Below, piece after piece: positions 1-64,000 of a stretch of DNA of 64,000 bases (the stretch's first letter is position 1; each line of letters opens with the position of its first letter). The notes beneath the pieces were generated by a model. The model had not been told where the DNA came from, did not search any database, and saw only the letters and a program-made list of their open reading frames with translations. The stretch is from Lentimicrobiaceae bacterium (GTDB lineage: Bacteria > Bacteroidota > Bacteroidia > Bacteroidales > JAGONC01). Where the stretch lies: the NCBI GenBank assembly GCA_017993235.1, contig JAGONC010000009.1, positions 1 to 64,000 on the forward strand, read 5' to 3'. Position numbers and translations under genes: made by a program.

Positions 1-162
1 AATGACGCGAAGCACGAAGTGCTGAGCAAATGACAGCGAAGCGTAATGACCATGAATGACGCGAAGCACGAAGTGCTGAGCAAATGACAGCGAAGCGTAA
101 TGACCATGAATGACGCGAAGCACGAAGTGCTGAGCAAATGACAGCGAAGCGTAATGACCATG
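1..162. repeat. Tandem repeat, three identical 54-bp units
   Basis: Three head-to-tail copies (1-54, 55-108, 109-162) that I read as identical. Each unit holds a short hairpin, GCAC-GAA-GTGC, inside the frame GCGA...TGAGCAAATGAC, followed by AATGACCATG. The array runs off the left edge, so its true copy number is unknown. There are no spacers of varying sequence, so it is not a CRISPR array. Related single copies lie at 163-216, 28812-28890, 58791-58860 and 60613-60670. Confidence 0.95.
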
Positions 163-216
163 AGTAACGCGAAGCACCCCTGACTTACGTCAGGATAAAC
201 TTCGCGCTGAGCATTT
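163..216. repeat. Variant copy of the GCGA-hairpin-GAGCAAAT element
   Basis: This directly follows the 54-bp array. The short stem is replaced by a longer nested hairpin: CCTGAC/GTCAGG around a TTAC loop, enclosed by GCGAAG/CTTCGC. The same variant occurs in reverse orientation at 28812-28890. The cinA stop codon lies in the last bases of the element, so the repeat abuts and supplies the 3' end of that gene. It could also act as a transcription terminator, though no clear U-run follows. Confidence 0.8.
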
Positions 217-1453
217 ATCCAATCTCCCTCCGCAACATATTCAACGCTGCCAGTGAAGTACGGTGAATGAACCGCTGGCGGTCGTCGTTGAAAAAGAATT
301 TCTGAGCGACCGTACCTGCCGGTGAAGCCACAGCGAGCCAGACCGTTCCCACAGGCTTTTCGGGTGTACCACCATCTGGGCCTGCAATCCCTGAGGTGGC
401 AATGGCATAATCCACCCCGAACCGTTCCCTGATCCCCAGGGCCATTTGCGTGACGACCTGCTCACTTACGGCACCGAACTGATGGAGTGATTCAGGCCTG
501 ACTCCCAGTTCCAGCTCTTTGACAGAGTTGGCGTAAGAGATGATGGATCCCACATAATACTGCGAACTTCCGGGAATGCCGGTGATCAGGTGGGCGATAT
601 AGCCACCCGTGCAACTCTCGGCTGTCGCCAGTGTCTGATGGATTTCGGCAAGCCGTTTCCCGATCACGCCTTCCAGTGAATCATCATCGTATCCAAAGAT
701 CAAATCGGGAATGATCCGCTGAAGGCGTTGCACCTGATCAGCGACTGCGTTTTGGAGTTCACCAGGATCGGTTCCCCGGGCAGAAAGTCTCAGCCGTACC
801 AATCCCGGCTGTGGTAAATAGGCCAGTCGGATAGAAGGTGGAAGTGCTGATTCCCATGATGAAACCATTTCACTGATCTGGGATTCACCGGCGCCGGTGG
901 TCAGAATGGTTTTATGTAGAATGAAATCGCCTTTGAACCGAGCCTTCAGGCAGGGAAGAATATGATCTGTCATCATCGCCTTCATTTCAAAAGGAACACC
1001 GGGCATAACGATATAGATCCTGTCCGTTTTTTCAAACCACATGCCGGGTGCAGTTCCCACCGAATTTTGAACAGGACGGCATCCTTCCGGTACAAAAGCC
1101 TGCGAACGACTCGAATCACGCATGGGAAACCCGCGCTGCTGCAGCAATGCCTGAACCTGCTGGAAAACGGTCTCATTAAAGCGCATCCTGGCACCAAAAA
1201 AATCACAGAGTGCCGTCTTGGTGATATCATCTTTGGTTGGGCCCAGACCACCGGTCATCAGGATTAAATCCGCACGGGCAGATGCTTCTTTCATTGCGTC
1301 CAGCATATCAGTCAGGACATCCCCGACACTGGTCATCCGGATAACTTCAATGCCAATCGCATTCAACTCCGCAGCGATCCAGGCAGCATTGGTATTGATG
1401 ACCTGCCCGATGAGAAGTTCATCTCCGATGGTGATGATTTCGGCTTTTTTCAT
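215..1453 (-). CDS. cinA: CinA family protein (nicotinamide-nucleotide amidohydrolase)
   Basis: The 412 residues match full-length CinA. The N-terminal half is the MoaB/MogA-like domain (AEIITIGDELLIGQ at the start, LILMTGGLGPTKDD near residue 70). The C-terminal half is the PncC amidohydrolase domain (TAESCTGGYIAHLI, then TSGIAGPDGGTPEKPVGTVW). The family deamidates nicotinamide mononucleotide in pyridine nucleotide salvage; the N-terminal domain has been linked to ADP-ribose pyrophosphatase activity. It is cytoplasmic. It is divergent from the nucleoside phosphorylase gene, and a TAnnTTTG-type -7 site (minus strand, 1474-1481) lies just upstream. The stop codon sits inside the neighbouring repeat. 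Confidence 0.95.
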   Translation of the reverse strand: MKKAEIITIGDELLIGQVINTNAAWIAAELNAIGIEVIRMTSVGDVLTDMLDAMKEASARADLILMTGGLGPTKDDITKTALCDFFGARMRFNETVFQQVQALLQQRGFPMRDSSRSQAFVPEGCRPVQNSVGTAPGMWFEKTDRIYIVMPGVPFEMKAMMTDHILPCLKARFKGDFILHKTILTTGAGESQISEMVSSWESALPPSIRLAYLPQPGLVRLRLSARGTDPGELQNAVADQVQRLQRIIPDLIFGYDDDSLEGVIGKRLAEIHQTLATAESCTGGYIAHLITGIPGSSQYYVGSIISYANSVKELELGVRPESLHQFGAVSEQVVTQMALGIRERFGVDYAIATSGIAGPDGGTPEKPVGTVWLAVASPAGTVAQKFFFNDDRQRFIHRTSLAALNMLRREIG

Positions 1454-1473
1454 GGAAAGATCTTTGTCAATGG

Positions 1474-1481
1474 CAAAATTA
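1474..1481 (-). promoter_or_regulatory. Candidate -7 element for cinA
   Basis: Read on the minus strand this is TAATTTTG, matching the Bacteroidota sigma-ABfr -7 consensus TAnnTTTG, about 20 bp before the cinA ATG. No convincing TTTG -33 box was found at the expected distance. Confidence 0.4.
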
Positions 1482-1530
1482 GCGGAATTCTGTCATGGAT
1501 GTGCAGGGCATTTTATTTACTTTTGTCGGC

Positions 1531-2409
1531 ATGAAAAGCGTTGCGTATAAACCCACTGACCTGATCATCAATCCCAATGGGAGTGTTTATCATCTGCACC
1601 TGAAACCGGGGCAGGTGGCTCCGGTTGTTATCCTGGTGGGTGATCCGGCCCGGGTAGGAGTCATATCCCGTCATTTCGACCGGATGGAATCCAGGATCCA
1701 AAACAGGGAAATGCTATCCCATACGGGTTATCTCGGGAAAAAACGGATCACCGTACTGTCCACCGGCATGGGCACGGATAATATCGATATCGTGGTTCAT
1801 GAACTGGATGCACTGGTCAACATCGATTTCAGGACATGGACCCGGAAAAAAGAACACGTAAGCCTTTCCATCATCCGTATCGGAACCTCCGGGGCCATCC
1901 AGCCCGATGTGCCACTGAATGCCTTTGTTGTCTCGGAATATGCCATTGGTATAGATGGCCTGCTGAACTACTACCAACATACTACCGGGCTGGAAGAGGA
2001 TCTTGCCCGGTCATTCAGGGAATACACCGGGTGGCCGGAAAAATTACCGATGCCCTATGCTGCAAAAGGTTCTGCGTATCTGATATCCCGGTTGGGCCAG
2101 GGACTGCTGATGGGCATCACGCTCACGGCACAGGGATTTTACGGTCCGCAGGGCCGTTCGATACGCATTCCCCTGGCTCATCCGGATCTGAATGACCGGA
2201 TCGCCGCATTCAGTTTCAACGGCAGAAAGATCACCAACTACGAAATGGAAACCGCTGCGCTGTATGGATTGTGCACACTGCTGGGTCATGAAGCCCTGAC
2301 CATTTGCGTTGCCATCGCAAACAGGGCTACAAATCAATTTGATCCGGAATATCCAACCAAAGTCAGAGAACTTGTCGATCTTTTTATCGGACGACTGAGG
2401 GATTTATAG
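1531..2409 (+). CDS. Nucleoside phosphorylase (uridine phosphorylase-like)
   Basis: PNP/UDP phosphorylase family. The phosphate-binding segment VVILVGDPARVGVISRHFD is near the N-terminus, and the purine/uridine phosphorylase elements STGMGTDNIDIVVHEL and NYEMETAALYGL (nucleoside-binding Glu-Met-Glu) follow. It should split nucleosides with phosphate to a free base and ribose-1-phosphate, for salvage in the cytoplasm. An in-frame ATG at 1495 would add 12 residues (MDVQGILFTFVG) with no family counterpart, so I prefer 1531 and about 292 residues. Substrate (uridine or purine) cannot be fixed from the sequence, though the EMETAA motif leans to uridine phosphorylase. The convergent purC ends 4 bp downstream. 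Confidence 0.85.
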   Translation: MKSVAYKPTDLIINPNGSVYHLHLKPGQVAPVVILVGDPARVGVISRHFDRMESRIQNREMLSHTGYLGKKRITVLSTGMGTDNIDIVVHELDALVNIDFRTWTRKKEHVSLSIIRIGTSGAIQPDVPLNAFVVSEYAIGIDGLLNYYQHTTGLEEDLARSFREYTGWPEKLPMPYAAKGSAYLISRLGQGLLMGITLTAQGFYGPQGRSIRIPLAHPDLNDRIAAFSFNGRKITNYEMETAALYGLCTLLGHEALTICVAIANRATNQFDPEYPTKVRELVDLFIGRLRDL

Positions 2410-2412
2410 GCT

Positions 2413-3366
2413 TTACCTGCAATAGGCCTGAAGGAACCTGCGTGTGTTTTCCTCCACTCTTTTCACAACATCGGTCACTTCGCCCTTGACGAACTTTTCA
2501 CCGGTGATCGTTTCATACAGTTCGATATATCGATCCGAGACCTGCTGAACAAATTCGTCGCTCATCACCGGTACCTGCTGTCCTTCTTTACCCTGAAAAC
2601 CATTAAGCATCAACCACTCGCGCACAAATTCCTTGGAAAGCTGTTTCTGAGGTTCGTTTTTAGCCAGCCGTTCCTCATAACCCTCCTCATAAAAATACCG
2701 TGATGAGTCCGGTGTATGGATCTCATCGATCAGGTAGATCTGGCCGTCAATTTTTCCAAATTCATATTTGGTATCGACAAGGATCAGTCCCATGTTATGG
2801 GCCATGCGGGTGCCTCTTTCAAACAGAGCATATGTGTAATTCTCCAGTTTCTGATAATCCTCCTGCCCTACCAGTCCGGAGGAGATGATCTCTTCCCTGG
2901 ATACATCTTCGTCATGACCGATCATGGCTTTTGTTGTGGGGGTGATGATGGGTGAAAAGAACCGTTGATTTTCCCTAAGTCCGTCCGGCAGGCGGATACC
3001 GCAGATCATTCTTTTACCCTGGCTGTACTCCCTCCAGGCGTGACCTGAAAGGTATCCCCGGATGACCATTTCCAGTTTAAAGGGCTCGCAGAGGCGCCCG
3101 AATGTGACCATAGGATCGGGTGTGGCGATCTTCCAGTTGGGCACAATGTCGTCTGTTGCATCCAGGAACCTGGATGCAATCATGTTCAGCACCTGTCCCT
3201 TAAAGGGTATTCCGCGGGGAAGGACCACGTCAAAGGCGGATATACGGTCGGTGGTGATCATCAATAAAAACTGATCAAGAATGGTATATACATCCCTGAC
3301 TTTTCCTTTATAGACACCCGTCTGTCCGGGAAATGAATAATGGGTGTCAACGACTGCGTCTTTCAT
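2413..3366 (-). CDS. purC: Phosphoribosylaminoimidazole-succinocarboxamide synthase
   Basis: SAICAR synthetase, 317 residues, the longer bacterial/eukaryotic-like form. Recognisable elements are GKVRDVYTI near the N-terminus (ATP-binding loop), [37 protein letters not shown], and [26 protein letters not shown]. It ligates aspartate to CAIR with ATP in de novo purine synthesis. It lies downstream of phoH on the same strand with a gap of about 44 bp, so the two may be cotranscribed. purE (46331) is in the same window but not adjacent. Confidence 0.97.
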
Positions 3367-3410
3367 GGCATAATCACATTAAAACATTTACACTACAGGT
3401 TCCGGGGCTC

Positions 3411-4361
3411 TTATTCCCGGTTTTCATGATAGGCTTTCAGTACCCTGGCCACCAGCTTATGGCGGATGATATCCGATTCGTCGAGGATAACGAATCCGAC
3501 ACCGGGTACATCCCGGAGAATTTCAGCGGCATGAACCAGTCCCGAAACCTGGTTCCGGGGCAGGTCGATCTGGGTGATATCTCCCGTGACGATGAACTTG
3601 GCAGCCTTCCCCATGCGGGTGAGAAACATTTTCATCTGTGGGATCGTGGCATTCTGGGCTTCGTCAAGGATTGCGAATACGTTATCCAGGGTTCTGCCCC
3701 GCATAAACGCGATAGGAGCAATCTCGATGGTGCCGTCTTCCATGTACGACAGCAGCTTCTGTGTGGGGATCATATCGCGCAGGGCATCATAGAGGGGCTG
3801 CAGGTAGGGATCCAGCTTGTCTTTCAGGTCGCCTGGCAGAAATCCCAGATTCTCTCCTGCCTCCACAGCCGGGCGTGTCAGGATGATGCGCTTGACTTCC
3901 CGGTTCTTCAGGGCCCTGACAGCCAGGGCCACAGCTGTATAGGTCTTGCCCGTCCCGGCAGGACCGATGGCAAAGACCAGATCATTCTTTTCCGTACTTT
4001 CCACCAGCTTCTGCTGGTTGGTTGTGCGCGCCCTGATCAGATTCCCCTGCCTGCCATGCAACAGGATATCGCTGGCCGTTTCTCCTGCCTGATAAAACTC
4101 CGGTTCCTCCGACTGACCAATGATCTGTTCCACATCACCCTCAGTCAGTTTGCCGAATTTGTCATAATGCAGAAGCATCGTGGCAAATTTCCGGTCAAAC
4201 TGCTCAATTTCACTTTCTTCTCCGATCACCTTGATAAACTCCCCCCTGATCACAAACTTCAGCAGGGGAAATCCATTCTGGATCATCTGGACATTCCGGT
4301 CATTCACACCATAGATATCCAAAGCATTGTACGATTCAATACTATAGATCTTTTCGGTCAT
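3411..4361 (-). CDS. phoH: PhoH family ATPase
   Basis: The 316 residues match the PhoH-like (PhoH2-lacking) family. The Walker A motif FAIGPAGTGKTYTAVALA is near residue 130; downstream are TRPAVEAGENLGFLPGDL and the Walker B/RNA-helicase-like stretch AFMRGRTLDNVFAILDEAQN. The N-terminal 100 residues are the usual KH-like region (EFIKVIGEESEIEQF). Members are cytoplasmic ATPases, usually near ybeY/era and linked to RNA metabolism; the exact role is unsettled. ybeY is not next to it here. A TAACTTTG -7 match precedes it on the minus strand (4384-4391). Confidence 0.93.
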   Translation of the reverse strand: MTEKIYSIESYNALDIYGVNDRNVQMIQNGFPLLKFVIRGEFIKVIGEESEIEQFDRKFATMLLHYDKFGKLTEGDVEQIIGQSEEPEFYQAGETASDILLHGRQGNLIRARTTNQQKLVESTEKNDLVFAIGPAGTGKTYTAVALAVRALKNREVKRIILTRPAVEAGENLGFLPGDLKDKLDPYLQPLYDALRDMIPTQKLLSYMEDGTIEIAPIAFMRGRTLDNVFAILDEAQNATIPQMKMFLTRMGKAAKFIVTGDITQIDLPRNQVSGLVHAAEILRDVPGVGFVILDESDIIRHKLVARVLKAYHENRE

Positions 4362-4383
4362 TCTTCAGGGAGTTAATCCTTAT

Positions 4384-4391
4384 CAAAGTTA
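4384..4391 (-). promoter_or_regulatory. Candidate -7 element for phoH
   Basis: Minus-strand TAACTTTG fits TAnnTTTG, 23 bp before the phoH ATG. A TTTG (minus strand, 4415-4418) lies about 23 bp further upstream, slightly beyond the usual -33 spacing. Confidence 0.45.
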
Positions 4392-4422
4392 TTAAAAAAC
4401 CTCAATGTTCCGATCAAATTCG

Positions 4423-4430
4423 TATTTTTG
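4423..4430 (+). promoter_or_regulatory. Candidate -7 element for the SAM hydroxide adenosyltransferase operon
   Basis: TATTTTTG matches TAnnTTTG and lies about 60 bp upstream of the ATG at 4491. It would drive 4491-9039 as one transcript, since the three genes are closely packed. Confidence 0.45.
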
Positions 4431-4490
4431 AAGTCGACAAAAGTAACGCAATTTGTCAAAACGATTGACGATCTTTTCTGAAAACTGTTT

Positions 4491-5273
4491 ATGGCTGTTA
4501 TAACGATCACCAGTGACTGGGGGACAAAGGATCCGTATCTTGCCAGTGTAAAAGGCGCAATCCTATCGCACTTACCGGATGTAACGATTGTTGACATATC
4601 TCACCGGATAACGCCCTTTGATCTGAATCAGGCATCATATATCCTGCGCAACAGTTATCAAAATTTTCCTGCCGGTACCATTCATCTCATTGGAATCTGT
4701 ACGGAAGCCTCCATTGAAACGCCCCACACCCTGGTGGTTTACGACGGTCATTATTTCATCGGAGCCGACAGCGGCATTTTCTCGCTCATTTTTGATCATG
4801 AACCCGAGAAGATCATCGAATTGGACATCATCCAGGATTCGGATTACTTTACCTTTTCGGAGCGGGATGTATTTGTGAAAGTGGCTGCACATATTCTCAA
4901 CGGACAACCCCTTGAACAGCTTGGCGGCAAAAGACCCATGCTCAACCGACTCATCTCCTTTCAGCCTGTGGTCAATGGAAAGATCATCAAAGGAAAGATA
5001 ACCTATGTGGATGTATACGAAAATCTTATCTCAAACATTACACATCAGCTTTTCCGGACGGTAGGCAGGGGAAGCCCCTTTACGATCCGGTTTCGTAATC
5101 CCCAGTATATCATCCGGACCATCAGCACCTCCTACAGTGACGTACCAGAGGGTGAAATGCTGGCCATCTTCGGAACCTCCGGGTTGATGGAGATCGCCAT
5201 GAACCGGGGCAATGCCGGCAGTTTACTCGGGATGAATATCGATGATCCTGTGCGGGTGGAGTTTACAGAATGA
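4491..5273 (+). CDS. SAM hydroxide adenosyltransferase (DUF62 family)
   Basis: 260 residues, the usual length for this family. The N-terminal signature ITITSDWGTKDPYLASVKGAI is followed by VDISHRITPFDLNQASYIL, HLIGICTE and DGHYFIGADSGIFSLIF, typical of the DUF62 fold that splits S-adenosylmethionine with a water-derived hydroxide to adenosine and methionine and is related to fluorinase. It is cytoplasmic. It starts a run of three co-oriented genes with gldFG 20 bp downstream. The physiological role in Bacteroidota is unclear; the link to the gliding-type ABC protein is positional only. Confidence 0.88.
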   Translation: MAVITITSDWGTKDPYLASVKGAILSHLPDVTIVDISHRITPFDLNQASYILRNSYQNFPAGTIHLIGICTEASIETPHTLVVYDGHYFIGADSGIFSLIFDHEPEKIIELDIIQDSDYFTFSERDVFVKVAAHILNGQPLEQLGGKRPMLNRLISFQPVVNGKIIKGKITYVDVYENLISNITHQLFRTVGRGSPFTIRFRNPQYIIRTISTSYSDVPEGEMLAIFGTSGLMEIAMNRGNAGSLLGMNIDDPVRVEFTE

Positions 5274-5293
5274 AAATTCTATAAATCAAACGG

Positions 5294-7993
5294 ATGATTG
5301 CCTTACTTAATAAAGAAATCAGCAGTTTTTTAAATTCGCTGATCGGTTATGTGGCCATCATCGTATTTCTACTGATCGACAGCCTGTTTCTCTGGGTTTT
5401 TCCGGGTGATTTCAACATCCTGGATTTTGGTTATGCCTCCCTTGACAGTTTATTCATGATTGCGCCCTTTGTTTTTCTTTTCCTCATCCCGGCGATTACG
5501 ATGCGATCATTTGCCGAAGAAAAGCGAAGCGGAACCATTGAAATGATCCTGACCAAACCCTTAACTGACTTTCATATCCTTTTTGCCAAGTACCTTGCCG
5601 GTTTGCTTCTGGTCATTTTTTCCGTGCTTCCAACGTTGCTCTATGTGATCTCGGTTTACAGGCTGGGGCAGCCTGTCGGGAACCTTGACATGGGTGGCAC
5701 CTGGGGCTCTTATCTGGGTTTACTGTTTCTTGGAGCCAGTTTTGTGGCCATCGGGATCTTCGCCTCATCCCTGACCGAAAATCAGATCATTGCCTTTGTG
5801 GTCGCTGTTCTGTTGTGCGGATTTGCCTATCTCGGATTTGAGCTGATCTTTTCATTTGACCTGTTCGGAAGATTCGGGCTTTTTATCCAGTCGCTGGGCA
5901 TTCAGGCTCATTACGCCTCCATTAGCCGGGGTGTGATCGATACACGCGATGTGGTTTATTTTCTGAGTCTGATTTTTCTTTTCCTGACCCTGACCCTGCT
6001 GGTCATGGAGAGCCGGAGGTGGGAGGCGGGAGGCAGGAGGCAGGAGGCGGGCAGCAGTCAGCAGTCAGCAGTCAACAGTCAACAGTCAGCAGTCAGCAGT
6101 CAGCAGTCAGCAGCTTTGTCCTGCGAAGCGAAGCGAAGCAGGATCAAAAGTCAGCAGTCAGCAAGAGACGGCCAGCAGGAAATGCCAGGCAGCAGATGGT
6201 CTTCGAGTCTCCGAGTCTTCGGGTCTTCGGGTCGAAATGGAAATCTCAGAACCAGCAGTCTGATATCGTTCGGATTGGGATTGGTCATGATCATGGTTGT
6301 GAACATGATCAGTAAATATGCCTTTACCAGGATCGATCTGACGTCGGAGAAACGTTATTCCCTCTCCGAACCCACAAAAGAGATACTTCGGAACCTGGAT
6401 GACATCATTTACTTCAAGGTATACCTGGAAGGTGATTTTCCAGCCGGTTTCAAGCGGCTCAGCAATTCCGTAAAGGAGATCCTGGATGAATTCAGGGCTT
6501 ATTCCTCCAAAATCCAGTATGAGTTTATCAATCCCTCGGATGCCCAAACCCAGGCAGAAGTAAATGCCCGGTATGAAGAGCTGATCCGCAAGGGTTTAAA
6601 TCCAACGGATTTACAGGTTAAGACCAGCGATGGCTCCTCACAGCAGATCATTTTCCCCGGCGCGATCGTTTCGTACCGGTCGAAAGAACTGCCCCTCGAG
6701 TTTCTGCAAAGCCAGATCGGCCAGTCACCTGAAGAAGTACTCAACCATTCGGTACAATCGCTGGAGTATAACATTTCAAGCCTGATACACAGGCTCACCG
6801 TCACAGCCAAACCAAAGATCGCCTTTGTTGAGGGCCACGGGGAACTCAGCGAAATTGAAGTGTACGATATCACGGAGGCGCTCCGGGAATATTATCAGGT
6901 GGAGCGAATCAGGATCAATGAGAAGATCTTTGCACTGACGCAACGGGACACTGCGGCTGACGGAAGCATGGTCATCCGGAACATGTATGCTGCCATCATC
7001 ATAGCAAAACCGGATTCGGTATTCAGTGAAAAAGATAAATTCATCATCGATCAGTATATCATGCTGGGTGGAAAAGTCCTCTGGCTGATCGATCCCGTAC
7101 TGGCGACCATGGATAGTCTGGAAGCATCACCAACCACGATGGGCCTGGCCAATGACCTGAACCTTCAGGATATGCTTTTCCGGTACGGTGTCCGCCTTAA
7201 TCCTGATCTGCTCCTGGATCTGAATGCCCTGCCCATACGTATGGTGACAGGCTCAATCGGGGGACAGCCACAGATCAGCTTTGTGCCCTGGTTTTACTTT
7301 CCGGTCGTTTTTCCAACGTCCGGCCATCCCATGGTCCGCAATCTGAATGCAGTGATGACCTGTTTTGTAAGCAGCCTGGATACCATTGGGGTCGACAATA
7401 TCCATAAGACGATCCTGCTGACGACTTCGGAGTATACCCGAATCCTGCAGAGCCCTGTCCTGATTGATCTGCGCATAAGCCAGGAAGAGCCCGATCCGCT
7501 TCTGTACCGTTCGTCACATATACCCATCGCGGTTCTTCTGGAAGGGGAATTTGAGTCGGTATTCAATAACCGGATTCCACCCCAGATCCAGGACAGTCCG
7601 CTGATCGGTTTTAAAGAAAAGAGTGTTTCCACCGGGATGATCGTCGCCTCGGACGGAGACATTATCCGGAATCAGCTGCATGTGTCACAGGGGTATCCTT
7701 TACCTCTGGGATTTGATCAGTACACGCGGCAACAATTTGGTAACCGCGATTTTATCCTTAACGCTGTCAATTATCTCTGTGATGACTCAGGATTGATCGC
7801 CGCCCGTTCCAAAGATATCAAGCTGCGTTTACTGGATAAAACCAGGCTGACATCCGCCAGAACCACCATCCGGCTGATCAACACCCTGTTGCCGGTGGCT
7901 TTGATCCTTGTCTTCGCGATCGCCCGGAACTATATGCGTAAAAGAAAGTTTGGCCGTGTAAAAAGATCACTTTCACTACCTGGAACCTTATGA
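5294..7993 (+). CDS. gldFG: GldF-GldG fusion: ABC-2 permease joined to Gld-type periplasmic domain
   Basis: 899 residues. Residues 1-240 are an ABC-2 permease like GldF: about six membrane helices and the family stretch FAEEKRSGTIEMILTKPLTD. From about residue 325 it is GldG-like: a membrane helix, then RIDLTSEKRYSLSEPTKEIL, KVYLEGDFPAGFKRL, FVEGHGELSE, and a C-terminal membrane helix before a basic tail (NYMRKRKFGR). In Flavobacterium, GldA/F/G form a transporter required for gliding; Bacteroidales homologues often have no known gliding role. The joining segment (about 240-322) is low complexity, with QQSAVSS heptads encoded by a DNA repeat also found between genes. No ATPase (gldA) is adjacent. 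Downstream DUF4340 overlaps by ATGA. Either a true fusion or a repeat-driven merger of two genes. Confidence 0.85.
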   Translation: MIALLNKEISSFLNSLIGYVAIIVFLLIDSLFLWVFPGDFNILDFGYASLDSLFMIAPFVFLFLIPAITMRSFAEEKRSGTIEMILTKPLTDFHILFAKYLAGLLLVIFSVLPTLLYVISVYRLGQPVGNLDMGGTWGSYLGLLFLGASFVAIGIFASSLTENQIIAFVVAVLLCGFAYLGFELIFSFDLFGRFGLFIQSLGIQAHYASISRGVIDTRDVVYFLSLIFLFLTLTLLVMESRRWEAGGRRQEAGSSQQSAVNSQQSAVSSQQSAALSCEAKRSRIKSQQSARDGQQEMPGSRWSSSLRVFGSSGRNGNLRTSSLISFGLGLVMIMVVNMISKYAFTRIDLTSEKRYSLSEPTKEILRNLDDIIYFKVYLEGDFPAGFKRLSNSVKEILDEFRAYSSKIQYEFINPSDAQTQAEVNARYEELIRKGLNPTDLQVKTSDGSSQQIIFPGAIVSYRSKELPLEFLQSQIGQSPEEVLNHSVQSLEYNISSLIHRLTVTAKPKIAFVEGHGELSEIEVYDITEALREYYQVERIRINEKIFALTQRDTAADGSMVIRNMYAAIIIAKPDSVFSEKDKFIIDQYIMLGGKVLWLIDPVLATMDSLEASPTTMGLANDLNLQDMLFRYGVRLNPDLLLDLNALPIRMVTGSIGGQPQISFVPWFYFPVVFPTSGHPMVRNLNAVMTCFVSSLDTIGVDNIHKTILLTTSEYTRILQSPVLIDLRISQEEPDPLLYRSSHIPIAVLLEGEFESVFNNRIPPQIQDSPLIGFKEKSVSTGMIVASDGDIIRNQLHVSQGYPLPLGFDQYTRQQFGNRDFILNAVNYLCDDSGLIAARSKDIKLRLLDKTRLTSARTTIRLINTLLPVALILVFAIARNYMRKRKFGRVKRSLSLPGTL
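6010..6240. repeat. Repeat tract inside gldFG: GGAGGC run, CAGTCAG/A heptads, hairpin
   Basis: Bases 6010-6051 are GGAGGC-type repeats, 6052-6114 are about nine heptads CAGTCAG/CAGTCAA, 6119-6143 form the hairpin TCCTGC/GCAGGA around GAAGCGAAGCGAA, and 6200-6232 hold CGAGTCTTCGGGTC repeats. The heptad is the same as in intergenic tracts at 58749-58787 and 60737-60776. Because 3 x 7 is divisible by 3, it stays open as a 7-residue peptide repeat. Confidence 0.9.
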
Positions 7994-9039
7994 AAAAAAA
8001 CCTTGTCTACATCATTCTGATCGTCATTCTGGCCATCATTGCCTTAGTGCTGATATTGTCAGGTTCACGGACTACCCTTCGCAGGGAGGCTGCTTCTTTT
8101 GCGATCAGTGACACAGCCTCTGTCACCCGGATCTTTCTTTCCGACAAGAATGACCGTTCCGTTTTACTGGAGCGTCAGGCCGAAGGAGGTTGGAGCCTTA
8201 ACGGAAAGTACAGGGCACAACAGGAGAGTGTGGACCTTTTGCTGAAGACCATGCTTAATCTGGCGGTACTGGAACCGGTTTCGGAGGCTGCCCACAACAC
8301 GGTGGTGCGGCTGCTGTCGGCAAACTCAGTGAAAGTCGAGATCTATCAGTGGACTCCACGCCTGCAGCTTGGCAAAAGGGTCAGGCTTTTCATGCATGAA
8401 AAGAAGGTCAGGACCTATTATGTGGGTCATGTCACCCAGAATAACATTGGCACCTACATGCTGATGGAAGGCTCCGAAACGCCCTTTATTGTCTATATGC
8501 CCGGATTCCGTGGTTTTGTGCAATCGCGCTTTAAAACCATCGAAAATGACTGGAGGGATCATACGATATTTGCAGTTCCTTTACAGGAAATTGCTTCGGT
8601 CACGGTTGAATTTCCGGGAAGTCCGGACAAGTCATTCAGCGTGGTCAGGGAAGGTGATCTCGCGCTCAGCCTTTTCAGCCTGAATCCCCGGCAGGAAGTT
8701 CAATCCTTTGATACGCTACGGGTACTTGACTTCCTGACCTCTTTCAGGAACATCCGGTTTGAAGCCCTGATCAACGACATGAATCCCCAGCGGAGGGATA
8801 CCGTCTTATCTGCTCCACCGCTGCACATCATAACGGTAACAACCCCTGACGGTGACACACAGGTAGTAAAAACCTACCGGAAGCCCGGAATGCCGGGCGA
8901 GATTGACCTGGATGGCAATCCGGTCATCTATGACCGCGACCGATTATATGCTGTGATCCAGGAGGGTCACGAAATGGTCCTGATCCAGTACTTTGTCTTC
9001 GACCGCATCACCCGGCCGCTGATATACTACCAAAAATAA
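7990..9039 (+). CDS. DUF4340 domain-containing protein
   Basis: 349 residues with one N-terminal membrane helix (VYIILIVILAIIALVLILSG) and a predicted extracytoplasmic remainder. The body fits DUF4340: repeated beta-rich segments such as SFAISDTASVTRIFLSDKND and LQEIASVTVEFPGSPDKSF. DUF4340 genes commonly follow GldG-type ABC genes, as here: its ATG overlaps the gldFG stop (ATGA), which implies translational coupling and a shared complex at the membrane. The molecular function is unknown. The ORF is intact and the first ATG is used. Confidence 0.8.
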   Translation: MKKNLVYIILIVILAIIALVLILSGSRTTLRREAASFAISDTASVTRIFLSDKNDRSVLLERQAEGGWSLNGKYRAQQESVDLLLKTMLNLAVLEPVSEAAHNTVVRLLSANSVKVEIYQWTPRLQLGKRVRLFMHEKKVRTYYVGHVTQNNIGTYMLMEGSETPFIVYMPGFRGFVQSRFKTIENDWRDHTIFAVPLQEIASVTVEFPGSPDKSFSVVREGDLALSLFSLNPRQEVQSFDTLRVLDFLTSFRNIRFEALINDMNPQRRDTVLSAPPLHIITVTTPDGDTQVVKTYRKPGMPGEIDLDGNPVIYDRDRLYAVIQEGHEMVLIQYFVFDRITRPLIYYQK

Positions 9040-9149
9040 AGCTGACAGCTTGAACTTCTGTTTTAAGTCAAATATTTTAAACTTGTGAATTGAATTTAAT
9101 ATTTTTGTAATAGAAATTTTATTTTCTCACCTGAATTCAGCTTATTATT
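9040..9149 (+). promoter_or_regulatory. Upstream region of module A with -7 match at 9100-9107
   Basis: This 110-bp gap is AT-rich. TATTTTTG at 9100-9107 fits TAnnTTTG and sits 43 bp before the ATG at 9150. No perfect TTTG -33 box is at the expected distance (nearest is CTTG at 9082-9085). It is probably the promoter for the five tightly packed genes 9150-15590. Confidence 0.45.
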
Positions 9150-10010
9150 ATGAATCCCGAAGAGTCCGACATCTCATTAACGACCGGAATAAAAAGTTTT
9201 GTTGAGGAATTAGCTGCAAGGAACAAAAACCTTCTCATAGCCATTCTCGAAGATGTACAAAAGCGTTACAACTATTTGCCGGAAAAGATCCTTAAAGAGG
9301 TATCTGCCCATTTAGGTATTCCGATCAGGGACATTTACGGTGTTGCAACGTTTTATAAAGCATTTAGTTTGAAACCAAGAGGAAGACACCTTGTATCAGC
9401 CTGTATGGGGACTGCATGCCATGTCAGAGGAACAAAATCTGTTGTAGGAGAAATTGAAAAACAGCTTGGCATTAAATCCGGGGAAACCACGCCTGATAAT
9501 TTATTCACTTTTGAGACGGTCAATTGCCTGGGAGCATGCGCTCTTGGTCCCATCGTCGTGGTGGATGGAAAGTACACTACAAGTGTAAAAAAGCAGATGG
9601 TGCGACAGATTATCGAAAAAACTTTAAGGGGTGAGGATCTGATGAAGGTTGAAGATGACAAAAGAATTTTCCCGCTGATCCTCAGTTGTCCCCGATGCAA
9701 CCATACCCTTATGGATAACCAGCATACTATTGATGGATATCCGTCTATCAGGGTTACTATTTCTTTTAATGGTATGCATGGATGGTATCGCCTCTCCTCT
9801 TTGTACGGCAGCTTTAAATATGAGTCAGAATATCCACGGCCTATAGGCAGTATGGCAAATTATTTTTGTCCTCATTGCCATTCTGAGTTGCTTGGTTATT
9901 CAAAGTGTCCGGAATGCGGTACCGGCATGGTACCAATGATCGTCACTACCGGCGGAATTGTTCATATATGTCCAAAACGTGGTTGTAAGGGACATATCCT
10001 GGATATTTAA
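9150..10010 (+). CDS. NuoE-like 2Fe-2S subunit with C-terminal zinc-ribbon domain
   Basis: 286 residues. Residues 1-165 are the thioredoxin-like 24-kDa subunit of NADH dehydrogenase/hydrogenase diaphorases: GVATFYKAF and 2Fe-2S ligands Cys85, Cys90, Cys126 and Cys130 (CMGTAC, CLGAC). Residues 175-286 are an extension not found in NuoE. It has four Cys pairs (Cys180/183, 240/243, 253/256, 274/279) and His282 in the order CPRC, CPHC, CPEC, CPKRGCKGH. The same domain occurs twice in the protein at 19281 and once at the start of 21024. NuoE partners NuoF, here the next gene, in moving electrons between NAD(P)H and Fe-S carriers. The extension probably binds two metal ions and links subunits of module A. 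Cytoplasmic, no signal peptide. Confidence 0.85.
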   Translation: MNPEESDISLTTGIKSFVEELAARNKNLLIAILEDVQKRYNYLPEKILKEVSAHLGIPIRDIYGVATFYKAFSLKPRGRHLVSACMGTACHVRGTKSVVGEIEKQLGIKSGETTPDNLFTFETVNCLGACALGPIVVVDGKYTTSVKKQMVRQIIEKTLRGEDLMKVEDDKRIFPLILSCPRCNHTLMDNQHTIDGYPSIRVTISFNGMHGWYRLSSLYGSFKYESEYPRPIGSMANYFCPHCHSELLGYSKCPECGTGMVPMIVTTGGIVHICPKRGCKGHILDI

Positions 10011-10040
10011 TAAATCTGAAACTGATAAAGTATAATAAAT

Positions 10041-13000
10041 ATGAAGCGATTTTCATCTGTCGAAAATTTCGTTGAGTTTCGGAAAATTATTCTGAAGGAA
10101 GTCAAGGATGGCAAACCCTGTTTGGCAATATGTGCAGGAACAGGAGGACAGGCAAGCGGCTCGAATGATATTATCAGGATCATAAAACGCTATATCATAG
10201 AAAACAACCTGAACGAAAAAATTTCCCTTCGGATTACAGGATGTCTTGGCTTCTGTGAAATGGACCCGTTCATCATTGTCGAACCGGGATTCAATCTGTA
10301 TCCGAAGCTGAAAATGGAGGATGTTCCCAAAATAATTGATGCGGCAGTCGAAGGAAGAATTATCGAGGAAAAGTTATATAAAGAACCTGGTGGTGAGAAA
10401 CACTATTTTTCACAATCGGATATACCGTTCTATAAGAACCAGACAAGAACCATCCTGGGTTATAATCAAAAGATAGATCCGATCAGAATATTCAATTATA
10501 TTCAGAATGGTGGTTATGGAGCATTTGAAAAGGTCATCTCTCATCCGGATCCGGAATGGATTATAAAAGAAGTCATTGATTCGGGTTTAAGAGGAAGAGG
10601 AGGTGGTGGATTTCCGACAGGCCTTAAATGGAAATTTGCAAGGCAGTCGGGTAAGCCGGGAATTCAAAAATTTATTGTCTGCAATGGCGACGAAGGAGAT
10701 CCGGGTGCATTTATGGACGAAGGTGTCCTGGAGGGAAATCCACACCTGGTCATTGAAGGAATGATAATTGCCGGCATTGCTATCGGCACCACACGGGGAA
10801 TAATCTATGTGAGGACGGAATATCCGCTGGCAATTAAGCATTTAATCATTGCAATAAACCAGGCACTTGATCTTGGAATATTGGGGAAAAATATCCTTGG
10901 AAGCAGCATTGATTTCGATATTGAGATTATTAAAGGTGCAGGTGCTTTTGTTTGCGGTGAAGAAACGGCCCTGATAAAATCAATCGAAGGGAAGATGGGA
11001 CAACCGAAACAACGCCCTCCATACCCCGTTAACAAGGGCTTATGGGGATTCCCCACCTGTATCAATAATGTCGAAACACTTGCCAATGTTCCTGTTATAA
11101 TCAATCATGGAGCCATAGAATATGTTAAAGTAGGAACACCCGGAAATACAGGAACAAAAATATTTTCCCTTGTGGGAAAAATTAAAAATACAGGTCTGGT
11201 TGAAGTACCACTCGGAACGACAATTAAAGACGTTGTATATAAAATCGGTGGAGGATCACCCGGAAAAGCAAAAATAAAAGCCATACAAACTGGCGGACCT
11301 TCAGGTGGTTGCATTCCCGACAAAATGTTCGATCTACCGATTGATTACGAAAGCCTGACAAAAGCAGGATCCATCATGGGATCAGGCGGCATGATCGTGA
11401 TGGATGAAGATACCTGTATGGTGGATGTTGCAAGATATTTTACAAATTTCCTTCAGGAAGAATCATGTGGAAAATGTTCCACATGCCGGGAAGGCACTAA
11501 GAGAATGAATGAAATACTTACAAGTATCACCGAGGGAAAAGGTAAAATGGAAGACATTGATCTGCTGAAGGAACTTGGCCCGATCATTAAAGATGCTTCC
11601 ATGTGCGGACTCGGACAGACTGCTGCAAATCCTTTGCTGGCAACTTTACGGTATTTTGAGAATGAATACCTTGACCACGTCGAAAAGAAAAAATGTACCG
11701 CAGGAGTTTGCAAGGAAATTATTTCCTCCCCCTGTCAGTATAACTGTCCGATCGATACAGAAGCATGCGTATACATTGCACTCATAGCCCATGGAAGATA
11801 CGAAGAAGCCCTTGATATGATCAAAAAGGATAATCCTCTGTCTTCTGTGCTTGCACGGGTATGCCATCATCCCTGTGAATCGAAATGCAAGGCCGGAGAA
11901 TACGGAGAACCGGTAGCAATAAAGAATCTGAAACGATTTGTCACAGATTATGGCTTGGAAAACAATCTTATAACACAAGTTAAAGAAGCTAAAAAGAAAG
12001 AAGGCGATAAAGTGGCAATTATCGGTTCAGGTCCAGCAGGACTGACGTGCGGATTCTATCTGGCACTAAAAGGTTATGATGTCACTCTCTTTGAAAAACA
12101 AAGCGTGATCGGAGGAATGATGATGTTGGGAATTCCCGAATACAGGCTGCCGAGACAGATCGTACAGGCCGATATTGATTATATTAAAAGCTCCGGAATA
12201 GAGATCATTACAAATACAGCCCTGGGTACCGATTTTACTCTGGATGATCTGTTCCGGAAAGGTTTTAAAGCTGTTTTTATTGCCACGGGTGCCAATGTAT
12301 CGCTGAAATTGGACATTGCAGGTGAAAATATCAAAGGGGTGATCCCTGGCATGGAAGCCCTGACAAATCTTAACCTTAATAAGAATATTGATCTCGGAAA
12401 ACGGGTTGGGATTATCGGAGGAGGAAATTCGGCTGTGGATGCCGCAAGAAGTGCCTTGCGAGCTGAAACATCTGAAAGTATTTTGACTGTAGATATGGCA
12501 AGAAGTGCACTACGTACGACCAAACCTGAACATGTCACCATTTTTTACAGACGATCGTTATCTGAAATACCTGCCTATAAAGAAGAAGTCGAAGGCGCTA
12601 TGGAAGAAGGAATTGAGTTTGAATTTTTAACTGCTCCCGTGAGAATCATTTCTGATCAGGGTAAACTAATAGCCTGTGAATTTGTCAGGATGAAGCTGGG
12701 TGAAGTAGATGAGTCGGGCAGAAGAGTTCCTATTCCCATTGAAGATTCTGAATTCATTGTCAAACTTGACACGTTGATTGTATCCATCAGCGAAAAACCC
12801 GACGTTTCTTTTCTCCGGGAAGAAGGACTGGAAATCACCAAATGGAGTACTCTTTCCATAAATAATGAAACAATGGAAACAAACATCAAAGGAGTTTTTG
12901 CCGGAGGCGATATTGTTTCAGGCCCCAATTCGGTGGTCGCAGCAGTTTCAGCAGGGAAAATTGCAGCAGAATCAATTGACCAGTATGTTCAGGGAAAGGA

Positions 13001-13271
13001 AGTAAAACGCCAGTACAGGATTACAAGACCGTCCACGTATGTGGAACCCCTGCTTTTATCTGATGCAGAACTGGATGAATTGCTGACTTCAAAAAGAGTT
13101 GAAATGCCACTGCTGTCTCCTGAAAAGCGAAAGTATAATTTGATGGAGGTTGAGCAGGGTTATACAGAAGAACAGGCCAAAATGGAAGCGATGAGATGTC
13201 TCAGATGTGAACTTGAAACAAAGGACGGACAGGCATTTCTGGAAAAAATAAAAGTACCGGCACAATCCTAA
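10041..13271 (+). CDS. NuoF-GltD fusion flavoprotein
   Basis: 1076 residues. The N-terminal 100 residues are a thioredoxin-like 2Fe-2S domain (CLAIC, CLGFC). NuoF follows: FMN/NADH segments GLRGRGGGGFPTGLKWKFA (about 182), NGDEGDPGAFMD (214), GAGAFVCGEETALI (300), and 4Fe-4S ligands ESCGKCSTCREGTKRM (474) with SMCGLG. From about 563 it becomes a GltD/NfnB-type NAD(P)H oxidoreductase: Fe-S cysteines CQYNCPIDTEAC and VCHHPCESKCKAG, FAD loop KVAIIGSGPAGLTCG (657), NAD(P) loop RVGIIGGGNSAVDAA (788). It would join an NADH/FMN site and an NAD(P)H/FAD site on one chain, an arrangement suited to transhydrogenation or electron bifurcation; that role is inferred. An 18-residue tandem duplication sits after the second dinucleotide loop. 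Neighbours are NuoE and a HoxU-like protein. Confidence 0.85.
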   Translation: MKRFSSVENFVEFRKIILKEVKDGKPCLAICAGTGGQASGSNDIIRIIKRYIIENNLNEKISLRITGCLGFCEMDPFIIVEPGFNLYPKLKMEDVPKIIDAAVEGRIIEEKLYKEPGGEKHYFSQSDIPFYKNQTRTILGYNQKIDPIRIFNYIQNGGYGAFEKVISHPDPEWIIKEVIDSGLRGRGGGGFPTGLKWKFARQSGKPGIQKFIVCNGDEGDPGAFMDEGVLEGNPHLVIEGMIIAGIAIGTTRGIIYVRTEYPLAIKHLIIAINQALDLGILGKNILGSSIDFDIEIIKGAGAFVCGEETALIKSIEGKMGQPKQRPPYPVNKGLWGFPTCINNVETLANVPVIINHGAIEYVKVGTPGNTGTKIFSLVGKIKNTGLVEVPLGTTIKDVVYKIGGGSPGKAKIKAIQTGGPSGGCIPDKMFDLPIDYESLTKAGSIMGSGGMIVMDEDTCMVDVARYFTNFLQEESCGKCSTCREGTKRMNEILTSITEGKGKMEDIDLLKELGPIIKDASMCGLGQTAANPLLATLRYFENEYLDHVEKKKCTAGVCKEIISSPCQYNCPIDTEACVYIALIAHGRYEEALDMIKKDNPLSSVLARVCHHPCESKCKAGEYGEPVAIKNLKRFVTDYGLENNLITQVKEAKKKEGDKVAIIGSGPAGLTCGFYLALKGYDVTLFEKQSVIGGMMMLGIPEYRLPRQIVQADIDYIKSSGIEIITNTALGTDFTLDDLFRKGFKAVFIATGANVSLKLDIAGENIKGVIPGMEALTNLNLNKNIDLGKRVGIIGGGNSAVDAARSALRAETSESILTVDMARSALRTTKPEHVTIFYRRSLSEIPAYKEEVEGAMEEGIEFEFLTAPVRIISDQGKLIACEFVRMKLGEVDESGRRVPIPIEDSEFIVKLDTLIVSISEKPDVSFLREEGLEITKWSTLSINNETMETNIKGVFAGGDIVSGPNSVVAAVSAGKIAAESIDQYVQGKEVKRQYRITRPSTYVEPLLLSDAELDELLTSKRVEMPLLSPEKRKYNLMEVEQGYTEEQAKMEAMRCLRCELETKDGQAFLEKIKVPAQS
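12435..12542 (+). repeat. 54-bp (18-codon) imperfect tandem duplication in the NuoF-GltD gene
   Basis: GTGGATGCCGCAAGAAGTGC at 12435 recurs as GTAGATATGGCAAGAAGTGC at 12489, a period of 54 bp. In protein terms VDAARSALR is repeated as VDMARSALR with 9 residues between. Other GltD proteins in this window have only one copy before the YRRS segment. The frame is kept. Confidence 0.75.
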
Positions 13272-13281
13272 ATCAAGGGCT

Positions 13282-13962
13282 ATGAAAATCACTATTGACG
13301 GGATCTCTTTTGATGCCCAGAAAGGATGGACCATTCTGGAAACAGCGAAATTTCTCGGGCTTGAAATTCCAACTTTATGTTATTATGAAGGTCTTTCACC
13401 CTGGGGGGGGTGCCGCTTATGCGTGGTGGAATTATTTACAGGTAATTCATCGAAACTGGTTTCATCCTGCACTTACCCTGTTGAAGAAAACATGGTTGTT
13501 AAAACGTCAACCAAGAGAGTGATCACTGCAAGAAAAATGGTGCTTGAGCTGCTTATCGCGCAGTGTCCCACTTCAAAGGTGCTTCAGGATCTGGCCTCAA
13601 GAATGGGCTTGCAGCATGTACGGTTTACGCCCCGATGGGAAAATTGCATTTATTGCGGATTATGCGTCAGGATGTGCCAGGAACAAATGATGGCCGGGGC
13701 AATAGGATTTGTTAACAGAGGGAATAAACTGAAGATCAGTACTCCTTTTGATAAAACTTCAGAAGTATGCCGCAGATGCGGAGGATGCATCTATGTATGC
13801 CCTGCATGTATGTCAAGATGTGAGGGCATCCATCCTGAAACAGTCCTTTGCGGGAGATGTGAAAACTCACTTCAACCCACCTGCATTGAAATAAACGATA
13901 ATTACAATTGCTGGATGGGACTGAAAGGTGATTGCGGTACCTGTGTTTCTATTAAAAAATGA
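13282..13962 (+). CDS. HoxU/NuoG-N-terminal-like 2Fe-2S and 4Fe-4S protein
   Basis: 226 residues. The N-terminus is a plant-type 2Fe-2S ferredoxin fold with cysteines in TLCYYEGLSPWGGCRLC and SSC. A 4Fe-4S ferredoxin pair follows, CIYCGLCVRMCQ and CRRCGGCIYVCPACMSRC. The last 50 residues carry six more cysteines (CGRCENSLQPTC, CWMGLKGDCGTC). It resembles the electron-carrier part of NuoG, HoxU or HydA without a catalytic domain, and most likely wires the NuoE/NuoF pair to a further partner, perhaps the next protein (FMN glutamate-synthase-like). It starts 10 bp after the NuoF-GltD gene. A run of eight G (13403-13410) inside the gene is a possible slippage point. Confidence 0.82.
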   Translation: MKITIDGISFDAQKGWTILETAKFLGLEIPTLCYYEGLSPWGGCRLCVVELFTGNSSKLVSSCTYPVEENMVVKTSTKRVITARKMVLELLIAQCPTSKVLQDLASRMGLQHVRFTPRWENCIYCGLCVRMCQEQMMAGAIGFVNRGNKLKISTPFDKTSEVCRRCGGCIYVCPACMSRCEGIHPETVLCGRCENSLQPTCIEINDNYNCWMGLKGDCGTCVSIKK

Positions 13963-13990
13963 ATATGTTGATATCGAAAAAAAATTTAAC

Positions 13991-13996
13991 AGGAGG
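13991..13996 (+). promoter_or_regulatory. Strong Shine-Dalgarno AGGAGG that sets the start at 14004
   Basis: AGGAGG lies 7 bases before ATG 14004. Canonical Shine-Dalgarno sites are rare in Bacteroidota, so this both selects 14004 over the in-frame ATG at 13959 and hints at a foreign origin for the gene. Confidence 0.8.
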
Positions 13997-14003
13997 ATAC
14001 AAA

Positions 14004-15590
14004 ATGAGCCTATCAAGAATTAATTCAACAGCGGCAACCTTAACGAAAAACAGGACCGAGGATTCAATAGTACCAACAAGCGGTATGTGTGTCACCTGCA
14101 TAGATGGCTGCATCGGTATGTGTGAAATCGGAAAATCCGCGTACCGTGGCCATGAAGTCATATACCCTCAACCCTTTGGAGTTATTACAACAGCAGCCGA
14201 AAAATCATTTCCTGTTGATTATTCCCATTTCAATATCATGGGCGGCGTTGTCGGTGCCCAGGGTATTGAAGCTGACAGCGATAAAGCCATTTTCCCGGCG
14301 GTCAATCTGGAAGTCATTTTTGGACATGATAAAGGGATTAAATTTAAACTGCCTTTCATGATTCCCGGAATTGGTTCAACGGATATCGCTAAAAATAACT
14401 GGGAGGGTCTGGCTATTGGCTCTGCATTGGCCGGTACGGGCCTTACTATTGGGGAAAATGTGGTAGGTATGGATACGGAAGCCATATTTAAGAATGGAAA
14501 AGTAGTTGATACCGTTGACCTGAAAAGACGGGTAAAACTCTTTCAGGACCACCAGCAGGATGGTTATGGAGCCATTATCGTACAAGCTAATATCGAGGAT
14601 GCCCGGCTTGGCAACCAGGAATATGCTATTAAAGAACTCGGCGTACAGTGTGTCGAATTAAAATGGGGGCAGGGAGCTAAGAATATAGGCGGGGAAGTGA
14701 AGATAAAAAATTTAAAGAAAGCCCAGATGTTACATGAGCGCGGGTACATTGTCCTGCCGAATCCGATGGATCCTGTCGTCATTGAAGCATTTGAAAATGG
14801 TGCCTTCAGTGAATTCGAAAGACATTCCCGTGTGGGTATGGTCACTGAAGAGTCTTTTGCAAAAAGAGTGGAAGAACTTCGCAAAGCCGGGGCAAAATAT
14901 ATTTTCCTGAAAACAGGTGCTTACAGGCCTGTCGCTCTGGCAACAGCATTGAAATTTTGTTCCAAATATAAAATTGACCTTCTCACAGTCGACGGTGCAG
15001 GCGGTGGAACAGGGATGAGCCCATGGAGAATGATGAATGAATGGGGCGTGCCTCCGGTGGAATTGCATTCATTACTTTATAAATATGCGAAACAACTAAA
15101 CGATAATGGCGCGTACATTCCTGCTCTTGCCGTAGCTGGCGGTTTTACGTTTGAAGACCAGATATTCAAAGGAATTGCTATGGGCGCTCCTTTTGTAAAG
15201 CTTGTCGGTATGGCACGCGCACCAATTGCCGCTGCCATGGTGGGAAAAACAATAGGTAATGCCATAAGAAACAATCAAACCCCTGTTTATGTGGAACGTT
15301 TCGGAACCACAATTGATGAAGTTTTTGTCACAGCAACCGAGCTAAGACATAAATTTGGAAATGAAGAATTTGAAAAAATCCCCGCCGGTGCTCTTGGATT
15401 GTATACCTATTATGAACGTCTTGCACAGGGCTTGCGTCAGTTAATGGCCGGTACCAGGAAATTCGCCCTGGAATATGTCTCAAGGAATGACCTTGCAGCT
15501 ATTACTCACGAAGCCAGCGATATCACCGGAATCCCGTATATTATGGATTGTGATAGGGAAGAAGCTGAAAAAATCCTTTCCGGCAAATAA
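14004..15590 (+). CDS. FMN-binding glutamate-synthase-like protein (GltB central domain)
   Basis: About 528 residues from the Shine-Dalgarno-supported ATG. The body is the GltB FMN TIM-barrel domain: IMGGVVGAQGIEADSDKAIF, VELKWGQGAKNIGGEVK, VDGAGGGTGMSPWRMM, and AVAGGFTFEDQIFKGIAMGA near the C-terminus. The N-terminal class II glutaminase and the C-terminal GXGXG helix of complete GltB are absent, so it cannot draw ammonia from glutamine by itself. A Cys cluster near the start (MCVTCIDGCIGMCEIGKSAY) could hold an Fe-S centre. Families like this are annotated as glutamate-synthase-related and mostly lack tested function. In this operon it would take electrons from the NuoF/GltD/HoxU-like chain. 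Substrate unknown; glutamate synthase proper is only one possibility. Confidence 0.8.
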   Translation: MSLSRINSTAATLTKNRTEDSIVPTSGMCVTCIDGCIGMCEIGKSAYRGHEVIYPQPFGVITTAAEKSFPVDYSHFNIMGGVVGAQGIEADSDKAIFPAVNLEVIFGHDKGIKFKLPFMIPGIGSTDIAKNNWEGLAIGSALAGTGLTIGENVVGMDTEAIFKNGKVVDTVDLKRRVKLFQDHQQDGYGAIIVQANIEDARLGNQEYAIKELGVQCVELKWGQGAKNIGGEVKIKNLKKAQMLHERGYIVLPNPMDPVVIEAFENGAFSEFERHSRVGMVTEESFAKRVEELRKAGAKYIFLKTGAYRPVALATALKFCSKYKIDLLTVDGAGGGTGMSPWRMMNEWGVPPVELHSLLYKYAKQLNDNGAYIPALAVAGGFTFEDQIFKGIAMGAPFVKLVGMARAPIAAAMVGKTIGNAIRNNQTPVYVERFGTTIDEVFVTATELRHKFGNEEFEKIPAGALGLYTYYERLAQGLRQLMAGTRKFALEYVSRNDLAAITHEASDITGIPYIMDCDREEAEKILSGK

Positions 15591-15655
15591 CATGTTTCAG
15601 ACAAAATATCATAACCCGGAGATTTCTGTCCGGCAGGGCCAATTGTTCTTGTGGC

Positions 15656-18600
15656 ATGAAAAAGAAGTGTCCTCCGGGTAAATCAGATATCAGGGCTAAA
15701 GCCCGGAAAAAAACACCTGAGCAAACAGCCCCGGTAAATATTGATCCGGTCAGGTATCAAAGGCTTCTTCATGAAAAACAGGAACGCCTCAAGGAACTCT
15801 CGTGCATCAACCGTACCACCAGCATCCTGAAAGAAGGAAAACCGATCGATGAAACCCTGCTGCAGATTTGCCAGATTATCCCCCAGGCATGGCATCACCC
15901 CGAGTCCGCAGTGGTACGTATCCTGTTTGAAGGGATGGAATTCAGAAGCCTTCACTTCAAAGAAACCAGGTGGTGCCAGACCCAGGTTTTCGAAACCATC
16001 GATAACCAGAAGGGCAGACTGGATGTTTTCTACCTTAAAGAATTCCCCGCATCGGATGAGGGTCCGTTTCTGAAAGAAGAGCGGGAGCTTCTCCATAACC
16101 TGGCAAATATTATAACAGGATATCTCAACAGCGTCAAAGGAAAGGCTCTGTTGAGGAAAATCTTCGATGACAAGAGTCTCAGGGAAAAATATTCGACTTC
16201 CAAAGTGAAACCCGAATACAGCCGCCAGCTATTGCAGACATTTCTCAATAAAAGTAACTGCAATAGGGATATATACCATGACCTGATGCCCTTCAAAGTC
16301 AGGGAGATTTTATTGTTAGCCAGTCTTTATGATGCCTATAACGTCGAAAAGGAAGGAAAATTCTCGGAATACATCCTGGGAGATTACCTACAGATGAACC
16401 TGACCTCGATTCCACGAATCACAGGTGTATCAACGATTGAGGAGGCAATGGAACAGCTTCGCAGGAAACATTATGACCTGGTTATCATGATGATGGGCGT
16501 GGATATTACCACTCCGATTAAACTCAGTGGTCTGATAAAAAGGGAATTTCCTGACATTCCGGTCTTTATGCTGTTGAACAACGATAAAGACCTAGCTCTG
16601 CTCGATACTAAAAGTGAACTCACCCGGTATATCGACAACGTCTTTATCTGGAATGGAGAGTCCCGGATCTTTTTTGCCATGGTTAAACTTCTGGAAGATG
16701 AAGTCAATGTGGCCAATGATACCAAAGTGGGGCTGGTACGCATCATCCTGCTGATCGAAGATTCCACCAGGTATTTTTCACGGTATCTGCCCCTGTTGTA
16801 CCATATCGTCATGGAGCAAACCCGCCAGATCATTACCGATGTCAGTTCTGATGAACTTTATAAAGTACTGAAATTGCGGGTCAGGCCAAAAATATTACTG
16901 GCCACGAACTATGAACAGGCCATGCAGATCGTCAATAAATACGAGGACCATATGCTGTGCCTGATCACGGATATGAAATTCCCCAAACAGGGAATTCCTC
17001 TGGATAACGCCGGGGTTGAGATCATACAGCAAATTCGGAAAGACCTTCCCCGTTTGCCCATCATCCTGCAATCATCGCAGACGGAAAATGAAAAAGTGGC
17101 ATATGATCTGAAAGTGACCTATGTCAATAAAAACTCCGAAAATCTATTGCAGGATCTGAAGAGTTTTATTACACACTATCTTGGTTTTGGGAATTTCTTT
17201 TTCAGGGACAATGAAGGAAATCAGATTGCGGTTGCCCAGTCCCTGAGGGAATTTGAAAAGCAACTGAAAACCATCCCCGGTGACTCCCTCCTTTATCATG
17301 CCCGGCATGATCACTTCTCCCTCTGGCTGATGGCCCACGGGGAGATACAGGCTGCACGGATTCTTCATCCAAAGAAAGTGGACGAGTTTAAATCAGTGGA
17401 GCATATACGGCAGTACCTGCTGAGTGTGATCCAGCAATTCAGGGATGAACAGAATAAAGGTAAGGTGGTACCTTTTGAGGAGTCGGCCATTACGGATGAA
17501 ACCAATGTGGTCAGCCTGTCAGCAGGATCACTGGGTGGTAAAGGACGTGGCCTGGCGTTCATCAATACCCTGATCTATAATTTCGATTTCACCGGCTCGG
17601 TGTCCAATATCAACATCAGAACGCCCATAACAGCCGTTATAGGCACGGATGAGTTTGAATACTTCATGATCCGGAACAACTTGTTTGAAAGGGTTCTCAA
17701 CATGGAGAACTACGAGGAGATCAAAAAACTGTTTCTCAAGGGTCATCTGACAGAAACCCTGGTCAAACGGTTGAAAATCTACCTGAAGCTGATCACCAAA
17801 CCTCTGGCAGTGCGCTCCTCAGGTCTGTTTGAGGATTCTCTCATGCAGCCCTTTGCCGGTATATTTGAGACGTACCTGTTGCCAAACAGTCATCCCGATC
17901 CCAACGAGCGGTTAAATCAGCTGACGAACGCGATCAAGCTTGTATTTGCTTCGATTTTCTCCCCTGTCGCACGGGGATACATACATTCCATCCACTACAC
18001 GCTGGAAGAAGAAAAAATGGCTGTTGTGATTCAGGAGGTGGTGGGCAACCGGTTTGAAGATACCTTTTATCCTCATATCAGTGGTGTGGCGCAATCCTAT
18101 AATTACTATCCCTTTTCCTACATGAAACCGGAAGAAGGATTCGCCGTGCTGGCCCTGGGGCTTGGCAAATATGTGGTGGAAGGAGAAAAGGCCTATCGTT
18201 TTTCCCCTAAATATCCGAATATTGAGATCAACACGCCCAAAGCGCAATTTCAGAACTCCCAGCTGGAGTTTTTTGCCGTGGATATGAAAAAGAAGAACAT
18301 CAACCTGCTGGAAGGTGATACCGCCGGTCTGATCCGGCTGGATGTCGATCACGCAAAACGTCACGGAACGCTGATGCATTGTGCATCGGTTTATAATATT
18401 GAAAATAACACCATAATACCCGGATTGAGAAATCCGGGGCCCCGTATCATAAATTTCGCTGATATCCTTAAGTACAACTACATCCCTTTGGCCCAGACGA
18501 TCGATGTGACTCTTGATGTGGTCAAAGAAGCACTGGGTTCACCAGTGGAGATTGAATTTGCCGTTGATCTAAACAAGGACAAGGATTACAAGGCGTCCTT

Positions 18601-19183
18601 TTACCTGCTGCAGATCAAACCTCTGATAGGGAGCTCGCAGGATTACACGGTGGATATGGATAAGATCAACAGAGACCACCTCCTTCTTTATACGGAAAAA
18701 GGGATGGGCAATGGGATGATATCCAATATCCAGGATGTGATTTATGTGGACAGGAACCGGTTTGATAAATCAAGAACGTCAGAGATGGCCGGGGAAATTG
18801 ATCAGCTCAATACCCGGATGCGAAAAGAGGGCAAACAATATGTACTGATCGGTCCCGGAAGATGGGGCACCCGAGACCGCTGGATCGGGATTCCGGTGAA
18901 CTGGCCGCAGATATCCAACGCAAAGATCATTGTCGAAACAAGCCTGGAAGGATTTCCTCTCGACGCTTCCTCAGGATCCCACTTCTTTCATAATGTCACA
19001 TCCATGAATGTAGGCTATTTTTCAATCCAGGAAGAAAATCCCAAAACATTCCTTCGCTGGGATGTCCTGGATAAGCAACCGCTGGTTGCCAAAACCAATT
19101 TTTTCAATCATATCTGCTTTCAAAAACCACTGACAATTAAAATGGACGGTAAACAACGAATTTCAGTGATCACATGGCAATAA
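15656..19183 (+). CDS. GAF-REC-REC protein with PEP-synthase ATP-grasp domain
   Basis: 1175 residues. Residues 30-165 resemble a GAF sensor domain (LKELSCINRTTSIL, EERELLHNLANII). REC1 (about 215-345) lacks the phosphoacceptor Asp (DLVIMMMGVD). REC2 (about 360-500) keeps the set: LLIEDS, ITDMKFP (Asp about 439), ILQSSQTENE and VNKN. From about 620 comes the PEP/pyruvate-binding ATP-grasp domain of PEP synthase/PPDK: SLGGKGRGLAF, AVRSSGLFEDS (714), VEIEFAVDL (963), LLQIKPL. The swivelling phosphohistidine domain and PEP TIM barrel of a full enzyme are missing. Instead there is a 170-residue C-terminal domain with YVLIGPGRWGTRDRW (1061) and GSHFFHN (1107), shared with the protein at 36342. Probably a regulator or kinase-like protein rather than PEP synthase. 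It is 65 bp downstream of the GltB-like gene. Confidence 0.8.
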   Translation: MKKKCPPGKSDIRAKARKKTPEQTAPVNIDPVRYQRLLHEKQERLKELSCINRTTSILKEGKPIDETLLQICQIIPQAWHHPESAVVRILFEGMEFRSLHFKETRWCQTQVFETIDNQKGRLDVFYLKEFPASDEGPFLKEERELLHNLANIITGYLNSVKGKALLRKIFDDKSLREKYSTSKVKPEYSRQLLQTFLNKSNCNRDIYHDLMPFKVREILLLASLYDAYNVEKEGKFSEYILGDYLQMNLTSIPRITGVSTIEEAMEQLRRKHYDLVIMMMGVDITTPIKLSGLIKREFPDIPVFMLLNNDKDLALLDTKSELTRYIDNVFIWNGESRIFFAMVKLLEDEVNVANDTKVGLVRIILLIEDSTRYFSRYLPLLYHIVMEQTRQIITDVSSDELYKVLKLRVRPKILLATNYEQAMQIVNKYEDHMLCLITDMKFPKQGIPLDNAGVEIIQQIRKDLPRLPIILQSSQTENEKVAYDLKVTYVNKNSENLLQDLKSFITHYLGFGNFFFRDNEGNQIAVAQSLREFEKQLKTIPGDSLLYHARHDHFSLWLMAHGEIQAARILHPKKVDEFKSVEHIRQYLLSVIQQFRDEQNKGKVVPFEESAITDETNVVSLSAGSLGGKGRGLAFINTLIYNFDFTGSVSNINIRTPITAVIGTDEFEYFMIRNNLFERVLNMENYEEIKKLFLKGHLTETLVKRLKIYLKLITKPLAVRSSGLFEDSLMQPFAGIFETYLLPNSHPDPNERLNQLTNAIKLVFASIFSPVARGYIHSIHYTLEEEKMAVVIQEVVGNRFEDTFYPHISGVAQSYNYYPFSYMKPEEGFAVLALGLGKYVVEGEKAYRFSPKYPNIEINTPKAQFQNSQLEFFAVDMKKKNINLLEGDTAGLIRLDVDHAKRHGTLMHCASVYNIENNTIIPGLRNPGPRIINFADILKYNYIPLAQTIDVTLDVVKEALGSPVEIEFAVDLNKDKDYKASFYLLQIKPLIGSSQDYTVDMDKINRDHLLLYTEKGMGNGMISNIQDVIYVDRNRFDKSRTSEMAGEIDQLNTRMRKEGKQYVLIGPGRWGTRDRWIGIPVNWPQISNAKIIVETSLEGFPLDASSGSHFFHNVTSMNVGYFSIQEENPKTFLRWDVLDKQPLVAKTNFFNHICFQKPLTIKMDGKQRISVITWQ

Positions 19184-19249
19184 AACAAGAAATGGGAGTT
19201 CTTTTTACATGAAGATGAATAAGGACTGATTAAGTGCGTTTGTAACCAT

Positions 19250-19257
19250 TATATTTG
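19250..19257 (+). promoter_or_regulatory. Candidate -7 element before 19281
   Basis: TATATTTG matches TAnnTTTG, 23 bp before the ATG, in a 97-bp gap after the REC/PEP-synthase-like gene. This suggests that 19281-22826 can be transcribed as a separate unit from 9150-19183. Confidence 0.45.
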
Positions 19258-19280
19258 TACCACGTTTAATTGAAATTATT

Positions 19281-20150
19281 ATGTACGAATTTCTTTCATT
19301 AAGGGTCAAATGCCCGATGTGCGGCGCATTGCTCATGGATGAGGAGCAGCGGGTGGATAACGAGGCCAGCATCAAACTTCTTATTGAGATGCAGGGTGGA
19401 CGAGGTACAATCCATCTCAGTTCGGTCTACGGTAGTTATAATTACCTCTGTGATCTTGACCTTCCGGAAGGAAATGTGGCCAATTTTTATTGCCCTCATT
19501 GCCAGCAACAAATCACTTCTAAAGTAGAATGCCTGACCTGTGGGGCTTCCATGGTACATTTTCACATGGAGATGGGAGGGAAAGTAGCTATTTGTTCAAG
19601 AGCTGGCTGTAAGAACCACGCGGTTGAGTTCACTGACCTGGGGGATGCTCTCAGAAGGATGTACCAGGAATATGGATTCAGGGGCAAGGATTCACAAAAA
19701 CCTGAGGAAAGGCCTATTGTGAAGATGGAGAAAAAAGTGGATGAATTCAAGGAAATCATCGAATCAGGTACTTTTCTGCATACCTATTGCCCGCATTGTT
19801 TGAAAAGTCTCATTGAGGATGACATGATTAAATTGGATATCACCAATGAAAAAGATGAAAACGGTGTCATTATGCTAAGCCCTTACCTGAATGTGTTCAC
19901 ATCCAAATCAACGGTCTTCCTGAGGGAGCATGAAACATTAAAAGATATAAAATGTCCGCACTGCCACCAGAGCCTCCGGCAGGAAGATACACGCTGTGGC
20001 TGGTGCAATTCACCCGTTGCCAGGATCAATATCTCTGCACGGATCAAATTCATCGAATTCTACATTTGTACCAAAAAAGGGTGCCGCTGGCATGGTCTAA
20101 GTGACGATGACCTGTACGAGATAAAGATCGAGGACAGCCTGGAATGGTAG
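19281..20150 (+). CDS. Double zinc-ribbon-domain protein of unknown function
   Basis: 289 residues made of two copies of one Cys-rich domain. Copy 1 has Cys11/14, 71/74, 84/87, 105/110 and His113; copy 2 has Cys170/173, 225/228, 239/242, 263/268 and His271. Each copy reads CPxC, about 50-60 residues, CPHC, 9-10 residues, CxxC, about 20 residues, CxxxGC with His 2-3 residues on. Copy 1 is closest to the tail of the NuoE-like protein at 9150 (LSSVYGSYNY against LSSLYGSFKY). Copy 2 is closest to the N-terminus of the NfnB-like protein at 21024 (LSPYLNVF against LSPYLDVF; CRWHG against CHWHG). That pattern suggests an adaptor between the diaphorase and Nfn halves of module A. I do not recognise the family; metal binding is inferred from the cysteines. 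Confidence 0.75.
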   Translation: MYEFLSLRVKCPMCGALLMDEEQRVDNEASIKLLIEMQGGRGTIHLSSVYGSYNYLCDLDLPEGNVANFYCPHCQQQITSKVECLTCGASMVHFHMEMGGKVAICSRAGCKNHAVEFTDLGDALRRMYQEYGFRGKDSQKPEERPIVKMEKKVDEFKEIIESGTFLHTYCPHCLKSLIEDDMIKLDITNEKDENGVIMLSPYLNVFTSKSTVFLREHETLKDIKCPHCHQSLRQEDTRCGWCNSPVARINISARIKFIEFYICTKKGCRWHGLSDDDLYEIKIEDSLEW

Positions 20151-20186
20151 TCTTTGAAGATAATACGTTACGAACACTTTTTGTAT

Positions 20187-21011
20187 ATGTTCCAGATCAA
20201 GCGAAAAAAAGAGATGGCGATGGGGACGATCATTCTCATGGACATTGAAGCTCCGAAAATCGCAAGGAAAGTGAAAGCAGGGCAGTTCGTCATCATCCGT
20301 GTTAACGAAACAGGTGAGCGCATACCACTTACGGTGGCTGACAAGGATGATTTTGCAGGGATTATTACCATCATCTTCCAGGTTGTGGGCAAGACCACTG
20401 CTTTGATGCGCTCTCTCAACGAGGGTGATTTTATCAAGGATGTGGCAGGACCTCTGGGCCGGGCTGCGGGTACCGAAAAGAAAGGAACCGTGGTAATGGT
20501 GGGAGGAGGAACGGGAGTGGCCATCCTTCATCATATAACTAAAGCCTTCAAGGAATCAGGCAATTATGTCATTGGTATTATTGGATCAAAGACTAAAGAT
20601 ATGCTCATCCTTGAAAATGAAATGACAGCCCTGTGTGATGAACTGGTAATAACAACTGACGATGGCACCTATGGCGAACGCGGATTTGTGACCGGCCCAC
20701 TTGGAAAATACCTGGAAGAACGTTATGATATAAAGCTGGTGTATGCCATCGGTCCTATTCCCATGATGAAGAATATCATTAAACTTACCCAGAAATATAA
20801 TGTTCCGACCATGGTAAGTCTAAATCCCATCATGATTGATGGTACGGGCATGTGCGGCGGATGCCGGGTCAAAATCAATAATGAGATCCGTTTCTGTTGT
20901 GTGGATGGACCTGATTTTGATGGTTTCCAGGTTGATTTTGAGGAGCTGGAAAAAAGAAACAATATGTATCTGGCCGACGAAAAAACGTCCCTCTTGTTTT
21001 CCATCCGTTAA
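20187..21011 (+). CDS. NfnA-like ferredoxin:NAD(P)+ oxidoreductase FAD/2Fe-2S subunit
   Basis: About 274 residues from ATG 20187; a TTG at 20154 would add 11 residues with no family counterpart. It shows the dihydroorotate-dehydrogenase electron-transfer/sulfide-dehydrogenase beta fold: EAPKIARKVKAGQFVIIRV and RIPLTVADKD (FAD domain), VVMVGGGTGVAILHHITKAF (NAD domain), and 2Fe-2S cysteines in GMCGGCRV and RFCCVDGPDFDGFQVDF. With the next gene it makes an NfnAB/SudAB-like pair, which in known cases couples NADH, NADPH and ferredoxin by flavin bifurcation. The neighbour spacing of 12 bp supports cotranscription. The physiological couple here is not determined by sequence. Confidence 0.85.
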   Translation: MFQIKRKKEMAMGTIILMDIEAPKIARKVKAGQFVIIRVNETGERIPLTVADKDDFAGIITIIFQVVGKTTALMRSLNEGDFIKDVAGPLGRAAGTEKKGTVVMVGGGTGVAILHHITKAFKESGNYVIGIIGSKTKDMLILENEMTALCDELVITTDDGTYGERGFVTGPLGKYLEERYDIKLVYAIGPIPMMKNIIKLTQKYNVPTMVSLNPIMIDGTGMCGGCRVKINNEIRFCCVDGPDFDGFQVDFEELEKRNNMYLADEKTSLLFSIR

Positions 21012-21023
21012 AGGCATAGAACA

Positions 21024-22826
21024 ATGTTAGAACAGGATGTACGATATTTAAAGTTTAAAACTTTCCTCAGCTTTTACTGCCCACACTGCAAGAAGACGTT
21101 CAATATTGAAAGACAGAATGAGAGGCTCCTTCTTTTTACAGCCAAGTACCAGGGTAATGATTTTGAGTTAAGACTGAGTCCGTATTTGGATGTATTTGAT
21201 ATAAAAGTATCTTATCCGTTGAATGACGGAGAAATACTGGATGATCTGATCTGTCCGCAATGCAGTAGCAGTATTGTGAACACAGAGGTCAGGTGCGCCG
21301 ATTGCGGTTCCAAGGTGGGAGAAGCCATTGTATCGGCCTATGCCAAGCTTATCCCCTTTTATTTCTGTTTGAAATATGGATGCCACTGGCATGGGATCAC
21401 CAGGGAGGATGAACGGTTCATTAGATTAAAGATTCCCCGCCAGGCGATGCCTGAGCAGGACCAGGTTGTACGAATCAGTAACTTCCAGGAAGTACCCTAC
21501 GGTTACACCACGGAGCTGGCTTTGCTTGAAGCAGGGCGTTGTCTGCAATGCAAGAAACCTGGGTGTGTGGAGGGTTGCCCTGTCAATATTAACATCCCGA
21601 CCTTCATTGCATTGATTGCTGAAGAAAAATTTGATCAGGCGATAAAAAAAATAAAGGAAGCCAACGTCTTTCCATCCATATGCGGGAGAGTGTGTCCACA
21701 GGAATCCCAATGTGAGGCCTACTGTATCCTTGGTAAAAAAGATGAACCGGTCGCTATTGGCAGGTTGGAACGTTTTGTGGCTGACTGGGAGCGAAAATCC
21801 GATAAGGTAAAGATCCCGGAAATCAAAATCAGCACCGGGAAACGCATCGCGGTCGTCGGCTCAGGACCAGGAGGACTGACGGTAGCTGCCGATATGCGCC
21901 AGTTGGGGTATGAAGTAACGATCTATGAAGCCCTTCATGAACCCGGCGGAGTGCTCACCTATGGCATTCCTGAATTCCGTCTGCCGAAAGGCATTGTCCA
22001 ATTTGAAATTGATTTTCTTAGAAAGATGGGAGTCAGACTTGAGTTGAACCACATCATTGGCAATATTCTGACCATCGATGAACTCCTGGAGCACTTCGAT
22101 GCTGTCTTTATCGGCGTTGGTGCAGGCGCACCCTGGTTTCTGGGAGTGGAAGGAGAAAGTCTGGGAAATGTTTTCTCGGCCAATGAGTATCTGACAAGGA
22201 TGAACCTGATGAAAGCCTATCGTTTTCCTGAATACGATACACCAAAACCCAGAGGCAATAAAGTGGCTGTGATCGGCGGTGGAAATGTAGCGATGGATTG
22301 TGCCCGCTCAGCAATCAGGACAGGCGCATCCGAGGTGACCATCATCTATCGCCGTTCGCGGCAGGAACTGCCCGCACGGGCAGAAGAAGTCCATCATGCG
22401 GGTCAGGAAGGCATAAAATTCAAGCTTCTCACCAATCCCATTCGTTTTCTGGGTACGGATAACAAAATGATCAAGGGAATGGAATGCATCAAGATGCAAC
22501 TGGGAGAGCCAGATGCCTCGGGCAGGAGAAGGCCGATACCTATCGAAGGATCCAATTTCATTCAGGAATGTGATATGGCCATCGTTGCTGTCGGAAATGG
22601 TCCCAATCCGGTCATATTCCATTCCACCCCCGATATAAAACTTGATAACAGGGGATATATCCAGGTTGATCCCAGAACGATGGAAACCACGAAGGAATTC
22701 GTTTATGCAGGCGGGGACATTGTCACGGGCGCCGCAACGGTCATCCTGGCGATGGGAGCCGGCAGAATCGCCGCACGCGCCATGCACCAAAAATTATCCA
22801 AAACCCCTTTAAGAGGCAGGAAATGA
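21024..22826 (+). CDS. NfnB/GltD-like NAD(P)H oxidoreductase with N-terminal zinc-ribbon domain
   Basis: 600 residues against about 460-470 for ordinary NfnB or GltD. The extra N-terminal 140 residues are the Cys-rich domain seen at 19281: Cys19/22, 77/80, 91/94, 115/120 and His121/123. The GltD part has 4Fe-4S cysteines CLQCKKPGCVEGCP (from 173) and CGRVCPQESQCEAYC, FAD loop RIAVVGSGPGGLTVAADM, EPGGVLTYGIPEFRLPK, NAD(P) loop VAVIGGGNVAMDCARSAI, YRRSRQELPAR, and the C-terminal FAD segment VYAGGDIVTGAATVILAMGAG. It is the large partner of the NfnA-like protein. It ends 4 bp from the convergent DUF1080 gene, with no terminator visible between them. Confidence 0.87.
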   Translation: MLEQDVRYLKFKTFLSFYCPHCKKTFNIERQNERLLLFTAKYQGNDFELRLSPYLDVFDIKVSYPLNDGEILDDLICPQCSSSIVNTEVRCADCGSKVGEAIVSAYAKLIPFYFCLKYGCHWHGITREDERFIRLKIPRQAMPEQDQVVRISNFQEVPYGYTTELALLEAGRCLQCKKPGCVEGCPVNINIPTFIALIAEEKFDQAIKKIKEANVFPSICGRVCPQESQCEAYCILGKKDEPVAIGRLERFVADWERKSDKVKIPEIKISTGKRIAVVGSGPGGLTVAADMRQLGYEVTIYEALHEPGGVLTYGIPEFRLPKGIVQFEIDFLRKMGVRLELNHIIGNILTIDELLEHFDAVFIGVGAGAPWFLGVEGESLGNVFSANEYLTRMNLMKAYRFPEYDTPKPRGNKVAVIGGGNVAMDCARSAIRTGASEVTIIYRRSRQELPARAEEVHHAGQEGIKFKLLTNPIRFLGTDNKMIKGMECIKMQLGEPDASGRRRPIPIEGSNFIQECDMAIVAVGNGPNPVIFHSTPDIKLDNRGYIQVDPRTMETTKEFVYAGGDIVTGAATVILAMGAGRIAARAMHQKLSKTPLRGRK

Positions 22827-22830
22827 TATA

Positions 22831-23616
22831 TCATCTAAGGATCTTGATCTTGATGTTCCGGAACCATACATCGTCACCGTGGTCCTGCAGGCCGATGTAC
22901 CCTTCTTCGGCCGTATCGATGAACAGAGGATAATCCTTGAATTTACTTTTAGCACACATAGCCTTCCAGTCATCCGTCCACAGATGGTACTCCAACACCT
23001 TCTCCCCGTTCATGTAATGGACAACGGTACCTTTATAAACCATGATCCTCACAGGGGTCCATTGCATCGGTCCCTTGAAATTCTGTGGAACAGCCGGGAT
23101 CAGATCGTAGAGGGCCCCTGCCTGACGGTTGCCCTTGATTCCCAGCTTGGCATCCGGGTGATTGAAGTTATCCAGGACCTGCATTTCGGGAGAACTCTTC
23201 CAGATGGGCTCGCCTTCCACTTCCCTGGCCAGATAAAAGATGCCGCTGTTCGCTCCGGTATCCACCATCCACTCGAGAGACAGTTCAAAATTTTTGAATT
23301 TTTCGCGGGTGATGATATCGCCTCCCGAGCCAGCCTCTCCCCTGCCGGAGCCGATGACGTGGATGGTGCCATCCACCACCTCCCAGCCTTTCGGGAAATC
23401 GGGTTTGTTATAACCCCGCCAGTGTGCGGTGCTCTTCCCGTCGAAAAGCAGCTGCCAGCCCTCATCCATTTCAGCCTGGGAAAGGGTGTTGGGCGCTGCC
23501 ATTTTTGCTTCGATCTTGACTTTTCCAGGAGTAGCTGTTTGTTGCGTCACTTTTGACGGACTCTTGCATGCTGCAACCATAACTATTGCAATTAATAAGA
23601 AAATTAGTTTTTTCAT
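22831..23616 (-). CDS. DUF1080 lipoprotein (3-keto-disaccharide hydrolase family)
   Basis: 261 residues. A lipoprotein signal precedes the lipobox VAAC at about residue 17 (LIFLLIAIVMVAACKSP). The domain has the DUF1080 concanavalin-like pattern: GWQLLFDGKSTAHWRGYNK, FELSLEWMVDTGANSGIFY, EMQVLDNFNHPDAK, GYIGLQDHGDDVWFRNIKI. Members act on 3-keto-glycosides or similar oxidised sugars. It is the last gene of a minus-strand set with three Gfo/Idh/MocA proteins and a sugar isomerase. It probably faces the periplasm or the cell surface. Confidence 0.88.
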   Translation of the reverse strand: MKKLIFLLIAIVMVAACKSPSKVTQQTATPGKVKIEAKMAAPNTLSQAEMDEGWQLLFDGKSTAHWRGYNKPDFPKGWEVVDGTIHVIGSGRGEAGSGGDIITREKFKNFELSLEWMVDTGANSGIFYLAREVEGEPIWKSSPEMQVLDNFNHPDAKLGIKGNRQAGALYDLIPAVPQNFKGPMQWTPVRIMVYKGTVVHYMNGEKVLEYHLWTDDWKAMCAKSKFKDYPLFIDTAEEGYIGLQDHGDDVWFRNIKIKILR

Positions 23617-23625
23617 CCTGCGATT

Positions 23626-23680
23626 ATTGTTAAATTGTTAAAATGTTGAATTGTTAACTACCAACTGCCAACTAGAAACC
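23626..23680. repeat. AT-rich TTGTTAAATTG / CCAACTGCCAACT repeat tract
   Basis: The gap between the DUF1080 and Gfo/Idh genes holds TTGTTAAATTGTTAAAATG and CCAACTGCCAACT. Related runs occur at 60818-60850 (CAATTTAACAATTTGACAAT) and 43927-43955 (AACTGCCAACTGCCAAAT). The stop codon of the Gfo/Idh gene at 23672 lies in the tract. Confidence 0.6.
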
Positions 23681-25126
23681 CCACCCTTCCCTGTATGTAT
23701 GTTTGATATACTCTTCAGCCGCCTGTTTGGCGTTGGTGGTCTCATGCTTTGTGTCGAAATGCGGGTGGCCGTCAATGATCTGGAACTTATCGCTGGCCAC
23801 CACCCGGATCTCGTCACCATCGCCGATGTTGGTGAAACGCATGCTCTGTCCGTCCCATATCAGTTCACGTTTGAGGTCCTGGAGCCTGATGGCGACCACA
23901 CCCATCAGCACCATTTCGTTCATGGGGCCCGAATACCCGAAATAGGAGCTGGCTTCCGTCCGGTTATCCGGGTTCTCCTTACATGCCCTGACCCAGTCCA
24001 TTTCATGGCTGGTCTCTATCCTCCGCAGGGTTGGAACCGGACGTGAATAGGATTCATCCATCGAAAGCGGCAGCAGGAAGGGATCTTTTCCATAGCAGCC
24101 ACACATGAGTTTTCCTTTGGATCCGATAAAGAGCACGCCGCCATCGGAGTCGCGTCCCATGATCTCACCGGCAGGTAATTCTTCGGGCCTGGGTGGGAGC
24201 AGTCCGCCATCCCACCAGGTAACCTTCACTTCCGGCATCTCCAGGCGGGGCAGGTTATCCCGTTCGGGGAACGTATAGGTGACCACCTCTGCCAGAGGGG
24301 GTGATTCCGTGTTGAACTGGGAGGAACTGCCCTGTACTTTCACGGGGTATTTCAGCATCAATGCCTTAAAGATAGGATCCATGATATGGCAGGCCATATC
24401 GCCAAGGGCTCCCGTACCAAAATCCCACCATCCCCTCCAGTTCCAGGGGTGGTATATGGAGTGGTACGGCCTCTCGCGCGCTGTCCCCAGGAAGAGATCC
24501 CATTTGAGGGTCCTGGGAACTTTCATCACCTCGGTAGGACGTTCCAGTCCCTGCGGCCAGATGGGCCGGTTGGTCCAGGCATGCACTTCCCTGATCTCAC
24601 CGATGGCTCCGTCCCAGATCCATTCGCACGTCTGACGGATGCCTTCGCCGGAATTACCCTGATTGCCCATCTGGGTCGCCACCCTGTACTTTTTGGCGAT
24701 CTCTGTCATCTGGCGCGATTCCCATACCGAATGGGTCAACGGTTTTTCGCAGTAAACATGCTTGCCGAGTTTCATCGCATTGATGGAAATAATAGCATGG
24801 GAATGATCGGGGGTACCCACTACCACCGCGTCAATCTCTTTTGCCATCTTATCGAACATCTCCCGCCAGTCATAGAACTTACTGGCCCCGGGAAATTCAT
24901 CAAAAAGCTCGGCAGCGTATTCCCAGTCCACATCGCACAGGGCAACAATATTTTCACTTTTGACCGCCTTGATCACACCTCCTCCGCGGCCCCCGATACC
25001 GACACCCGCAATGTTCAATTTATCGCTTGGCATGCGATGCCCCAGGCCGGAAACGACATAGCTGGGCAGGATCGTGAATCCGGCTGCTGCCACACCGGCC
25101 GTTTTCAGAAAGGTCCGGCGGTCCAT
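23672..25126 (-). CDS. Gfo/Idh/MocA family oxidoreductase, Tat-exported
   Basis: About 484 residues from ATG 25126; an upstream ATG at 25171 would add MNFMRDNKPTKESTD before the Tat signal. The start reads MDRRTFLKTAGVAAAGFTIL, a twin-arginine signal. The NAD(P) Rossmann region is NIAGVGIGGRGGGVIKAV, then VVGTPDHSHAIISINAMK and the family lysine in GKHVYCEKPLTHSVWE. The C-terminal Gfo/Idh beta-sheet domain is complete. Known relatives oxidise or reduce sugar hydroxyls, including glucoside 3-dehydrogenation. The export signal implies a periplasmic enzyme with tightly bound cofactor. Order on the minus strand: sugar isomerase upstream, DUF1080 downstream. Confidence 0.9.
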   Translation of the reverse strand: MDRRTFLKTAGVAAAGFTILPSYVVSGLGHRMPSDKLNIAGVGIGGRGGGVIKAVKSENIVALCDVDWEYAAELFDEFPGASKFYDWREMFDKMAKEIDAVVVGTPDHSHAIISINAMKLGKHVYCEKPLTHSVWESRQMTEIAKKYRVATQMGNQGNSGEGIRQTCEWIWDGAIGEIREVHAWTNRPIWPQGLERPTEVMKVPRTLKWDLFLGTARERPYHSIYHPWNWRGWWDFGTGALGDMACHIMDPIFKALMLKYPVKVQGSSSQFNTESPPLAEVVTYTFPERDNLPRLEMPEVKVTWWDGGLLPPRPEELPAGEIMGRDSDGGVLFIGSKGKLMCGCYGKDPFLLPLSMDESYSRPVPTLRRIETSHEMDWVRACKENPDNRTEASSYFGYSGPMNEMVLMGVVAIRLQDLKRELIWDGQSMRFTNIGDGDEIRVVASDKFQIIDGHPHFDTKHETTNAKQAAEEYIKHTYREGWGF

Positions 25127-25189
25127 ATCGGTACTTTCTTTTGTTGGTTTGTTGTCTCTCATAAAGTTCATTTTTTGCTGTGAAGTTTC

Positions 25190-25300
25190 TTTTCCACTCC
25201 CTCTGCGCGCCTCTGTGATTTCCTCTGTGCGCCTCTGTGGTTAAATGCATTTTTACCACAGAGGCGAAGGAGGTTGTCATGGAGGCGCATAGAGTATACA
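25190..25300. repeat. CTCTGTG repeat with 12-bp inverted repeat
   Basis: Several CCTCTGTG blocks end in a perfect inverted repeat: GCCTCTGTGGT (25231-25241) and ACCACAGAGGC (25255-25265), extended by one more pair to 12 bp, with a 13-base loop. It lies between two co-directional genes. Strong structure but no U-run after it; it may be a dispersed repeat or act as an RNA processing site. Confidence 0.75.
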
Positions 25301-25307
25301 AAACATT

Positions 25308-26144
25308 TTAAGTCAAATTCTTACGGATATATTCATAGCTATCCTCCACTGATTCAATCGGGCTTTTGGAATAGCTCTCCTGCTCCACGTAAAAATAATC
25401 CAATCCGGCCAGGTCAGCCTGGGTGAAGATTTCCCCGTAGTCAATGTTCCCTTCACCGATTATGGTACTTTCACCCGCTGCATCCATATCCTTCACATGC
25501 CACAGGGCAAACCGTCCGGGGTATTTACGGAAATAGGCCACCGGATCATAACCTCCCTTGATGATCCAGAAAATATCCAGCTCAAAACACACCAGGGCTG
25601 GATCGGTCTCTTTCAGAAGGATATCATAAAACACTCCACTATCATCTGATTGGAATTCTCCGGCATGATTATGATATCCAAAACGGATCCCTGCCTGCCT
25701 GGCTCTTTCCCCAATGATGTTCATCTCCCCCGCCATCCTTCTGTAGTCATCCGCGGTATCCACTTTTCTTCCCATGGGAGAAGGCAATACAATGTATTCC
25801 AGTCCTGCCCGGTTTGCTGCATCCAGCCAGACATCCGCATTCTGCGAAGAAATACCCGTATGGGTACAGGTGATCCGCATACCCATGTCTTCGATCATTT
25901 TCCTGAATTCCACGGCAGGAATCCCGTAAAATTTCCCGTCAAATCCATACGGTTCGATATGCTCGTATCCGATTCTGCTCACCTGCTCAAGGGTCGATCG
26001 TGTCTCTTTTTCGATGGTATCCCTCAGCGTATAGAGCTGCAATCCAACCTCTTTTCTGACAGAACAGGAGGGAAATGTATGCAATACCATGGTGCTGGCG
26101 CCCAGAACGCCAACGGTTTTAAGGAACTCACGGCGTGTTTTCAT
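25308..26144 (-). CDS. Sugar phosphate isomerase/epimerase-type TIM barrel, Tat-exported
   Basis: 278 residues. The Tat signal MKTRREFLKTVGVLGAS is followed by a xylose-isomerase-like barrel: VGLQLYTLRDTI, ARQAGIRFGYHNHAGEF, ALVCFELDIFWIIKGG, and FALWHVKDMD with metal-ligand Glu, Asp and His at the barrel ends. In characterised 3-keto-glycoside pathways, members of this superfamily act as lyases or hydratases on the 3-keto sugar. It sits between Gfo/Idh genes in the same operon, so I expect it to process their product in the periplasm. Confidence 0.85.
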   Translation of the reverse strand: MKTRREFLKTVGVLGASTMVLHTFPSCSVRKEVGLQLYTLRDTIEKETRSTLEQVSRIGYEHIEPYGFDGKFYGIPAVEFRKMIEDMGMRITCTHTGISSQNADVWLDAANRAGLEYIVLPSPMGRKVDTADDYRRMAGEMNIIGERARQAGIRFGYHNHAGEFQSDDSGVFYDILLKETDPALVCFELDIFWIIKGGYDPVAYFRKYPGRFALWHVKDMDAAGESTIIGEGNIDYGEIFTQADLAGLDYFYVEQESYSKSPIESVEDSYEYIRKNLT

Positions 26145-26227
26145 GAGATAAGCAATTGGTTCCGGGTTGAAAAAGCTAATTTAGAAAAAGTAAAGAAATC
26201 AATCACGGCTGTCTTGAAAAATTAACA

Positions 26228-27268
26228 TCATTCCATGAGAACCACCTGTTGCAGGTGGTCGCTTTTCATTGCCCGCTCAATCACCTTCAGTGTCATGAGT
26301 GCTTCCTCAGGTTTCACAGCCTGCTCAGCATGTGCTGTGATCACCTGATGCACATTCTCAAAGAATCCCATGTAGTTTCCCGGGAACGTTTCGAGAGGGC
26401 TGCGGATGATACGACCTCTCGTTTCCGTATTCAGGATTCCAAAGTCGGCTTTCCGATCGCATCCCCATCGGGCCCCCTTTGGCCATTTACCCTTTCTCAG
26501 CTCGTCTTCCTGCGGATCGAGTCCATACTTTACATAGGAACCGAGCGTGCCATGAATGCTGAAACGGGGTCCCTTTTCCCTGACAAAAACGCCTGCTTTC
26601 AGGGTGACATTCAGGCCAAGATAGATCAGCTTCAGATCGAAGCTATCATCCACCACACTGAACTCCCTTTGATTGAACAGCCTGCAGAAAACGGCATGCG
26701 GTTTACCAAAAAGCAGGAGTGCCTGGTCAATCAGGTGCGTTCCCAGGTCGTACAGGGTTCCTCCTGCAGTAGTAATGACATACCGCCAGGCTGCCCGGCT
26801 GATGGCAGGATTGTATCGGTCGAAACGAGATTCAAAGTCGAGTATCTTTCCCAGCAATTGTTGGGACAGGATCTGCCGTACAGTTAAAAAATCACCGTCC
26901 CAGCGGCGGTTCTGGAAGGGAAATAGGTGCCGTTTCACTTTCTGTGCAACAGAAGCCAGGTCCTGAGCTTCCCTGACAGTTGGAGTCATCGGTTTTTCAA
27001 GAATGACATGCTTACCGGCCTCCAGTGCCATTTTGGCCTGTTCGAAGTGCAATCCATTGGGAGTGCAGACACAAACCAGGTGTATGTCACGGTCGGTCAG
27101 GGCATCTTCAAGGTGCCTGAGAATACGGGTTTTCGGATAGTGCAGGGCGGCATCATCACCGGAGGTGACAATGGTATGCAGCCTAAATCCGGGATGCGTA
27201 TGCAGGAAGGGAGCGTGGAAAACACGGCCTGAGAGGCCGTAGCCGATAAGTGCAGTGTTAATCAGCAT
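26228..27268 (-). CDS. Gfo/Idh/MocA family oxidoreductase, cytoplasmic type
   Basis: 346 residues with no signal peptide. The N-terminal Rossmann region is LINTALIGYGLSGRVFHAPFL, followed by LVCVCTPNGLHFEQAKMAL and GKHVILEKPMTPTVREA (family Lys-Pro). The C-terminal part has GGTLYDLGTHLIDQALLLFG. This resembles the YdgJ/scyllo-inositol dehydrogenase-like branch. The ATG overlaps the stop of the upstream Gfo/Idh gene by 7 bp, and a good GGAGGT sits 6 bases before it on the minus strand. It would handle the sugar after import, in contrast to the two Tat-type paralogues. Confidence 0.88.
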   Translation of the reverse strand: MLINTALIGYGLSGRVFHAPFLHTHPGFRLHTIVTSGDDAALHYPKTRILRHLEDALTDRDIHLVCVCTPNGLHFEQAKMALEAGKHVILEKPMTPTVREAQDLASVAQKVKRHLFPFQNRRWDGDFLTVRQILSQQLLGKILDFESRFDRYNPAISRAAWRYVITTAGGTLYDLGTHLIDQALLLFGKPHAVFCRLFNQREFSVVDDSFDLKLIYLGLNVTLKAGVFVREKGPRFSIHGTLGSYVKYGLDPQEDELRKGKWPKGARWGCDRKADFGILNTETRGRIIRSPLETFPGNYMGFFENVHQVITAHAEQAVKPEEALMTLKVIERAMKSDHLQQVVLME

Positions 27269-28800
27269 ATTACCTCCTTTTCCCTATCCCAATAGACCTT
27301 TCTGCCTTCCTTATAGGCGATGGTTCCCATATGAGCTGTCATGGCTTCCTCAAATGCAGCGTCAATATGACAGCTGGGGCGGGCACCATTACGCTGGCGG
27401 ATGCAATTGAGCCACTCTTTCAGGTGCAGGTGGGATGTATCGATTTCTTTCCCTCCCCGGTAGGTATAAAGCAATCCTCTGCTGGCAAAATATTTTTCGG
27501 TTGCAGAGGTGACAGCATCCACACCATCCTTTCCCGGAACATAGGTGTAAATGGGTTTACCCGGCTCAATGAGGCCCTGTCGGATTTTATCCCCATACCG
27601 CGTTGATGAGGGATCGGCGTTGATGACCAATGTTTCGCTCAGGTCCATATAGCCATCATGCCCCATGATCACCTTTCCCCTGTCCTTTTCGCTGGCCAGT
27701 GTTGCGCTGTAAAGCAGGGTCAGGTCACGATCAGGGTATTCAAACGACATATTCAGCACGTCGGGCACCGTCCGGCCATCCTTAAAGAAGTAAATTCCGC
27801 CGGAAGCCACCGCTGAATGGGGGATGCCCAGATCCAGGATCTGGTTCATCGCATCGTACTCATGGGTGAACAGGTCGCCGCTGAGTCCCGTACTGTAGTC
27901 CCACCAGCATCGCCAGCGGAAAAACCGTTCCAGGCTGAACTCATGCCACGGGGCCGGTCCGATGAACTGGTTCCAGTCGATATTGTCAGGGCCTGCTTCC
28001 GCTGGAATCTCATATACCCAGGCCCCGTTGGGATCGTTCCGGTTGGTGCACACTTCTATCAGGTTCACCTTGCCCAGCACTTCCTGCCGGATCATCGAGC
28101 GTGCCACCTGGTAGCTGTCGGTCTGGCGTCCCTGATGCCCCAGTTGGAAGACCACTCCGCTTTGCTTTATCGCTTCACGGATGGCATAGGTCTCTTCAAC
28201 GGTCCACGATAAAGGCTTTTCACAATAAACATGCTTACCGTTGCGGGCAGCTTCCAGTGCCATCGGGACATGCCAGTGATCGGGTGTGGCAATGACCACA
28301 GCATCCACATCCGGGGCTGAGCACAACTCCCGGTAGGTCTTGTAGCGCATGGGCTCTTTTCCCGGCTTGCCTTCACTGCCTTTCCTGGCTACATTCGAGG
28401 CTGCCATTATCCCTTTGTGTGCATTGGATTCAAAGATATCGCAAAGGGCTGTGATCTCAACGTTGAGATCTTCCTGTTCGAGGAAATTCCGCAGATAATC
28501 CCTGTAAAATGCATCCTCCCTGGCGTTCTGCAGCCATGTATCCATTGAGCTGGGCTGCACATACCCCAGGGCCTTAAGCAGATAGCGTCCCCGGCTGCCC
28601 GTGCCGATGATCCCGATCCGGATCCTGTCACCCTTGACCGTCGGTATCTCACCAGGCAGCTGAATCCGGAGATTCTCCATTAAATTACGGTTCAACTCTT
28701 TGTACCTTTTCTGGCGGCGGTATAAACCATAGGCAACGGCTCCGACAACCGGCAGTGTTGCCAGGCCTTTAATGATGTCGCGGCGGGAAAAATTTGCCAT
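27262..28800 (-). CDS. Gfo/Idh/MocA family oxidoreductase, Tat-type, 512 residues
   Basis: The N-terminus MANFSRRDIIKGLATLPVVG is a twin-arginine signal (SRRDIIK). The NAD(P) site is RIRIGIIGTGSRGRYLLKAL, with VVIATPDHWHVPMALEAARN and GKHVYCEKPLSWTVEETYA after it. It carries a long insert between the Rossmann strands (SMDTWLQNAREDAFYRDYLR), as in other large secreted members. It is the first gene of the minus-strand set 28800 to 22831. The neighbours suggest sugar 3-dehydrogenation or the reverse; the exact substrate is unknown. The REP-like repeat at 28812 lies immediately upstream. Confidence 0.88.
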   Translation of the reverse strand: MANFSRRDIIKGLATLPVVGAVAYGLYRRQKRYKELNRNLMENLRIQLPGEIPTVKGDRIRIGIIGTGSRGRYLLKALGYVQPSSMDTWLQNAREDAFYRDYLRNFLEQEDLNVEITALCDIFESNAHKGIMAASNVARKGSEGKPGKEPMRYKTYRELCSAPDVDAVVIATPDHWHVPMALEAARNGKHVYCEKPLSWTVEETYAIREAIKQSGVVFQLGHQGRQTDSYQVARSMIRQEVLGKVNLIEVCTNRNDPNGAWVYEIPAEAGPDNIDWNQFIGPAPWHEFSLERFFRWRCWWDYSTGLSGDLFTHEYDAMNQILDLGIPHSAVASGGIYFFKDGRTVPDVLNMSFEYPDRDLTLLYSATLASEKDRGKVIMGHDGYMDLSETLVINADPSSTRYGDKIRQGLIEPGKPIYTYVPGKDGVDAVTSATEKYFASRGLLYTYRGGKEIDTSHLHLKEWLNCIRQRNGARPSCHIDAAFEEAMTAHMGTIAYKEGRKVYWDREKEVIC

Positions 28801-28811
28801 GGAGTTGATTT

Positions 28812-28964
28812 GATGGTTATTTGTGGTTATTTGCTCAGCACGAAGTTTATCCTGACGTAAGTCAGGGGTGCTTCGCGTTATTCATGGTCTTTAGTTGTGC
28901 AAATAACAATGAATAACCATGAATAACTACGAATGACTATTGAATGATTATTGAATGACTATGA
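28812..28964. repeat. GCGA-hairpin-GAGCAAAT element (reverse) plus AATRAC repeats
   Basis: The reverse complement of 28831-28885 matches the variant at 163-216 almost base for base (GCGAAG...CCTGAC TTAC GTCAGG...CTTCG, GCTGAGCAAAT). It is followed to about 28964 by AATAACnATGAATRAC units in several near-copies. This fills the 158-bp gap between the Gfo/Idh operon and doxX. Any promoter for the Gfo/Idh operon would have to lie in or beyond it. Confidence 0.85.
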
Positions 28965-29432
28965 ATTGTCTCCTTTCCCAAGCAATCTTCTCACTCCTAA
29001 AATCCTGTCTGTAGGAAAGAAAAAGATCACCAGCAATGCGAAAATCTCGATGATATTCTTGTTGACAATAAAATAGGCACCTTCAGAAGGAAAGACATAC
29101 TCATAACCGATCCATGACGGGTGGGAAAGGTAATAAAAAAGCAGAAGAAGCATCCCGAAGATGCAGCTGATCCTGGTAAAAAGACCAAGGATCAGCGATA
29201 GACCGATCAGTGTAAGTCCCCATTCATTCAGAAAATCGGCAACGGATAAAACAGAAGCATGGGAAGCTATCCAGATGAAAAATCCGCTTAAAAAACCTTT
29301 GGAATCCAGCAGGTAAGCAGAGGAAGTCCATCCTGGCTGGAAGACCTTCGTAAGACCCTCGAAAAGAAAATGCCACCCGATCACGATCCGGAGAGAAACA
29401 AGAGCAACGATCTGTCCTTTGGAATAGTTCAT
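28959..29432 (-). CDS. DoxX family membrane protein
   Basis: About 157 residues from ATG 29432. The longer start at 29453 would fall inside the -7 element at 29451-29458, so it is unlikely. It has four predicted membrane helices and the DoxX features VSLRIVIGWHFLFEGLTKVF and NEWGLTLIGLSLILGLFTRI. Members occur in thiosulfate:quinone oxidoreductase and in stress-related membrane complexes; most have no assigned role. It is divergent from module B and separated from the Gfo/Idh operon by a repeat. Confidence 0.82.
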   Translation of the reverse strand: MNYSKGQIVALVSLRIVIGWHFLFEGLTKVFQPGWTSSAYLLDSKGFLSGFFIWIASHASVLSVADFLNEWGLTLIGLSLILGLFTRISCIFGMLLLLFYYLSHPSWIGYEYVFPSEGAYFIVNKNIIEIFALLVIFFFPTDRILGVRRLLGKGDNS

Positions 29433-29450
29433 GGCACTCGAATTAGTGAA

Positions 29451-29458
29451 CAAATTTA
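29451..29458 (-). promoter_or_regulatory. Candidate -7 element for doxX-family gene
   Basis: Minus-strand TAAATTTG matches TAnnTTTG 18 bp before ATG 29432. It argues for 29432, not 29453, as the start. Confidence 0.5.
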
Positions 29459-29517
29459 TAAAAAGCTGGATGATGGTAATAATTCCACCCTTTTAAACCA
29501 CTTTCAAAACATTTATT

Positions 29518-29525
29518 TACTTTTA
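29518..29525 (+). promoter_or_regulatory. Weak -7-like element before module B
   Basis: TACTTTTA differs from TAnnTTTG at the last base. It lies 61 bp before the preferred NuoE start at 29587, in the only gap from which module B could be transcribed. Confidence 0.3.
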
Positions 29526-29586
29526 CAAGCCATTTATATATCAGGAATCCATGAGAATTTCAAGAATTCATACTCATCGGGAATCA

Positions 29587-30069
29587 ATGGAACAAACACC
29601 TGTGGATCTTTCCTTGTTAGAACCTCTCATTCAGAAATATAAAGGCAAAAAAGGCAGCCTTATCCCCCTTTTACAGGGTGCGCAGAATCTGTACGGCTAC
29701 ATCCCGCGGGAAGTATTCGAGAAGATATCAGTGTCCACCGGATTAAATGTAAGCGATCTTTATGGCGTAGCCACCTTTTATGCCCAGTTCCGGCTGAAGC
29801 CGGTTGGAAGGTACATTATTAAGGTCTGTCACGGGACTGCATGTCACGTTCAGGATGCCTATACAATCAGTAGTTCGCTGCAGGAAGCGCTGGGTGTCAA
29901 AGATGGTGAAACAACAGAGGATGGTCTGTTCACACTGGAGTCAGTGGCTTGTCTTGGCTGTTGCTCTCTGGCACCGGTGATGATGGTGGCCGGCGAGGTG
30001 TACGGAAAACTTACAGGGAAAGAGGCAGTTCGGATCATTAAGGATATCCGGATCAGGGAAAACAACTGA
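29587..30069 (+). CDS. NuoE-like 2Fe-2S diaphorase subunit
   Basis: About 160 residues from ATG 29587; an ATG at 29551 adds 12 residues (MRISRIHTHRES) with no family match. This is the complete thioredoxin-like NuoE/HydC/HndA fold: YGVATFYAQFRLKPVGRY, CHGTACHVQ and CLGCCSLAP, giving the four 2Fe-2S cysteines. Unlike its paralogue at 9150 it stops at the end of the NuoE domain and has no zinc ribbon. It should pass electrons within the complex formed with the next two gene products. Confidence 0.92.
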   Translation: MEQTPVDLSLLEPLIQKYKGKKGSLIPLLQGAQNLYGYIPREVFEKISVSTGLNVSDLYGVATFYAQFRLKPVGRYIIKVCHGTACHVQDAYTISSSLQEALGVKDGETTEDGLFTLESVACLGCCSLAPVMMVAGEVYGKLTGKEAVRIIKDIRIRENN

Positions 30070-30095
30070 TTGACGCACAGACTATCCATTATGAA

Positions 30096-31874
30096 ATGGG
30101 AAAAACAAAAGTAGTTGTCGGATTAGGAAGTTGTGGGATTGCAGCCGGGGCAGGGAAAACCTATGAAAAGATCCAGGCCCTGCGTCAGGCGGAGAATCTG
30201 GATTTTGAGCTAAAGAAAACCAGTTGCATCGGAATGTGCTATCGTGAACCTCTGGTTGAAATCATCGACGAAACGGGTTTCTATCTTTATGGAGAGATTG
30301 ATGAGACCAGGGCTGTGGAGATCATTGACAAGCATCTGGTACAGCATTCACCGGTGAAGGAATATATCGTTCAAACCGATCTGTTCCCAACACCGGATAA
30401 TGATTTTATAGAGGGCCAGGTCAAGATCATCCTTCGGAATTGCGGTTATATTGATCCTGAAAACATCGAGGAATACGAGGCGCGGCAGGGATACCGCGCA
30501 ATCAAAAAGATTGCGGGGCAGCGTATTTCCCGCATGGATGTCATCCAAACCGTTATATCCTCAGGTTTAAGGGGTCGTGGAGGCGGAGGTTTCCCGACCG
30601 GATTGAAATGGAAATTTGCTAGTGATAACAAAGCCTCTGAGAAGTACATCATCTGCAATGCAGATGAAGGGGATCCCGGAGCTTTCATGGACCGCTCGGT
30701 ACTTGAGGGTGATCCTCATAGTGTGCTGGAAGGAATGATCATTGGGGCCTATGCTATTGAGGCAACCGATGGGGTGATCTATTGCCGTGCGGAGTATCCG
30801 CTGGCTATCAAACGACTCAATATTGCCATCGAACAGGCCCGCCTGAAAGGATATCTCGGTCAGAACATCCTGGGTATTCAAGGCTTCAATTTCGATATTC
30901 ACATCAAGGAAGGAGCAGGTGCCTTCGTATGCGGTGAAGAAACCGCCCTGATAGCCTCCGTGGAAGGAAACAGGGGGATGCCACGTAAAAGGCCACCCTT
31001 TCCCGCCTCTTCAGGTCTGTGGAAAAAACCGACAAATATTAATAATGTCGAAACATTTGCAGACATCCCCTGGATCATTCTTAATGGAGCGGAAGCTTAT
31101 GCAAAATATGGAACCGAAAAAAGCAGAGGCACGAAGGTATTCGCCCTGGCAGGAAAAATAAAACGGTCAGGCCTGGTAGAAGTGCCAATGGGCATTACTG
31201 TCCGGGACATTATTTTCAAACTGGGTGGTGGGATCCAGGGGGATAAAAAATTTAAGGCAGTACAGCTGGGAGGTCCATCCGGTGGCTGCATCCCTGAATA
31301 CCTGGCCCATACCTCCATCGATTATGAGTCGGTCAACGCTACAGGGGCAATCATGGGATCCGGAGGTATGGTTGTTATGGATGAAACCACCTGCATGGTG
31401 GACGTGGCCAAATTCTTCCTGGATTTTACCCGGAAAGAATCCTGTGGAAAATGTACTTTCTGCCGTATTGGCACCAAACGTATGCTCGAGATACTTACCC
31501 GAATCACTGAAGGCAAAGGGGAGCAGGGGGACATTGAGCGGCTGGAGGACCTCGCCTACCAGATTAAGGATAGCTCCCTGTGCGGACTGGGCCAAACTGC
31601 TCCGAATCCGGTCCTGACAACGATTAAATATTTTCGCGACGAGTACGAAGTTCATATCAGGGATAAAAAGTGTCCGGCAAAAGCCTGTAAGCAATTACTG
31701 ACCTACGAGGTCATTCCTGAGAATTGCACGGGTTGTATGGTCTGCGCAAAAAATTGCCCGGTCGAAGCCATCACCGGCGAACGCAAACAAATTCATTTCA
31801 TCCATCAGGAAAAATGCATCAAATGCGGGGTTTGTTTTGTAAAATGTAAGTTCGAAGCAATCAGACTATCTTAA
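30096..31874 (+). CDS. NuoF-like FMN/NADH subunit with two C-terminal 4Fe-4S clusters
   Basis: 592 residues. An N-terminal thioredoxin-like region carries cysteines in GLGSCGIAAGAGKT and TSCIGMC. NuoF proper has GLRGRGGGGFPTGLKWKFAS, NADEGDPGAFMDRSVLEGDP, GAGAFVCGEETALIASVEG, and the 4Fe-4S ligands ESCGKCTFCRIGTKRM with SSLCGLGQ. The C-terminus is a 2x4Fe-4S ferredoxin, CTGCMVCAKNCPVEAI and CIKCGVCFVKCKFEAI. This is the HydB/HndC layout used in NAD-dependent bifurcating hydrogenases and formate dehydrogenases. The GltD part fused to its paralogue at 10041 is instead carried by the next gene here. Confidence 0.92.
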   Translation: MGKTKVVVGLGSCGIAAGAGKTYEKIQALRQAENLDFELKKTSCIGMCYREPLVEIIDETGFYLYGEIDETRAVEIIDKHLVQHSPVKEYIVQTDLFPTPDNDFIEGQVKIILRNCGYIDPENIEEYEARQGYRAIKKIAGQRISRMDVIQTVISSGLRGRGGGGFPTGLKWKFASDNKASEKYIICNADEGDPGAFMDRSVLEGDPHSVLEGMIIGAYAIEATDGVIYCRAEYPLAIKRLNIAIEQARLKGYLGQNILGIQGFNFDIHIKEGAGAFVCGEETALIASVEGNRGMPRKRPPFPASSGLWKKPTNINNVETFADIPWIILNGAEAYAKYGTEKSRGTKVFALAGKIKRSGLVEVPMGITVRDIIFKLGGGIQGDKKFKAVQLGGPSGGCIPEYLAHTSIDYESVNATGAIMGSGGMVVMDETTCMVDVAKFFLDFTRKESCGKCTFCRIGTKRMLEILTRITEGKGEQGDIERLEDLAYQIKDSSLCGLGQTAPNPVLTTIKYFRDEYEVHIRDKKCPAKACKQLLTYEVIPENCTGCMVCAKNCPVEAITGERKQIHFIHQEKCIKCGVCFVKCKFEAIRLS

Positions 31875-31899
31875 TAACTGACGGTATTGTGAGCATGCA

Positions 31900-34800
31900 A
31901 TGAACGAAGATCTGAACATCATATTAAACGGGAAAATACTCAAAGGCAGGTATGGGGAAACAATTCTGGAGCTTGCTCAAAGGCATGGCCTCCACATACC
32001 AACGCTCTGCCATGATCCGCGTTTAGAACCCTATACATCATGTTTTCTTTGCGTTGTCGAGATCGAGGGATTCCGTGGCCTGCAGCCTTCATGCTCTACG
32101 CGCATCAGCGAGGGGATGAAGGTCACAACCGATAATGAGAAAATACGGAGCGCCCGCAGAACAGCCCTGAATCTGCTTGTCAGTGACCACTATGCTGACT
32201 GTATCGGACCCTGTAAAGAGGCCTGCCCGGCTGGAGTGGACGTACAGGGATATATTTCTCTGATTGAGAAGGGCATGTATCATGAAGCAGTGGCCCTGAT
32301 CAAGGAAACAAACCCTCTGCCCGCTGTTTGTGGCAGGGTCTGTGTCCGGCCCTGTGAAGTAGCTTGCAGGCGTAACCTGCTCAATGAAGGTCATGCTGTG
32401 GGTATTGACTACCTGAAGAGGTTTGCATCTGATTACGATCTGGAATCTCCCGACAAATGGAGACCCGGGATCAAAGCCCCCACAGGTAAGAAGGTGGCTG
32501 TGATCGGTGCCGGCCCTGCCGGGCTGTCCTGCGGATTCTTCCTGCAAAAAGAAGGTCATCAGGTGGATCTCTATGAAGCAGCTCCCAAAGCAGGCGGATG
32601 GCTTCAGTACGGAATCCCCGATTACCGTCTTCCTAATGATATCCTGCAAAAGGAAGTGGACAACATCACGGAAATGGGCGTACGGATCTTCTTTAACCAA
32701 AAGCTGGGCGGGAACCTTTCTTTTAAAGATCTTAAGACCAAATATGACGCTGCAATTATTGCGATCGGTTCCCAAAAAGGAACCAATATCGGGTGTGAGG
32801 GGGACGACGCTATAAACGTATTGTCGGGGATTGATTTCCTGAAGAAAATGGAACTGTCAGGCGAACGGCTTGACTTCACGGGAAAACGTGTAGCTGTAAT
32901 CGGGGGAGGAAATACAGCCATGGATTGTTGCCGGACAGCCAGGCGCTGCGGGTCCAAAGAGGTGATCGTGATCTACCGGCGTACAGAAAAAGAAATGCCG
33001 GCGAATCCTATCGAGATCCACGAATCCAAACTGGAAAATGTAACCTATATGCTGCTGACCAATCCCACCCGGATCAATAAGGACTCACGGGGAAAGGTCC
33101 ACTCCATCACCTGTCAGAAAATGCAGCTTGGTGAGCCTGACCGGTCAGGTCGCCGCCGTCCGGTACCTGTTGAGGGCTCCGAATTCGATCTCAGGGTGGA
33201 TTACATCCTGGCTGCCATAGGCCAAAAAACTGATGTCTCCTTCCTCAATGATATTAACCAATACTACGATCAGGATGAACTTAAACTTAACCGCTGGGGA
33301 GACATTGATGCTGATCCTATCACTCTTCAAACAGGTATCCCATCTATTTTTGCTGCCGGCGATGGGGTGAGCGGACCTGCTACCCTCATCCAGGCAATCG
33401 GACAAGCCAGGCTTGCCTCCCAAAGTTGTCACCTGTTCCTGATGAATAAACCCCTGGAGCCGCTCAAGCCGGAATTCCTCAGTAAAAAAGAGAGTTTCAA
33501 AGCGCAGGTTCCCTCAGATTATGATTCCCGCTACGTTCCTCAGGCCAGAGAGGAAATGCCCACCCTGGTGCCGGCGGAGCGTATGAATTTCAAGGAAGTG
33601 GAACTGGGCTATGCCAATGAAAAAGTGGCACTTCATGAAACACAGCGTTGCCTGGAATGCGGGTGTGTCGAATACTTTACATGCGACCTTAAACGCTATT
33701 GCACCGAATATGAAGCAGACCAGGTCAGCTTCAAGGGAGATTTCACAGACCATCCCGTTGATTTCAGGCATCCCTATATCGAGATCGACAGCAACAAATG
33801 TATACTTTGTTCACGCTGTATCCGTATATGCCGAGAGGTGGTGGGCGCCAATGCACTCGGGCTGGTTAACCGGGGCTTTAATACCTATGTTGCACCCAGT
33901 ATGGGCGATGCACTCCAGGATACTACCTGTGAATCGTGCGGATTATGCATTTCTACCTGCCCTACAGGAGCAATCACGGAAAACGTCCCATTTAAACCCG
34001 GTCCGGTGAAGCTGCACCAGGCGGAAACCATCTGCAATTATTGTTCAGTAGGATGTAAAATCACCCTAAATCATAAAAATGGTTTTGTAATGAAAATCAC
34101 CGGCGCGGAAGGCCAGATCAATCCGGAAGGGAATCTGTGCCGGTACGCCAAATTTGGATATCATTATATCAACGACCGCTCCCGTATCACCCGACCCCTA
34201 TACAGAGAAAACGGTAAATTTCAGGAAATCGGATTTGATGACGCCTTTCAGCTCATCAAAGACCACATCCGCAGTGTGAAACCGGACGAAAACGCATTTT
34301 TCGCAGGAGCCCGGCTTTCCAATGAAGAGCTTTATCTGATACAGAAGCTGGCAAGAGCTGCAGCCAGTACCAATAATGTATGCAGCTTCCATTATCTCAA
34401 CCGCGGCCAGGGATATACCTTCACCTCATCCCATAATGTCCCTTTTGAACAGATCACCGGTGCGAGTAAAATTTATCTCATTGGAGCAGAGCTGAACATC
34501 GATAATGCCGAGGTGGGTTTTATGATCAACCAGGCACAGTACAGGTACCATATTCCAGTCGAACTGGTCACTGTGCACCCTAAGAGCACCATGATCCATA
34601 AGGCAGACTCCGTCCTGCATATTAAATCCTATTACCATTTCATCCGCGCAGTCAATTACTACCTGGTAGCCAACGGATTTGAAAACCGCCTTTTCATCGA
34701 TGATCAATGTGAAGGATTCGACCAGTATAAACAGCAACTCATGAAGGAGAACTTCATGGAACTCCTGGATGCATCAGGAGTAGCGATTATGGATATGGTG

Positions 34801-35637
34801 ATCGAATTTGCCAGGGAGATCAACCTGGAGATGAATGCTGTTATCGTCTTTTCAGAAAAAGAATGCTGTGCTGATACCGCCTCCGAAATATACAACCTGG
34901 CCCTGCTCACCGGTAAACTGGGCAAGACATCCAACGGCATCATCACCCTTAAGGAAAAGAATAACTCGCAAGGACTGATCGACATGGGAATCGCGCCAGA
35001 AATCGGAATGGGAGGTATCCCCATCCATGACAGGGATCTGCACCGCCGTCTCAAAGAAAAGTGGCATGTTAGATCCATTCCCCGATCTGTCAATGATCTG
35101 TACGATTTGCTGGAAAATGCACACTTAAAGAATCTTTTCATCTTCGGGGAAGATCCGCTGGGATCCGCCTGTAATAAAGTAAAGGTCGCAGGCTGGCTAT
35201 CCATGGCCGATTTTATTTTGGTCCAGGATTATTTTATGACGAAGACAGCCGCCCAGGCCCACCTGATCCTGCCCGCTTCCCTGCCCTTTGAATCGGGTGG
35301 AAGCTTTACCAATACACAAAGGATGATCCAGACCTTTGAGAAAGTCCTTAAAAGCCCGGTCAGGTATGCCAGCTATCAGCAACTGGGCCACATCCTGTCC
35401 GGATTCGGATTATCAGGATTCTCAAGCCTTGAAGATATCCGCCTGGAAGCACTTACATTACTAAAGGTGCCAGCGGAAATGGAAAGATTAACGTTCCACA
35501 CAGTCACCAGGGAAGCTGGCACCCGCATGTTTCATCATGGTTGCGACATTGTGAACAGACGGTTCGATGAGGATTTCAACCGTGCCCTTTCACCGAATGG
35601 TCTTTTCACAGGTGAATCCTGCCTGATCCGGAGCTGA
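31900..35637 (+). CDS. 2Fe2S-GltD-4Fe4S-molybdopterin-fold fusion (NuoG/FdhA-like, no Mo cysteine)
   Basis: 1245 residues. Order: 2Fe-2S ferredoxin (Cys37, 48, 51, 65); GltD-type Fe-S segment (CIGPCKEACP near 106, CGRVCVRPCEVAC); FAD loop KVAVIGAGPAGLSCG (199) and NAD(P) loop RVAVIGGGNTAMDCC (330); ferredoxin pair CILCSRCIRIC (633) and CESCGLCISTCPTG (676); then a molybdopterin oxidoreductase fold with its 4Fe-4S CNYCSVGC...NLCRYAKFG (711-750). Where formate dehydrogenases have TNNVDHCARL followed by Cys or Sec and His, this protein has TNNVCSFHYLNRGQGY, so the Mo/W-ligating residue is lost. By analogy with NuoG, the fold is probably structural. With NuoE and NuoF it would form an NAD(P)H-dependent electron-exchange complex; the acceptor is unknown. 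Confidence 0.85.
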   Translation: MNEDLNIILNGKILKGRYGETILELAQRHGLHIPTLCHDPRLEPYTSCFLCVVEIEGFRGLQPSCSTRISEGMKVTTDNEKIRSARRTALNLLVSDHYADCIGPCKEACPAGVDVQGYISLIEKGMYHEAVALIKETNPLPAVCGRVCVRPCEVACRRNLLNEGHAVGIDYLKRFASDYDLESPDKWRPGIKAPTGKKVAVIGAGPAGLSCGFFLQKEGHQVDLYEAAPKAGGWLQYGIPDYRLPNDILQKEVDNITEMGVRIFFNQKLGGNLSFKDLKTKYDAAIIAIGSQKGTNIGCEGDDAINVLSGIDFLKKMELSGERLDFTGKRVAVIGGGNTAMDCCRTARRCGSKEVIVIYRRTEKEMPANPIEIHESKLENVTYMLLTNPTRINKDSRGKVHSITCQKMQLGEPDRSGRRRPVPVEGSEFDLRVDYILAAIGQKTDVSFLNDINQYYDQDELKLNRWGDIDADPITLQTGIPSIFAAGDGVSGPATLIQAIGQARLASQSCHLFLMNKPLEPLKPEFLSKKESFKAQVPSDYDSRYVPQAREEMPTLVPAERMNFKEVELGYANEKVALHETQRCLECGCVEYFTCDLKRYCTEYEADQVSFKGDFTDHPVDFRHPYIEIDSNKCILCSRCIRICREVVGANALGLVNRGFNTYVAPSMGDALQDTTCESCGLCISTCPTGAITENVPFKPGPVKLHQAETICNYCSVGCKITLNHKNGFVMKITGAEGQINPEGNLCRYAKFGYHYINDRSRITRPLYRENGKFQEIGFDDAFQLIKDHIRSVKPDENAFFAGARLSNEELYLIQKLARAAASTNNVCSFHYLNRGQGYTFTSSHNVPFEQITGASKIYLIGAELNIDNAEVGFMINQAQYRYHIPVELVTVHPKSTMIHKADSVLHIKSYYHFIRAVNYYLVANGFENRLFIDDQCEGFDQYKQQLMKENFMELLDASGVAIMDMVIEFAREINLEMNAVIVFSEKECCADTASEIYNLALLTGKLGKTSNGIITLKEKNNSQGLIDMGIAPEIGMGGIPIHDRDLHRRLKEKWHVRSIPRSVNDLYDLLENAHLKNLFIFGEDPLGSACNKVKVAGWLSMADFILVQDYFMTKTAAQAHLILPASLPFESGGSFTNTQRMIQTFEKVLKSPVRYASYQQLGHILSGFGLSGFSSLEDIRLEALTLLKVPAEMERLTFHTVTREAGTRMFHHGCDIVNRRFDEDFNRALSPNGLFTGESCLIRS

Positions 35638-36169
35638 CAGGTGGAAATCCCGCCATGATCTGAGACACGGCATTGGCCGCGGCAGCATCCGGATCCTTTG
35701 CCTGCGTATCAATTTCCTTGTCACCCGTACCCTCCCAGATCAACTGCTGCGTAGATGCATCAATCACATCAATGATCAACGAACCATACTTGTATTCATA
35801 TACATCGAAAGAAGTTGTCGTCACACCACCACCCCACCTGTACGGACGGTAATAGCCTCCATATCCATATGAATCCGCCGTTACGGATTTTTTATTCTGG
35901 AGAATGGCTGTGGCATTGACCAGTAAATCCGGATCACTATCATCCAGTTGGAAACCTTTCTTTTCCATTTCAGCCTTGATGGCCTTGATGAAACGGGCCT
36001 GATTCATCTCACTGATGGCTCCCTGAACATCCAGCTCGATAAAATCAAAGGTCTTGAATTGGGTAAAGTCAACTGACCTGTCAAAGTCAGTGGTGACTTT
36101 CAGGGTGCTGCAGGCAGAAAAAAATAAAATCACCACGCAGCATACGGCAAAATGAAGCATCATTTTCAT
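35606..36169 (-). CDS. DUF4136 lipoprotein
   Basis: 187 residues. The signal peptide ends in a lipobox (VCCVVILFFSACSTLKV). The body matches DUF4136: DFDRSVDFTQFKTFDF, ARFIKAIKAEMEKKGFQLDD, PDLLVNATAILQNK, GSLIIDVIDASTQQLIWEGTG. It is expected to be anchored in the inner leaflet of the outer membrane; function unknown. Its 3' end overlaps the 3' end of the preceding gene by 32 bp, tail to tail. A minus-strand TATTTTTG (36245-36252) is a possible -7 site. It is on the opposite strand to module B and probably not part of it. Confidence 0.85.
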   Translation of the reverse strand: MKMMLHFAVCCVVILFFSACSTLKVTTDFDRSVDFTQFKTFDFIELDVQGAISEMNQARFIKAIKAEMEKKGFQLDDSDPDLLVNATAILQNKKSVTADSYGYGGYYRPYRWGGGVTTTSFDVYEYKYGSLIIDVIDASTQQLIWEGTGDKEIDTQAKDPDAAAANAVSQIMAGFPPVSSGSGRIHL

Positions 36170-36341
36170 GGTATTCTTTTTTAGGGTTATAGGATAATGG
36201 TTGAGGTGACCTGTTAGAGAAAGTTACCAGCAGAATAGAAACGTCAAAAATATATATTATTTATCATCCATGCAAGATCTTTACCCCGGCCATATATAAA
36301 AAGAATATTATTTTTGTATAGCTTCATCAACAAGCCCCGAC
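36170..36341. promoter_or_regulatory. Divergent promoter region, DUF4136 / REC-PEP-synthase-like gene
   Basis: An AT-rich 172-bp gap. Plus-strand TATTTTTG at 36309-36316 (25 bp before ATG 36342) and minus-strand TATTTTTG at 36245-36252 both fit TAnnTTTG. The second PEP-synthase-like gene therefore seems to have its own promoter, although it lies at the end of module B. Confidence 0.45.
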
Positions 36342-39323
36342 ATGACTGTCAATCCCAAAATCCTCAATTTAAAGCGGTACTATTTTTCCGATACACCCTT
36401 CATCAACCTGATGAAGAAACGTATCTATCACGTACTTCTGGTGTCCAGCTCATACGATGCATTCATTCTCGAGGGTGACGGAAGGATCGATGAACAGATC
36501 TTTAACGAGTACGTGGCGCTCAACCTCAGGTATCCCCCACAGTTCATGATCACTCACTCAGGCGACGAGGCCCTCGATATCCTCGAGAATGAAAGCATTG
36601 ACCTGATCATCATCATGCTGAGCGCCGACAACGTAGGGACATTTGACCTGGCAAAACAGATCAAAAACAAATATCCAAGGAAACCCATCATTGTCCTCAC
36701 TCCTTTTTCACGCGAGGTCAGCCTGAAACTGAATGAAGAAGATTACAGCTATATTGACTATTTTTTCAGCTGGCTGGGGAATCCGGATATTTTACTGGCG
36801 ATCATCAAGCTGATCGAAGACAAAATGAACGTGGAGCACGACGTAAATGAGGTGGGCGTGCAGGCGATCCTCCTGGTAGAAGATTCCATCCGTTTTTATT
36901 CCAGTTACCTTCCCAACATTTACAAGATCATTTTCAAGCAATCCAAGGCCTTCCAGCTGGAGGGCCTCAATGAGCACCAGCAGATGCTCCGGATGAGGGG
37001 GAGACCCAAGATCCTGCTGGCAACAAACTACAATGAGGCAGTTACCCTGTACGAAAAATATAAGAACAACCTGCTTGGGATCATCACCGATGTGAGTTAT
37101 GAACGGAACGGGGAAATGGATAAAGAAGCAGGGATCATGCTGTGCACAAAAGTCAAGAAGGATGACATTTTCATGCCGTTGCTGCTGCAAAGTTCAGATG
37201 CTGAAAATGAAAAGCTGGCAAAAGAGCTGAAGGTCGGTTTTCTCAACAAAACCTCGAAAACCCTGTCAATCGAACTGAGGAATTTCATCATTGAATTTTT
37301 TGCTTTTGGAGATTTTGTCTTCCTGGACCCGGAGACCATGGAGGAGATCAACCGCGCCCCCGACCTGAAGACCCTGCAGATGAAAATGTTCGAAGTACCG
37401 GATGATTCGCTGCTGTATCACATAACCCATAACCACATTTCCAAGTGGCTTCGTGCGCGGGCATTGTTTCCCCTAGCAGATCTGCTGCGCGATCTGCGGA
37501 TGTCCGACTTTGACAACGACCTGGATGCCATTCGCCGCTTCATCTTCGATGCCATCGGAAGTTACCGCATGTACAAATCCCGGGGAGTCATTGCTGAATT
37601 CAACAAGGAAAGCTTTGATGAGTACCTCAGCTTCACGCGCATCGGCAGTGGCTCCATCGGAGGTAAGGCACGCGGATTGGCCTTCCTTGACTCCCTGATC
37701 AAAAAGTACCGGTTTCTCGATAAATACGACGATATCATTGTTTCCATTCCCAAGACAGTCGTCCTTTGCACCGATGTATTTGACGAATTCATCGAACAAA
37801 ATGATCTTTATAAAATCGCGCTGTCTGATGCAACCAATGAACAGATCCTGGAGCAGTTTGTAAAAGCCAGGTTGCCATTCCGGATCCACGAAGACCTGTA
37901 TACACTGATCAGTTATATCAGGAAACCACTGGCCATACGATCATCAAGTCTGCTGGAAGATAGTCATTATCAGCCATTTGCAGGTATCTACAATACATAC
38001 ATGATCCCTTATGTCGAGAATGACGAGCGGTTGATGATCCGAATCCTGAGCGAAGCGATCAAATGCGTGTATGCTTCGGCTTTTTTTACCGACAGCAAGT
38101 CATACATGACAGCAACCTCCAATGTAATCGATGAAGAAAAAATGGCCATTGTGCTGCAGATGGTATGCGGTGAGAAATACAATAATCGTTTTTATCCGTC
38201 GATCTCGGGCGTAGCACGCTCCATCAACTTTTATCCGATTGAACCCGAGAAGCCGGAGGATGGCATTGCCAATATCGCTTTTGGCCTGGGTAAATATGTG
38301 GTGGAAGGAGGGGTTACCCTACGGTTTTCGCCCAAACATCCCAAAAAAATTCTCCAGCTCTCCACCCCCGAGATGGCCCTCAAGGAGACCCAGAAACTCT
38401 TCTATGCGCTGAATCTGGACGCTTCCAGCTTCAAACCCGACGTGGATGATGCGATCAACCTGGTCAAAATACCTGTAAATGAGGCTGATAAGGACAGCTG
38501 CCTGAAGAACGTTGCCTCGACCTGGGATTTTGAAAACAATATTCTGCGCGACGGAATCCAGCTTCCGGGACGGCGTGTGATCACCTTTTCACAAATATTG
38601 AATCATAATGTATTTCCCCTGGCAGAGATCATTCATATGGCACTGGAAATGGGTTCTCAGGAAATGAGCCGCCCGGTGGAAATTGAGTTTGCCGTTGATC
38701 TTAATCCGGTGAAGGGAGAGCCCAAGGTCTTTAACCTGCTGCAGATCAGACCCATCGTCGACAACACGGAAGTCATCGAAGAAAAGCTGGACATGATCCC
38801 CTATGAAAAAACCATCCTGTACTCCCGGGCAGCCATGGGAAATGGAATCCTTAAAAACATTCAGGATATTGTTTATGTAAAACCTCAGGCTTTCCATGCC
38901 AGCAAAACACAGGATATCGCATCGAAAGTCAGCCGGCTGAATGAGTGGTTCATCGGGCAGAAAAAAAATTATGTACTGGTTGGACCGGGACGATGGGGAT
39001 CTGCCGATCCCTGGCTGGGCATCCCCGTCAAATGGCCTCAGATCTCGTCAGCCAGGCTGATCGTTGAATCAGGGCTTTCCCATTACCGGATTGATCCCAG
39101 CCAGGGAACGCACTTTTTCCAGAATCTGACGTCGTTCAGGGTGGGGTATTTCACGATCAATCCCTATATTAAGGATGGGCATTATGATGTTGACTACCTT
39201 TCCACCCTGCCGGCAGTATACGAAGATGAATACCTGCGCCATGTCTGCTTCGGTCATCCTCTCCAGATCTTCATTGACGGCAGAAATAAACTGGGCGTGG
39301 TGATGAAGCCGGAGCAAATATGA
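36342..39323 (+). CDS. REC-REC protein with PEP-synthase ATP-grasp domain (paralogue of 15656)
   Basis: 993 residues. It lacks the GAF part but otherwise follows the protein at 15656. REC1 (about 25-150) has no phosphoacceptor at the expected place (DLIIIMLSAD). REC2 (about 170-310) keeps LLVEDS, ITDVSYE (Asp about 250), LLQSSDAENEK and LNKTSK. The PEP/pyruvate-binding ATP-grasp domain shows SIGGKARGLAF (438), LAIRSSSLLEDS (530) and VEIEFAVDL (779). The C-terminal domain has YVLVGPGRWGSADPW (876) and GTHFFQNLTSFRVGYF. There is no phosphohistidine or PEP-binding TIM barrel, so full PEP synthase activity is not expected. Its place beside a NuoEFG-like operon, matching module A, argues for a functional link. 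Confidence 0.82.
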   Translation: MTVNPKILNLKRYYFSDTPFINLMKKRIYHVLLVSSSYDAFILEGDGRIDEQIFNEYVALNLRYPPQFMITHSGDEALDILENESIDLIIIMLSADNVGTFDLAKQIKNKYPRKPIIVLTPFSREVSLKLNEEDYSYIDYFFSWLGNPDILLAIIKLIEDKMNVEHDVNEVGVQAILLVEDSIRFYSSYLPNIYKIIFKQSKAFQLEGLNEHQQMLRMRGRPKILLATNYNEAVTLYEKYKNNLLGIITDVSYERNGEMDKEAGIMLCTKVKKDDIFMPLLLQSSDAENEKLAKELKVGFLNKTSKTLSIELRNFIIEFFAFGDFVFLDPETMEEINRAPDLKTLQMKMFEVPDDSLLYHITHNHISKWLRARALFPLADLLRDLRMSDFDNDLDAIRRFIFDAIGSYRMYKSRGVIAEFNKESFDEYLSFTRIGSGSIGGKARGLAFLDSLIKKYRFLDKYDDIIVSIPKTVVLCTDVFDEFIEQNDLYKIALSDATNEQILEQFVKARLPFRIHEDLYTLISYIRKPLAIRSSSLLEDSHYQPFAGIYNTYMIPYVENDERLMIRILSEAIKCVYASAFFTDSKSYMTATSNVIDEEKMAIVLQMVCGEKYNNRFYPSISGVARSINFYPIEPEKPEDGIANIAFGLGKYVVEGGVTLRFSPKHPKKILQLSTPEMALKETQKLFYALNLDASSFKPDVDDAINLVKIPVNEADKDSCLKNVASTWDFENNILRDGIQLPGRRVITFSQILNHNVFPLAEIIHMALEMGSQEMSRPVEIEFAVDLNPVKGEPKVFNLLQIRPIVDNTEVIEEKLDMIPYEKTILYSRAAMGNGILKNIQDIVYVKPQAFHASKTQDIASKVSRLNEWFIGQKKNYVLVGPGRWGSADPWLGIPVKWPQISSARLIVESGLSHYRIDPSQGTHFFQNLTSFRVGYFTINPYIKDGHYDVDYLSTLPAVYEDEYLRHVCFGHPLQIFIDGRNKLGVVMKPEQI

Positions 39324-39370
39324 GAGGAGAGAGGAGAAAGGAGAGAGGAGAGATGAGAGATAAAGGAAGG
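39322..39370. repeat. GA-rich GAGAGGA repeat
   Basis: A purine-only run made of GAGAGGA/GGAGA units starts on the stop codon of the preceding gene. It opens a false in-frame start at 39320 that would give the following protein a nonsense leader (MRGERRKERGEMRDKGRS). Confidence 0.8.
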
Positions 39371-39373
39371 AGT

Positions 39374-42235
39374 ATGATTTGGGTGGCATTAATGGTGTTC
39401 CTCTTTTTCTCGACCACTGGTTTTGCACAATATTTTGACCTGGGGCAGGATGCGGCTTCCCTTAAGTGGAGACAGATCCGTACGCAGAATTTCCAGGTCA
39501 TCTATCCTGATTACTATGAGGTCAGGGCACAGTACTTTGCAGCCGGCCTGGAACAGGTGGCTGCCAGGGGAACGAAAACGCTCACCTCCTCACCGCGAAG
39601 GCTGCCCGTTATTTTTCATGCACAATCCGTCGTAAGCAACGCCATGGTTCCCTGGGCGCCCCGCCGGATGGAAATCTATACAGCGCCGCCCCAGGACATG
39701 TACTCCCAGCCCTGGCTCGATCAACTGATCCTGCACGAATACCGGCATGTTCAGCAAATCGAAAAAATGAACCAGGGATTTACCCGTGGGCTTTACTACC
39801 TCCTGGGTGAACAGGCTGCCGCCGCCATGATCGGCCTGTTTGTCCCTTTCTGGTTCCTGGAAGGCGATGCAGTGGCCGTGGAAACCGGCTGGTCATACTC
39901 CGGAAGGGGAAGGGATCCATCGTTCACCCTGCCCCTTCGGGGACAATTATCCGCACATGGGATCTACTCCTATGACAAGGCCGTCTTTGGCTCCTATAAG
40001 GATTTCGTACCGGATCACTATATCCTGGGCTACCACCTGGTCAGCAGGTCCAGGCTCAGGTACGGATCCGCGCTCTGGGACCAGACACTGAACACCGTGG
40101 CACGCAAGCCATTTATGCTCGTTCCCTTCAATTACGGATTGAAAAAGATCACGGGCATGCCCAAAGCCAAATTGTACCAGAGTATTCTTTCCGAACTGGA
40201 CTCGACCTGGAGGATAAATAATCCTATTTCAACCAACATCCATGAGTCACCATTCATAACACTCAAAGCAACCGGCCGCAGACCTGCCTACTCGAACTAC
40301 CGCCATCCCGCGGAAATTCCGGGATCGGGAATTCTGACGGAAAAAAGCAGTTTGGACGATGTGAACCGGTATGTCATCATTGATCCGGATGGCAACGAAT
40401 CGATCCTCTGCACACCCGGGTTCAATTTCAGCCAGACCCTTTCCGTTTCCGGTGACCTGATGGCCTGGTCGGCCATGAAACAGGATCCACGCTGGGAAAA
40501 CCGGAGCTATTCCGTAATCAGGGTCTATGATATGCGCACAGGGAAATCCCGGGAACTTACTCATCGCACAAGGATCTTTTCGCCGGCCCTTTCAGCAGGC
40601 ACTGACCGTATTGCCGCAGTGGAGCTGGACTCCCTGGATGAGAGCAGCCTGGTCATTCTTGACGCAATCGCCGGGACGATCCTGCAGAAGATCTCCGCTC
40701 CGGTGGGCACATTTCTGATGACCCCCCGGTGGACGGAAGGAGATGGAAAAATCGTAACGATCGGGGTCTCGGAAAAAGGAAAAGCGGTTCTGGTTTGCGA
40801 TTTAACCACAACGACCTGGTCGGCCCTCACACCCTGGTCATTTACAGAACTCTGTCTGCCGTGTCCGGCAGGCGCCTATATCTATTATACGGGAGGCTAC
40901 TCCGGAACCGAAAATATCTACGCGGTGGATACGTCCGGTCGTAGCATATACCAGGTGACCGACGCCATCCTGGGTGCGACGGATGCATTCGTTACAGAGG
41001 ATAGGCATACTCTTTACTATTCCCGTTATACGGGCGACGGATACCGGATCGCACGCATGCCGGTGATTCCGGCGGAGTGGAAGCCCCTGGGAGAACCGGT
41101 AAATAGCCTGGCCCCGGTTGCCGATGGGCTGACCTCCATGGAAGAGTACATCTTCGACTGTGTGCCCCTGGCCGACTCCCATTATCTATCCAGACCCTAC
41201 CGGGATGGAGCGAACCTTTTCAATGTTCACAGCTGGGGCCCATTTTACATCGATGCCGACAACCAGGAGGCTTATCCCGGAGTATCCATCATGTCGCAGA
41301 ACAAGCTCAGTACGGCTTTCACAAACCTGGGATACCGGTACAATCTGAATGAAAAAGAAGGAACGTACTTTGCCGACTTCAGTTACCGGGGATTCTACCC
41401 GATAATGGATCTTAGCTATGAGATCGGTAAGCGGGAAAACCAAACCCTGGATTCGTTGGAGAATAGGATTGACTATTCATGGCGGGAAGATCAACTCAGG
41501 GCACTGGTCAGGATACCTTTCCAGTACCTGTTATCCAGGTGGATCATCGGGTGGCAACCCACGGTGGGAACCGCCCTGCTGCATATCAATCACGGGGAAA
41601 ACTTACCTCCACGCTTTGCATCGGGCTCGTTTCAGGTCATGGAATATCGTTTGCTCCTCTACGGACAGATTGAATCCTCCTACCGCGATCTTTACCCGAA
41701 ATGGGGACTGACCCTCGATATGAATTTCAGGCACACGCCTTTCGGAGGGAATTCACTGGGTACCATAGGATCAGCAGAGGCATATATCTATCTGCCCGGT
41801 TTGGTAAGGCATCATGGAGTCAGGCTCTATGTTGCCTTACAGCAGAAAGATCCCGGCGAATATCGCTTCGCCGACCTGATCAACTATCCAAGGGGGTACT
41901 CCGGCATTTATCTGGATAAAGCCTTCAGTTTCTCTGCCGGATACAAGTTTCCTTTCTGGTATCCTGATCTTGCACTGGGATCTGTTGTTTACCTCAAACG
42001 ACTGAAAGCTGCTGTTTTCTGGGATTATGCCAAAGGCGAATCTGCCAATGGCAAGCAACAGGCTAAAAAAAAGGAATACCAGTCCATGGGGATTGACCTG
42101 ACGGCTGATATGCACGTTCTGAGGTTCCTGGCACCTTTTGATCTGGGACTGCGCACCATTTATCTCCCTGAAGAATCCGGGCTGCAGTTTCAGTTCCTGT
42201 TCTCAATCGATATCAACTCATTCTATAAAAATTAA
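39374..42235 (+). CDS. Secreted gluzincin-like protein with beta-propeller and C-terminal barrel
   Basis: About 953 residues from ATG 39374, where AAGGAAGGA lies just upstream and the sequence begins MIWVALMVFLFFSTTGFAQ, a clean signal peptide. Near residue 120 is LILHEYRHVQQ, an HExxH zinc-peptidase motif, followed about 45 residues later by FWFLEGDAVAVE, fitting the gluzincin third ligand Glu. The middle (about 320-600) is propeller-like (TRIFSPALSAGTDRIAAVEL, GGYSGTENIYAVDTSG), as in TolB-type proteins. The last 300 residues alternate aromatic beta-strands and end in FLFSIDINSFYKN, like an outer-membrane barrel. I do not recognise a named family. It follows the REC/PEP-synthase-like gene by 50 bp of repeat. 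Confidence 0.7.
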   Translation: MIWVALMVFLFFSTTGFAQYFDLGQDAASLKWRQIRTQNFQVIYPDYYEVRAQYFAAGLEQVAARGTKTLTSSPRRLPVIFHAQSVVSNAMVPWAPRRMEIYTAPPQDMYSQPWLDQLILHEYRHVQQIEKMNQGFTRGLYYLLGEQAAAAMIGLFVPFWFLEGDAVAVETGWSYSGRGRDPSFTLPLRGQLSAHGIYSYDKAVFGSYKDFVPDHYILGYHLVSRSRLRYGSALWDQTLNTVARKPFMLVPFNYGLKKITGMPKAKLYQSILSELDSTWRINNPISTNIHESPFITLKATGRRPAYSNYRHPAEIPGSGILTEKSSLDDVNRYVIIDPDGNESILCTPGFNFSQTLSVSGDLMAWSAMKQDPRWENRSYSVIRVYDMRTGKSRELTHRTRIFSPALSAGTDRIAAVELDSLDESSLVILDAIAGTILQKISAPVGTFLMTPRWTEGDGKIVTIGVSEKGKAVLVCDLTTTTWSALTPWSFTELCLPCPAGAYIYYTGGYSGTENIYAVDTSGRSIYQVTDAILGATDAFVTEDRHTLYYSRYTGDGYRIARMPVIPAEWKPLGEPVNSLAPVADGLTSMEEYIFDCVPLADSHYLSRPYRDGANLFNVHSWGPFYIDADNQEAYPGVSIMSQNKLSTAFTNLGYRYNLNEKEGTYFADFSYRGFYPIMDLSYEIGKRENQTLDSLENRIDYSWREDQLRALVRIPFQYLLSRWIIGWQPTVGTALLHINHGENLPPRFASGSFQVMEYRLLLYGQIESSYRDLYPKWGLTLDMNFRHTPFGGNSLGTIGSAEAYIYLPGLVRHHGVRLYVALQQKDPGEYRFADLINYPRGYSGIYLDKAFSFSAGYKFPFWYPDLALGSVVYLKRLKAAVFWDYAKGESANGKQQAKKKEYQSMGIDLTADMHVLRFLAPFDLGLRTIYLPEESGLQFQFLFSIDINSFYKN

Positions 42236-42239
42236 TGAT

Positions 42240-42587
42240 ATGCGTTTTCTTGTAAAATTACTGATCTCGTCGGTGATCATCCTGGTCACCGCTTACATTT
42301 TACCCGGAGTGCACGTGGATTCGTTCTGGACCGCGCTCCTTGTGGCCCTGGTACTGGCGTTGCTGAACGTTTTTCTGAAGCCGCTTCTGATCATTCTGAC
42401 CATCCCCTTTACCATCATCACCCTGGGGCTGTTTCTGCTGGTGATCAACGCGGTCATCATTCTGATTACGGATCAATTGATCGGACAGCGGTTTGAGGTG
42501 GATGGATTCTGGTGGGCATTGCTGTTCAGCCTGATCATTTCTTTGGTAAATTCGCTGATCAATTCCTGGAAAAAACAATCAACATGA
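42240..42587 (+). CDS. Phage holin family / PF04020-type small membrane protein
   Basis: 115 residues from ATG 42240. It has four hydrophobic helices: LVKLLISSVIILVTAYILPG, a second around LVALVLALLNVFLKPLLIIL, a third ITLGLFLLVINAVIILI, and WWALLFSLIISLVNSLI. The repeated N-x-x-x-K-P-L and polar-in-membrane pattern is that of the widespread YvlD/DUF360 membrane family, named after holins without being phage-derived. Role unknown. It overlaps the next gene by ATGA, which suggests cotranslation. Confidence 0.8.
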   Translation: MRFLVKLLISSVIILVTAYILPGVHVDSFWTALLVALVLALLNVFLKPLLIILTIPFTIITLGLFLLVINAVIILITDQLIGQRFEVDGFWWALLFSLIISLVNSLINSWKKQST

Positions 42588-43045
42588 AAAGCCGGACCAT
42601 CGAATCGCCCCAGGCCATTTATGCGATCATCAATCAATGTGAGGTCTGCCATGTCGGTATGGTCGACACGGAAAACAAACCGTATGTCCTGCCGTTCAAC
42701 TTCGGTTTTGAGGAAGGGATCATTTATTTGCACTCTGCTCCGCAGGGGAAAAAAATCAACATTCTCCAGCAGAACGATCATGTCTGCATTGCCTTCAGTT
42801 CCGATTATGTTCTGCGGTATCAGCATGCGGATGTGGCCTGCAGCTGGAGCATGAAGTACCGCAGCGTACTGGCATACGGACGCGTTGAATTCATCGAAGA
42901 CCTCACTCAAAAGGCCCGCGTGCTCAACGTGATCATGAAGAAATACGCCGGCAGGGAATTCTCGTACAATCAACCCGCTCTGGTAAACGTGAAAGTGTAC
43001 CGGGTCGTGGTATCCAGATTTGAAGGAAAGGCTTACGGGTATTAA
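42584..43045 (+). CDS. Pyridoxamine 5'-phosphate oxidase family protein (NimA-like)
   Basis: 153 residues from ATG 42584, overlapping the previous stop. It shows the flavin-binding split-barrel pattern: CEVCHVGMVDTENKPYVLPFNFGFEEGIIYLHSA, then GKKINILQQNDHVCIAFSSD and YRSVLAYGRVEFIED. The opening Cys-hydrophobic-G-hydrophobic-V stretch is typical of the NimA/PNPOx-like FMN or F420 proteins. Substrate unknown; it may be a flavin reductase or a nitro-reducing enzyme. Cytoplasmic. Confidence 0.82.
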   Translation: MKSRTIESPQAIYAIINQCEVCHVGMVDTENKPYVLPFNFGFEEGIIYLHSAPQGKKINILQQNDHVCIAFSSDYVLRYQHADVACSWSMKYRSVLAYGRVEFIEDLTQKARVLNVIMKKYAGREFSYNQPALVNVKVYRVVVSRFEGKAYGY

Positions 43046-43280
43046 AATTCTAAATTCCAAATCCCAGGCCCCAAATGCCAAAAAAAATCCAGGATCCAAA
43101 TTCCAAAGCACTTTGATCTAAGCCCGTGGACATTCTTACAGAACCACTCATTTAGCTCTGGAGTGATGGAGGAATGTTCAGGGAATGGAATCATTCATCC
43201 AATGCTATGGAATTTGACTTATTGGGATTTTTTTGGAATTTGGGATTTGCTTGGATTTTGGAACCTGAATTTTGAAATTT
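43046..43280. repeat. CCAAATTCC repeat tracts flanking and entering the PAP2 gene
   Basis: 43046-43105 contains repeated AATTCCAAATCCCAGGCCCC-like units; 43216-43280 holds the opposite orientation (GGAATTTGGGATTTGCTTGG). The second tract supplies the last 20 or so codons of the PAP2 gene. Bases 43110-43200 show nothing I can identify. Confidence 0.7.
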
Positions 43281-43836
43281 TGAGCGTGTAGTGGCACATG
43301 ATCGCAACAGCCAGCCCGAGCACCGTCCCCAGCAAAGCGCCTCCCAGTACATCACCCGGATAATGGACACCCAGGTAAACTCTGCTGTAGGAGATGATCG
43401 CCGCCCAGAACAGGATCAGGGGGGTGAAATATTTCCATTTGCTGCCGAGGAATGGGATTAAAAAAACAGCGATCGCAAAATGGTTCGTTGCGTGGGAGGA
43501 AACAAAGCTGAACTGTCCTCCGCATTGGCCGTTAACGGTATGGACAAGGGAAGCCAGTGCGGGATCATGGCATGGCCTGGGACGCTGAAACACATTCTTG
43601 AACAGCTGAACCGATGACTGATCGCTCAGAAAGATCAAAAGACCCACAAACAGCAGAATGATCAGTGTCTGCTTTTTATAATACCGGATCAGAAAATAGA
43701 TCAGAAGCAGGTAAAGCGGTATCCAGATCAGTTTATCGCTGAGCCAGTACATTACCGTATCCCAGAAGGGACTGTTCCAGCCATTGATCAGAAGGAACAG
43801 GTCGGTGTCGAGGTCTTTAATGCGCTCGAAGGTCAT
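43219..43836 (-). CDS. Phosphatase PAP2 family protein
   Basis: 205 residues with about five membrane helices. The three PAP2 signature blocks are present: KNVFQRPRPC, SFVSSHATNHFA, and SRVYLGVHYPGDVLGG (catalytic His and Asp). The usual substrates are lipid phosphates such as undecaprenyl pyrophosphate or phosphatidic acid/PGP, hydrolysed at the outer face of the inner membrane. The tail KISKFRFQNPSKSQIPKKSQ is encoded by an intergenic-type repeat and is probably not part of the ancestral protein. Confidence 0.9.
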   Translation of the reverse strand: MTFERIKDLDTDLFLLINGWNSPFWDTVMYWLSDKLIWIPLYLLLIYFLIRYYKKQTLIILLFVGLLIFLSDQSSVQLFKNVFQRPRPCHDPALASLVHTVNGQCGGQFSFVSSHATNHFAIAVFLIPFLGSKWKYFTPLILFWAAIISYSRVYLGVHYPGDVLGGALLGTVLGLAVAIMCHYTLKISKFRFQNPSKSQIPKKSQ

Positions 43837-43839
43837 ATG

Positions 43840-43915
43840 TGGGATTGGTTATTCATGGTCATTCGTAGTCATTCGTAGTTATTCTTGGGTATTGGTTCGG
43901 TGCTTCGCACCTCAG
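43840..43915. repeat. AATRAC / CATTCGTAGT repeats with GGTGCGAAGCACC hairpin
   Basis: Upstream of PAP2, tandem GTCATTCGTAGTTATTC units lead into GGTGCTTCGCACC, a perfect 5-bp-stem palindrome. On the minus strand the order is hairpin, then AATAACTACGAATGACTACG, the same vocabulary as the elements at 28812 and 58791. Confidence 0.7.
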
Positions 43916-43959
43916 GTTATGCATTGTTCTATTGTAAACTGCCAACTGCCAAATGTCGT

Positions 43960-44952
43960 CTATATATTCAACTCCCTCCATAGCATATCCTTTAACCTGT
44001 ACAGGCCCTTTTTGGTGAACGAAGATATGAAAACAGTCGGAATATCCGGCAGTTCCCGTTTCAGCTCGCGGATCAGTTCCTCATCGGTCAGGTCGCTTTT
44101 GGTCACTGCCAGGATCCGGGATTTGTGGAGCAACTCGGGATTGTATTGTTCCAGTTCATGAAGAAGAATGTCATATTCCTCCGATATTTTATTCTGGGTA
44201 TCCACCGGTATCATAAAAAGCAGGACCGGGTTGCGTTCGATATGGCGAAGAAACTGAAGGCCCAATCCTTTACCTTCATGGGCTCCTTCGATGATGCCTG
44301 GAATGTCGGCCATTACAAATGAGCGGTTGTCGCGGTAATGGACGATGCCCAGGTTGGGTTGCAGGGTTGTAAAGGGGTAATCGGCAATTTTGGGTTTTGC
44401 AGCAGTGAGTACCGACAGCAGGGTTGACTTCCCGGCATTGGGAAATCCGACCAGTCCGACGTCAGCCAGAATTTTAAGTTCCAGGATTTTCCAGGCTTCG
44501 ATTCCGGGTTCCCCAGGTTGTGCAAAGCGTGGAGTTTGATGGGTTGGGGATTTAAAATGGTCGTTTCCCAATCCTCCCCGTCCGCCTTTGAGCAGGATCA
44601 CCTCCTCACCGTGTTTCGTCACCTCGCATTCGATCTCTTCGGTGTCGGCATTCCGTGCCACAGTTCCCAGGGGTACCTCGATGGTCACGTCGTCGCCGCT
44701 GGCTCCTGTGGATAGCTGTCGGCCTCCGGGTTGCCCGTCACCCGCCCTGACATGCCTGGTGTACCGCAGGTGCAGCAAGGTCCACATATCCCGGTTTCCC
44801 CTGAGGATCACATTCCCTCCCCTGCCCCCGTCGCCTCCGTCAGGTCCTCCGCGGGGATTGAGCCGGGTACGGTAAAAATGCACCGATCCCGCCCCGCCGC
44901 TCCCCGAACGGCACCAGATCTTCACATAATCAACGAAGTTGGGATTTGACAT
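43960..44952 (-). CDS. obgE: GTPase Obg/CgtA
   Basis: About 330 residues from ATG 44952 ([20 protein letters not shown]); ATG 44961 would add only MVA. The glycine-rich Obg fold is intact ([19 protein letters not shown]). The G domain has G1 [13 protein letters not shown]3 [17 protein letters not shown]4 TKSD and G5 SSFTKKGL. It is an essential GTPase in 50S ribosome assembly and the stringent response. The C-terminal OCT domain of some Obg proteins is absent, as usual in this phylum. adk lies directly upstream with a repeat-filled gap. Confidence 0.96.
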
Positions 44953-45010
44953 GGCTACCATGCTTTATGGCCTACGGCCAAATAGAAATTGTCTGGCTAC
45001 CGGCTACTGG
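44953..45010. repeat. GGCCTACGGCC palindrome and GGCTACTGACTACT repeat
   Basis: TTTATGGCCTACGGCCAAATA (44964-44984) is a near-perfect palindrome. Its reverse complement recurs at 60779-60798. Then GGCTACCGGCTACTGGCTAC repeats follow up to the adk stop. No promoter is evident. Confidence 0.6.
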
Positions 45011-45592
45011 CTACTGACTACTCAAAACTGTATCAATCTCACGACACAGCCTGTCAAAAATCTCCCCGATCGTACCCTGCCCGTACACCGCCTTAAATTT
45101 GCCCTGCTCCTGATAGTATTCTATGAGCGGGCTTGTCTGCCGGTGGTAAACCTCCAGTCGGTTAGCAATGACCTCCCGGGTATCATCTTTTCTGCCCTCC
45201 CGCTGCGCCCGGATCAACAGACGCGTAATGAGTTCCTGCTCGTCGACTTCCAGGGCCAGGGTAAGGCTGACCTGTTCACCATCCTCCTGCAATAACAGGT
45301 CAAGATCACCCGCCTGCCGTATCGTTCGGGGAAATCCGTCAAAAACAAATCCCCTCACGTCTTCAACCTGATGCATCGCGTTCCTGAGAAGATCGATCAA
45401 CAGCTCGTCGGGCACCAGCTCCCCTTTTTCAATGATCCCTTTCACCTTCATTCCCAGGGGTGTCTCATTTTTAATTTCTCTTCTGAAAATATCTCCTGTG
45501 GAGATATGTGCCAGATGATATTTTTCTGCAATCTGAATGGATTGCGTACCCTTTCCCGCCCCCGGCGGCCCAAATATAACTAAATTAAACAT
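45011..45592 (-). CDS. adk: Adenylate kinase
   Basis: 193 residues, the short form without the zinc LID insertion. P-loop LVIFGPPGAGKGTQS, AMP site HISTGDIFRREIKNETPLG, FVFDGFPRTIRQA, and the LID arginines RAQREGRKDDTREVIANRL are present. It interconverts ATP + AMP and 2 ADP. It lies between hpt and obg on the same strand, a common nucleotide-metabolism grouping in Bacteroidota. Confidence 0.96.
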   Translation of the reverse strand: MFNLVIFGPPGAGKGTQSIQIAEKYHLAHISTGDIFRREIKNETPLGMKVKGIIEKGELVPDELLIDLLRNAMHQVEDVRGFVFDGFPRTIRQAGDLDLLLQEDGEQVSLTLALEVDEQELITRLLIRAQREGRKDDTREVIANRLEVYHRQTSPLIEYYQEQGKFKAVYGQGTIGEIFDRLCREIDTVLSSQ

Positions 45593-45599
45593 ACTCTAC

Positions 45600-45660
45600 T
45601 ATTTATCAATTAATTACAATAAATAACAATGAATAACTATGAATGACCTTTTTATGAAGC
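45600..45660. repeat. AATAACAATGAATAAC-type repeat between adk and hpt
   Basis: Several AATAACnATGAATRAC units without the hairpin core. These are the same satellite units that accompany the hairpin element elsewhere (28900-28964, 58800-58862). Confidence 0.6.
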
Positions 45661-45681
45661 ATGAAAAATGAAGAATTATGA

Positions 45682-46221
45682 TTACTTCCTGACCATACGA
45701 TACAAGCCCGGGTGATTCCGTCCGAATCCGTCGTAATCCAGTCCATAACCCACCACGAAATCCGGTGGAATATCCATTCCCTTGTAATCGATCCGGAAAT
45801 CCTTACGGAAGACATCGGGTTTGAAAAACATCGCCGCCACCCTGACTTCCGATGCCTCCATCTTTTTGAGCATCTGAATGACATAGTCGATGGTGATGCC
45901 CGTATCCACTACATCTTCCACAATGATCACGGTACGGTCCTTCACCACCTCTCCCAATCCTATGAGCTCCTTAACGGTGGATGTGGTGGATGTCCCCTCA
46001 TAGGAGGCAAGTTTTACAAAGGAAATATCGCAATCCAGATTTATACTTCTGAGCAGGTCGGAGGCAAAGATAAATGCCCCGTTGAGGATGACAAGAAAAA
46101 GAGGCACTTTTCCGGTCATGTCCTGGTTGACTTGCCGGGAGATCTTTTTCACTGCCCGTTGGATCTTTGCTTCAGGTATAAACGGGATGAATTCCTTGTC
46201 TTTGACCTTGATCGTTTTCAT
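45682..46221 (-). CDS. hpt: Hypoxanthine phosphoribosyltransferase
   Basis: 179 residues. The PRPP loop VIIVEDVVDTGITIDYVI is canonical. The N-terminal FLVILNGAFIFASDLLR and C-terminal DFVVGYGLDYDGFGRN complete a HPRT of normal bacterial length. It makes IMP/GMP from hypoxanthine/guanine and PRPP. It is divergent from purE; both genes have a TAnnTTTG site in the 110-bp gap. Confidence 0.95.
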   Translation of the reverse strand: MKTIKVKDKEFIPFIPEAKIQRAVKKISRQVNQDMTGKVPLFLVILNGAFIFASDLLRSINLDCDISFVKLASYEGTSTTSTVKELIGLGEVVKDRTVIIVEDVVDTGITIDYVIQMLKKMEASEVRVAAMFFKPDVFRKDFRIDYKGMDIPPDFVVGYGLDYDGFGRNHPGLYRMVRK

Positions 46222-46259
46222 AGAGCAGGAGGATTAAAAACACGCATGAACATTTCATA

Positions 46260-46307
46260 CAAATATAGGATTTAAGAAGAAGTTGAAAGGAAAATAACAT
46301 AAATTTG
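46260..46307. promoter_or_regulatory. Divergent -7 elements for hpt and purE
   Basis: The minus strand at 46260-46267 reads TATATTTG (39 bp before the hpt ATG). The plus strand at 46300-46307 reads TAAATTTG (24 bp before the purE ATG). Both match TAnnTTTG exactly. The back-to-back layout could coordinate purine salvage and synthesis. No purine riboswitch-like fold was seen in the short leaders. Confidence 0.5.
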
Positions 46308-46330
46308 TTCAGCGATTCATCAACACACCA

Positions 46331-46867
46331 ATGAAACCCCTGGTCAGTATCATTATGGGCAGCACCTCCGATCTGCCGGTCATGGAAGAAGCCGCCAAAA
46401 TCCTCGACGAGCTGGAGATTCCCTTTGAAATGAATGCACTGTCGGCCCACCGGACTCCGGAGCTGGTGGACACCTTTGCCCGAAACGCCTGTGACCGCGG
46501 AATTCAGGTGATCATCGCGGGTGCAGGAATGGCAGCCCACCTGCCGGGAGTGATCGCCGCCCTGACCCCCCTGCCTGTCATCGGTGTTCCCATCAAAGCA
46601 TCCCTGGAAGGATTGGATGCGGTGTTATCGATCCTTCAGATGCCTCCGGGTATCCCCGTCGCCACGGTTGGAATCAACGGAGCCAGAAATGCAGGCATAC
46701 TTGCCGCTCAAATCCTCGCCATCTGCGACCCGGATCTGCGTACCAAAATCATCCTGTTCAAAAATGATCTGAAAAGAAAGATCGAGCAGGCAAATAAAGA
46801 ATTACAGAGGGTGGATTACCGTTTTAAATGCAATCACGGAGTTAATAATCTGAATACCAGAGGATAA
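46331..46867 (+). CDS. purE: N5-carboxyaminoimidazole ribonucleotide mutase
   Basis: 178 residues, class I Pur[33 protein letters not shown] (catalytic His), [40 protein letters not shown], and [20 protein letters not shown]. It converts N5-CAIR to CAIR in de novo purine synthesis. It is divergently arranged with hpt. purC is elsewhere in the window. Confidence 0.97.
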
Positions 46868-46909
46868 GGTCACATTCATCACCAAAGGTGGCCGGGTGGA
46901 GCTGTTTTG

Positions 46910-48136
46910 CTACTTCGACTGGAAGGTCAGGCGACTTAACCGGCCAGGATCAAAAACCTCATTGGCGATGTCCATCAGCTGACTTGCCGTTACCGACTCA
47001 ATCTGATCGCACATTTCTTCAAGCGACTGGATCCGGTTCATGACCAGAATGCCTTTACCCATGGATAACATCCTGCCCAGGTTGGATTCCCAGGCAATGG
47101 CCAGCTGGCCGATGAACTGACGGTGCGCAATGTTCATCTGGCTTGTCCCAAGCCGTTCTCTGCGCAGTTTTTCCAGTTCAAGCGACACATAATGCAATGT
47201 TTTATCAAGCAAACCATTATCGATACCCAGGTACAGGGTGAACAGCCCTGTATCGGAATAAGGCGAATACCCGGATTCAATATTGTAGGTCAGGCCATGC
47301 TTTTCGCGGACAGAAAGGTTGAGCCTGGAGTTCATCCCCGGCCCGCCCAGGATATTGTTCAACAGGGCCATGGGTACCCGTCGCGGATCATGGATTGGAT
47401 AGGCAAGATTCCCAATGATGCAATGGGTTTGATAAGTACTTTTTCTGACCATTTTCTCCACAGGCCGGTATCCTGTGAATGCCTGCCTGGGCCTGGATTC
47501 AGCCCCCGGGGGGATTTTGTCAAAATAGCGGCCGACGATCCTGATCAGTTTCTGAAAGGGTATGTTGCCCACCGACGAGATGACCATCTGGCTGGGCAGG
47601 TAGTTATGTTCGATGAACTGCCGTATGTGCTTGCAGGTAAATCGTTTCAGATTTTTCCTGGTTCCCAGGATATTTCTTCCCAGCGGGTGACCTGCAAAAA
47701 CCAATTCCTCAAAATCGTCGAAGATCTGATCCGAGGGAGTATCTTTATAGGAGCTTATTTCATCCATGATGACCGACTTCTCCTTTGCCAGCTCTTTATC
47801 CGGAAATACCGAGGAGAAGGTGATATCCGAAATCAACTCCAGTGCACGATCGTAATAGTATTTTTGAAAAGATGCATAGATGCAGGTCTCTTCCTTGGTC
47901 GTGAAGGCGTTCAGGTCGGCCCCTACATTTTCCAGGCGGCTGAGCACATGGTAGACCTTGCGCTTTTTGGTTCCTTTGAAAATGGCATGTTCAATAAAAT
48001 GAGCCATTCCGTGTTCCTTCTCATCCTCATCCCTGCTGCCGGCTCCTATGTAAATGCCGCAATGAGCCACGGGACTGTCAGACGGAGCATGTACAAGCCG
48101 GATCCCATTGGGCAGGGTGTATTCCAAATAATTCAT
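46910..48136 (-). CDS. M16 family zinc peptidase
   Basis: 408 residues. The inverted zinc motif HFIEH is at about residue 45 (HGMAHFIEHAIFKGT), with the downstream Glu in LAKEKSVIMDEISSYKDTPS. A second-half M16 domain includes GGPGMNSRLNLSVREKHGLTY, the substrate-clamp segment. The single-chain length fits processing-peptidase-like bacterial M16B enzymes such as PqqL/YmxG. No signal peptide is evident, so it may be cytoplasmic. It overlaps the upstream lipoprotein gene by 4 bp (ATGA). Confidence 0.92.
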   Translation of the reverse strand: MNYLEYTLPNGIRLVHAPSDSPVAHCGIYIGAGSRDEDEKEHGMAHFIEHAIFKGTKKRKVYHVLSRLENVGADLNAFTTKEETCIYASFQKYYYDRALELISDITFSSVFPDKELAKEKSVIMDEISSYKDTPSDQIFDDFEELVFAGHPLGRNILGTRKNLKRFTCKHIRQFIEHNYLPSQMVISSVGNIPFQKLIRIVGRYFDKIPPGAESRPRQAFTGYRPVEKMVRKSTYQTHCIIGNLAYPIHDPRRVPMALLNNILGGPGMNSRLNLSVREKHGLTYNIESGYSPYSDTGLFTLYLGIDNGLLDKTLHYVSLELEKLRRERLGTSQMNIAHRQFIGQLAIAWESNLGRMLSMGKGILVMNRIQSLEEMCDQIESVTASQLMDIANEVFDPGRLSRLTFQSK

Positions 48137-48675
48137 TGTGGGTAATTTTCATCGAAATAGATCCAGAAAAGCGGCATATAACCCCTTAATTCACCGTTTT
48201 GATCATAGTTTCGGATAATGGGGGCCACACCGATCACCCTTTTGCTAATGACAAGGGTTTTGGGATCCATATACCATTCCTCCAGAAACCGAAAGCGGGT
48301 GATATCCTGCAAATGGATCCTTTCTTCTACAATGGTGTCATAAAAATTATACGGGGGCTCCGCACGCTGGAAAGTCAGGGTATCGGACCGGAATCCGATT
48401 TCACGTACCTGCTGCGGCGAAAGGGGCTCATTAAAATAACTGTACGTCCTGACCTTTCCCTGATAGGCAGCGTCCATCACCTTCCGGATGAATACCTCCC
48501 TTTTGGAACCCTCAATGTTCTGAACCCACCAATCGTAATCCGGATCCGGGGTTTTGATATCCACATCATACTGAATGCGATCGGTGACCAGGATCCTGTC
48601 CTTTTGCTCATGCCGGCATGACAGGATCGTAAAAGCGAATAAAAAACCTAATGCAAGGTGAACCGGTTTTATCAT
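48133..48675 (-). CDS. GldN-like lipoprotein
   Basis: 180 residues. The signal peptide ends in a lipobox (ALGFLFAFTILSCRHEQ). The C-terminal half resembles GldN/PorN: ITRFRFLEEWYMDPKTLVISKRVIGVAPII, GYMPLFWIYFDENYP. GldN is part of the type IX secretion ring with GldK, but those genes are not here, and this protein is shorter than a typical GldN and carries a lipobox. It may be a stand-alone homologue. It is coupled to the M16 peptidase gene by an ATGA overlap. Confidence 0.6.
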   Translation of the reverse strand: MIKPVHLALGFLFAFTILSCRHEQKDRILVTDRIQYDVDIKTPDPDYDWWVQNIEGSKREVFIRKVMDAAYQGKVRTYSYFNEPLSPQQVREIGFRSDTLTFQRAEPPYNFYDTIVEERIHLQDITRFRFLEEWYMDPKTLVISKRVIGVAPIIRNYDQNGELRGYMPLFWIYFDENYPQ

Positions 48676-48755
48676 GACTCGTTGAATTCAGCAACAAAAT
48701 TGAATAAAATTCCTATATTTACATCAGATTAATTATACTTCCACATCATTCTGCC

Positions 48756-50333
48756 ATGAAAATCAGAACGCAAAGAATTGACGAGCTTCTGGCCAGTCTG
48801 GAAATAATCGTAAAAGAGACGGTAACGTTCAGAAAGAGATATACGGCGGAGATAGGTTCTGTGCATCCGAACTATAAGAATAGTGCATTGAACCTTATAT
48901 ATTATCTGGCATTGCGTAATCACGACATCAGGGATCTGCAAAAGAAGCTCGGTTATCTGGGTCTATCACGGATGGCAAAGTCAGAACCACATGTGATGGC
49001 GAGCCTGAACAATACATGCATGATGCTGAACCGTCTCAAAGGCATTATGGATGGCATTCCATGCAAACAGGCCATTTCGATCAAGAAAGGCATCAAACTC
49101 ATGCGGGCCAATACAAAGGCCCTGTTTGGCAATAGGCCCCAGGGAAGGCGAACCCGCATCATGGTCACCTTGCCTGCTGAAGCGGCAACGGATCATGATC
49201 TGGTCTTAAACCTTTTACAGGATGGGATGAATGTTGCCAGGATCAATTGTGCCCATGATACACCCGAAGTGTGGGAGGGGATCATTGAGCATGTCCGTCA
49301 GGCAGAAAGGGAAACCGGTAAAACCTGCAAGATCGTCATGGATATAGCAGGCCCCAAATTACGGACAGGTTCCATTGCAACGACTTCCTGCACCGACTGC
49401 GCACAGGTGAATCCTGATCCGCTCGGGACATCAACACAGGGTGATACCGACGGTGGATCCCCTGCGATAAATCCTTACATAGTGCTGAAAGCAGATGAAA
49501 TGCTGGTGCTACACAGGGACCCGGCTCCTGGTGAACCAGCAGTGAGGGATGAAACCGGAAGTACCATAAAGCCCGCTCATATTTCCTGCACCTTTCCCGG
49601 AATTTTTGATCATGTGCAATCCGGTGAGCCCATTTTGTTTGATGACGGTAAAATCGAGGGCAGGATCCAATCGGTTTCAGATGGGGAATTCATCATTCAG
49701 ATCACACGTGCCAAACCCTCGGGCAGCAAGCTCCGGGCCGACCGCGGGATCAATCTTCCGGAAAGCGACCTTACCCTGGGCGGGCTAACAGAAAAAGACA
49801 GGCAAGACTTAGCTTTTATTGCGCAACATGCTGATATTGTGAATCTTTCATTTGTCAACGATCCTACTGATGTTCAGCGATTACTGGACGAAATGTCCAC
49901 CCTGAACTGCCAGCTGGGAATGATCGTGAAGATCGAAACCCGAAAGGGATACTATAATCTGCCGGGTATCCTTCTTACGGCGATGAAAACCTACCCGGTC
50001 GGAGTAATGATTGCGCGGGGAGATCTGGCCATTGAATGCGGCTGGGAAAACATGGCCCGCATCCAGCAGGAGATCCTGCGGATTTGCGAGGCAGCCCACC
50101 TCCCGGATGTCTGGGCCACACAGGTCCTTGAAAACCTGGCCAAAAAGGGATTGCCCTCCAGGGCGGAAATCACCGATGCTGCGCTGTCGCAACAGGCCGA
50201 ATGTGTCATGCTCAATAAGGGAGATCATATATTTGAAGCTATCCGGCTGCTGGATACCATAATACGCGACACGGAAGACTACCAGGATAAAATGGCTCCC
50301 TTATCCCCCGAGCTGAAAACCTCGCTGAAATAA
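48756..50333 (+). CDS. Pyruvate-kinase-like protein
   Basis: 525 residues. About 125 N-terminal residues (LNLIYYLALRNHDIRDLQKKLG...) form an extension typical of an unusual bacterial pyruvate kinase branch. The catalytic A domain has MVARINCAHDTPEVWEG-like, CKIVMDIAGPKLRTG, IVKIETRKGYYNLPGIL (catalytic Lys), and MIARGDLAIECGW. The normal PVIVATQMLESM segment appears as PDVWATQVLENLAKKGLPSR. The C-terminal allosteric domain of classic pyruvate kinase is missing; the sequence ends after ECVMLNKGDHIFEAIRLL. Activity on PEP is plausible but not certain. A TATATTTA at 48714-48721 is a weak -7 site. Confidence 0.82.
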   Translation: MKIRTQRIDELLASLEIIVKETVTFRKRYTAEIGSVHPNYKNSALNLIYYLALRNHDIRDLQKKLGYLGLSRMAKSEPHVMASLNNTCMMLNRLKGIMDGIPCKQAISIKKGIKLMRANTKALFGNRPQGRRTRIMVTLPAEAATDHDLVLNLLQDGMNVARINCAHDTPEVWEGIIEHVRQAERETGKTCKIVMDIAGPKLRTGSIATTSCTDCAQVNPDPLGTSTQGDTDGGSPAINPYIVLKADEMLVLHRDPAPGEPAVRDETGSTIKPAHISCTFPGIFDHVQSGEPILFDDGKIEGRIQSVSDGEFIIQITRAKPSGSKLRADRGINLPESDLTLGGLTEKDRQDLAFIAQHADIVNLSFVNDPTDVQRLLDEMSTLNCQLGMIVKIETRKGYYNLPGILLTAMKTYPVGVMIARGDLAIECGWENMARIQQEILRICEAAHLPDVWATQVLENLAKKGLPSRAEITDAALSQQAECVMLNKGDHIFEAIRLLDTIIRDTEDYQDKMAPLSPELKTSLK

Positions 50334-50335
50334 AA

Positions 50336-50362
50336 GAGGCCACCCGGAATCCGGGCAGCCTC
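50336..50362. terminator. Bidirectional hairpin between pyruvate-kinase-like and T9SS cargo genes
   Basis: GAGGC/GCCTC (50336-50340 with 50358-50362) encloses CCCGGA/TCCGGG, separated by CA/CA mismatches. On the minus strand it is followed by TTTTATTTC, fitting a terminator for the gene ending at 50390. On the plus strand no clear U-run follows. Confidence 0.75.
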
Positions 50363-50389
50363 ATCTGTAAAAAAAGTATCGTATCCTGT

Positions 50390-52405
50390 CTATTCGACGA
50401 TCATCTTCTTTGTGATGTTCTCATCTCCCGCTTTCACCGTGTAGAAATAGACGCCTGATCCCAGGTTCGACGCATCGATCGTCATCCGGTGCTGTCCGGC
50501 ACTGACGCTGCCCAGATCCTGGGTATACACTTTCTGTCCCATCAGGTTGAACACCTCCATGCTCAGGGTGGTGGATTCCTGAAGGGTAACGAATACTTCG
50601 GATGTTTTGCTGAACGGATTCGGGTAATTCTGGGATACCGATGTGATGGATGGTGCAGGTTCATCCATACCCACAGGTACAATGAATTCGTACTCCCAGC
50701 CATCGATGTACCAGAACTGGACCTGCAAATCGGGATCAATCGCTCCGAGCTCATCTTTACCTAACTCCTGATATACAAATGGCACCGTGCAGGTAATGAC
50801 ATTGCCATCTACTTCCGAGAATACATAGTTTGACTGCGATGCGTTGAAAGCAGCTACCCAGGCCTGGGTGCCCACCGTTACGTTTTCCATTTCGGTATAT
50901 TCCTTTTTATCCACATCATAGGAGCAGACGAAGATATCAGGATTGGTATTATCCTCCAGGGCTTCCCAGTCCGTATCCTGGCAGGAGAAAAAGAGGTACT
51001 TTCCGGTAATATCTGAAGAGGCATAGGGCCTGTTCATCTCATGATACGTTGAAGAGCCAATATCTCCAACCCAGGTCTTGTTCCGGTAGATAAGGGTTGC
51101 GTCAAAGCTTTCTCCACCATCTTCAGAGAAAATGTGAAAGGTTCCCCAGTACTCCGGATAACTGTATATTCCCTCTGGAGTAGCCAGCATGACCAGACCC
51201 GTAATGTGAGGATTACCATAGGCATCAACGGTCAGACCCGCAGCCCATCCCATATAGTACCAGACCGTATCACGGTCGAAACCTTCCGCGTAGTCTTCCG
51301 TGCTCAACAGTGCGGTATCGGGCAAAAAACTTTCGCTTTTAATGGCATCAATACCATCATAACCTCCCAGCAGGACATAAACAGGATCATCCCATGTTTG
51401 CCCGCCGTCAGTCGTTTTAATGAGCATAGGCAGGTAAAGGTTGGATGCCTGAGGATCACCGTCAGCCGACGTCATAATGCAGATATATCCGGTCTGACCG
51501 TCGGGTCCGAAAGCTACCCTGATATCGTTGACTCCATCCTCGGGACTCATGACTTCCATTAGCTCCCGTTCATAAACAAGATCATTTTCCTCAGCATCCC
51601 ACTGCCCGTGCCAGATCTGAATATTCCCATCATTAGTATAGTATCCTTCTGTTGTACAATGGGTTAGGTTCTCATCCACAAACCATACATGTCCATCCAG
51701 GGTTGTTGTAAACGTCATGGGAACTTCATTCTGATATTCTGAATCAGAAGAATAATTGGTCTGCGTTGGTGCTGGAGGGTAACAGGTAGTCAGTCCGTTA
51801 ACCCCGTGTGCCAGGCCGCCCCAGAATCCATCACAGGATCCCGAATAATCAATTGTGGGGATGAAGTAGGTATAATAAGCATCATCAGGATCCGTATTTC
51901 CCTGAGGGTTGAAAATGGCTCCCTGGGGATAACGGCCTGCTGCCAGAGGATAATCCTGGCCAGCCGGTGCAGGTCCCAGTGGTTCGTAAATCACGAGGTT
52001 ATTGGTCCAGCTTCCGGGTGTCCCGCCATTCCATGATACGTCATACATAACCCGGTTACCGCCGTATGTGTCTGCCTCTGCGATTGCCCGATGCGTGAAC
52101 GCTACGGAATTGATCCTGGGATCGGCCCAGAGATACGTTCTCGGGGTTCTGTACATTCCATACGAATTGATGGCCTGTCCCAGGGGAATAAAAGTAAGAT
52201 TACGGCCCGCCACGGTACTCCTGGTGGGCATCGGCTGAGCGTACGAAACAGGTCCCGAGGGTTCTTTCACGGGATCCAGTATTTCAGTATGGGTTGCTTT
52301 TGCCAGGTACGGATTTGGTTTGTACAAATGCTTTGTGGTGCCCGTCTGCGCAATGGCTGCCCAGGATAGACACATAACCAGACTAAAGAGTAACACTTTT
52401 TTCAT
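50390..52405 (-). CDS. Secreted T9SS type A cargo with Asp-box-like repeats, copy 1
   Basis: About 671 residues from ATG 52405, chosen to match the paralogue. The signal peptide is MKKVLLFSLVMCLSWAAIAQ. The middle has Asp-box/BNR-like stretches (TTDGGQTWDDPV, SEDGGESFDATL), suggesting a sialidase-type propeller without proof of enzyme activity. The last 75 residues (YPNPFSKTSEVFVTLQ..., GVYFYTVKAGDENITKKMIVE) are the type A Por-secretion sorting domain, directing export across the outer membrane. It is a tandem paralogue of the next gene, with nearly identical ends and a diverged middle. Confidence 0.88.
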   Translation of the reverse strand: MKKVLLFSLVMCLSWAAIAQTGTTKHLYKPNPYLAKATHTEILDPVKEPSGPVSYAQPMPTRSTVAGRNLTFIPLGQAINSYGMYRTPRTYLWADPRINSVAFTHRAIAEADTYGGNRVMYDVSWNGGTPGSWTNNLVIYEPLGPAPAGQDYPLAAGRYPQGAIFNPQGNTDPDDAYYTYFIPTIDYSGSCDGFWGGLAHGVNGLTTCYPPAPTQTNYSSDSEYQNEVPMTFTTTLDGHVWFVDENLTHCTTEGYYTNDGNIQIWHGQWDAEENDLVYERELMEVMSPEDGVNDIRVAFGPDGQTGYICIMTSADGDPQASNLYLPMLIKTTDGGQTWDDPVYVLLGGYDGIDAIKSESFLPDTALLSTEDYAEGFDRDTVWYYMGWAAGLTVDAYGNPHITGLVMLATPEGIYSYPEYWGTFHIFSEDGGESFDATLIYRNKTWVGDIGSSTYHEMNRPYASSDITGKYLFFSCQDTDWEALEDNTNPDIFVCSYDVDKKEYTEMENVTVGTQAWVAAFNASQSNYVFSEVDGNVITCTVPFVYQELGKDELGAIDPDLQVQFWYIDGWEYEFIVPVGMDEPAPSITSVSQNYPNPFSKTSEVFVTLQESTTLSMEVFNLMGQKVYTQDLGSVSAGQHRMTIDASNLGSGVYFYTVKAGDENITKKMIVE

Positions 52406-52469
52406 GATCATTCATTTTTAATTAAACATGTATAATATTTATGATGGTTTACCTAATGAACTGCAAAAC

Positions 52470-52517
52470 TACAAAAAAAATAATAAAAGAGGCTGCCCGG
52501 AATTCGGACAGCCTCTT
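52470..52517 (-). terminator. Intrinsic terminator of T9SS cargo copy 2
   Basis: AAGAGGCTG/CAGCCTCTT (52487-52495 with 52509-52517) with an inner CCG/CGG. Read leftwards on the minus strand it is followed by TTATTATTTTTTTTG, a strong U-run. The stem is nearly the same as at 50336, so the terminator was duplicated with the gene. Confidence 0.85.
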
Positions 52518-52545
52518 CAAAAAATAAAAAAGTATCAAAAGCTAT

Positions 52546-54567
52546 CTATTCGACGATCATCTTCTTTGTGATGTTCTCATCACCCGCTTTCACCGTGTAG
52601 AAATAGACGCCCGATCCCAGGTTCGATGCATCGATCGTCATCCGGTGCTGTCCGGCACTGACGCTGCCCAGATCCTGGGTATACACTTTCTGTCCCATCA
52701 GGTTGAACACCTCCATGCTCAGGGTTGTGGATTCCTGAAGGGTAATGAATACTTCGGATGTTTTGCTGAACGGATTCGGGAAATTCTGGGATACCGATGT
52801 CATTATGGGTGTGGATTCATCCATACCTATCGGTGCAATGAATTCATACTCCCATCCTTTGATATACCAGAACTGGACCTGCAGTGCTGCATCCAGCTCT
52901 CCCAGTTCAGTTTTGCCCAGTTCCTGATAGGCAAACGGAACCATACAGGTGATCACATTGCCATCGACTTCGGAGGGTACCCAGTGCGACATTGAGCCGT
53001 CAAAGGCTGCCACCCAGGCCTGCGTACCCACCGTAACATTCTCCATTTCGGTGTATTCCTTCTTAACCACATCAAAGGAACAGACAAAGATATCCGGATT
53101 CGTATTGTCCTCCAGGCTTTCCCAGTCTGTGTCAACGCATGAAAAGAACAGGTACTTGCCAGTGATATCAGAAGCGATATAGGGTCTGTTGTTCTGTCCG
53201 ATTGCGTTTCCTGATGCACCGCCTACGTCACCCTGCCAGGTCTTGTTGCGGTAGAGAAGCTTCGCATCGAAGGTTTCACCACCGTCCTCTGAATAGATAT
53301 GGAAAGTTGCCCAGTATTCCGGATAGCCGTAGATTCCTCCCGGGGCGGCCAGGATGACCAGACCGGTCATGTGAGGATTACCGTAAGCATCAACAGCCAG
53401 TCCCGATGCCCATCCCATGTAGTACCATACTGTATCACGGTCGAATCCTTCCGCATAGTCTTCGGTGTTCAGCAGTGCCGTGTCAGCGATGAAACCTTCG
53501 CCTTTAATGGCGTCAATGCCATCATATCCTCCCAGCAGAACATGAACAGGATCTTCCCATGTCTGACCACCGTCGGTTGTTTTAATCAGAAGAGGATGGT
53601 AGTTGTTGTAATCCTGGGGATTACCCTCAGAGGGAGTCATAATGAGGATGTATCCGGTCAGATTATCGGGTCCAAAAGCGATGGCTGTATGATTGACAGC
53701 ATCTCCTTCGCTCATGACCTCCACCAGTTCCCGTTCGTATACAATATCATTTTCCTCGGCATTCCACTGTCCGTGCCAGATCTGAACGTTCCCGTCCGTA
53801 ACGCTTCCCGTTCCTTCACATACCGTTTCGTTCGGATCTGCGAACCACATTTGGCCATCCAGCGTGACGAAGAAGGCGGAGGGAACAGAATTCTGCCATT
53901 CCGAATCGGATGAATAATTGGTCTGTGTTGGTGCAGGAGGATAACAGGCGGTCAGTCCGTTGACGCCATGTGCCAGACCGCCCCATGTCCCGTCGCACGA
54001 ATTGGAATAGTCGATGGTCGGGATAAAATACGTGTAATATGCATTGTCGGGATCTGTATTTCCCGGAGGGTTGAAAATGGCTCCCTGGGGATAACGGCCT
54101 GAAGCCAGAGGATACGCCTGGCCAGTGGGCGCAGGTCCCAGGGGTTCGTAAACCACAAGGTTATTGGTCCAGCTTCCGCTGTTACCACCGTTCCAGGAAA
54201 CATCATAGGCAATACGTGCTGTACTATAGGTATCCGGTTCGGTGATCGCCCTATGGGTCAACGTCACGGAATTGATCCGGGGATCAACCCACAGCGATGT
54301 TCTTGGAGCGTTATAAAAACCAAAGGCATTACCCGACTGCCCCATGGGAACGAAGGTAAGGCTGCGTCCTGCCACTGTACTCCTTGTAGCTACCGGTTCG
54401 GTGACCGCAACAGGAGCCATGGATTCCTTTTCAGGGGCCAGGATCGTTTTATAATTCGCTTTCCCGATGTACGGATCCGGCTTGTACAAATGTTTTGTGG
54501 TGCCCGTCTGCGCAATGGCTGCCCAGGATAGACACATAACCAGACTAAAGAGTAACACTTTTTTCAT
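52546..54567 (-). CDS. Secreted T9SS type A cargo with Asp-box-like repeats, copy 2
   Basis: 673 residues. The signal peptide is the same as in copy 1, the domain order is the same, and the sorting domain is almost the same (NPFSKTSEVFITLQESTTLS...). The middle differs clearly (for example EPDTYSTARIAYDVSWNGGN here and EADTYGGNRVMYDVSWNGGT in copy 1). Asp-box-like segments are TTDGGQTWEDPV and SEDGGETFDAKL. It is probably released from or attached to the cell surface by the type IX system. A minus-strand TATTTTTG at 54635-54642 could be its -7 site. Function not recognised. Confidence 0.88.
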   Translation of the reverse strand: MKKVLLFSLVMCLSWAAIAQTGTTKHLYKPDPYIGKANYKTILAPEKESMAPVAVTEPVATRSTVAGRSLTFVPMGQSGNAFGFYNAPRTSLWVDPRINSVTLTHRAITEPDTYSTARIAYDVSWNGGNSGSWTNNLVVYEPLGPAPTGQAYPLASGRYPQGAIFNPPGNTDPDNAYYTYFIPTIDYSNSCDGTWGGLAHGVNGLTACYPPAPTQTNYSSDSEWQNSVPSAFFVTLDGQMWFADPNETVCEGTGSVTDGNVQIWHGQWNAEENDIVYERELVEVMSEGDAVNHTAIAFGPDNLTGYILIMTPSEGNPQDYNNYHPLLIKTTDGGQTWEDPVHVLLGGYDGIDAIKGEGFIADTALLNTEDYAEGFDRDTVWYYMGWASGLAVDAYGNPHMTGLVILAAPGGIYGYPEYWATFHIYSEDGGETFDAKLLYRNKTWQGDVGGASGNAIGQNNRPYIASDITGKYLFFSCVDTDWESLEDNTNPDIFVCSFDVVKKEYTEMENVTVGTQAWVAAFDGSMSHWVPSEVDGNVITCMVPFAYQELGKTELGELDAALQVQFWYIKGWEYEFIAPIGMDESTPIMTSVSQNFPNPFSKTSEVFITLQESTTLSMEVFNLMGQKVYTQDLGSVSAGQHRMTIDASNLGSGVYFYTVKAGDENITKKMIVE

Positions 54568-54861
54568 GATCGTTCAATTTTAATTTAACATTTCATATAA
54601 TCAGTGATGGTTTAAGCAATGAACCACAAAAATACAAAAATAACATTTACAAAATGTTTTATCCCACCCTGTGCGATAAAAAATGATGATTTTTTTTCAT
54701 GACCGCTGTTTTACTGGATAAGAATAATTTTTTTATCATATTGGAGTTTTTCGAGAGTTAATCATTTTCAGGATCGGCTGACGATTTGGGTAATTTTTTC
54801 GTTTCTTCCTTTTGTCCACAGAATAATTTCTAACTTTGTTAAGCAGGAGTACCCATTTCCG
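54568..54861. promoter_or_regulatory. Divergent intergenic region with -7 elements for T9SS cargo and lptF-like gene
   Basis: This 294-bp AT-rich gap has no ORF. Minus-strand TATTTTTG (54635-54642) faces the T9SS cargo gene. Plus-strand TAACTTTG (54831-54838), with TTTG at 54811-54814, lies 24 bp before the LptF/LptG ATG; the 16-bp spacing is a little short. Nothing else was recognised. Confidence 0.5.
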
Positions 54862-56310
54862 ATGAAAAAAATCAGCAAACTGGTCATGAAATCCTACGCC
54901 GGCCCCCTGGTGCTGACCTTTTTCATTGCCCTTTTTGTGCTGCTGATGCAGTTTTTATGGAAGTGGGTCGATGAACTGGTGGGTAAAGGACTGGAATGGA
55001 ACATTGTCGGGGAATTGTTATTCTATGCATCAGCCACTTTTGTTCCCCTTGCGCTTCCCCTGGCCATTCTGCTGGCTTCACTGATGACCTTCGGTAACCT
55101 GGGGGAACGGTATGAGCTTGTCGCCATGAAAGCAGCGGGTATCTCCCTGAGGAGGATCATGCTGCCCCTGGTCATACTTTCGGTGATGATTGCCATTGGT
55201 GCGTTTTTCTTTTCCAACATCATGCTTCCGATTGCCAACCTGAAATTTCGCAGCATTCTTTATGATGTGCGGCAGCAAAAACTGGCCCTGAACATACCGG
55301 AGGGGATCTATTACAATGGAATCGATGGGTATACCCTACGGGTAGGATTTAAGGAAAAGGATGAAAAAACCCTCCATGACATCATGATCTATGATCACAC
55401 CGACAAGATGGGCAATACAAGCCTGACCATTGCTGATTCAGGCCTGATGGAAATCACACCGGATAAACGCTTCATGGTGCTCACCCTTTTTAACGGGATC
55501 AATTATTTCGAGGACATGGACCGAAAAACGATTTCCTCCCGCCCATTCCGCAATATAAAATTCAGTAAAAGCGAGCACAGGTTTGACCTTTCGGCTTTTT
55601 CCATGGTTCGTACGGATGAGGACCTGTTCAGAAAGAATTACCAGATGCTGAACATACGCCAGCTTGAAGAGGCAACGGATTCACTGAAATTGCAGCGGGA
55701 AGGGAAAACCAGTGAATTCGCCGCTAACTTCACATCCAATTACGGTCACTTTCGTCATAAATATGATACAAGCGGAGCTATTGCACCCGGTACTGATTCC
55801 GTCTATGTCTGGAAAGGAGCTTTCGTCGACCAGTTCAAACCGGAGGACCAGATCCGTATTATTGATAATGCCCTGAACAACGCACGGAACATCAAAGTCA
55901 ATATCGGTTATCAGAAGGATTACATCGATGAAAAAAACCTGAACATCATCAAGCACCGGATCGAATGGCAGCGCAAGTTCACCCTGTCGTTTGCCTGTAT
56001 CATTCTGTTCTTTGTCGGTGCACCGCTTGGAGCTATCATCCGGAAAGGAGGACTGGGATTGCCGCTTGTGGTGTCGGTCATCCTCTTTGTCATGTATCAT
56101 ATTCTCTCAACCACCGGCTTTAAATATGCCAGGGAAGGCGTACTGACCCCTTTTGAAGGGATGTGGCTGGCTTCCGCTGTTTTTCTTCCCATCGGCATAT
56201 TCCTCACGTACAAGGCAACCTCGGATTCCCCGCTGATGGATACGGATTCCTGGAAAAAAATCATCGGGAAAGTCCCTTTCTTACGATACAGAAATAAACC
56301 CGTTTCATGA
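54862..56310 (+). CDS. LptF/LptG family permease
   Basis: 482 residues. Three N-terminal helices (LVLTFFIALFVLLMQFLW, LLFYASATFVPLALPLAILLASLMTFG, PLVILSVMIAIGAFFF) and three C-terminal helices (FACIILFFVGAPLGAII, LPLVVSVILFVMYHIL, ASAVFLPIGIFLTY) flank a periplasmic beta-jellyroll domain. GNLGERYELVAMKAAGISL is the family coupling segment. It is part of the LptB2FG exporter that moves lipopolysaccharide from the inner membrane. Bacteroidota usually have two such permeases; the other is not in this window. It overlaps the glycosyltransferase gene by ATGA. Confidence 0.92.
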   Translation: MKKISKLVMKSYAGPLVLTFFIALFVLLMQFLWKWVDELVGKGLEWNIVGELLFYASATFVPLALPLAILLASLMTFGNLGERYELVAMKAAGISLRRIMLPLVILSVMIAIGAFFFSNIMLPIANLKFRSILYDVRQQKLALNIPEGIYYNGIDGYTLRVGFKEKDEKTLHDIMIYDHTDKMGNTSLTIADSGLMEITPDKRFMVLTLFNGINYFEDMDRKTISSRPFRNIKFSKSEHRFDLSAFSMVRTDEDLFRKNYQMLNIRQLEEATDSLKLQREGKTSEFAANFTSNYGHFRHKYDTSGAIAPGTDSVYVWKGAFVDQFKPEDQIRIIDNALNNARNIKVNIGYQKDYIDEKNLNIIKHRIEWQRKFTLSFACIILFFVGAPLGAIIRKGGLGLPLVVSVILFVMYHILSTTGFKYAREGVLTPFEGMWLASAVFLPIGIFLTYKATSDSPLMDTDSWKKIIGKVPFLRYRNKPVS

Positions 56311-57512
56311 ACATACTCATCCTGTGCAATAAATCGCCTTATCCTCCCAGGGAAGGAGGACCCATCGCCATGAATGCAGTCATCGAAGGACTGATCCGCA
56401 TGGGCCACCGTGTAAAGGTACTGGCAGTGAACACCAACAAGTATTTCGTAAAAATGGATGAGATCCCGAGAGCATACCGGGAGCGCACGCACATCGAGAT
56501 GGTCTACATCGACCTGTCGATCCATCCCGCCGAAGCGTTTTTAAATTTGTTCTCCCGACAGTCCTATCATGTTCAGCGATTCATCTCTGGGGAATTTGAG
56601 CAAAGGCTCATCGAGATCCTGAGCCAGGAGAAATTTGATATCATTCAACTCGAGATGCTTTACCTGGCTCCCTACGTAAAGACGATCCGCAGGTATTCCA
56701 AAGCGAGGATCGTCCTTCGCGCACATAACATTGAGCACCGTATCTGGGAACGGATCGCAAAGAATTGCCGAAATCCTGTTAAACGAATCTATCTCGGACA
56801 TATCTACCGTACCCTGAAACGCTATGAACTCAATTCACTAAGGCAATTCGACGGTATTGTGGCCATAACGCGCAATGATGCCGCTTTTTTCAGCCAGACC
56901 GGTGTACCAACTCCGGTGATTGACATTCCCTTTGGTGTCCACCTGCAGGATTATCCCATACCACAGGCCGAAAGGTGCACAGCACCATCCCTGTTCCATA
57001 TCGGAGCCATGAACTGGTATCCCAATATGGAAGGGATCCGATGGTTTCTGGATCAGGTCTGGCCAATGATTCACCGGGAGTTCCCCGACCTGACCTTTAC
57101 CCTGGCAGGCAGAAATATCCCCGGATGGATGTACAACCTTCGGATACCGCACCTGGAAATCATCGGGGAGGTTGAAGATGCAATGAAATTCATCCGGTCA
57201 AAATCCATCATGATCGTTCCACTGTTTTCCGGCAGCGGGATTCGGATCAAGATCGTTGAAGGGATGACCGCTGCCAGAACGATCATCTCCACACCGGTGG
57301 GAGCTGAGGGAATCCACTGCGAGAATGGAAAGAATATCCTGCTGGCAAGCACACCGGAGCAATTTGTGGAAGCAGTCAGATCCTGTATCCTGGATCCGGA
57401 GAAATGCCGGTCGGTCGGAAATCATGCCCGTGAACTGATCGAACAGGAGCATAACAATGACCTGCTGATGGAAAAACTTACGGATTTTTACCATTCGATC
57501 AGCATCAATTGA
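56307..57512 (+). CDS. Glycosyltransferase family 4 protein
   Basis: 401 residues with a GT-B fold. N-terminal ILILCNKSPYPPREGGPIAMN; acceptor-side RAHNIEHRIWERIA; C-terminal donor site IGAMNWYPNMEGIRWFLDQVWP, GEVEDAMKFIRSKSIMIVPLFSGSGIRIKIVEGMTA, and GAEGIHCENGKNILLA with the Glu pair for NDP-sugar. It probably builds a surface polysaccharide or LPS core. It is translationally coupled to the Lpt permease, which supports an envelope role. Confidence 0.88.
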   Translation: MNILILCNKSPYPPREGGPIAMNAVIEGLIRMGHRVKVLAVNTNKYFVKMDEIPRAYRERTHIEMVYIDLSIHPAEAFLNLFSRQSYHVQRFISGEFEQRLIEILSQEKFDIIQLEMLYLAPYVKTIRRYSKARIVLRAHNIEHRIWERIAKNCRNPVKRIYLGHIYRTLKRYELNSLRQFDGIVAITRNDAAFFSQTGVPTPVIDIPFGVHLQDYPIPQAERCTAPSLFHIGAMNWYPNMEGIRWFLDQVWPMIHREFPDLTFTLAGRNIPGWMYNLRIPHLEIIGEVEDAMKFIRSKSIMIVPLFSGSGIRIKIVEGMTAARTIISTPVGAEGIHCENGKNILLASTPEQFVEAVRSCILDPEKCRSVGNHARELIEQEHNNDLLMEKLTDFYHSISIN

Positions 57513-57544
57513 AAACATTGGGGTATTCGTTACGGGGTTTTTAT

Positions 57545-57552
57545 TACTTTTG
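57545..57552 (+). promoter_or_regulatory. Candidate -7 element before the second glycosyltransferase
   Basis: TACTTTTG matches TAnnTTTG, 40 bp before ATG 57592. A TTG (57518-57520) lies 24 bp upstream of it. Confidence 0.45.
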
Positions 57553-57591
57553 CCCTGTAAACGACAGTTTTCCCACTAAAGGCACAGCAGG

Positions 57592-58794
57592 ATGAAGTTG
57601 TTCATGTTATTGCCCAGGGTACCTTTCCCGATTGAAAAGGGTGACAAGCTTAGGGCGTACCATCAATTGCGCTACTTATCCAGAACCAACGACATCATTC
57701 TCTGTGCACTGAATGACACCAGACTTCCCGATGGGACGCTGGAAGCGCTCCGGCCCTTCTGCAGGGAGATCCACGTGATCCACCTTGCCCGGCCGGGAGT
57801 CCTTTTTAATATTCTCCGGGCCTTTTTGACCGGTAAACCTCTTCAAGTAGGCTATTTCTATTCAAACCGTGCCCGGAAACAAATCCGACAGGTGATTTCA
57901 TCGGTCAGGCCCGACCACATCTATTGCCAGCTGGTACGGGTGGCAGAATATGTAAAAGACCAGCCCATTCCCAAAACGCTCGACTACCAGGATGTCTTCT
58001 CCAAAGGAGTGGAGCGGCGCATCCGTACCTCTCCCTTTTACATGAAACCTGTCCTTAAAATGGAATACAGGAGACTGCTGAAATATGAAGCGTATATTTT
58101 TGACTGCTTCGATCACAAAACGATCATCTCTCACCCCGACCGTGACCTGATCCCGCGGGCCGACAGTGAAAAAATCGTGGTCATACCCAATGGTGTCGAC
58201 AGGGATTATTTCTGTCCGCAAACCGTTGAAAAAGAATACGATACAGTGTTTATCGGCAACATGGGGTATCCTCCCAATGTTCAGGCTGCCGAGTTCCTTG
58301 CCCTTAAGATCATGCCCCTGGTGCAGAAACGGTTCCCTGCCGCACGGCTCGTACTGGCAGGTGCCAATCCCCACGCCCGGGTGCTTGCCCTGGCTTCCGA
58401 TACGGTCAGGGTCACCGGATGGGTGGAAGATATACGGTCGTACTATGCCAGGGCAAAGATCTTCATTGCACCCATGATGATCGGTACAGGACTCCAGAAT
58501 AAGCTGCTGGAAGCCATGGCCATGAAGATCCCCTGCATCACCTCCCCCCTCGCCAACCAGGCGCTGGCGGCAGAAGATGGTAAGGAAATCCTGGTCGGGA
58601 GCTCAGCGGAAGATTTCGCCGGACATGTGATCCGCCTGCTGGAAGATCCGCAAAAAGCTGATCAGTTGGCCCAGGCGGGTTTCCTTTTCGTGAAAACGCA
58701 TTTCGACTGGGAATCGGCCACCGCAAAGCTGGAGGCGTTGATGAAGAAGTCAGCAGTCAGCAGTCAGCAGTCAACAGTCAGCAGTCGAACGTAA
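57592..58794 (+). CDS. Glycosyltransferase (GT4, TIGR03087-like)
   Basis: 400 residues. The start MLLPRVPFPIEKGDKLRAYH and YFYSNRARKQI resemble the PEP-CTERM/XrtA-associated glycosyltransferase family. The donor site is VIPNGVDRDYF, FIGNMGYPPNVQAAEFLALKIMP, GWVEDIRSYYARAKIFIAPM, and GTGLQNKLLEAMAMKIPCI. No exosortase gene is present here, so the XrtA link is by similarity only. The last 15 residues (KKSAVSSQQSTVSSRT) come from the CAGTCAG heptad repeat, so the native C-terminus has been extended. Confidence 0.86.
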   Translation: MKLFMLLPRVPFPIEKGDKLRAYHQLRYLSRTNDIILCALNDTRLPDGTLEALRPFCREIHVIHLARPGVLFNILRAFLTGKPLQVGYFYSNRARKQIRQVISSVRPDHIYCQLVRVAEYVKDQPIPKTLDYQDVFSKGVERRIRTSPFYMKPVLKMEYRRLLKYEAYIFDCFDHKTIISHPDRDLIPRADSEKIVVIPNGVDRDYFCPQTVEKEYDTVFIGNMGYPPNVQAAEFLALKIMPLVQKRFPAARLVLAGANPHARVLALASDTVRVTGWVEDIRSYYARAKIFIAPMMIGTGLQNKLLEAMAMKIPCITSPLANQALAAEDGKEILVGSSAEDFAGHVIRLLEDPQKADQLAQAGFLFVKTHFDWESATAKLEALMKKSAVSSQQSTVSSRT

Positions 58795-58862
58795 TAACCA
58801 TGAATAACGCGAGGCCTGAAGGGCCGAGCAAATAACTATGAATGACTTCGAATGATCATGAA
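58749..58862. repeat. CAGTCAG heptads followed by GCGA-hairpin-GAGCAAAT element
   Basis: 58749-58787 has about five CAGTCAG/A heptads inside the 3' end of the glycosyltransferase gene. 58791-58860 is the hairpin element in the form GCGA-GGCC-TGAAG-GGCC-GAGCAAATAAC, flanked by AATAACCATGAATAAC and ATGAATGACTTCGAATGATC. The stem differs from that at 1-162, but pairing is kept. Confidence 0.85.
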
Positions 58863-58883
58863 CAACAATCTAATCCTAATCCC

Positions 58884-59240
58884 ATGACTGAACCAACCCA
58901 ACTCTCCTCCGAGGAACGCAACTGGGGCATGTTTTGCCACCTTTCGGCACTGGCGGGATTTATCATTCCGTTCGGAAACATCATCGGACCGCTGATCATC
59001 TGGCTTGTCAAAAGGGACCAGTATCCATTCGTCAATGACCAGGGGAAAGAATCGCTGAATTTTCAGATCTCCATCCTCATCTATATCGCCGTGTCTGCAG
59101 TACTGGCCCTTCTGTTGATCGGATTTCTGCTGATGGCGGCGGTCGGACTCTTCTGCCTGATCATGGTCATTCTTGCCAGCGTCAAGGCAAATGAAGGAGT
59201 GGCCTACCGATATCCCCTCTGCATCCGCTTCATCAATTAA
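58884..59240 (+). CDS. DUF4870 small membrane protein
   Basis: 118 residues from ATG 58884; an ATG at 58842 lies in repeat DNA and adds 14 residues without similarity. DUF4870 pattern: ERNWGMFCHLSALAGFIIPFG, PLIIWLVKRDQYPFVNDQGKESLNFQIS, then two helices around LIYIAVSAVLALLLIGFLLM. Function unknown. Its stop overlaps the hisS start (TAATG). Confidence 0.88.
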   Translation: MTEPTQLSSEERNWGMFCHLSALAGFIIPFGNIIGPLIIWLVKRDQYPFVNDQGKESLNFQISILIYIAVSAVLALLLIGFLLMAAVGLFCLIMVILASVKANEGVAYRYPLCIRFIN

Positions 59241-60613
59241 TGAATTCCATGACAGGAAAAACTGCTCTTCCCAGGGGAACACGTGACTTTTCTCCTGAGG
59301 AGATGGCCAGGAGAAATTTAATCTTCGACACCATCACTGCCGTGTTCCGACAGCATGGTTTCATGCCGATCGAGACACCGGCGATGGAAAACCTGACGAC
59401 ACTCCTGGGTAAATATGGTGAAGAGGGCGATAAGCTGATCTTCAAGATCCTCAATTCGGGTGATTTTCTTTCGGAGGTTCAGACAGAACACCTGTCGGGT
59501 CGGGATACCGCAAAGCTTGCACTGCTAATGTGCGGGAAGGGACTGCGGTATGACCTTACGGTTCCATTTGCGCGTTTTGTGGTGATGCATCAGCATGAAC
59601 TGACCTTTCCCTTCAAGAGATACCAGATCCAACCCGTATGGCGTGCAGATAAACCCCAGAAAGGCCGTTACAGGGAATTTTACCAGTGCGATGTGGATGT
59701 CATCGGAAGTCATTCCCTGCTCAATGAAGCAGAACTGATCCGGATCATCGACCGGGTATTTTCCCGTCTGGGGATCGGGATCATCATCCGGATCAATCAC
59801 CGGAAGATTCTGACGGGCCTTGCTGAGACTGCAGGACTGGCTGACCGTTTCCAGGATATGACCACCGCACTGGACAAGATCGATAAGGCTGGCGTGGAGA
59901 ATGCCCTGAAAGAACTTGCAGAAAAAGGCATCCCTCAGCCGGCCATTGATCAGATGAGGCCAATCCTGTGGCTGAAGGGCAATAACCATGAGAAATTGCA
60001 TTCCCTGAAAGAATCATTCACTCAATCGCCATCGGGGTTGCTGGGGATTAGCGAAATGGAAGAAGTACTGGAATACGCTGTGCCGATAGTGCAACACGCT
60101 GAAATTCAAATTGACCCTGCACTGGCCAGGGGATTGGATTATTATACGGGTACCATAATCGAGGTGGTGGCAAAAGACCGAAGGTTCGGCAGCCTCTGCG
60201 GTGGAGGCAGATATGACGATCTGACCGGTATCTTCGGACTGGAGGGTATGTCGGGCGTCGGCGTGGCTTTCGGGGCTGAACGCATCTACGACCTGATGCT
60301 CGAAATGAGTCTTTTTCCGGAAAGCATTTTCTGCGGCACCCGCATCCTTTTCGTCAATTTCGGGAAAAAAGAGGCATCCAGATGCCTGCAACTGGCCGAT
60401 CAGCTGCGTGATTCCGGGATCAGTACGGAAATCTATCCCGAAATTGCCAAACTGGGCAAACAGTTCGCCTATGCCGATAAAAAAGGAATCCCTTATGTCG
60501 TACTCATCGGGGAAAATGAACTGGCAACCGGAATGGTCAGCATTAAGGACATGAAGAGCGGAGAACAACACTCCACTACGTTCGAAGCATTTTTAAATGA
60601 TCTATTAGCCTGA
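59240..60613 (+). CDS. hisS: Histidyl-tRNA synthetase
   Basis: 457 residues. Class II motifs: PRGTRDFSPEEMARRN at the start, motif 2 FKRYQIQPVWRADKPQKGRYREFYQCDVDVIG, His-A-type LARGLDYYTGTIIEV, and motif 3 GVAFGAERIYDLML, followed by an anticodon-binding domain. It charges tRNA-His. The ATG at 59240 overlaps the previous stop; ATG 59249 (MTGKTALPRGTRDF) is a good alternative start. A hairpin repeat follows the stop. Confidence 0.96.
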   Translation: MNSMTGKTALPRGTRDFSPEEMARRNLIFDTITAVFRQHGFMPIETPAMENLTTLLGKYGEEGDKLIFKILNSGDFLSEVQTEHLSGRDTAKLALLMCGKGLRYDLTVPFARFVVMHQHELTFPFKRYQIQPVWRADKPQKGRYREFYQCDVDVIGSHSLLNEAELIRIIDRVFSRLGIGIIIRINHRKILTGLAETAGLADRFQDMTTALDKIDKAGVENALKELAEKGIPQPAIDQMRPILWLKGNNHEKLHSLKESFTQSPSGLLGISEMEEVLEYAVPIVQHAEIQIDPALARGLDYYTGTIIEVVAKDRRFGSLCGGGRYDDLTGIFGLEGMSGVGVAFGAERIYDLMLEMSLFPESIFCGTRILFVNFGKKEASRCLQLADQLRDSGISTEIYPEIAKLGKQFAYADKKGIPYVVLIGENELATGMVSIKDMKSGEQHSTTFEAFLNDLLA

Positions 60614-60853
60614 CCAATAACCATGAATGGCGCGAGGCGCTGAAAGCGCCGAGCAAATATCCATAAATCACCCTTTTACGAATGCGTAACTCCAACCTCG
60701 AATTCAAGATCAAGATCAACCGCACGGCGCTTTACTAGTCAGCAGTCAGCAGTCAACAGTCAACAGTCAACAGTCATTGATTGGCCGTAGGCCATTAAGT
60801 ATTGTAGATCAGCAGTCAGCAATTTAACAATTTGACAATTTAACAACAGAACA
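60613..60853. repeat. Composite repeat region between hisS and the aromatic lyase gene
   Basis: This 240-bp gap holds, in order: the hairpin element GCGA-GGCGC-TGAAA-GCGCC-GAGCAAAT with AATAACCATGAATGGC (60613-60670); CAGTCAG/A heptads (60737-60776 and 60809-60819); the palindrome TTGGCCGTAGGCCATTAAG (60781-60799, inverse of 44964-44984); and AACAATTTGACAATTTAAC repeats (60821-60850). Bases 60671-60736 show nothing I recognise. No clear TAnnTTTG promoter. Confidence 0.85.
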
Positions 60854-62380
60854 ATGAAACCATATTATATCACCGGTAATCATCTGACCATAGAAGATAT
60901 CATCAACGTGGCCCGTCTGGGCCAGAAAGTAGAGCTCCATCCGGAGGCAAAAGAACGGATCAAAAAATGCCGTACCATGGTTGAGCGAAAGATCGAGGCG
61001 GGAGAGATCATGTACGGGATCAATACGGGAATTGGCGAGTTTTCGGAGGTGGTTCTTACCGACGAACAGGTGAGCCAGTTCCAGCGTTATCTTATTTATA
61101 ACCACGCGGCGGGTATTGGCGATCCTGCTCCGCTGGAGCATATCCGGGCAGCGATGCTGTCGCGTGCCAATGTTCATGCGAAAGGCCATTCGGGGTGCCG
61201 CCTGGAAATAACCCAGACCCTGGTGGACATGCTCAATAAGGGGGTTACCCCCCATGTCTGTCAGAAGGGTTCGGTGGGAGCGTGCGGTGACCTGGCCCCG
61301 ATGTCGCAGATCGCCCTGCTGATGATGGGCGAGGGAAAAGCTTACTACAAGGGGGAGCTCCTCGAAGGGAAAGAAGCCCTGAGCAGGGCCGGTATCCCGA
61401 TACCCGGACTAAAAGCGCGGGATGGTCTGGCAGCGATCAATGGATCCAACCTGCTGACGTCCATGAGTGCAATTTTTCTTTATGATGCCAACCGGTGGCT
61501 GAAGCAGGCAGAAATCGCTGCAGCCATGTCACTGGAAGCCCTGAAGGCCAATATGAAACCGTATCTGCCCAAACTGCATGAAGCAAGGGGATTCTCCGGT
61601 GCGATCCGGTCGGCCCGTGCCATCCGGAAAGTGGTCGAAAACGGGGATCTGGCAGAAAATCGTATCAAATGCAAGGTGCAGGATGCGTATTCGATGCGCT
61701 CCACCCCGCAGGTGATCGGTGCTGCTCATGATGCACTGGCCTTTGCACGAAGCCAGGTCGAAACCGAACTGAATGGTGTGGGCGATAATCCGATCTTCTT
61801 TCCGGAAGAAAACCTGCAACTGTCGGGGGCCAATTTCCAGGGGAGCCCGGTGGCACTGCCCATGGATATGGCAGGAGCAGCCATCACCATGGTGTGCGTA
61901 CTGTCGGAAAGAAGGATGAACCGCCTGAACAATCCTGCCCTGAGCGTAGGTTTGCCGGCATTTCTAACCCGGGGGGCCGGGATGTTCTCGGGATTGATGC
62001 TCAGTCAATACACGGCTGATATGCAGATCGTTGAGCAACGCATCCTTTCCATGCCTGCCTCCATTCAATCCATCCCTGCCGCCGCCGACCAGGAAGATTT
62101 TGTATCCATGGGAATGAATACTGCCCTGAAAAATTTCCAGATCCTCGACAATGCATACGGAATCCTGGGGATTGAACTGATGGCCGCAGCCCAGGCTCTC
62201 GACTTCAGGGAATACCAGTTTGGCACGGGAACAACGAAAGCCAAAGAGGTGATCCGCAGGCACGTAGCATTCCTGGATGTTGACCGACCACTTTATCCCG
62301 ACCATAATACCATGAAATCACTGGTACAATCCTGTGAGATCCTGGAAGAGGTCGAAAAGGCCATCGGAAGCCTGGAATAA
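60854..62380 (+). CDS. MIO-type aromatic amino acid ammonia-lyase (HutH-like) with Ala-Cys-Gly triad
   Basis: 508 residues, the normal length for histidine/tyrosine ammonia-lyases. GINTGIGEFSEVVLTDEQ, YNHAAGIGDP (His about 83 region as in HutH) and GHSGCRLEITQTLVDMLN lead to KGSVGACGDLAPMSQ. The residues that cyclise to the MIO cofactor are Ala143-Cys144-Gly145, whereas the family norm is Ala-Ser-Gly. Further family blocks: QDAYSMRSTPQVIGA, NPIFFP, SGANFQGSPVALPMDM, and QSIPAAADQEDFVSMG. It could be a histidine or tyrosine ammonia-lyase, or an aminomutase; no hut genes or pigment cluster are adjacent. Cytoplasmic. Confidence 0.85.
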   Translation: MKPYYITGNHLTIEDIINVARLGQKVELHPEAKERIKKCRTMVERKIEAGEIMYGINTGIGEFSEVVLTDEQVSQFQRYLIYNHAAGIGDPAPLEHIRAAMLSRANVHAKGHSGCRLEITQTLVDMLNKGVTPHVCQKGSVGACGDLAPMSQIALLMMGEGKAYYKGELLEGKEALSRAGIPIPGLKARDGLAAINGSNLLTSMSAIFLYDANRWLKQAEIAAAMSLEALKANMKPYLPKLHEARGFSGAIRSARAIRKVVENGDLAENRIKCKVQDAYSMRSTPQVIGAAHDALAFARSQVETELNGVGDNPIFFPEENLQLSGANFQGSPVALPMDMAGAAITMVCVLSERRMNRLNNPALSVGLPAFLTRGAGMFSGLMLSQYTADMQIVEQRILSMPASIQSIPAAADQEDFVSMGMNTALKNFQILDNAYGILGIELMAAAQALDFREYQFGTGTTKAKEVIRRHVAFLDVDRPLYPDHNTMKSLVQSCEILEEVEKAIGSLE

Positions 62381-62589
62381 TGAACAGAAATATAATTTTC
62401 GTTAATTTTTGTTAAATAATTTTTGGTAGAACAAAGTTTTCTTTATAATTTGGCTGTCGTTTATAAAAAATTTTCTTAAAAACAAGATTATCAAAAACGA
62501 ACCAGTTAAATTCTTTTATGCCCAATTAATTGAGAATAAGTAATATCGAATAATTTCTGCAATTTAGTGCTAACCTAAAACTATTGATT
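62381..62589. other. AT-rich leader of the susC-like gene
   Basis: This 209-bp gap is very AT-rich with runs such as GTTAATTTTTGTTAAATAAT. Several near matches to TAnnTTTG occur with the wrong spacing (for example TAATTTTTG), but none is exact. It may hold the promoter of the SusC-like gene. No hairpin or ORF was noticed. Confidence 0.4.
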
Positions 62590-64000
62590 ATGAGAAAATT
62601 TACGATGTTGCTTGCTCTCCTAATATTTATTGGAGTGCAGGCATTGATGGCCCAAAAAACCATCACCGGTTCCATCACCAGCGCTTCGGACGGTACTCCG
62701 ATCCCTGGTGCGACGATCCTGGTGAAAGGTACTACCATTGGGACAACGACGAACGAGGATGGGCTTTACGAGCTGTCGGTACCCAACGACGCCCGTTTCC
62801 TTGTCTTCCAGTTTGTCGGTATGATCACTCAGGAAGTTGAAATCGGCAATCAGAACGTCATCAACGTAGTTCTGGAGTCAGATATTATGGACCTGGAAGG
62901 AGTGGTCGTCACCGCCCTGGGGATCACACGTGAGAAAAAAGCGCTTGGATATTCCGTGCAGGATGTGAAGGGAGACGATCTGGAAAAAGCCAAGGAAAAC
63001 AACATTGTGAACGCACTGTCCGGTAAAGTGGCCGGTGTACAGGTGGTGAGTGCCAGCGGTGCCGTGGGAGCATCTTCACGTATCGTGATCCGGGGGAACA
63101 GCTCCTTTGGTGAAAACCAGCCCCTGTTTGTGGTCGATGGGATTCCCATCTCCAACTACTCATCGGCTGTGGATCAGTATGGCGGGCAGGACTTTGGGAA
63201 TGCTGCCATGGACATTGATCCGGCCAACATTGAGTCGATGAGCGTTCTGAAAGGGGCCAATGCCGCCGCCCTGTACGGTTCCCGTGCAGCAAACGGTGTC
63301 ATCCTGATCACCACCAAATCTGCCCAGAAAGGCGCCTCCAAAGGTATCGGAGTGGCCTACACCACCTCCTATCAGTTCGAGAACGTTTCCTACCTCCCGT
63401 TGTATCAGAATGATTATGGCCAGGGCTACTACGGCGACGAATGGGCCTATTTTGAATCCACCGGGGCAACCTCCTTTGATCTGGCTTCCTACGAAGCCTG
63501 GGCCAGGGAAAATGCATTCTCCTATTACGATGGCAACTGGGGTGGCGTAAATGACGGGATTGACGAATCCTGGGGACCCAGACTGGATATTGGTCTGAAC
63601 GTTCCCCAATACGACAGCCCGCTGACCGATCCCAACGATCCCAACACGCGTACAGCAACTCCCTGGGTGTCGAATCCCGACAACGTGAAGGATTTCTTTG
63701 AAACCGGCCATACCTGGGACAACAACCTGGAACTCACCGGCGGTACGGATAAATCAGCTGCCCGTATGTCGCTGGGTTATCAGACAACCCGGGGCGCGAT
63801 CCCCAATACGGATCTGACCAAATATACCGTTAATTTCAGCGGTACGACGGAATTGTCCAAACGACTGACAGCCACCATGATCGCCACCTACGTACTCAAC
63901 GAAAGTGACAACATCCCGGGCGGCGGATACGATGAAAACAACATCATGCAGTCGCTGGGCTCCTGGTTTGGCCGTCAGGTCAATATGGAAACGCTGAAGG
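62590..64000 (+). CDS. SusC/RagA-type TonB-linked outer membrane receptor (partial, 3' end outside)
   Basis: Open from ATG 62590 to the window edge, about 470 codons. It starts MRKFTMLLALLIFIGVQALM with a signal peptide ending in MAQ. Residues about 22-105 are the CarboxypepD_reg-like N-terminal domain (TITGSITSASDGTPIPGATI, GTTTNEDGLYELSV). The plug domain contains GVVVTALGITREKKALGYSV, ALSGKVAGVQVV, PLFVVDGIPI, and GANAAALYGSRAANGVILIT, the SusC/RagA signature. Barrel strands follow. The protein normally pairs with a SusD lipoprotein that captures glycans or peptides at the surface; the susD gene would be expected just beyond 64000. Confidence 0.95.
   Translation, partial: MRKFTMLLALLIFIGVQALMAQKTITGSITSASDGTPIPGATILVKGTTIGTTTNEDGLYELSVPNDARFLVFQFVGMITQEVEIGNQNVINVVLESDIMDLEGVVVTALGITREKKALGYSVQDVKGDDLEKAKENNIVNALSGKVAGVQVVSASGAVGASSRIVIRGNSSFGENQPLFVVDGIPISNYSSAVDQYGGQDFGNAAMDIDPANIESMSVLKGANAAALYGSRAANGVILITTKSAQKGASKGIGVAYTTSYQFENVSYLPLYQNDYGQGYYGDEWAYFESTGATSFDLASYEAWARENAFSYYDGNWGGVNDGIDESWGPRLDIGLNVPQYDSPLTDPNDPNTRTATPWVSNPDNVKDFFETGHTWDNNLELTGGTDKSAARMSLGYQTTRGAIPNTDLTKYTVNFSGTTELSKRLTATMIATYVLNESDNIPGGGYDENNIMQSLGSWFGRQVNMETLK

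Follow-up and report, generated by a model that had tools for sequence, protein, structure and literature searches.

Gene fusions are usually ascribed to a deletion or to the point loss of a stop codon. The stretch of DNA analysed here, called the window in the following (64,000 nucleotides from a Lentimicrobiaceae bacterium, contig JAGONC010000009.1), contains a gene that raises the question of whether tandem repeat DNA can supply the coding bridge between two neighbouring genes. According to the excerpted account of Flavobacterium johnsoniae, GldF and GldG are both required for the membrane localisation of the ATPase GldA, and they are encoded there by the separate genes Fjoh_2722 and Fjoh_2721 (PMC9127263). 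The same two families are found in the window, but they share one open reading frame (ORF).

The GldF-GldG reading frame and its linker

The ORF is located on the plus strand (5294-7993) and encodes 899 amino acids. Residues 1 to 240 (5294-6013) form a GldF permease domain, which matches TIGR03518 over nearly the full profile with 319.7 bits (curated cut-off 288.5), and residues 323 to 886 (6260-7951) form a GldG domain, which matches nearly all of TIGR03521 with 617 bits (curated cut-off 389.85). Both equivalog models thus score above their cut-offs within one frame, which was counted in favour of a single fused gene; at the sequence level, the gldF-gldG fusion is real, and the transporter itself is ordinary. 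In an AlphaFold2 model built from 40 sequences (mean pLDDT 71.5, pTM 0.53), linker residues 243 to 330 have a pLDDT below 50 and are flanked by two better-modelled parts, which supports a flexible tether and nothing beyond it.

The linker comprises 80 residues and is encoded by GGAGGCR and CAGTCAR heptads, a 6-bp hairpin and an octamer run, all on the plus strand. The GGAGGCR run (5.3 copies, 6015-6051) begins within the last codons of the SRxW motif, which is conserved in GldF, and is followed by 8.9 copies of CAGTCAR with a match of 96% (6052-6113, about 62 bp), which are translated into a peptide of the SSQQSAV/SSQQSTVN type. The hairpin element TCCTGCGAAGCGAAGCGAAGCAGGATCA (6119-6146), whose TCCTGC...GCAGGA starts at 6119, has two further copies in the genome, one of which lies within the MutS2 linker. 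Two more AGTCAGC units are located 3' of the hairpin (6149-6163), and a run of the octamer GTCTTCGA is found at 6199-6233. The original prediction, made from the letters alone, was that GldF and GldG are joined in frame through GGAGGC, CAGTCAG/A heptads and a TCCTGC/GCAGGA hairpin; this is confirmed, and the frame is open over its entire length. It had further described the linker as DNA of the kind otherwise found between genes of the window, which is correct for the heptads at 60736-60775, located between two plus-strand ORFs, but not for those at 58747-58786, which form the C-terminal tail of a glycosyltransferase ORF (57592-58794, plus strand) and are read in frame. The pattern CAGTCARCAGTCA, with one mismatch allowed, has 18 matches in the window compared to 0.08 expected, and the pattern GGAGGCRGGAGGC has 4 compared to 0.09; shuffled sequence yields practically no matches to the linker repeat patterns.

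Since seven is not a multiple of three, every frame of a heptad array uses the same seven codons. An AGTCAGC array encodes SQQSAVS in all three frames, and the sense heptad array contains no stop in any of them; the reverse strand of AGTCAGC and AGTCAAC arrays carries TGA in all three frames. The claim that a stop-free 7-bp unit is read as a 7-residue peptide repeat therefore holds, and it does so irrespective of the frame. A stop-free reading alone is not special, because about 69% of all 7-mers share this property on a given strand; however, a stop-free 7-bp unit can be inserted into a gene regardless of phase, the total length being all that counts.

The junction in related genomes

A total of 41 genomes was searched, and the junction was read with a stop-aware script in the 30 genomes with both genes in the fetched locus; the fetched locus lacked gldF in three genomes (G014, G024, G040), one was not fetched (G019), and seven lacked the full pair (G012, G015, G017, G025, G027, G029, G032). 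According to our own stop-aware reading, on which all fusion counts rest, the two genes are fused in 7 of the 30 genomes: the one containing the window (G000), the two other species of its genus (G001, G002) and four genomes of other families (G006, G023, G034, G036). The last four have a compact junction without heptads. As repeat-free fusions thus occur in 4 of the 27 genomes examined outside the genus, a GldF-GldG fusion as such is not new. In the portions of the literature covered by our search, no report of a fused GldF/GldG gene was found. Both sister-genus genomes (G003, G004) have split genes and no repeat linker; their gldF ends at an SRKW motif, and it is behind this motif that the repeat begins in the genus of the window.

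A separate scan of GTDB genomes returned 80 loci, nine of which had no gldF match and were left out. Among the 71 loci with both genes, 70 are split, and the sole fused locus belongs to one of the three species of the genus (L090, G002). Most split pairs are tight, the two genes overlapping or lying within 10 nt of each other in 41 of the 71 loci. Fusion as a general trait of the order is ruled out by 23 split pairs among the 30 genomes and by the 70 split loci of the scan. An open frame arising by chance or as an assembly quirk of a single genome is also ruled out, as three assemblies agree.

The comparison with close relatives that had been proposed along with the original prediction gave a consistent picture: the genes are fused through a repeat linker in all three species of the genus, and they are split in both sister-genus genomes, so that the opposite outcome, in which all relatives carry the fusion with a non-repetitive linker, does not apply. 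Among the genomes searched, and judged by their sequences, the repeat-built form of the fusion is confined to this genus. G000, G001 and G002 possess a second gldF/gldG-like pair, which is repeat-free and split in all three; an open-frame flag had suggested that this pair is fused in G001 and G002, which was ruled out by a stop between the genes in the DNA.

Measured from GldF residue 245 to GldG residue 326, the linker has a length of 240 nt in G000, 102 nt in G001 and 135 nt in G002. All three linkers carry heptads, which differ in variants and numbers, and the hairpin element is duplicated in G002; the protein flanking the linker is 76-84% identical among the three species. The border between the two genes also contains repeats in other lineages. 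In a further Bacteroidales genome (L151, 2160-2300), a GTTGAAGA-type tandem array lies between split gldF and gldG, and two loci (L109, L110) carry other repeat-like sequence at the border without a fusion. As other lineages place other repeats there and remain unfused, the gldF/gldG border is a site tolerant of repeats, and in this genus the border repeat happened to be open in frame.

Heptad arrays behind stop codons and within genes

All 5 family genomes contain exact triple heptads, as do 3 of the 36 genomes outside the family. With 30 exact arrays in G000 and 21 in G002, the 7-bp tandem units are dispersed through these genomes, and all 51 arrays were fetched and classified. Fourteen lie in sense ORFs, two have a stop inside their first units, 17 start 0-21 nt 3' of the stop of a sense gene, and 18 are located elsewhere. 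Sense-strand placement directly behind a stop is thus seen for 17 of the 35 intergenic arrays, compared to 4-5% expected; compared with the remaining intergenic positions of these stretches, the enrichment has a P of 1.4e-9 (10 of 20) and 3.0e-6 (7 of 15), with the background and the array classes depending on our own simple gene caller. One array of G000 (L176) directly follows a stop and was nevertheless counted as located elsewhere, because the gene caller missed the gene. The lack of antisense arrays within ORFs says little, as any ORF would be terminated by an antisense CAGTCAR array, which contains TGA in all frames. The 14 arrays in sense ORFs include one at the front of an RsmA ORF (L222), which probably lies before the true start, and a triple heptad match in a sulfate permease ORF (L188:1394-1412). 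The latter encodes SQSTVNSQAG and is a possible seed for an array; it is probably the native motif of the sulfate permease family.

Several arrays are part of conserved genes. In MutS2, an array is located between MutS domain V and the Smr part, a position occupied by an ordinary charged linker in the sister genera. In all three species of the genus, the loop that follows the FYEWKR/FFEWKR motif of the SRAP (abasic-site) peptidase contains a repeat-coded insert (L173, L214, L215, L216), and this loop is short in G004, the sister genome that was readable there. A gene with the Pfam domains ACAS_N and AMP-binding, which we assume to encode an acetoacetyl-CoA synthetase, has an insert close to the start of the AMP-binding domain in each of the three species, and the site is short or empty in G003 and G004 (L237-L241). 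The insert consists of heptads and a hairpin in G001 and G002 and of a different repeat-like sequence in G000; it therefore appears to be a site of turnover. A FabH-like enzyme, an ABC ATPase and a glycosyltransferase each carry an array at their C-terminus.

In the mutS gene of G000 (L190, G000:C57:53000-57200), an array (2070-2137) lies between the core and the C-terminal domain. Beyond ten heptads and a G-rich run, the C-terminal domain is in another frame than the body of the protein, whereas domain and linker share one frame in G001 to G004; in G001, a TAG stop codon interrupts the first half of the gene (L236/L205). Both features may be true lesions or assembly errors. The mutS gene of G000 is one apparent example of an array throwing a gene out of frame; alternatively, the shift could be due to an assembly error or to a change in the G-rich part beside the heptads.

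Both heptamer arrays close to stop codons and repeats inserted in frame into genes have been published before. The heptameric G-rich repeats of Xanthomonas and Nostoc (units GGGAATC and GGGGAYT) are described as under-represented in coding regions and resemble the present family in their placement near stop codons and in that related species share the gene borders and differ in repeat length and sequence (PMC4692102, in part). However, the units found here, CAGTCAR and GGAGGCR, differ from these G-quadruplex-capable ones, and the sections of that account which we consulted contain no gene fusion. TAACTGA heptamer arrays, which occur in Beggiatoaceae, Cyanobacteria and some Bacteroidetes and mostly lie just 5' of start codons, have one stop-free orientation as well; some overlap the stops of upstream genes, and some are read within ORFs outside conserved domains (PMC4679880, in part). 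They consist of another unit, and the excerpted account does not describe two conserved genes being joined. The SRAP and synthetase inserts are in-frame repeat insertions with a repeat-free relative and thereby resemble the Rickettsia palindromic elements and small mobile repeats, whose DNA is likewise in frame in conserved genes and tolerated by the protein, but those of Rickettsia are palindromes of roughly 100-200 bp (PMC2229807, in part). In the arrays described here, there are tandem heptads with a 6-bp stem inside them and no long palindrome with terminal inverted repeats. The tolA gene of Escherichia coli also contains a coding tandem repeat, the copy number of which varies between strains (PMC3477136, in part); this variation occurs in frame within one gene and not at a gene border.

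Origin of the fused gene

The comparison directly reveals an open fusion in three species, a family-specific repeat, split relatives and arrays in and behind other genes. These observations are best explained by an invasion of repeats at the gldF end, which probably fused gldF and gldG. On the branch leading to the genus, a heptad element of the family would have come to lie over the end of gldF. The array, being stop-free and encoding the same peptide in each frame, would have removed or overrun the gldF stop and then joined the frame of gldG. Later, the repeat content would have turned over in each species, with the total length staying a multiple of three. The product would most likely be a continuous GldFG protein, whose permease is connected to the GldG subunit through a flexible linker (34-80 residues) that presumably lies on the cytoplasmic side of the membrane. 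Such a single chain is likely, and the presumed order of events is the repeat first and the fusion second. The original prediction of a fusion by repeat insertion is well supported in this respect; its second part, according to which copy-number change would split or rejoin the genes, is not supported, the frame being kept in 3 of 3 species despite linker differences of up to 138 nt. Against the explanation as a whole, the assemblies are drafts, in which repeat length is prone to error, the genus is represented by three species, and in-frame ATG codons in G000 and G002 could start GldG.

It is conceivable, though on balance doubtful, that a simple loss of the stop created the fusion, as in other Bacteroidales, before repeats invaded a tolerant linker. 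The repeat-free fusions of G006, G023, G034 and G036 make this order possible, and repeats demonstrably enter existing linkers and loops, as seen in MutS2, SRAP and acetoacetyl-CoA synthetase. However, the family has no known member with a fusion free of repeats, repeat and fusion go together in each of the three species, and the strong placement of arrays at stop codons offers a direct route to fusion.

It is unlikely that two proteins are still made, with GldG starting from an internal codon and the long frame being open merely because the repeat is stop-free. Possible starts are present in the form of an in-frame ATG 3' of the heptad arrays in G000 (6182-6184, plus strand) and of an in-frame ATG at the linker front and an in-frame GTG in G002, and the openness of an array that is stop-free in all frames is weak evidence for coding. 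The G000 codon is not kept in G001, though, which contains no in-frame ATG, GTG or TTG between the GldF end and the GldG membrane helix, so that GldG has no ordinary start of its own there. Furthermore, none of the three species has a GldF terminator ahead of GldG, and the lengths of the three linkers are all divisible by three, which would occur by chance in 1 of 27 cases.

Two further readings invoke slippage of heptads. It is very improbable that the heptad element, besides settling behind stops and in loops of core genes and welding neighbours, reversibly shifts the frame of the C-terminal domain of MutS by slippage; if true, the repeat would have an effect on mismatch repair in the organism that carries it. 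Even less credit is given to gldFG as a contingency locus, in which slippage by one unit turns GldG off and on. The array contains nearly nine near-perfect 7-bp copies, the other two frames terminate 155 and 207 nt beyond it, and the mutS domain of G000 is out of frame behind an array and in frame in the other four genomes of the family; but gldFG is in frame in all three species, and its units carry many G/A substitutions at position 7 and do not form a pure tract. A false fusion by collapsed or mis-counted repeats in draft assemblies (91 contigs in G000) is the least probable reading, as three independent assemblies have an open frame with different linkers and the array spans about 62 bp here.

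If repeat invasion did fuse the two genes, the coding bridge kept in these three related species very probably stems from a dispersed tandem repeat, with split sister genera for comparison, and the further in-frame insertions in conserved enzymes of the same genomes provide a testable natural series from repeat DNA to protein.

The window contains other repeats as well. A 54-bp tandem repeat (3.3 copies, 98% identical) occupies positions 1-177 and is related in its wording to sequences behind the genes at 58791 and 60615. GAGAGGA heptads are found at 39320-39373, directly 3' of the stop of the ORF at 36342-39323, and are in frame with the start of the next ORF.
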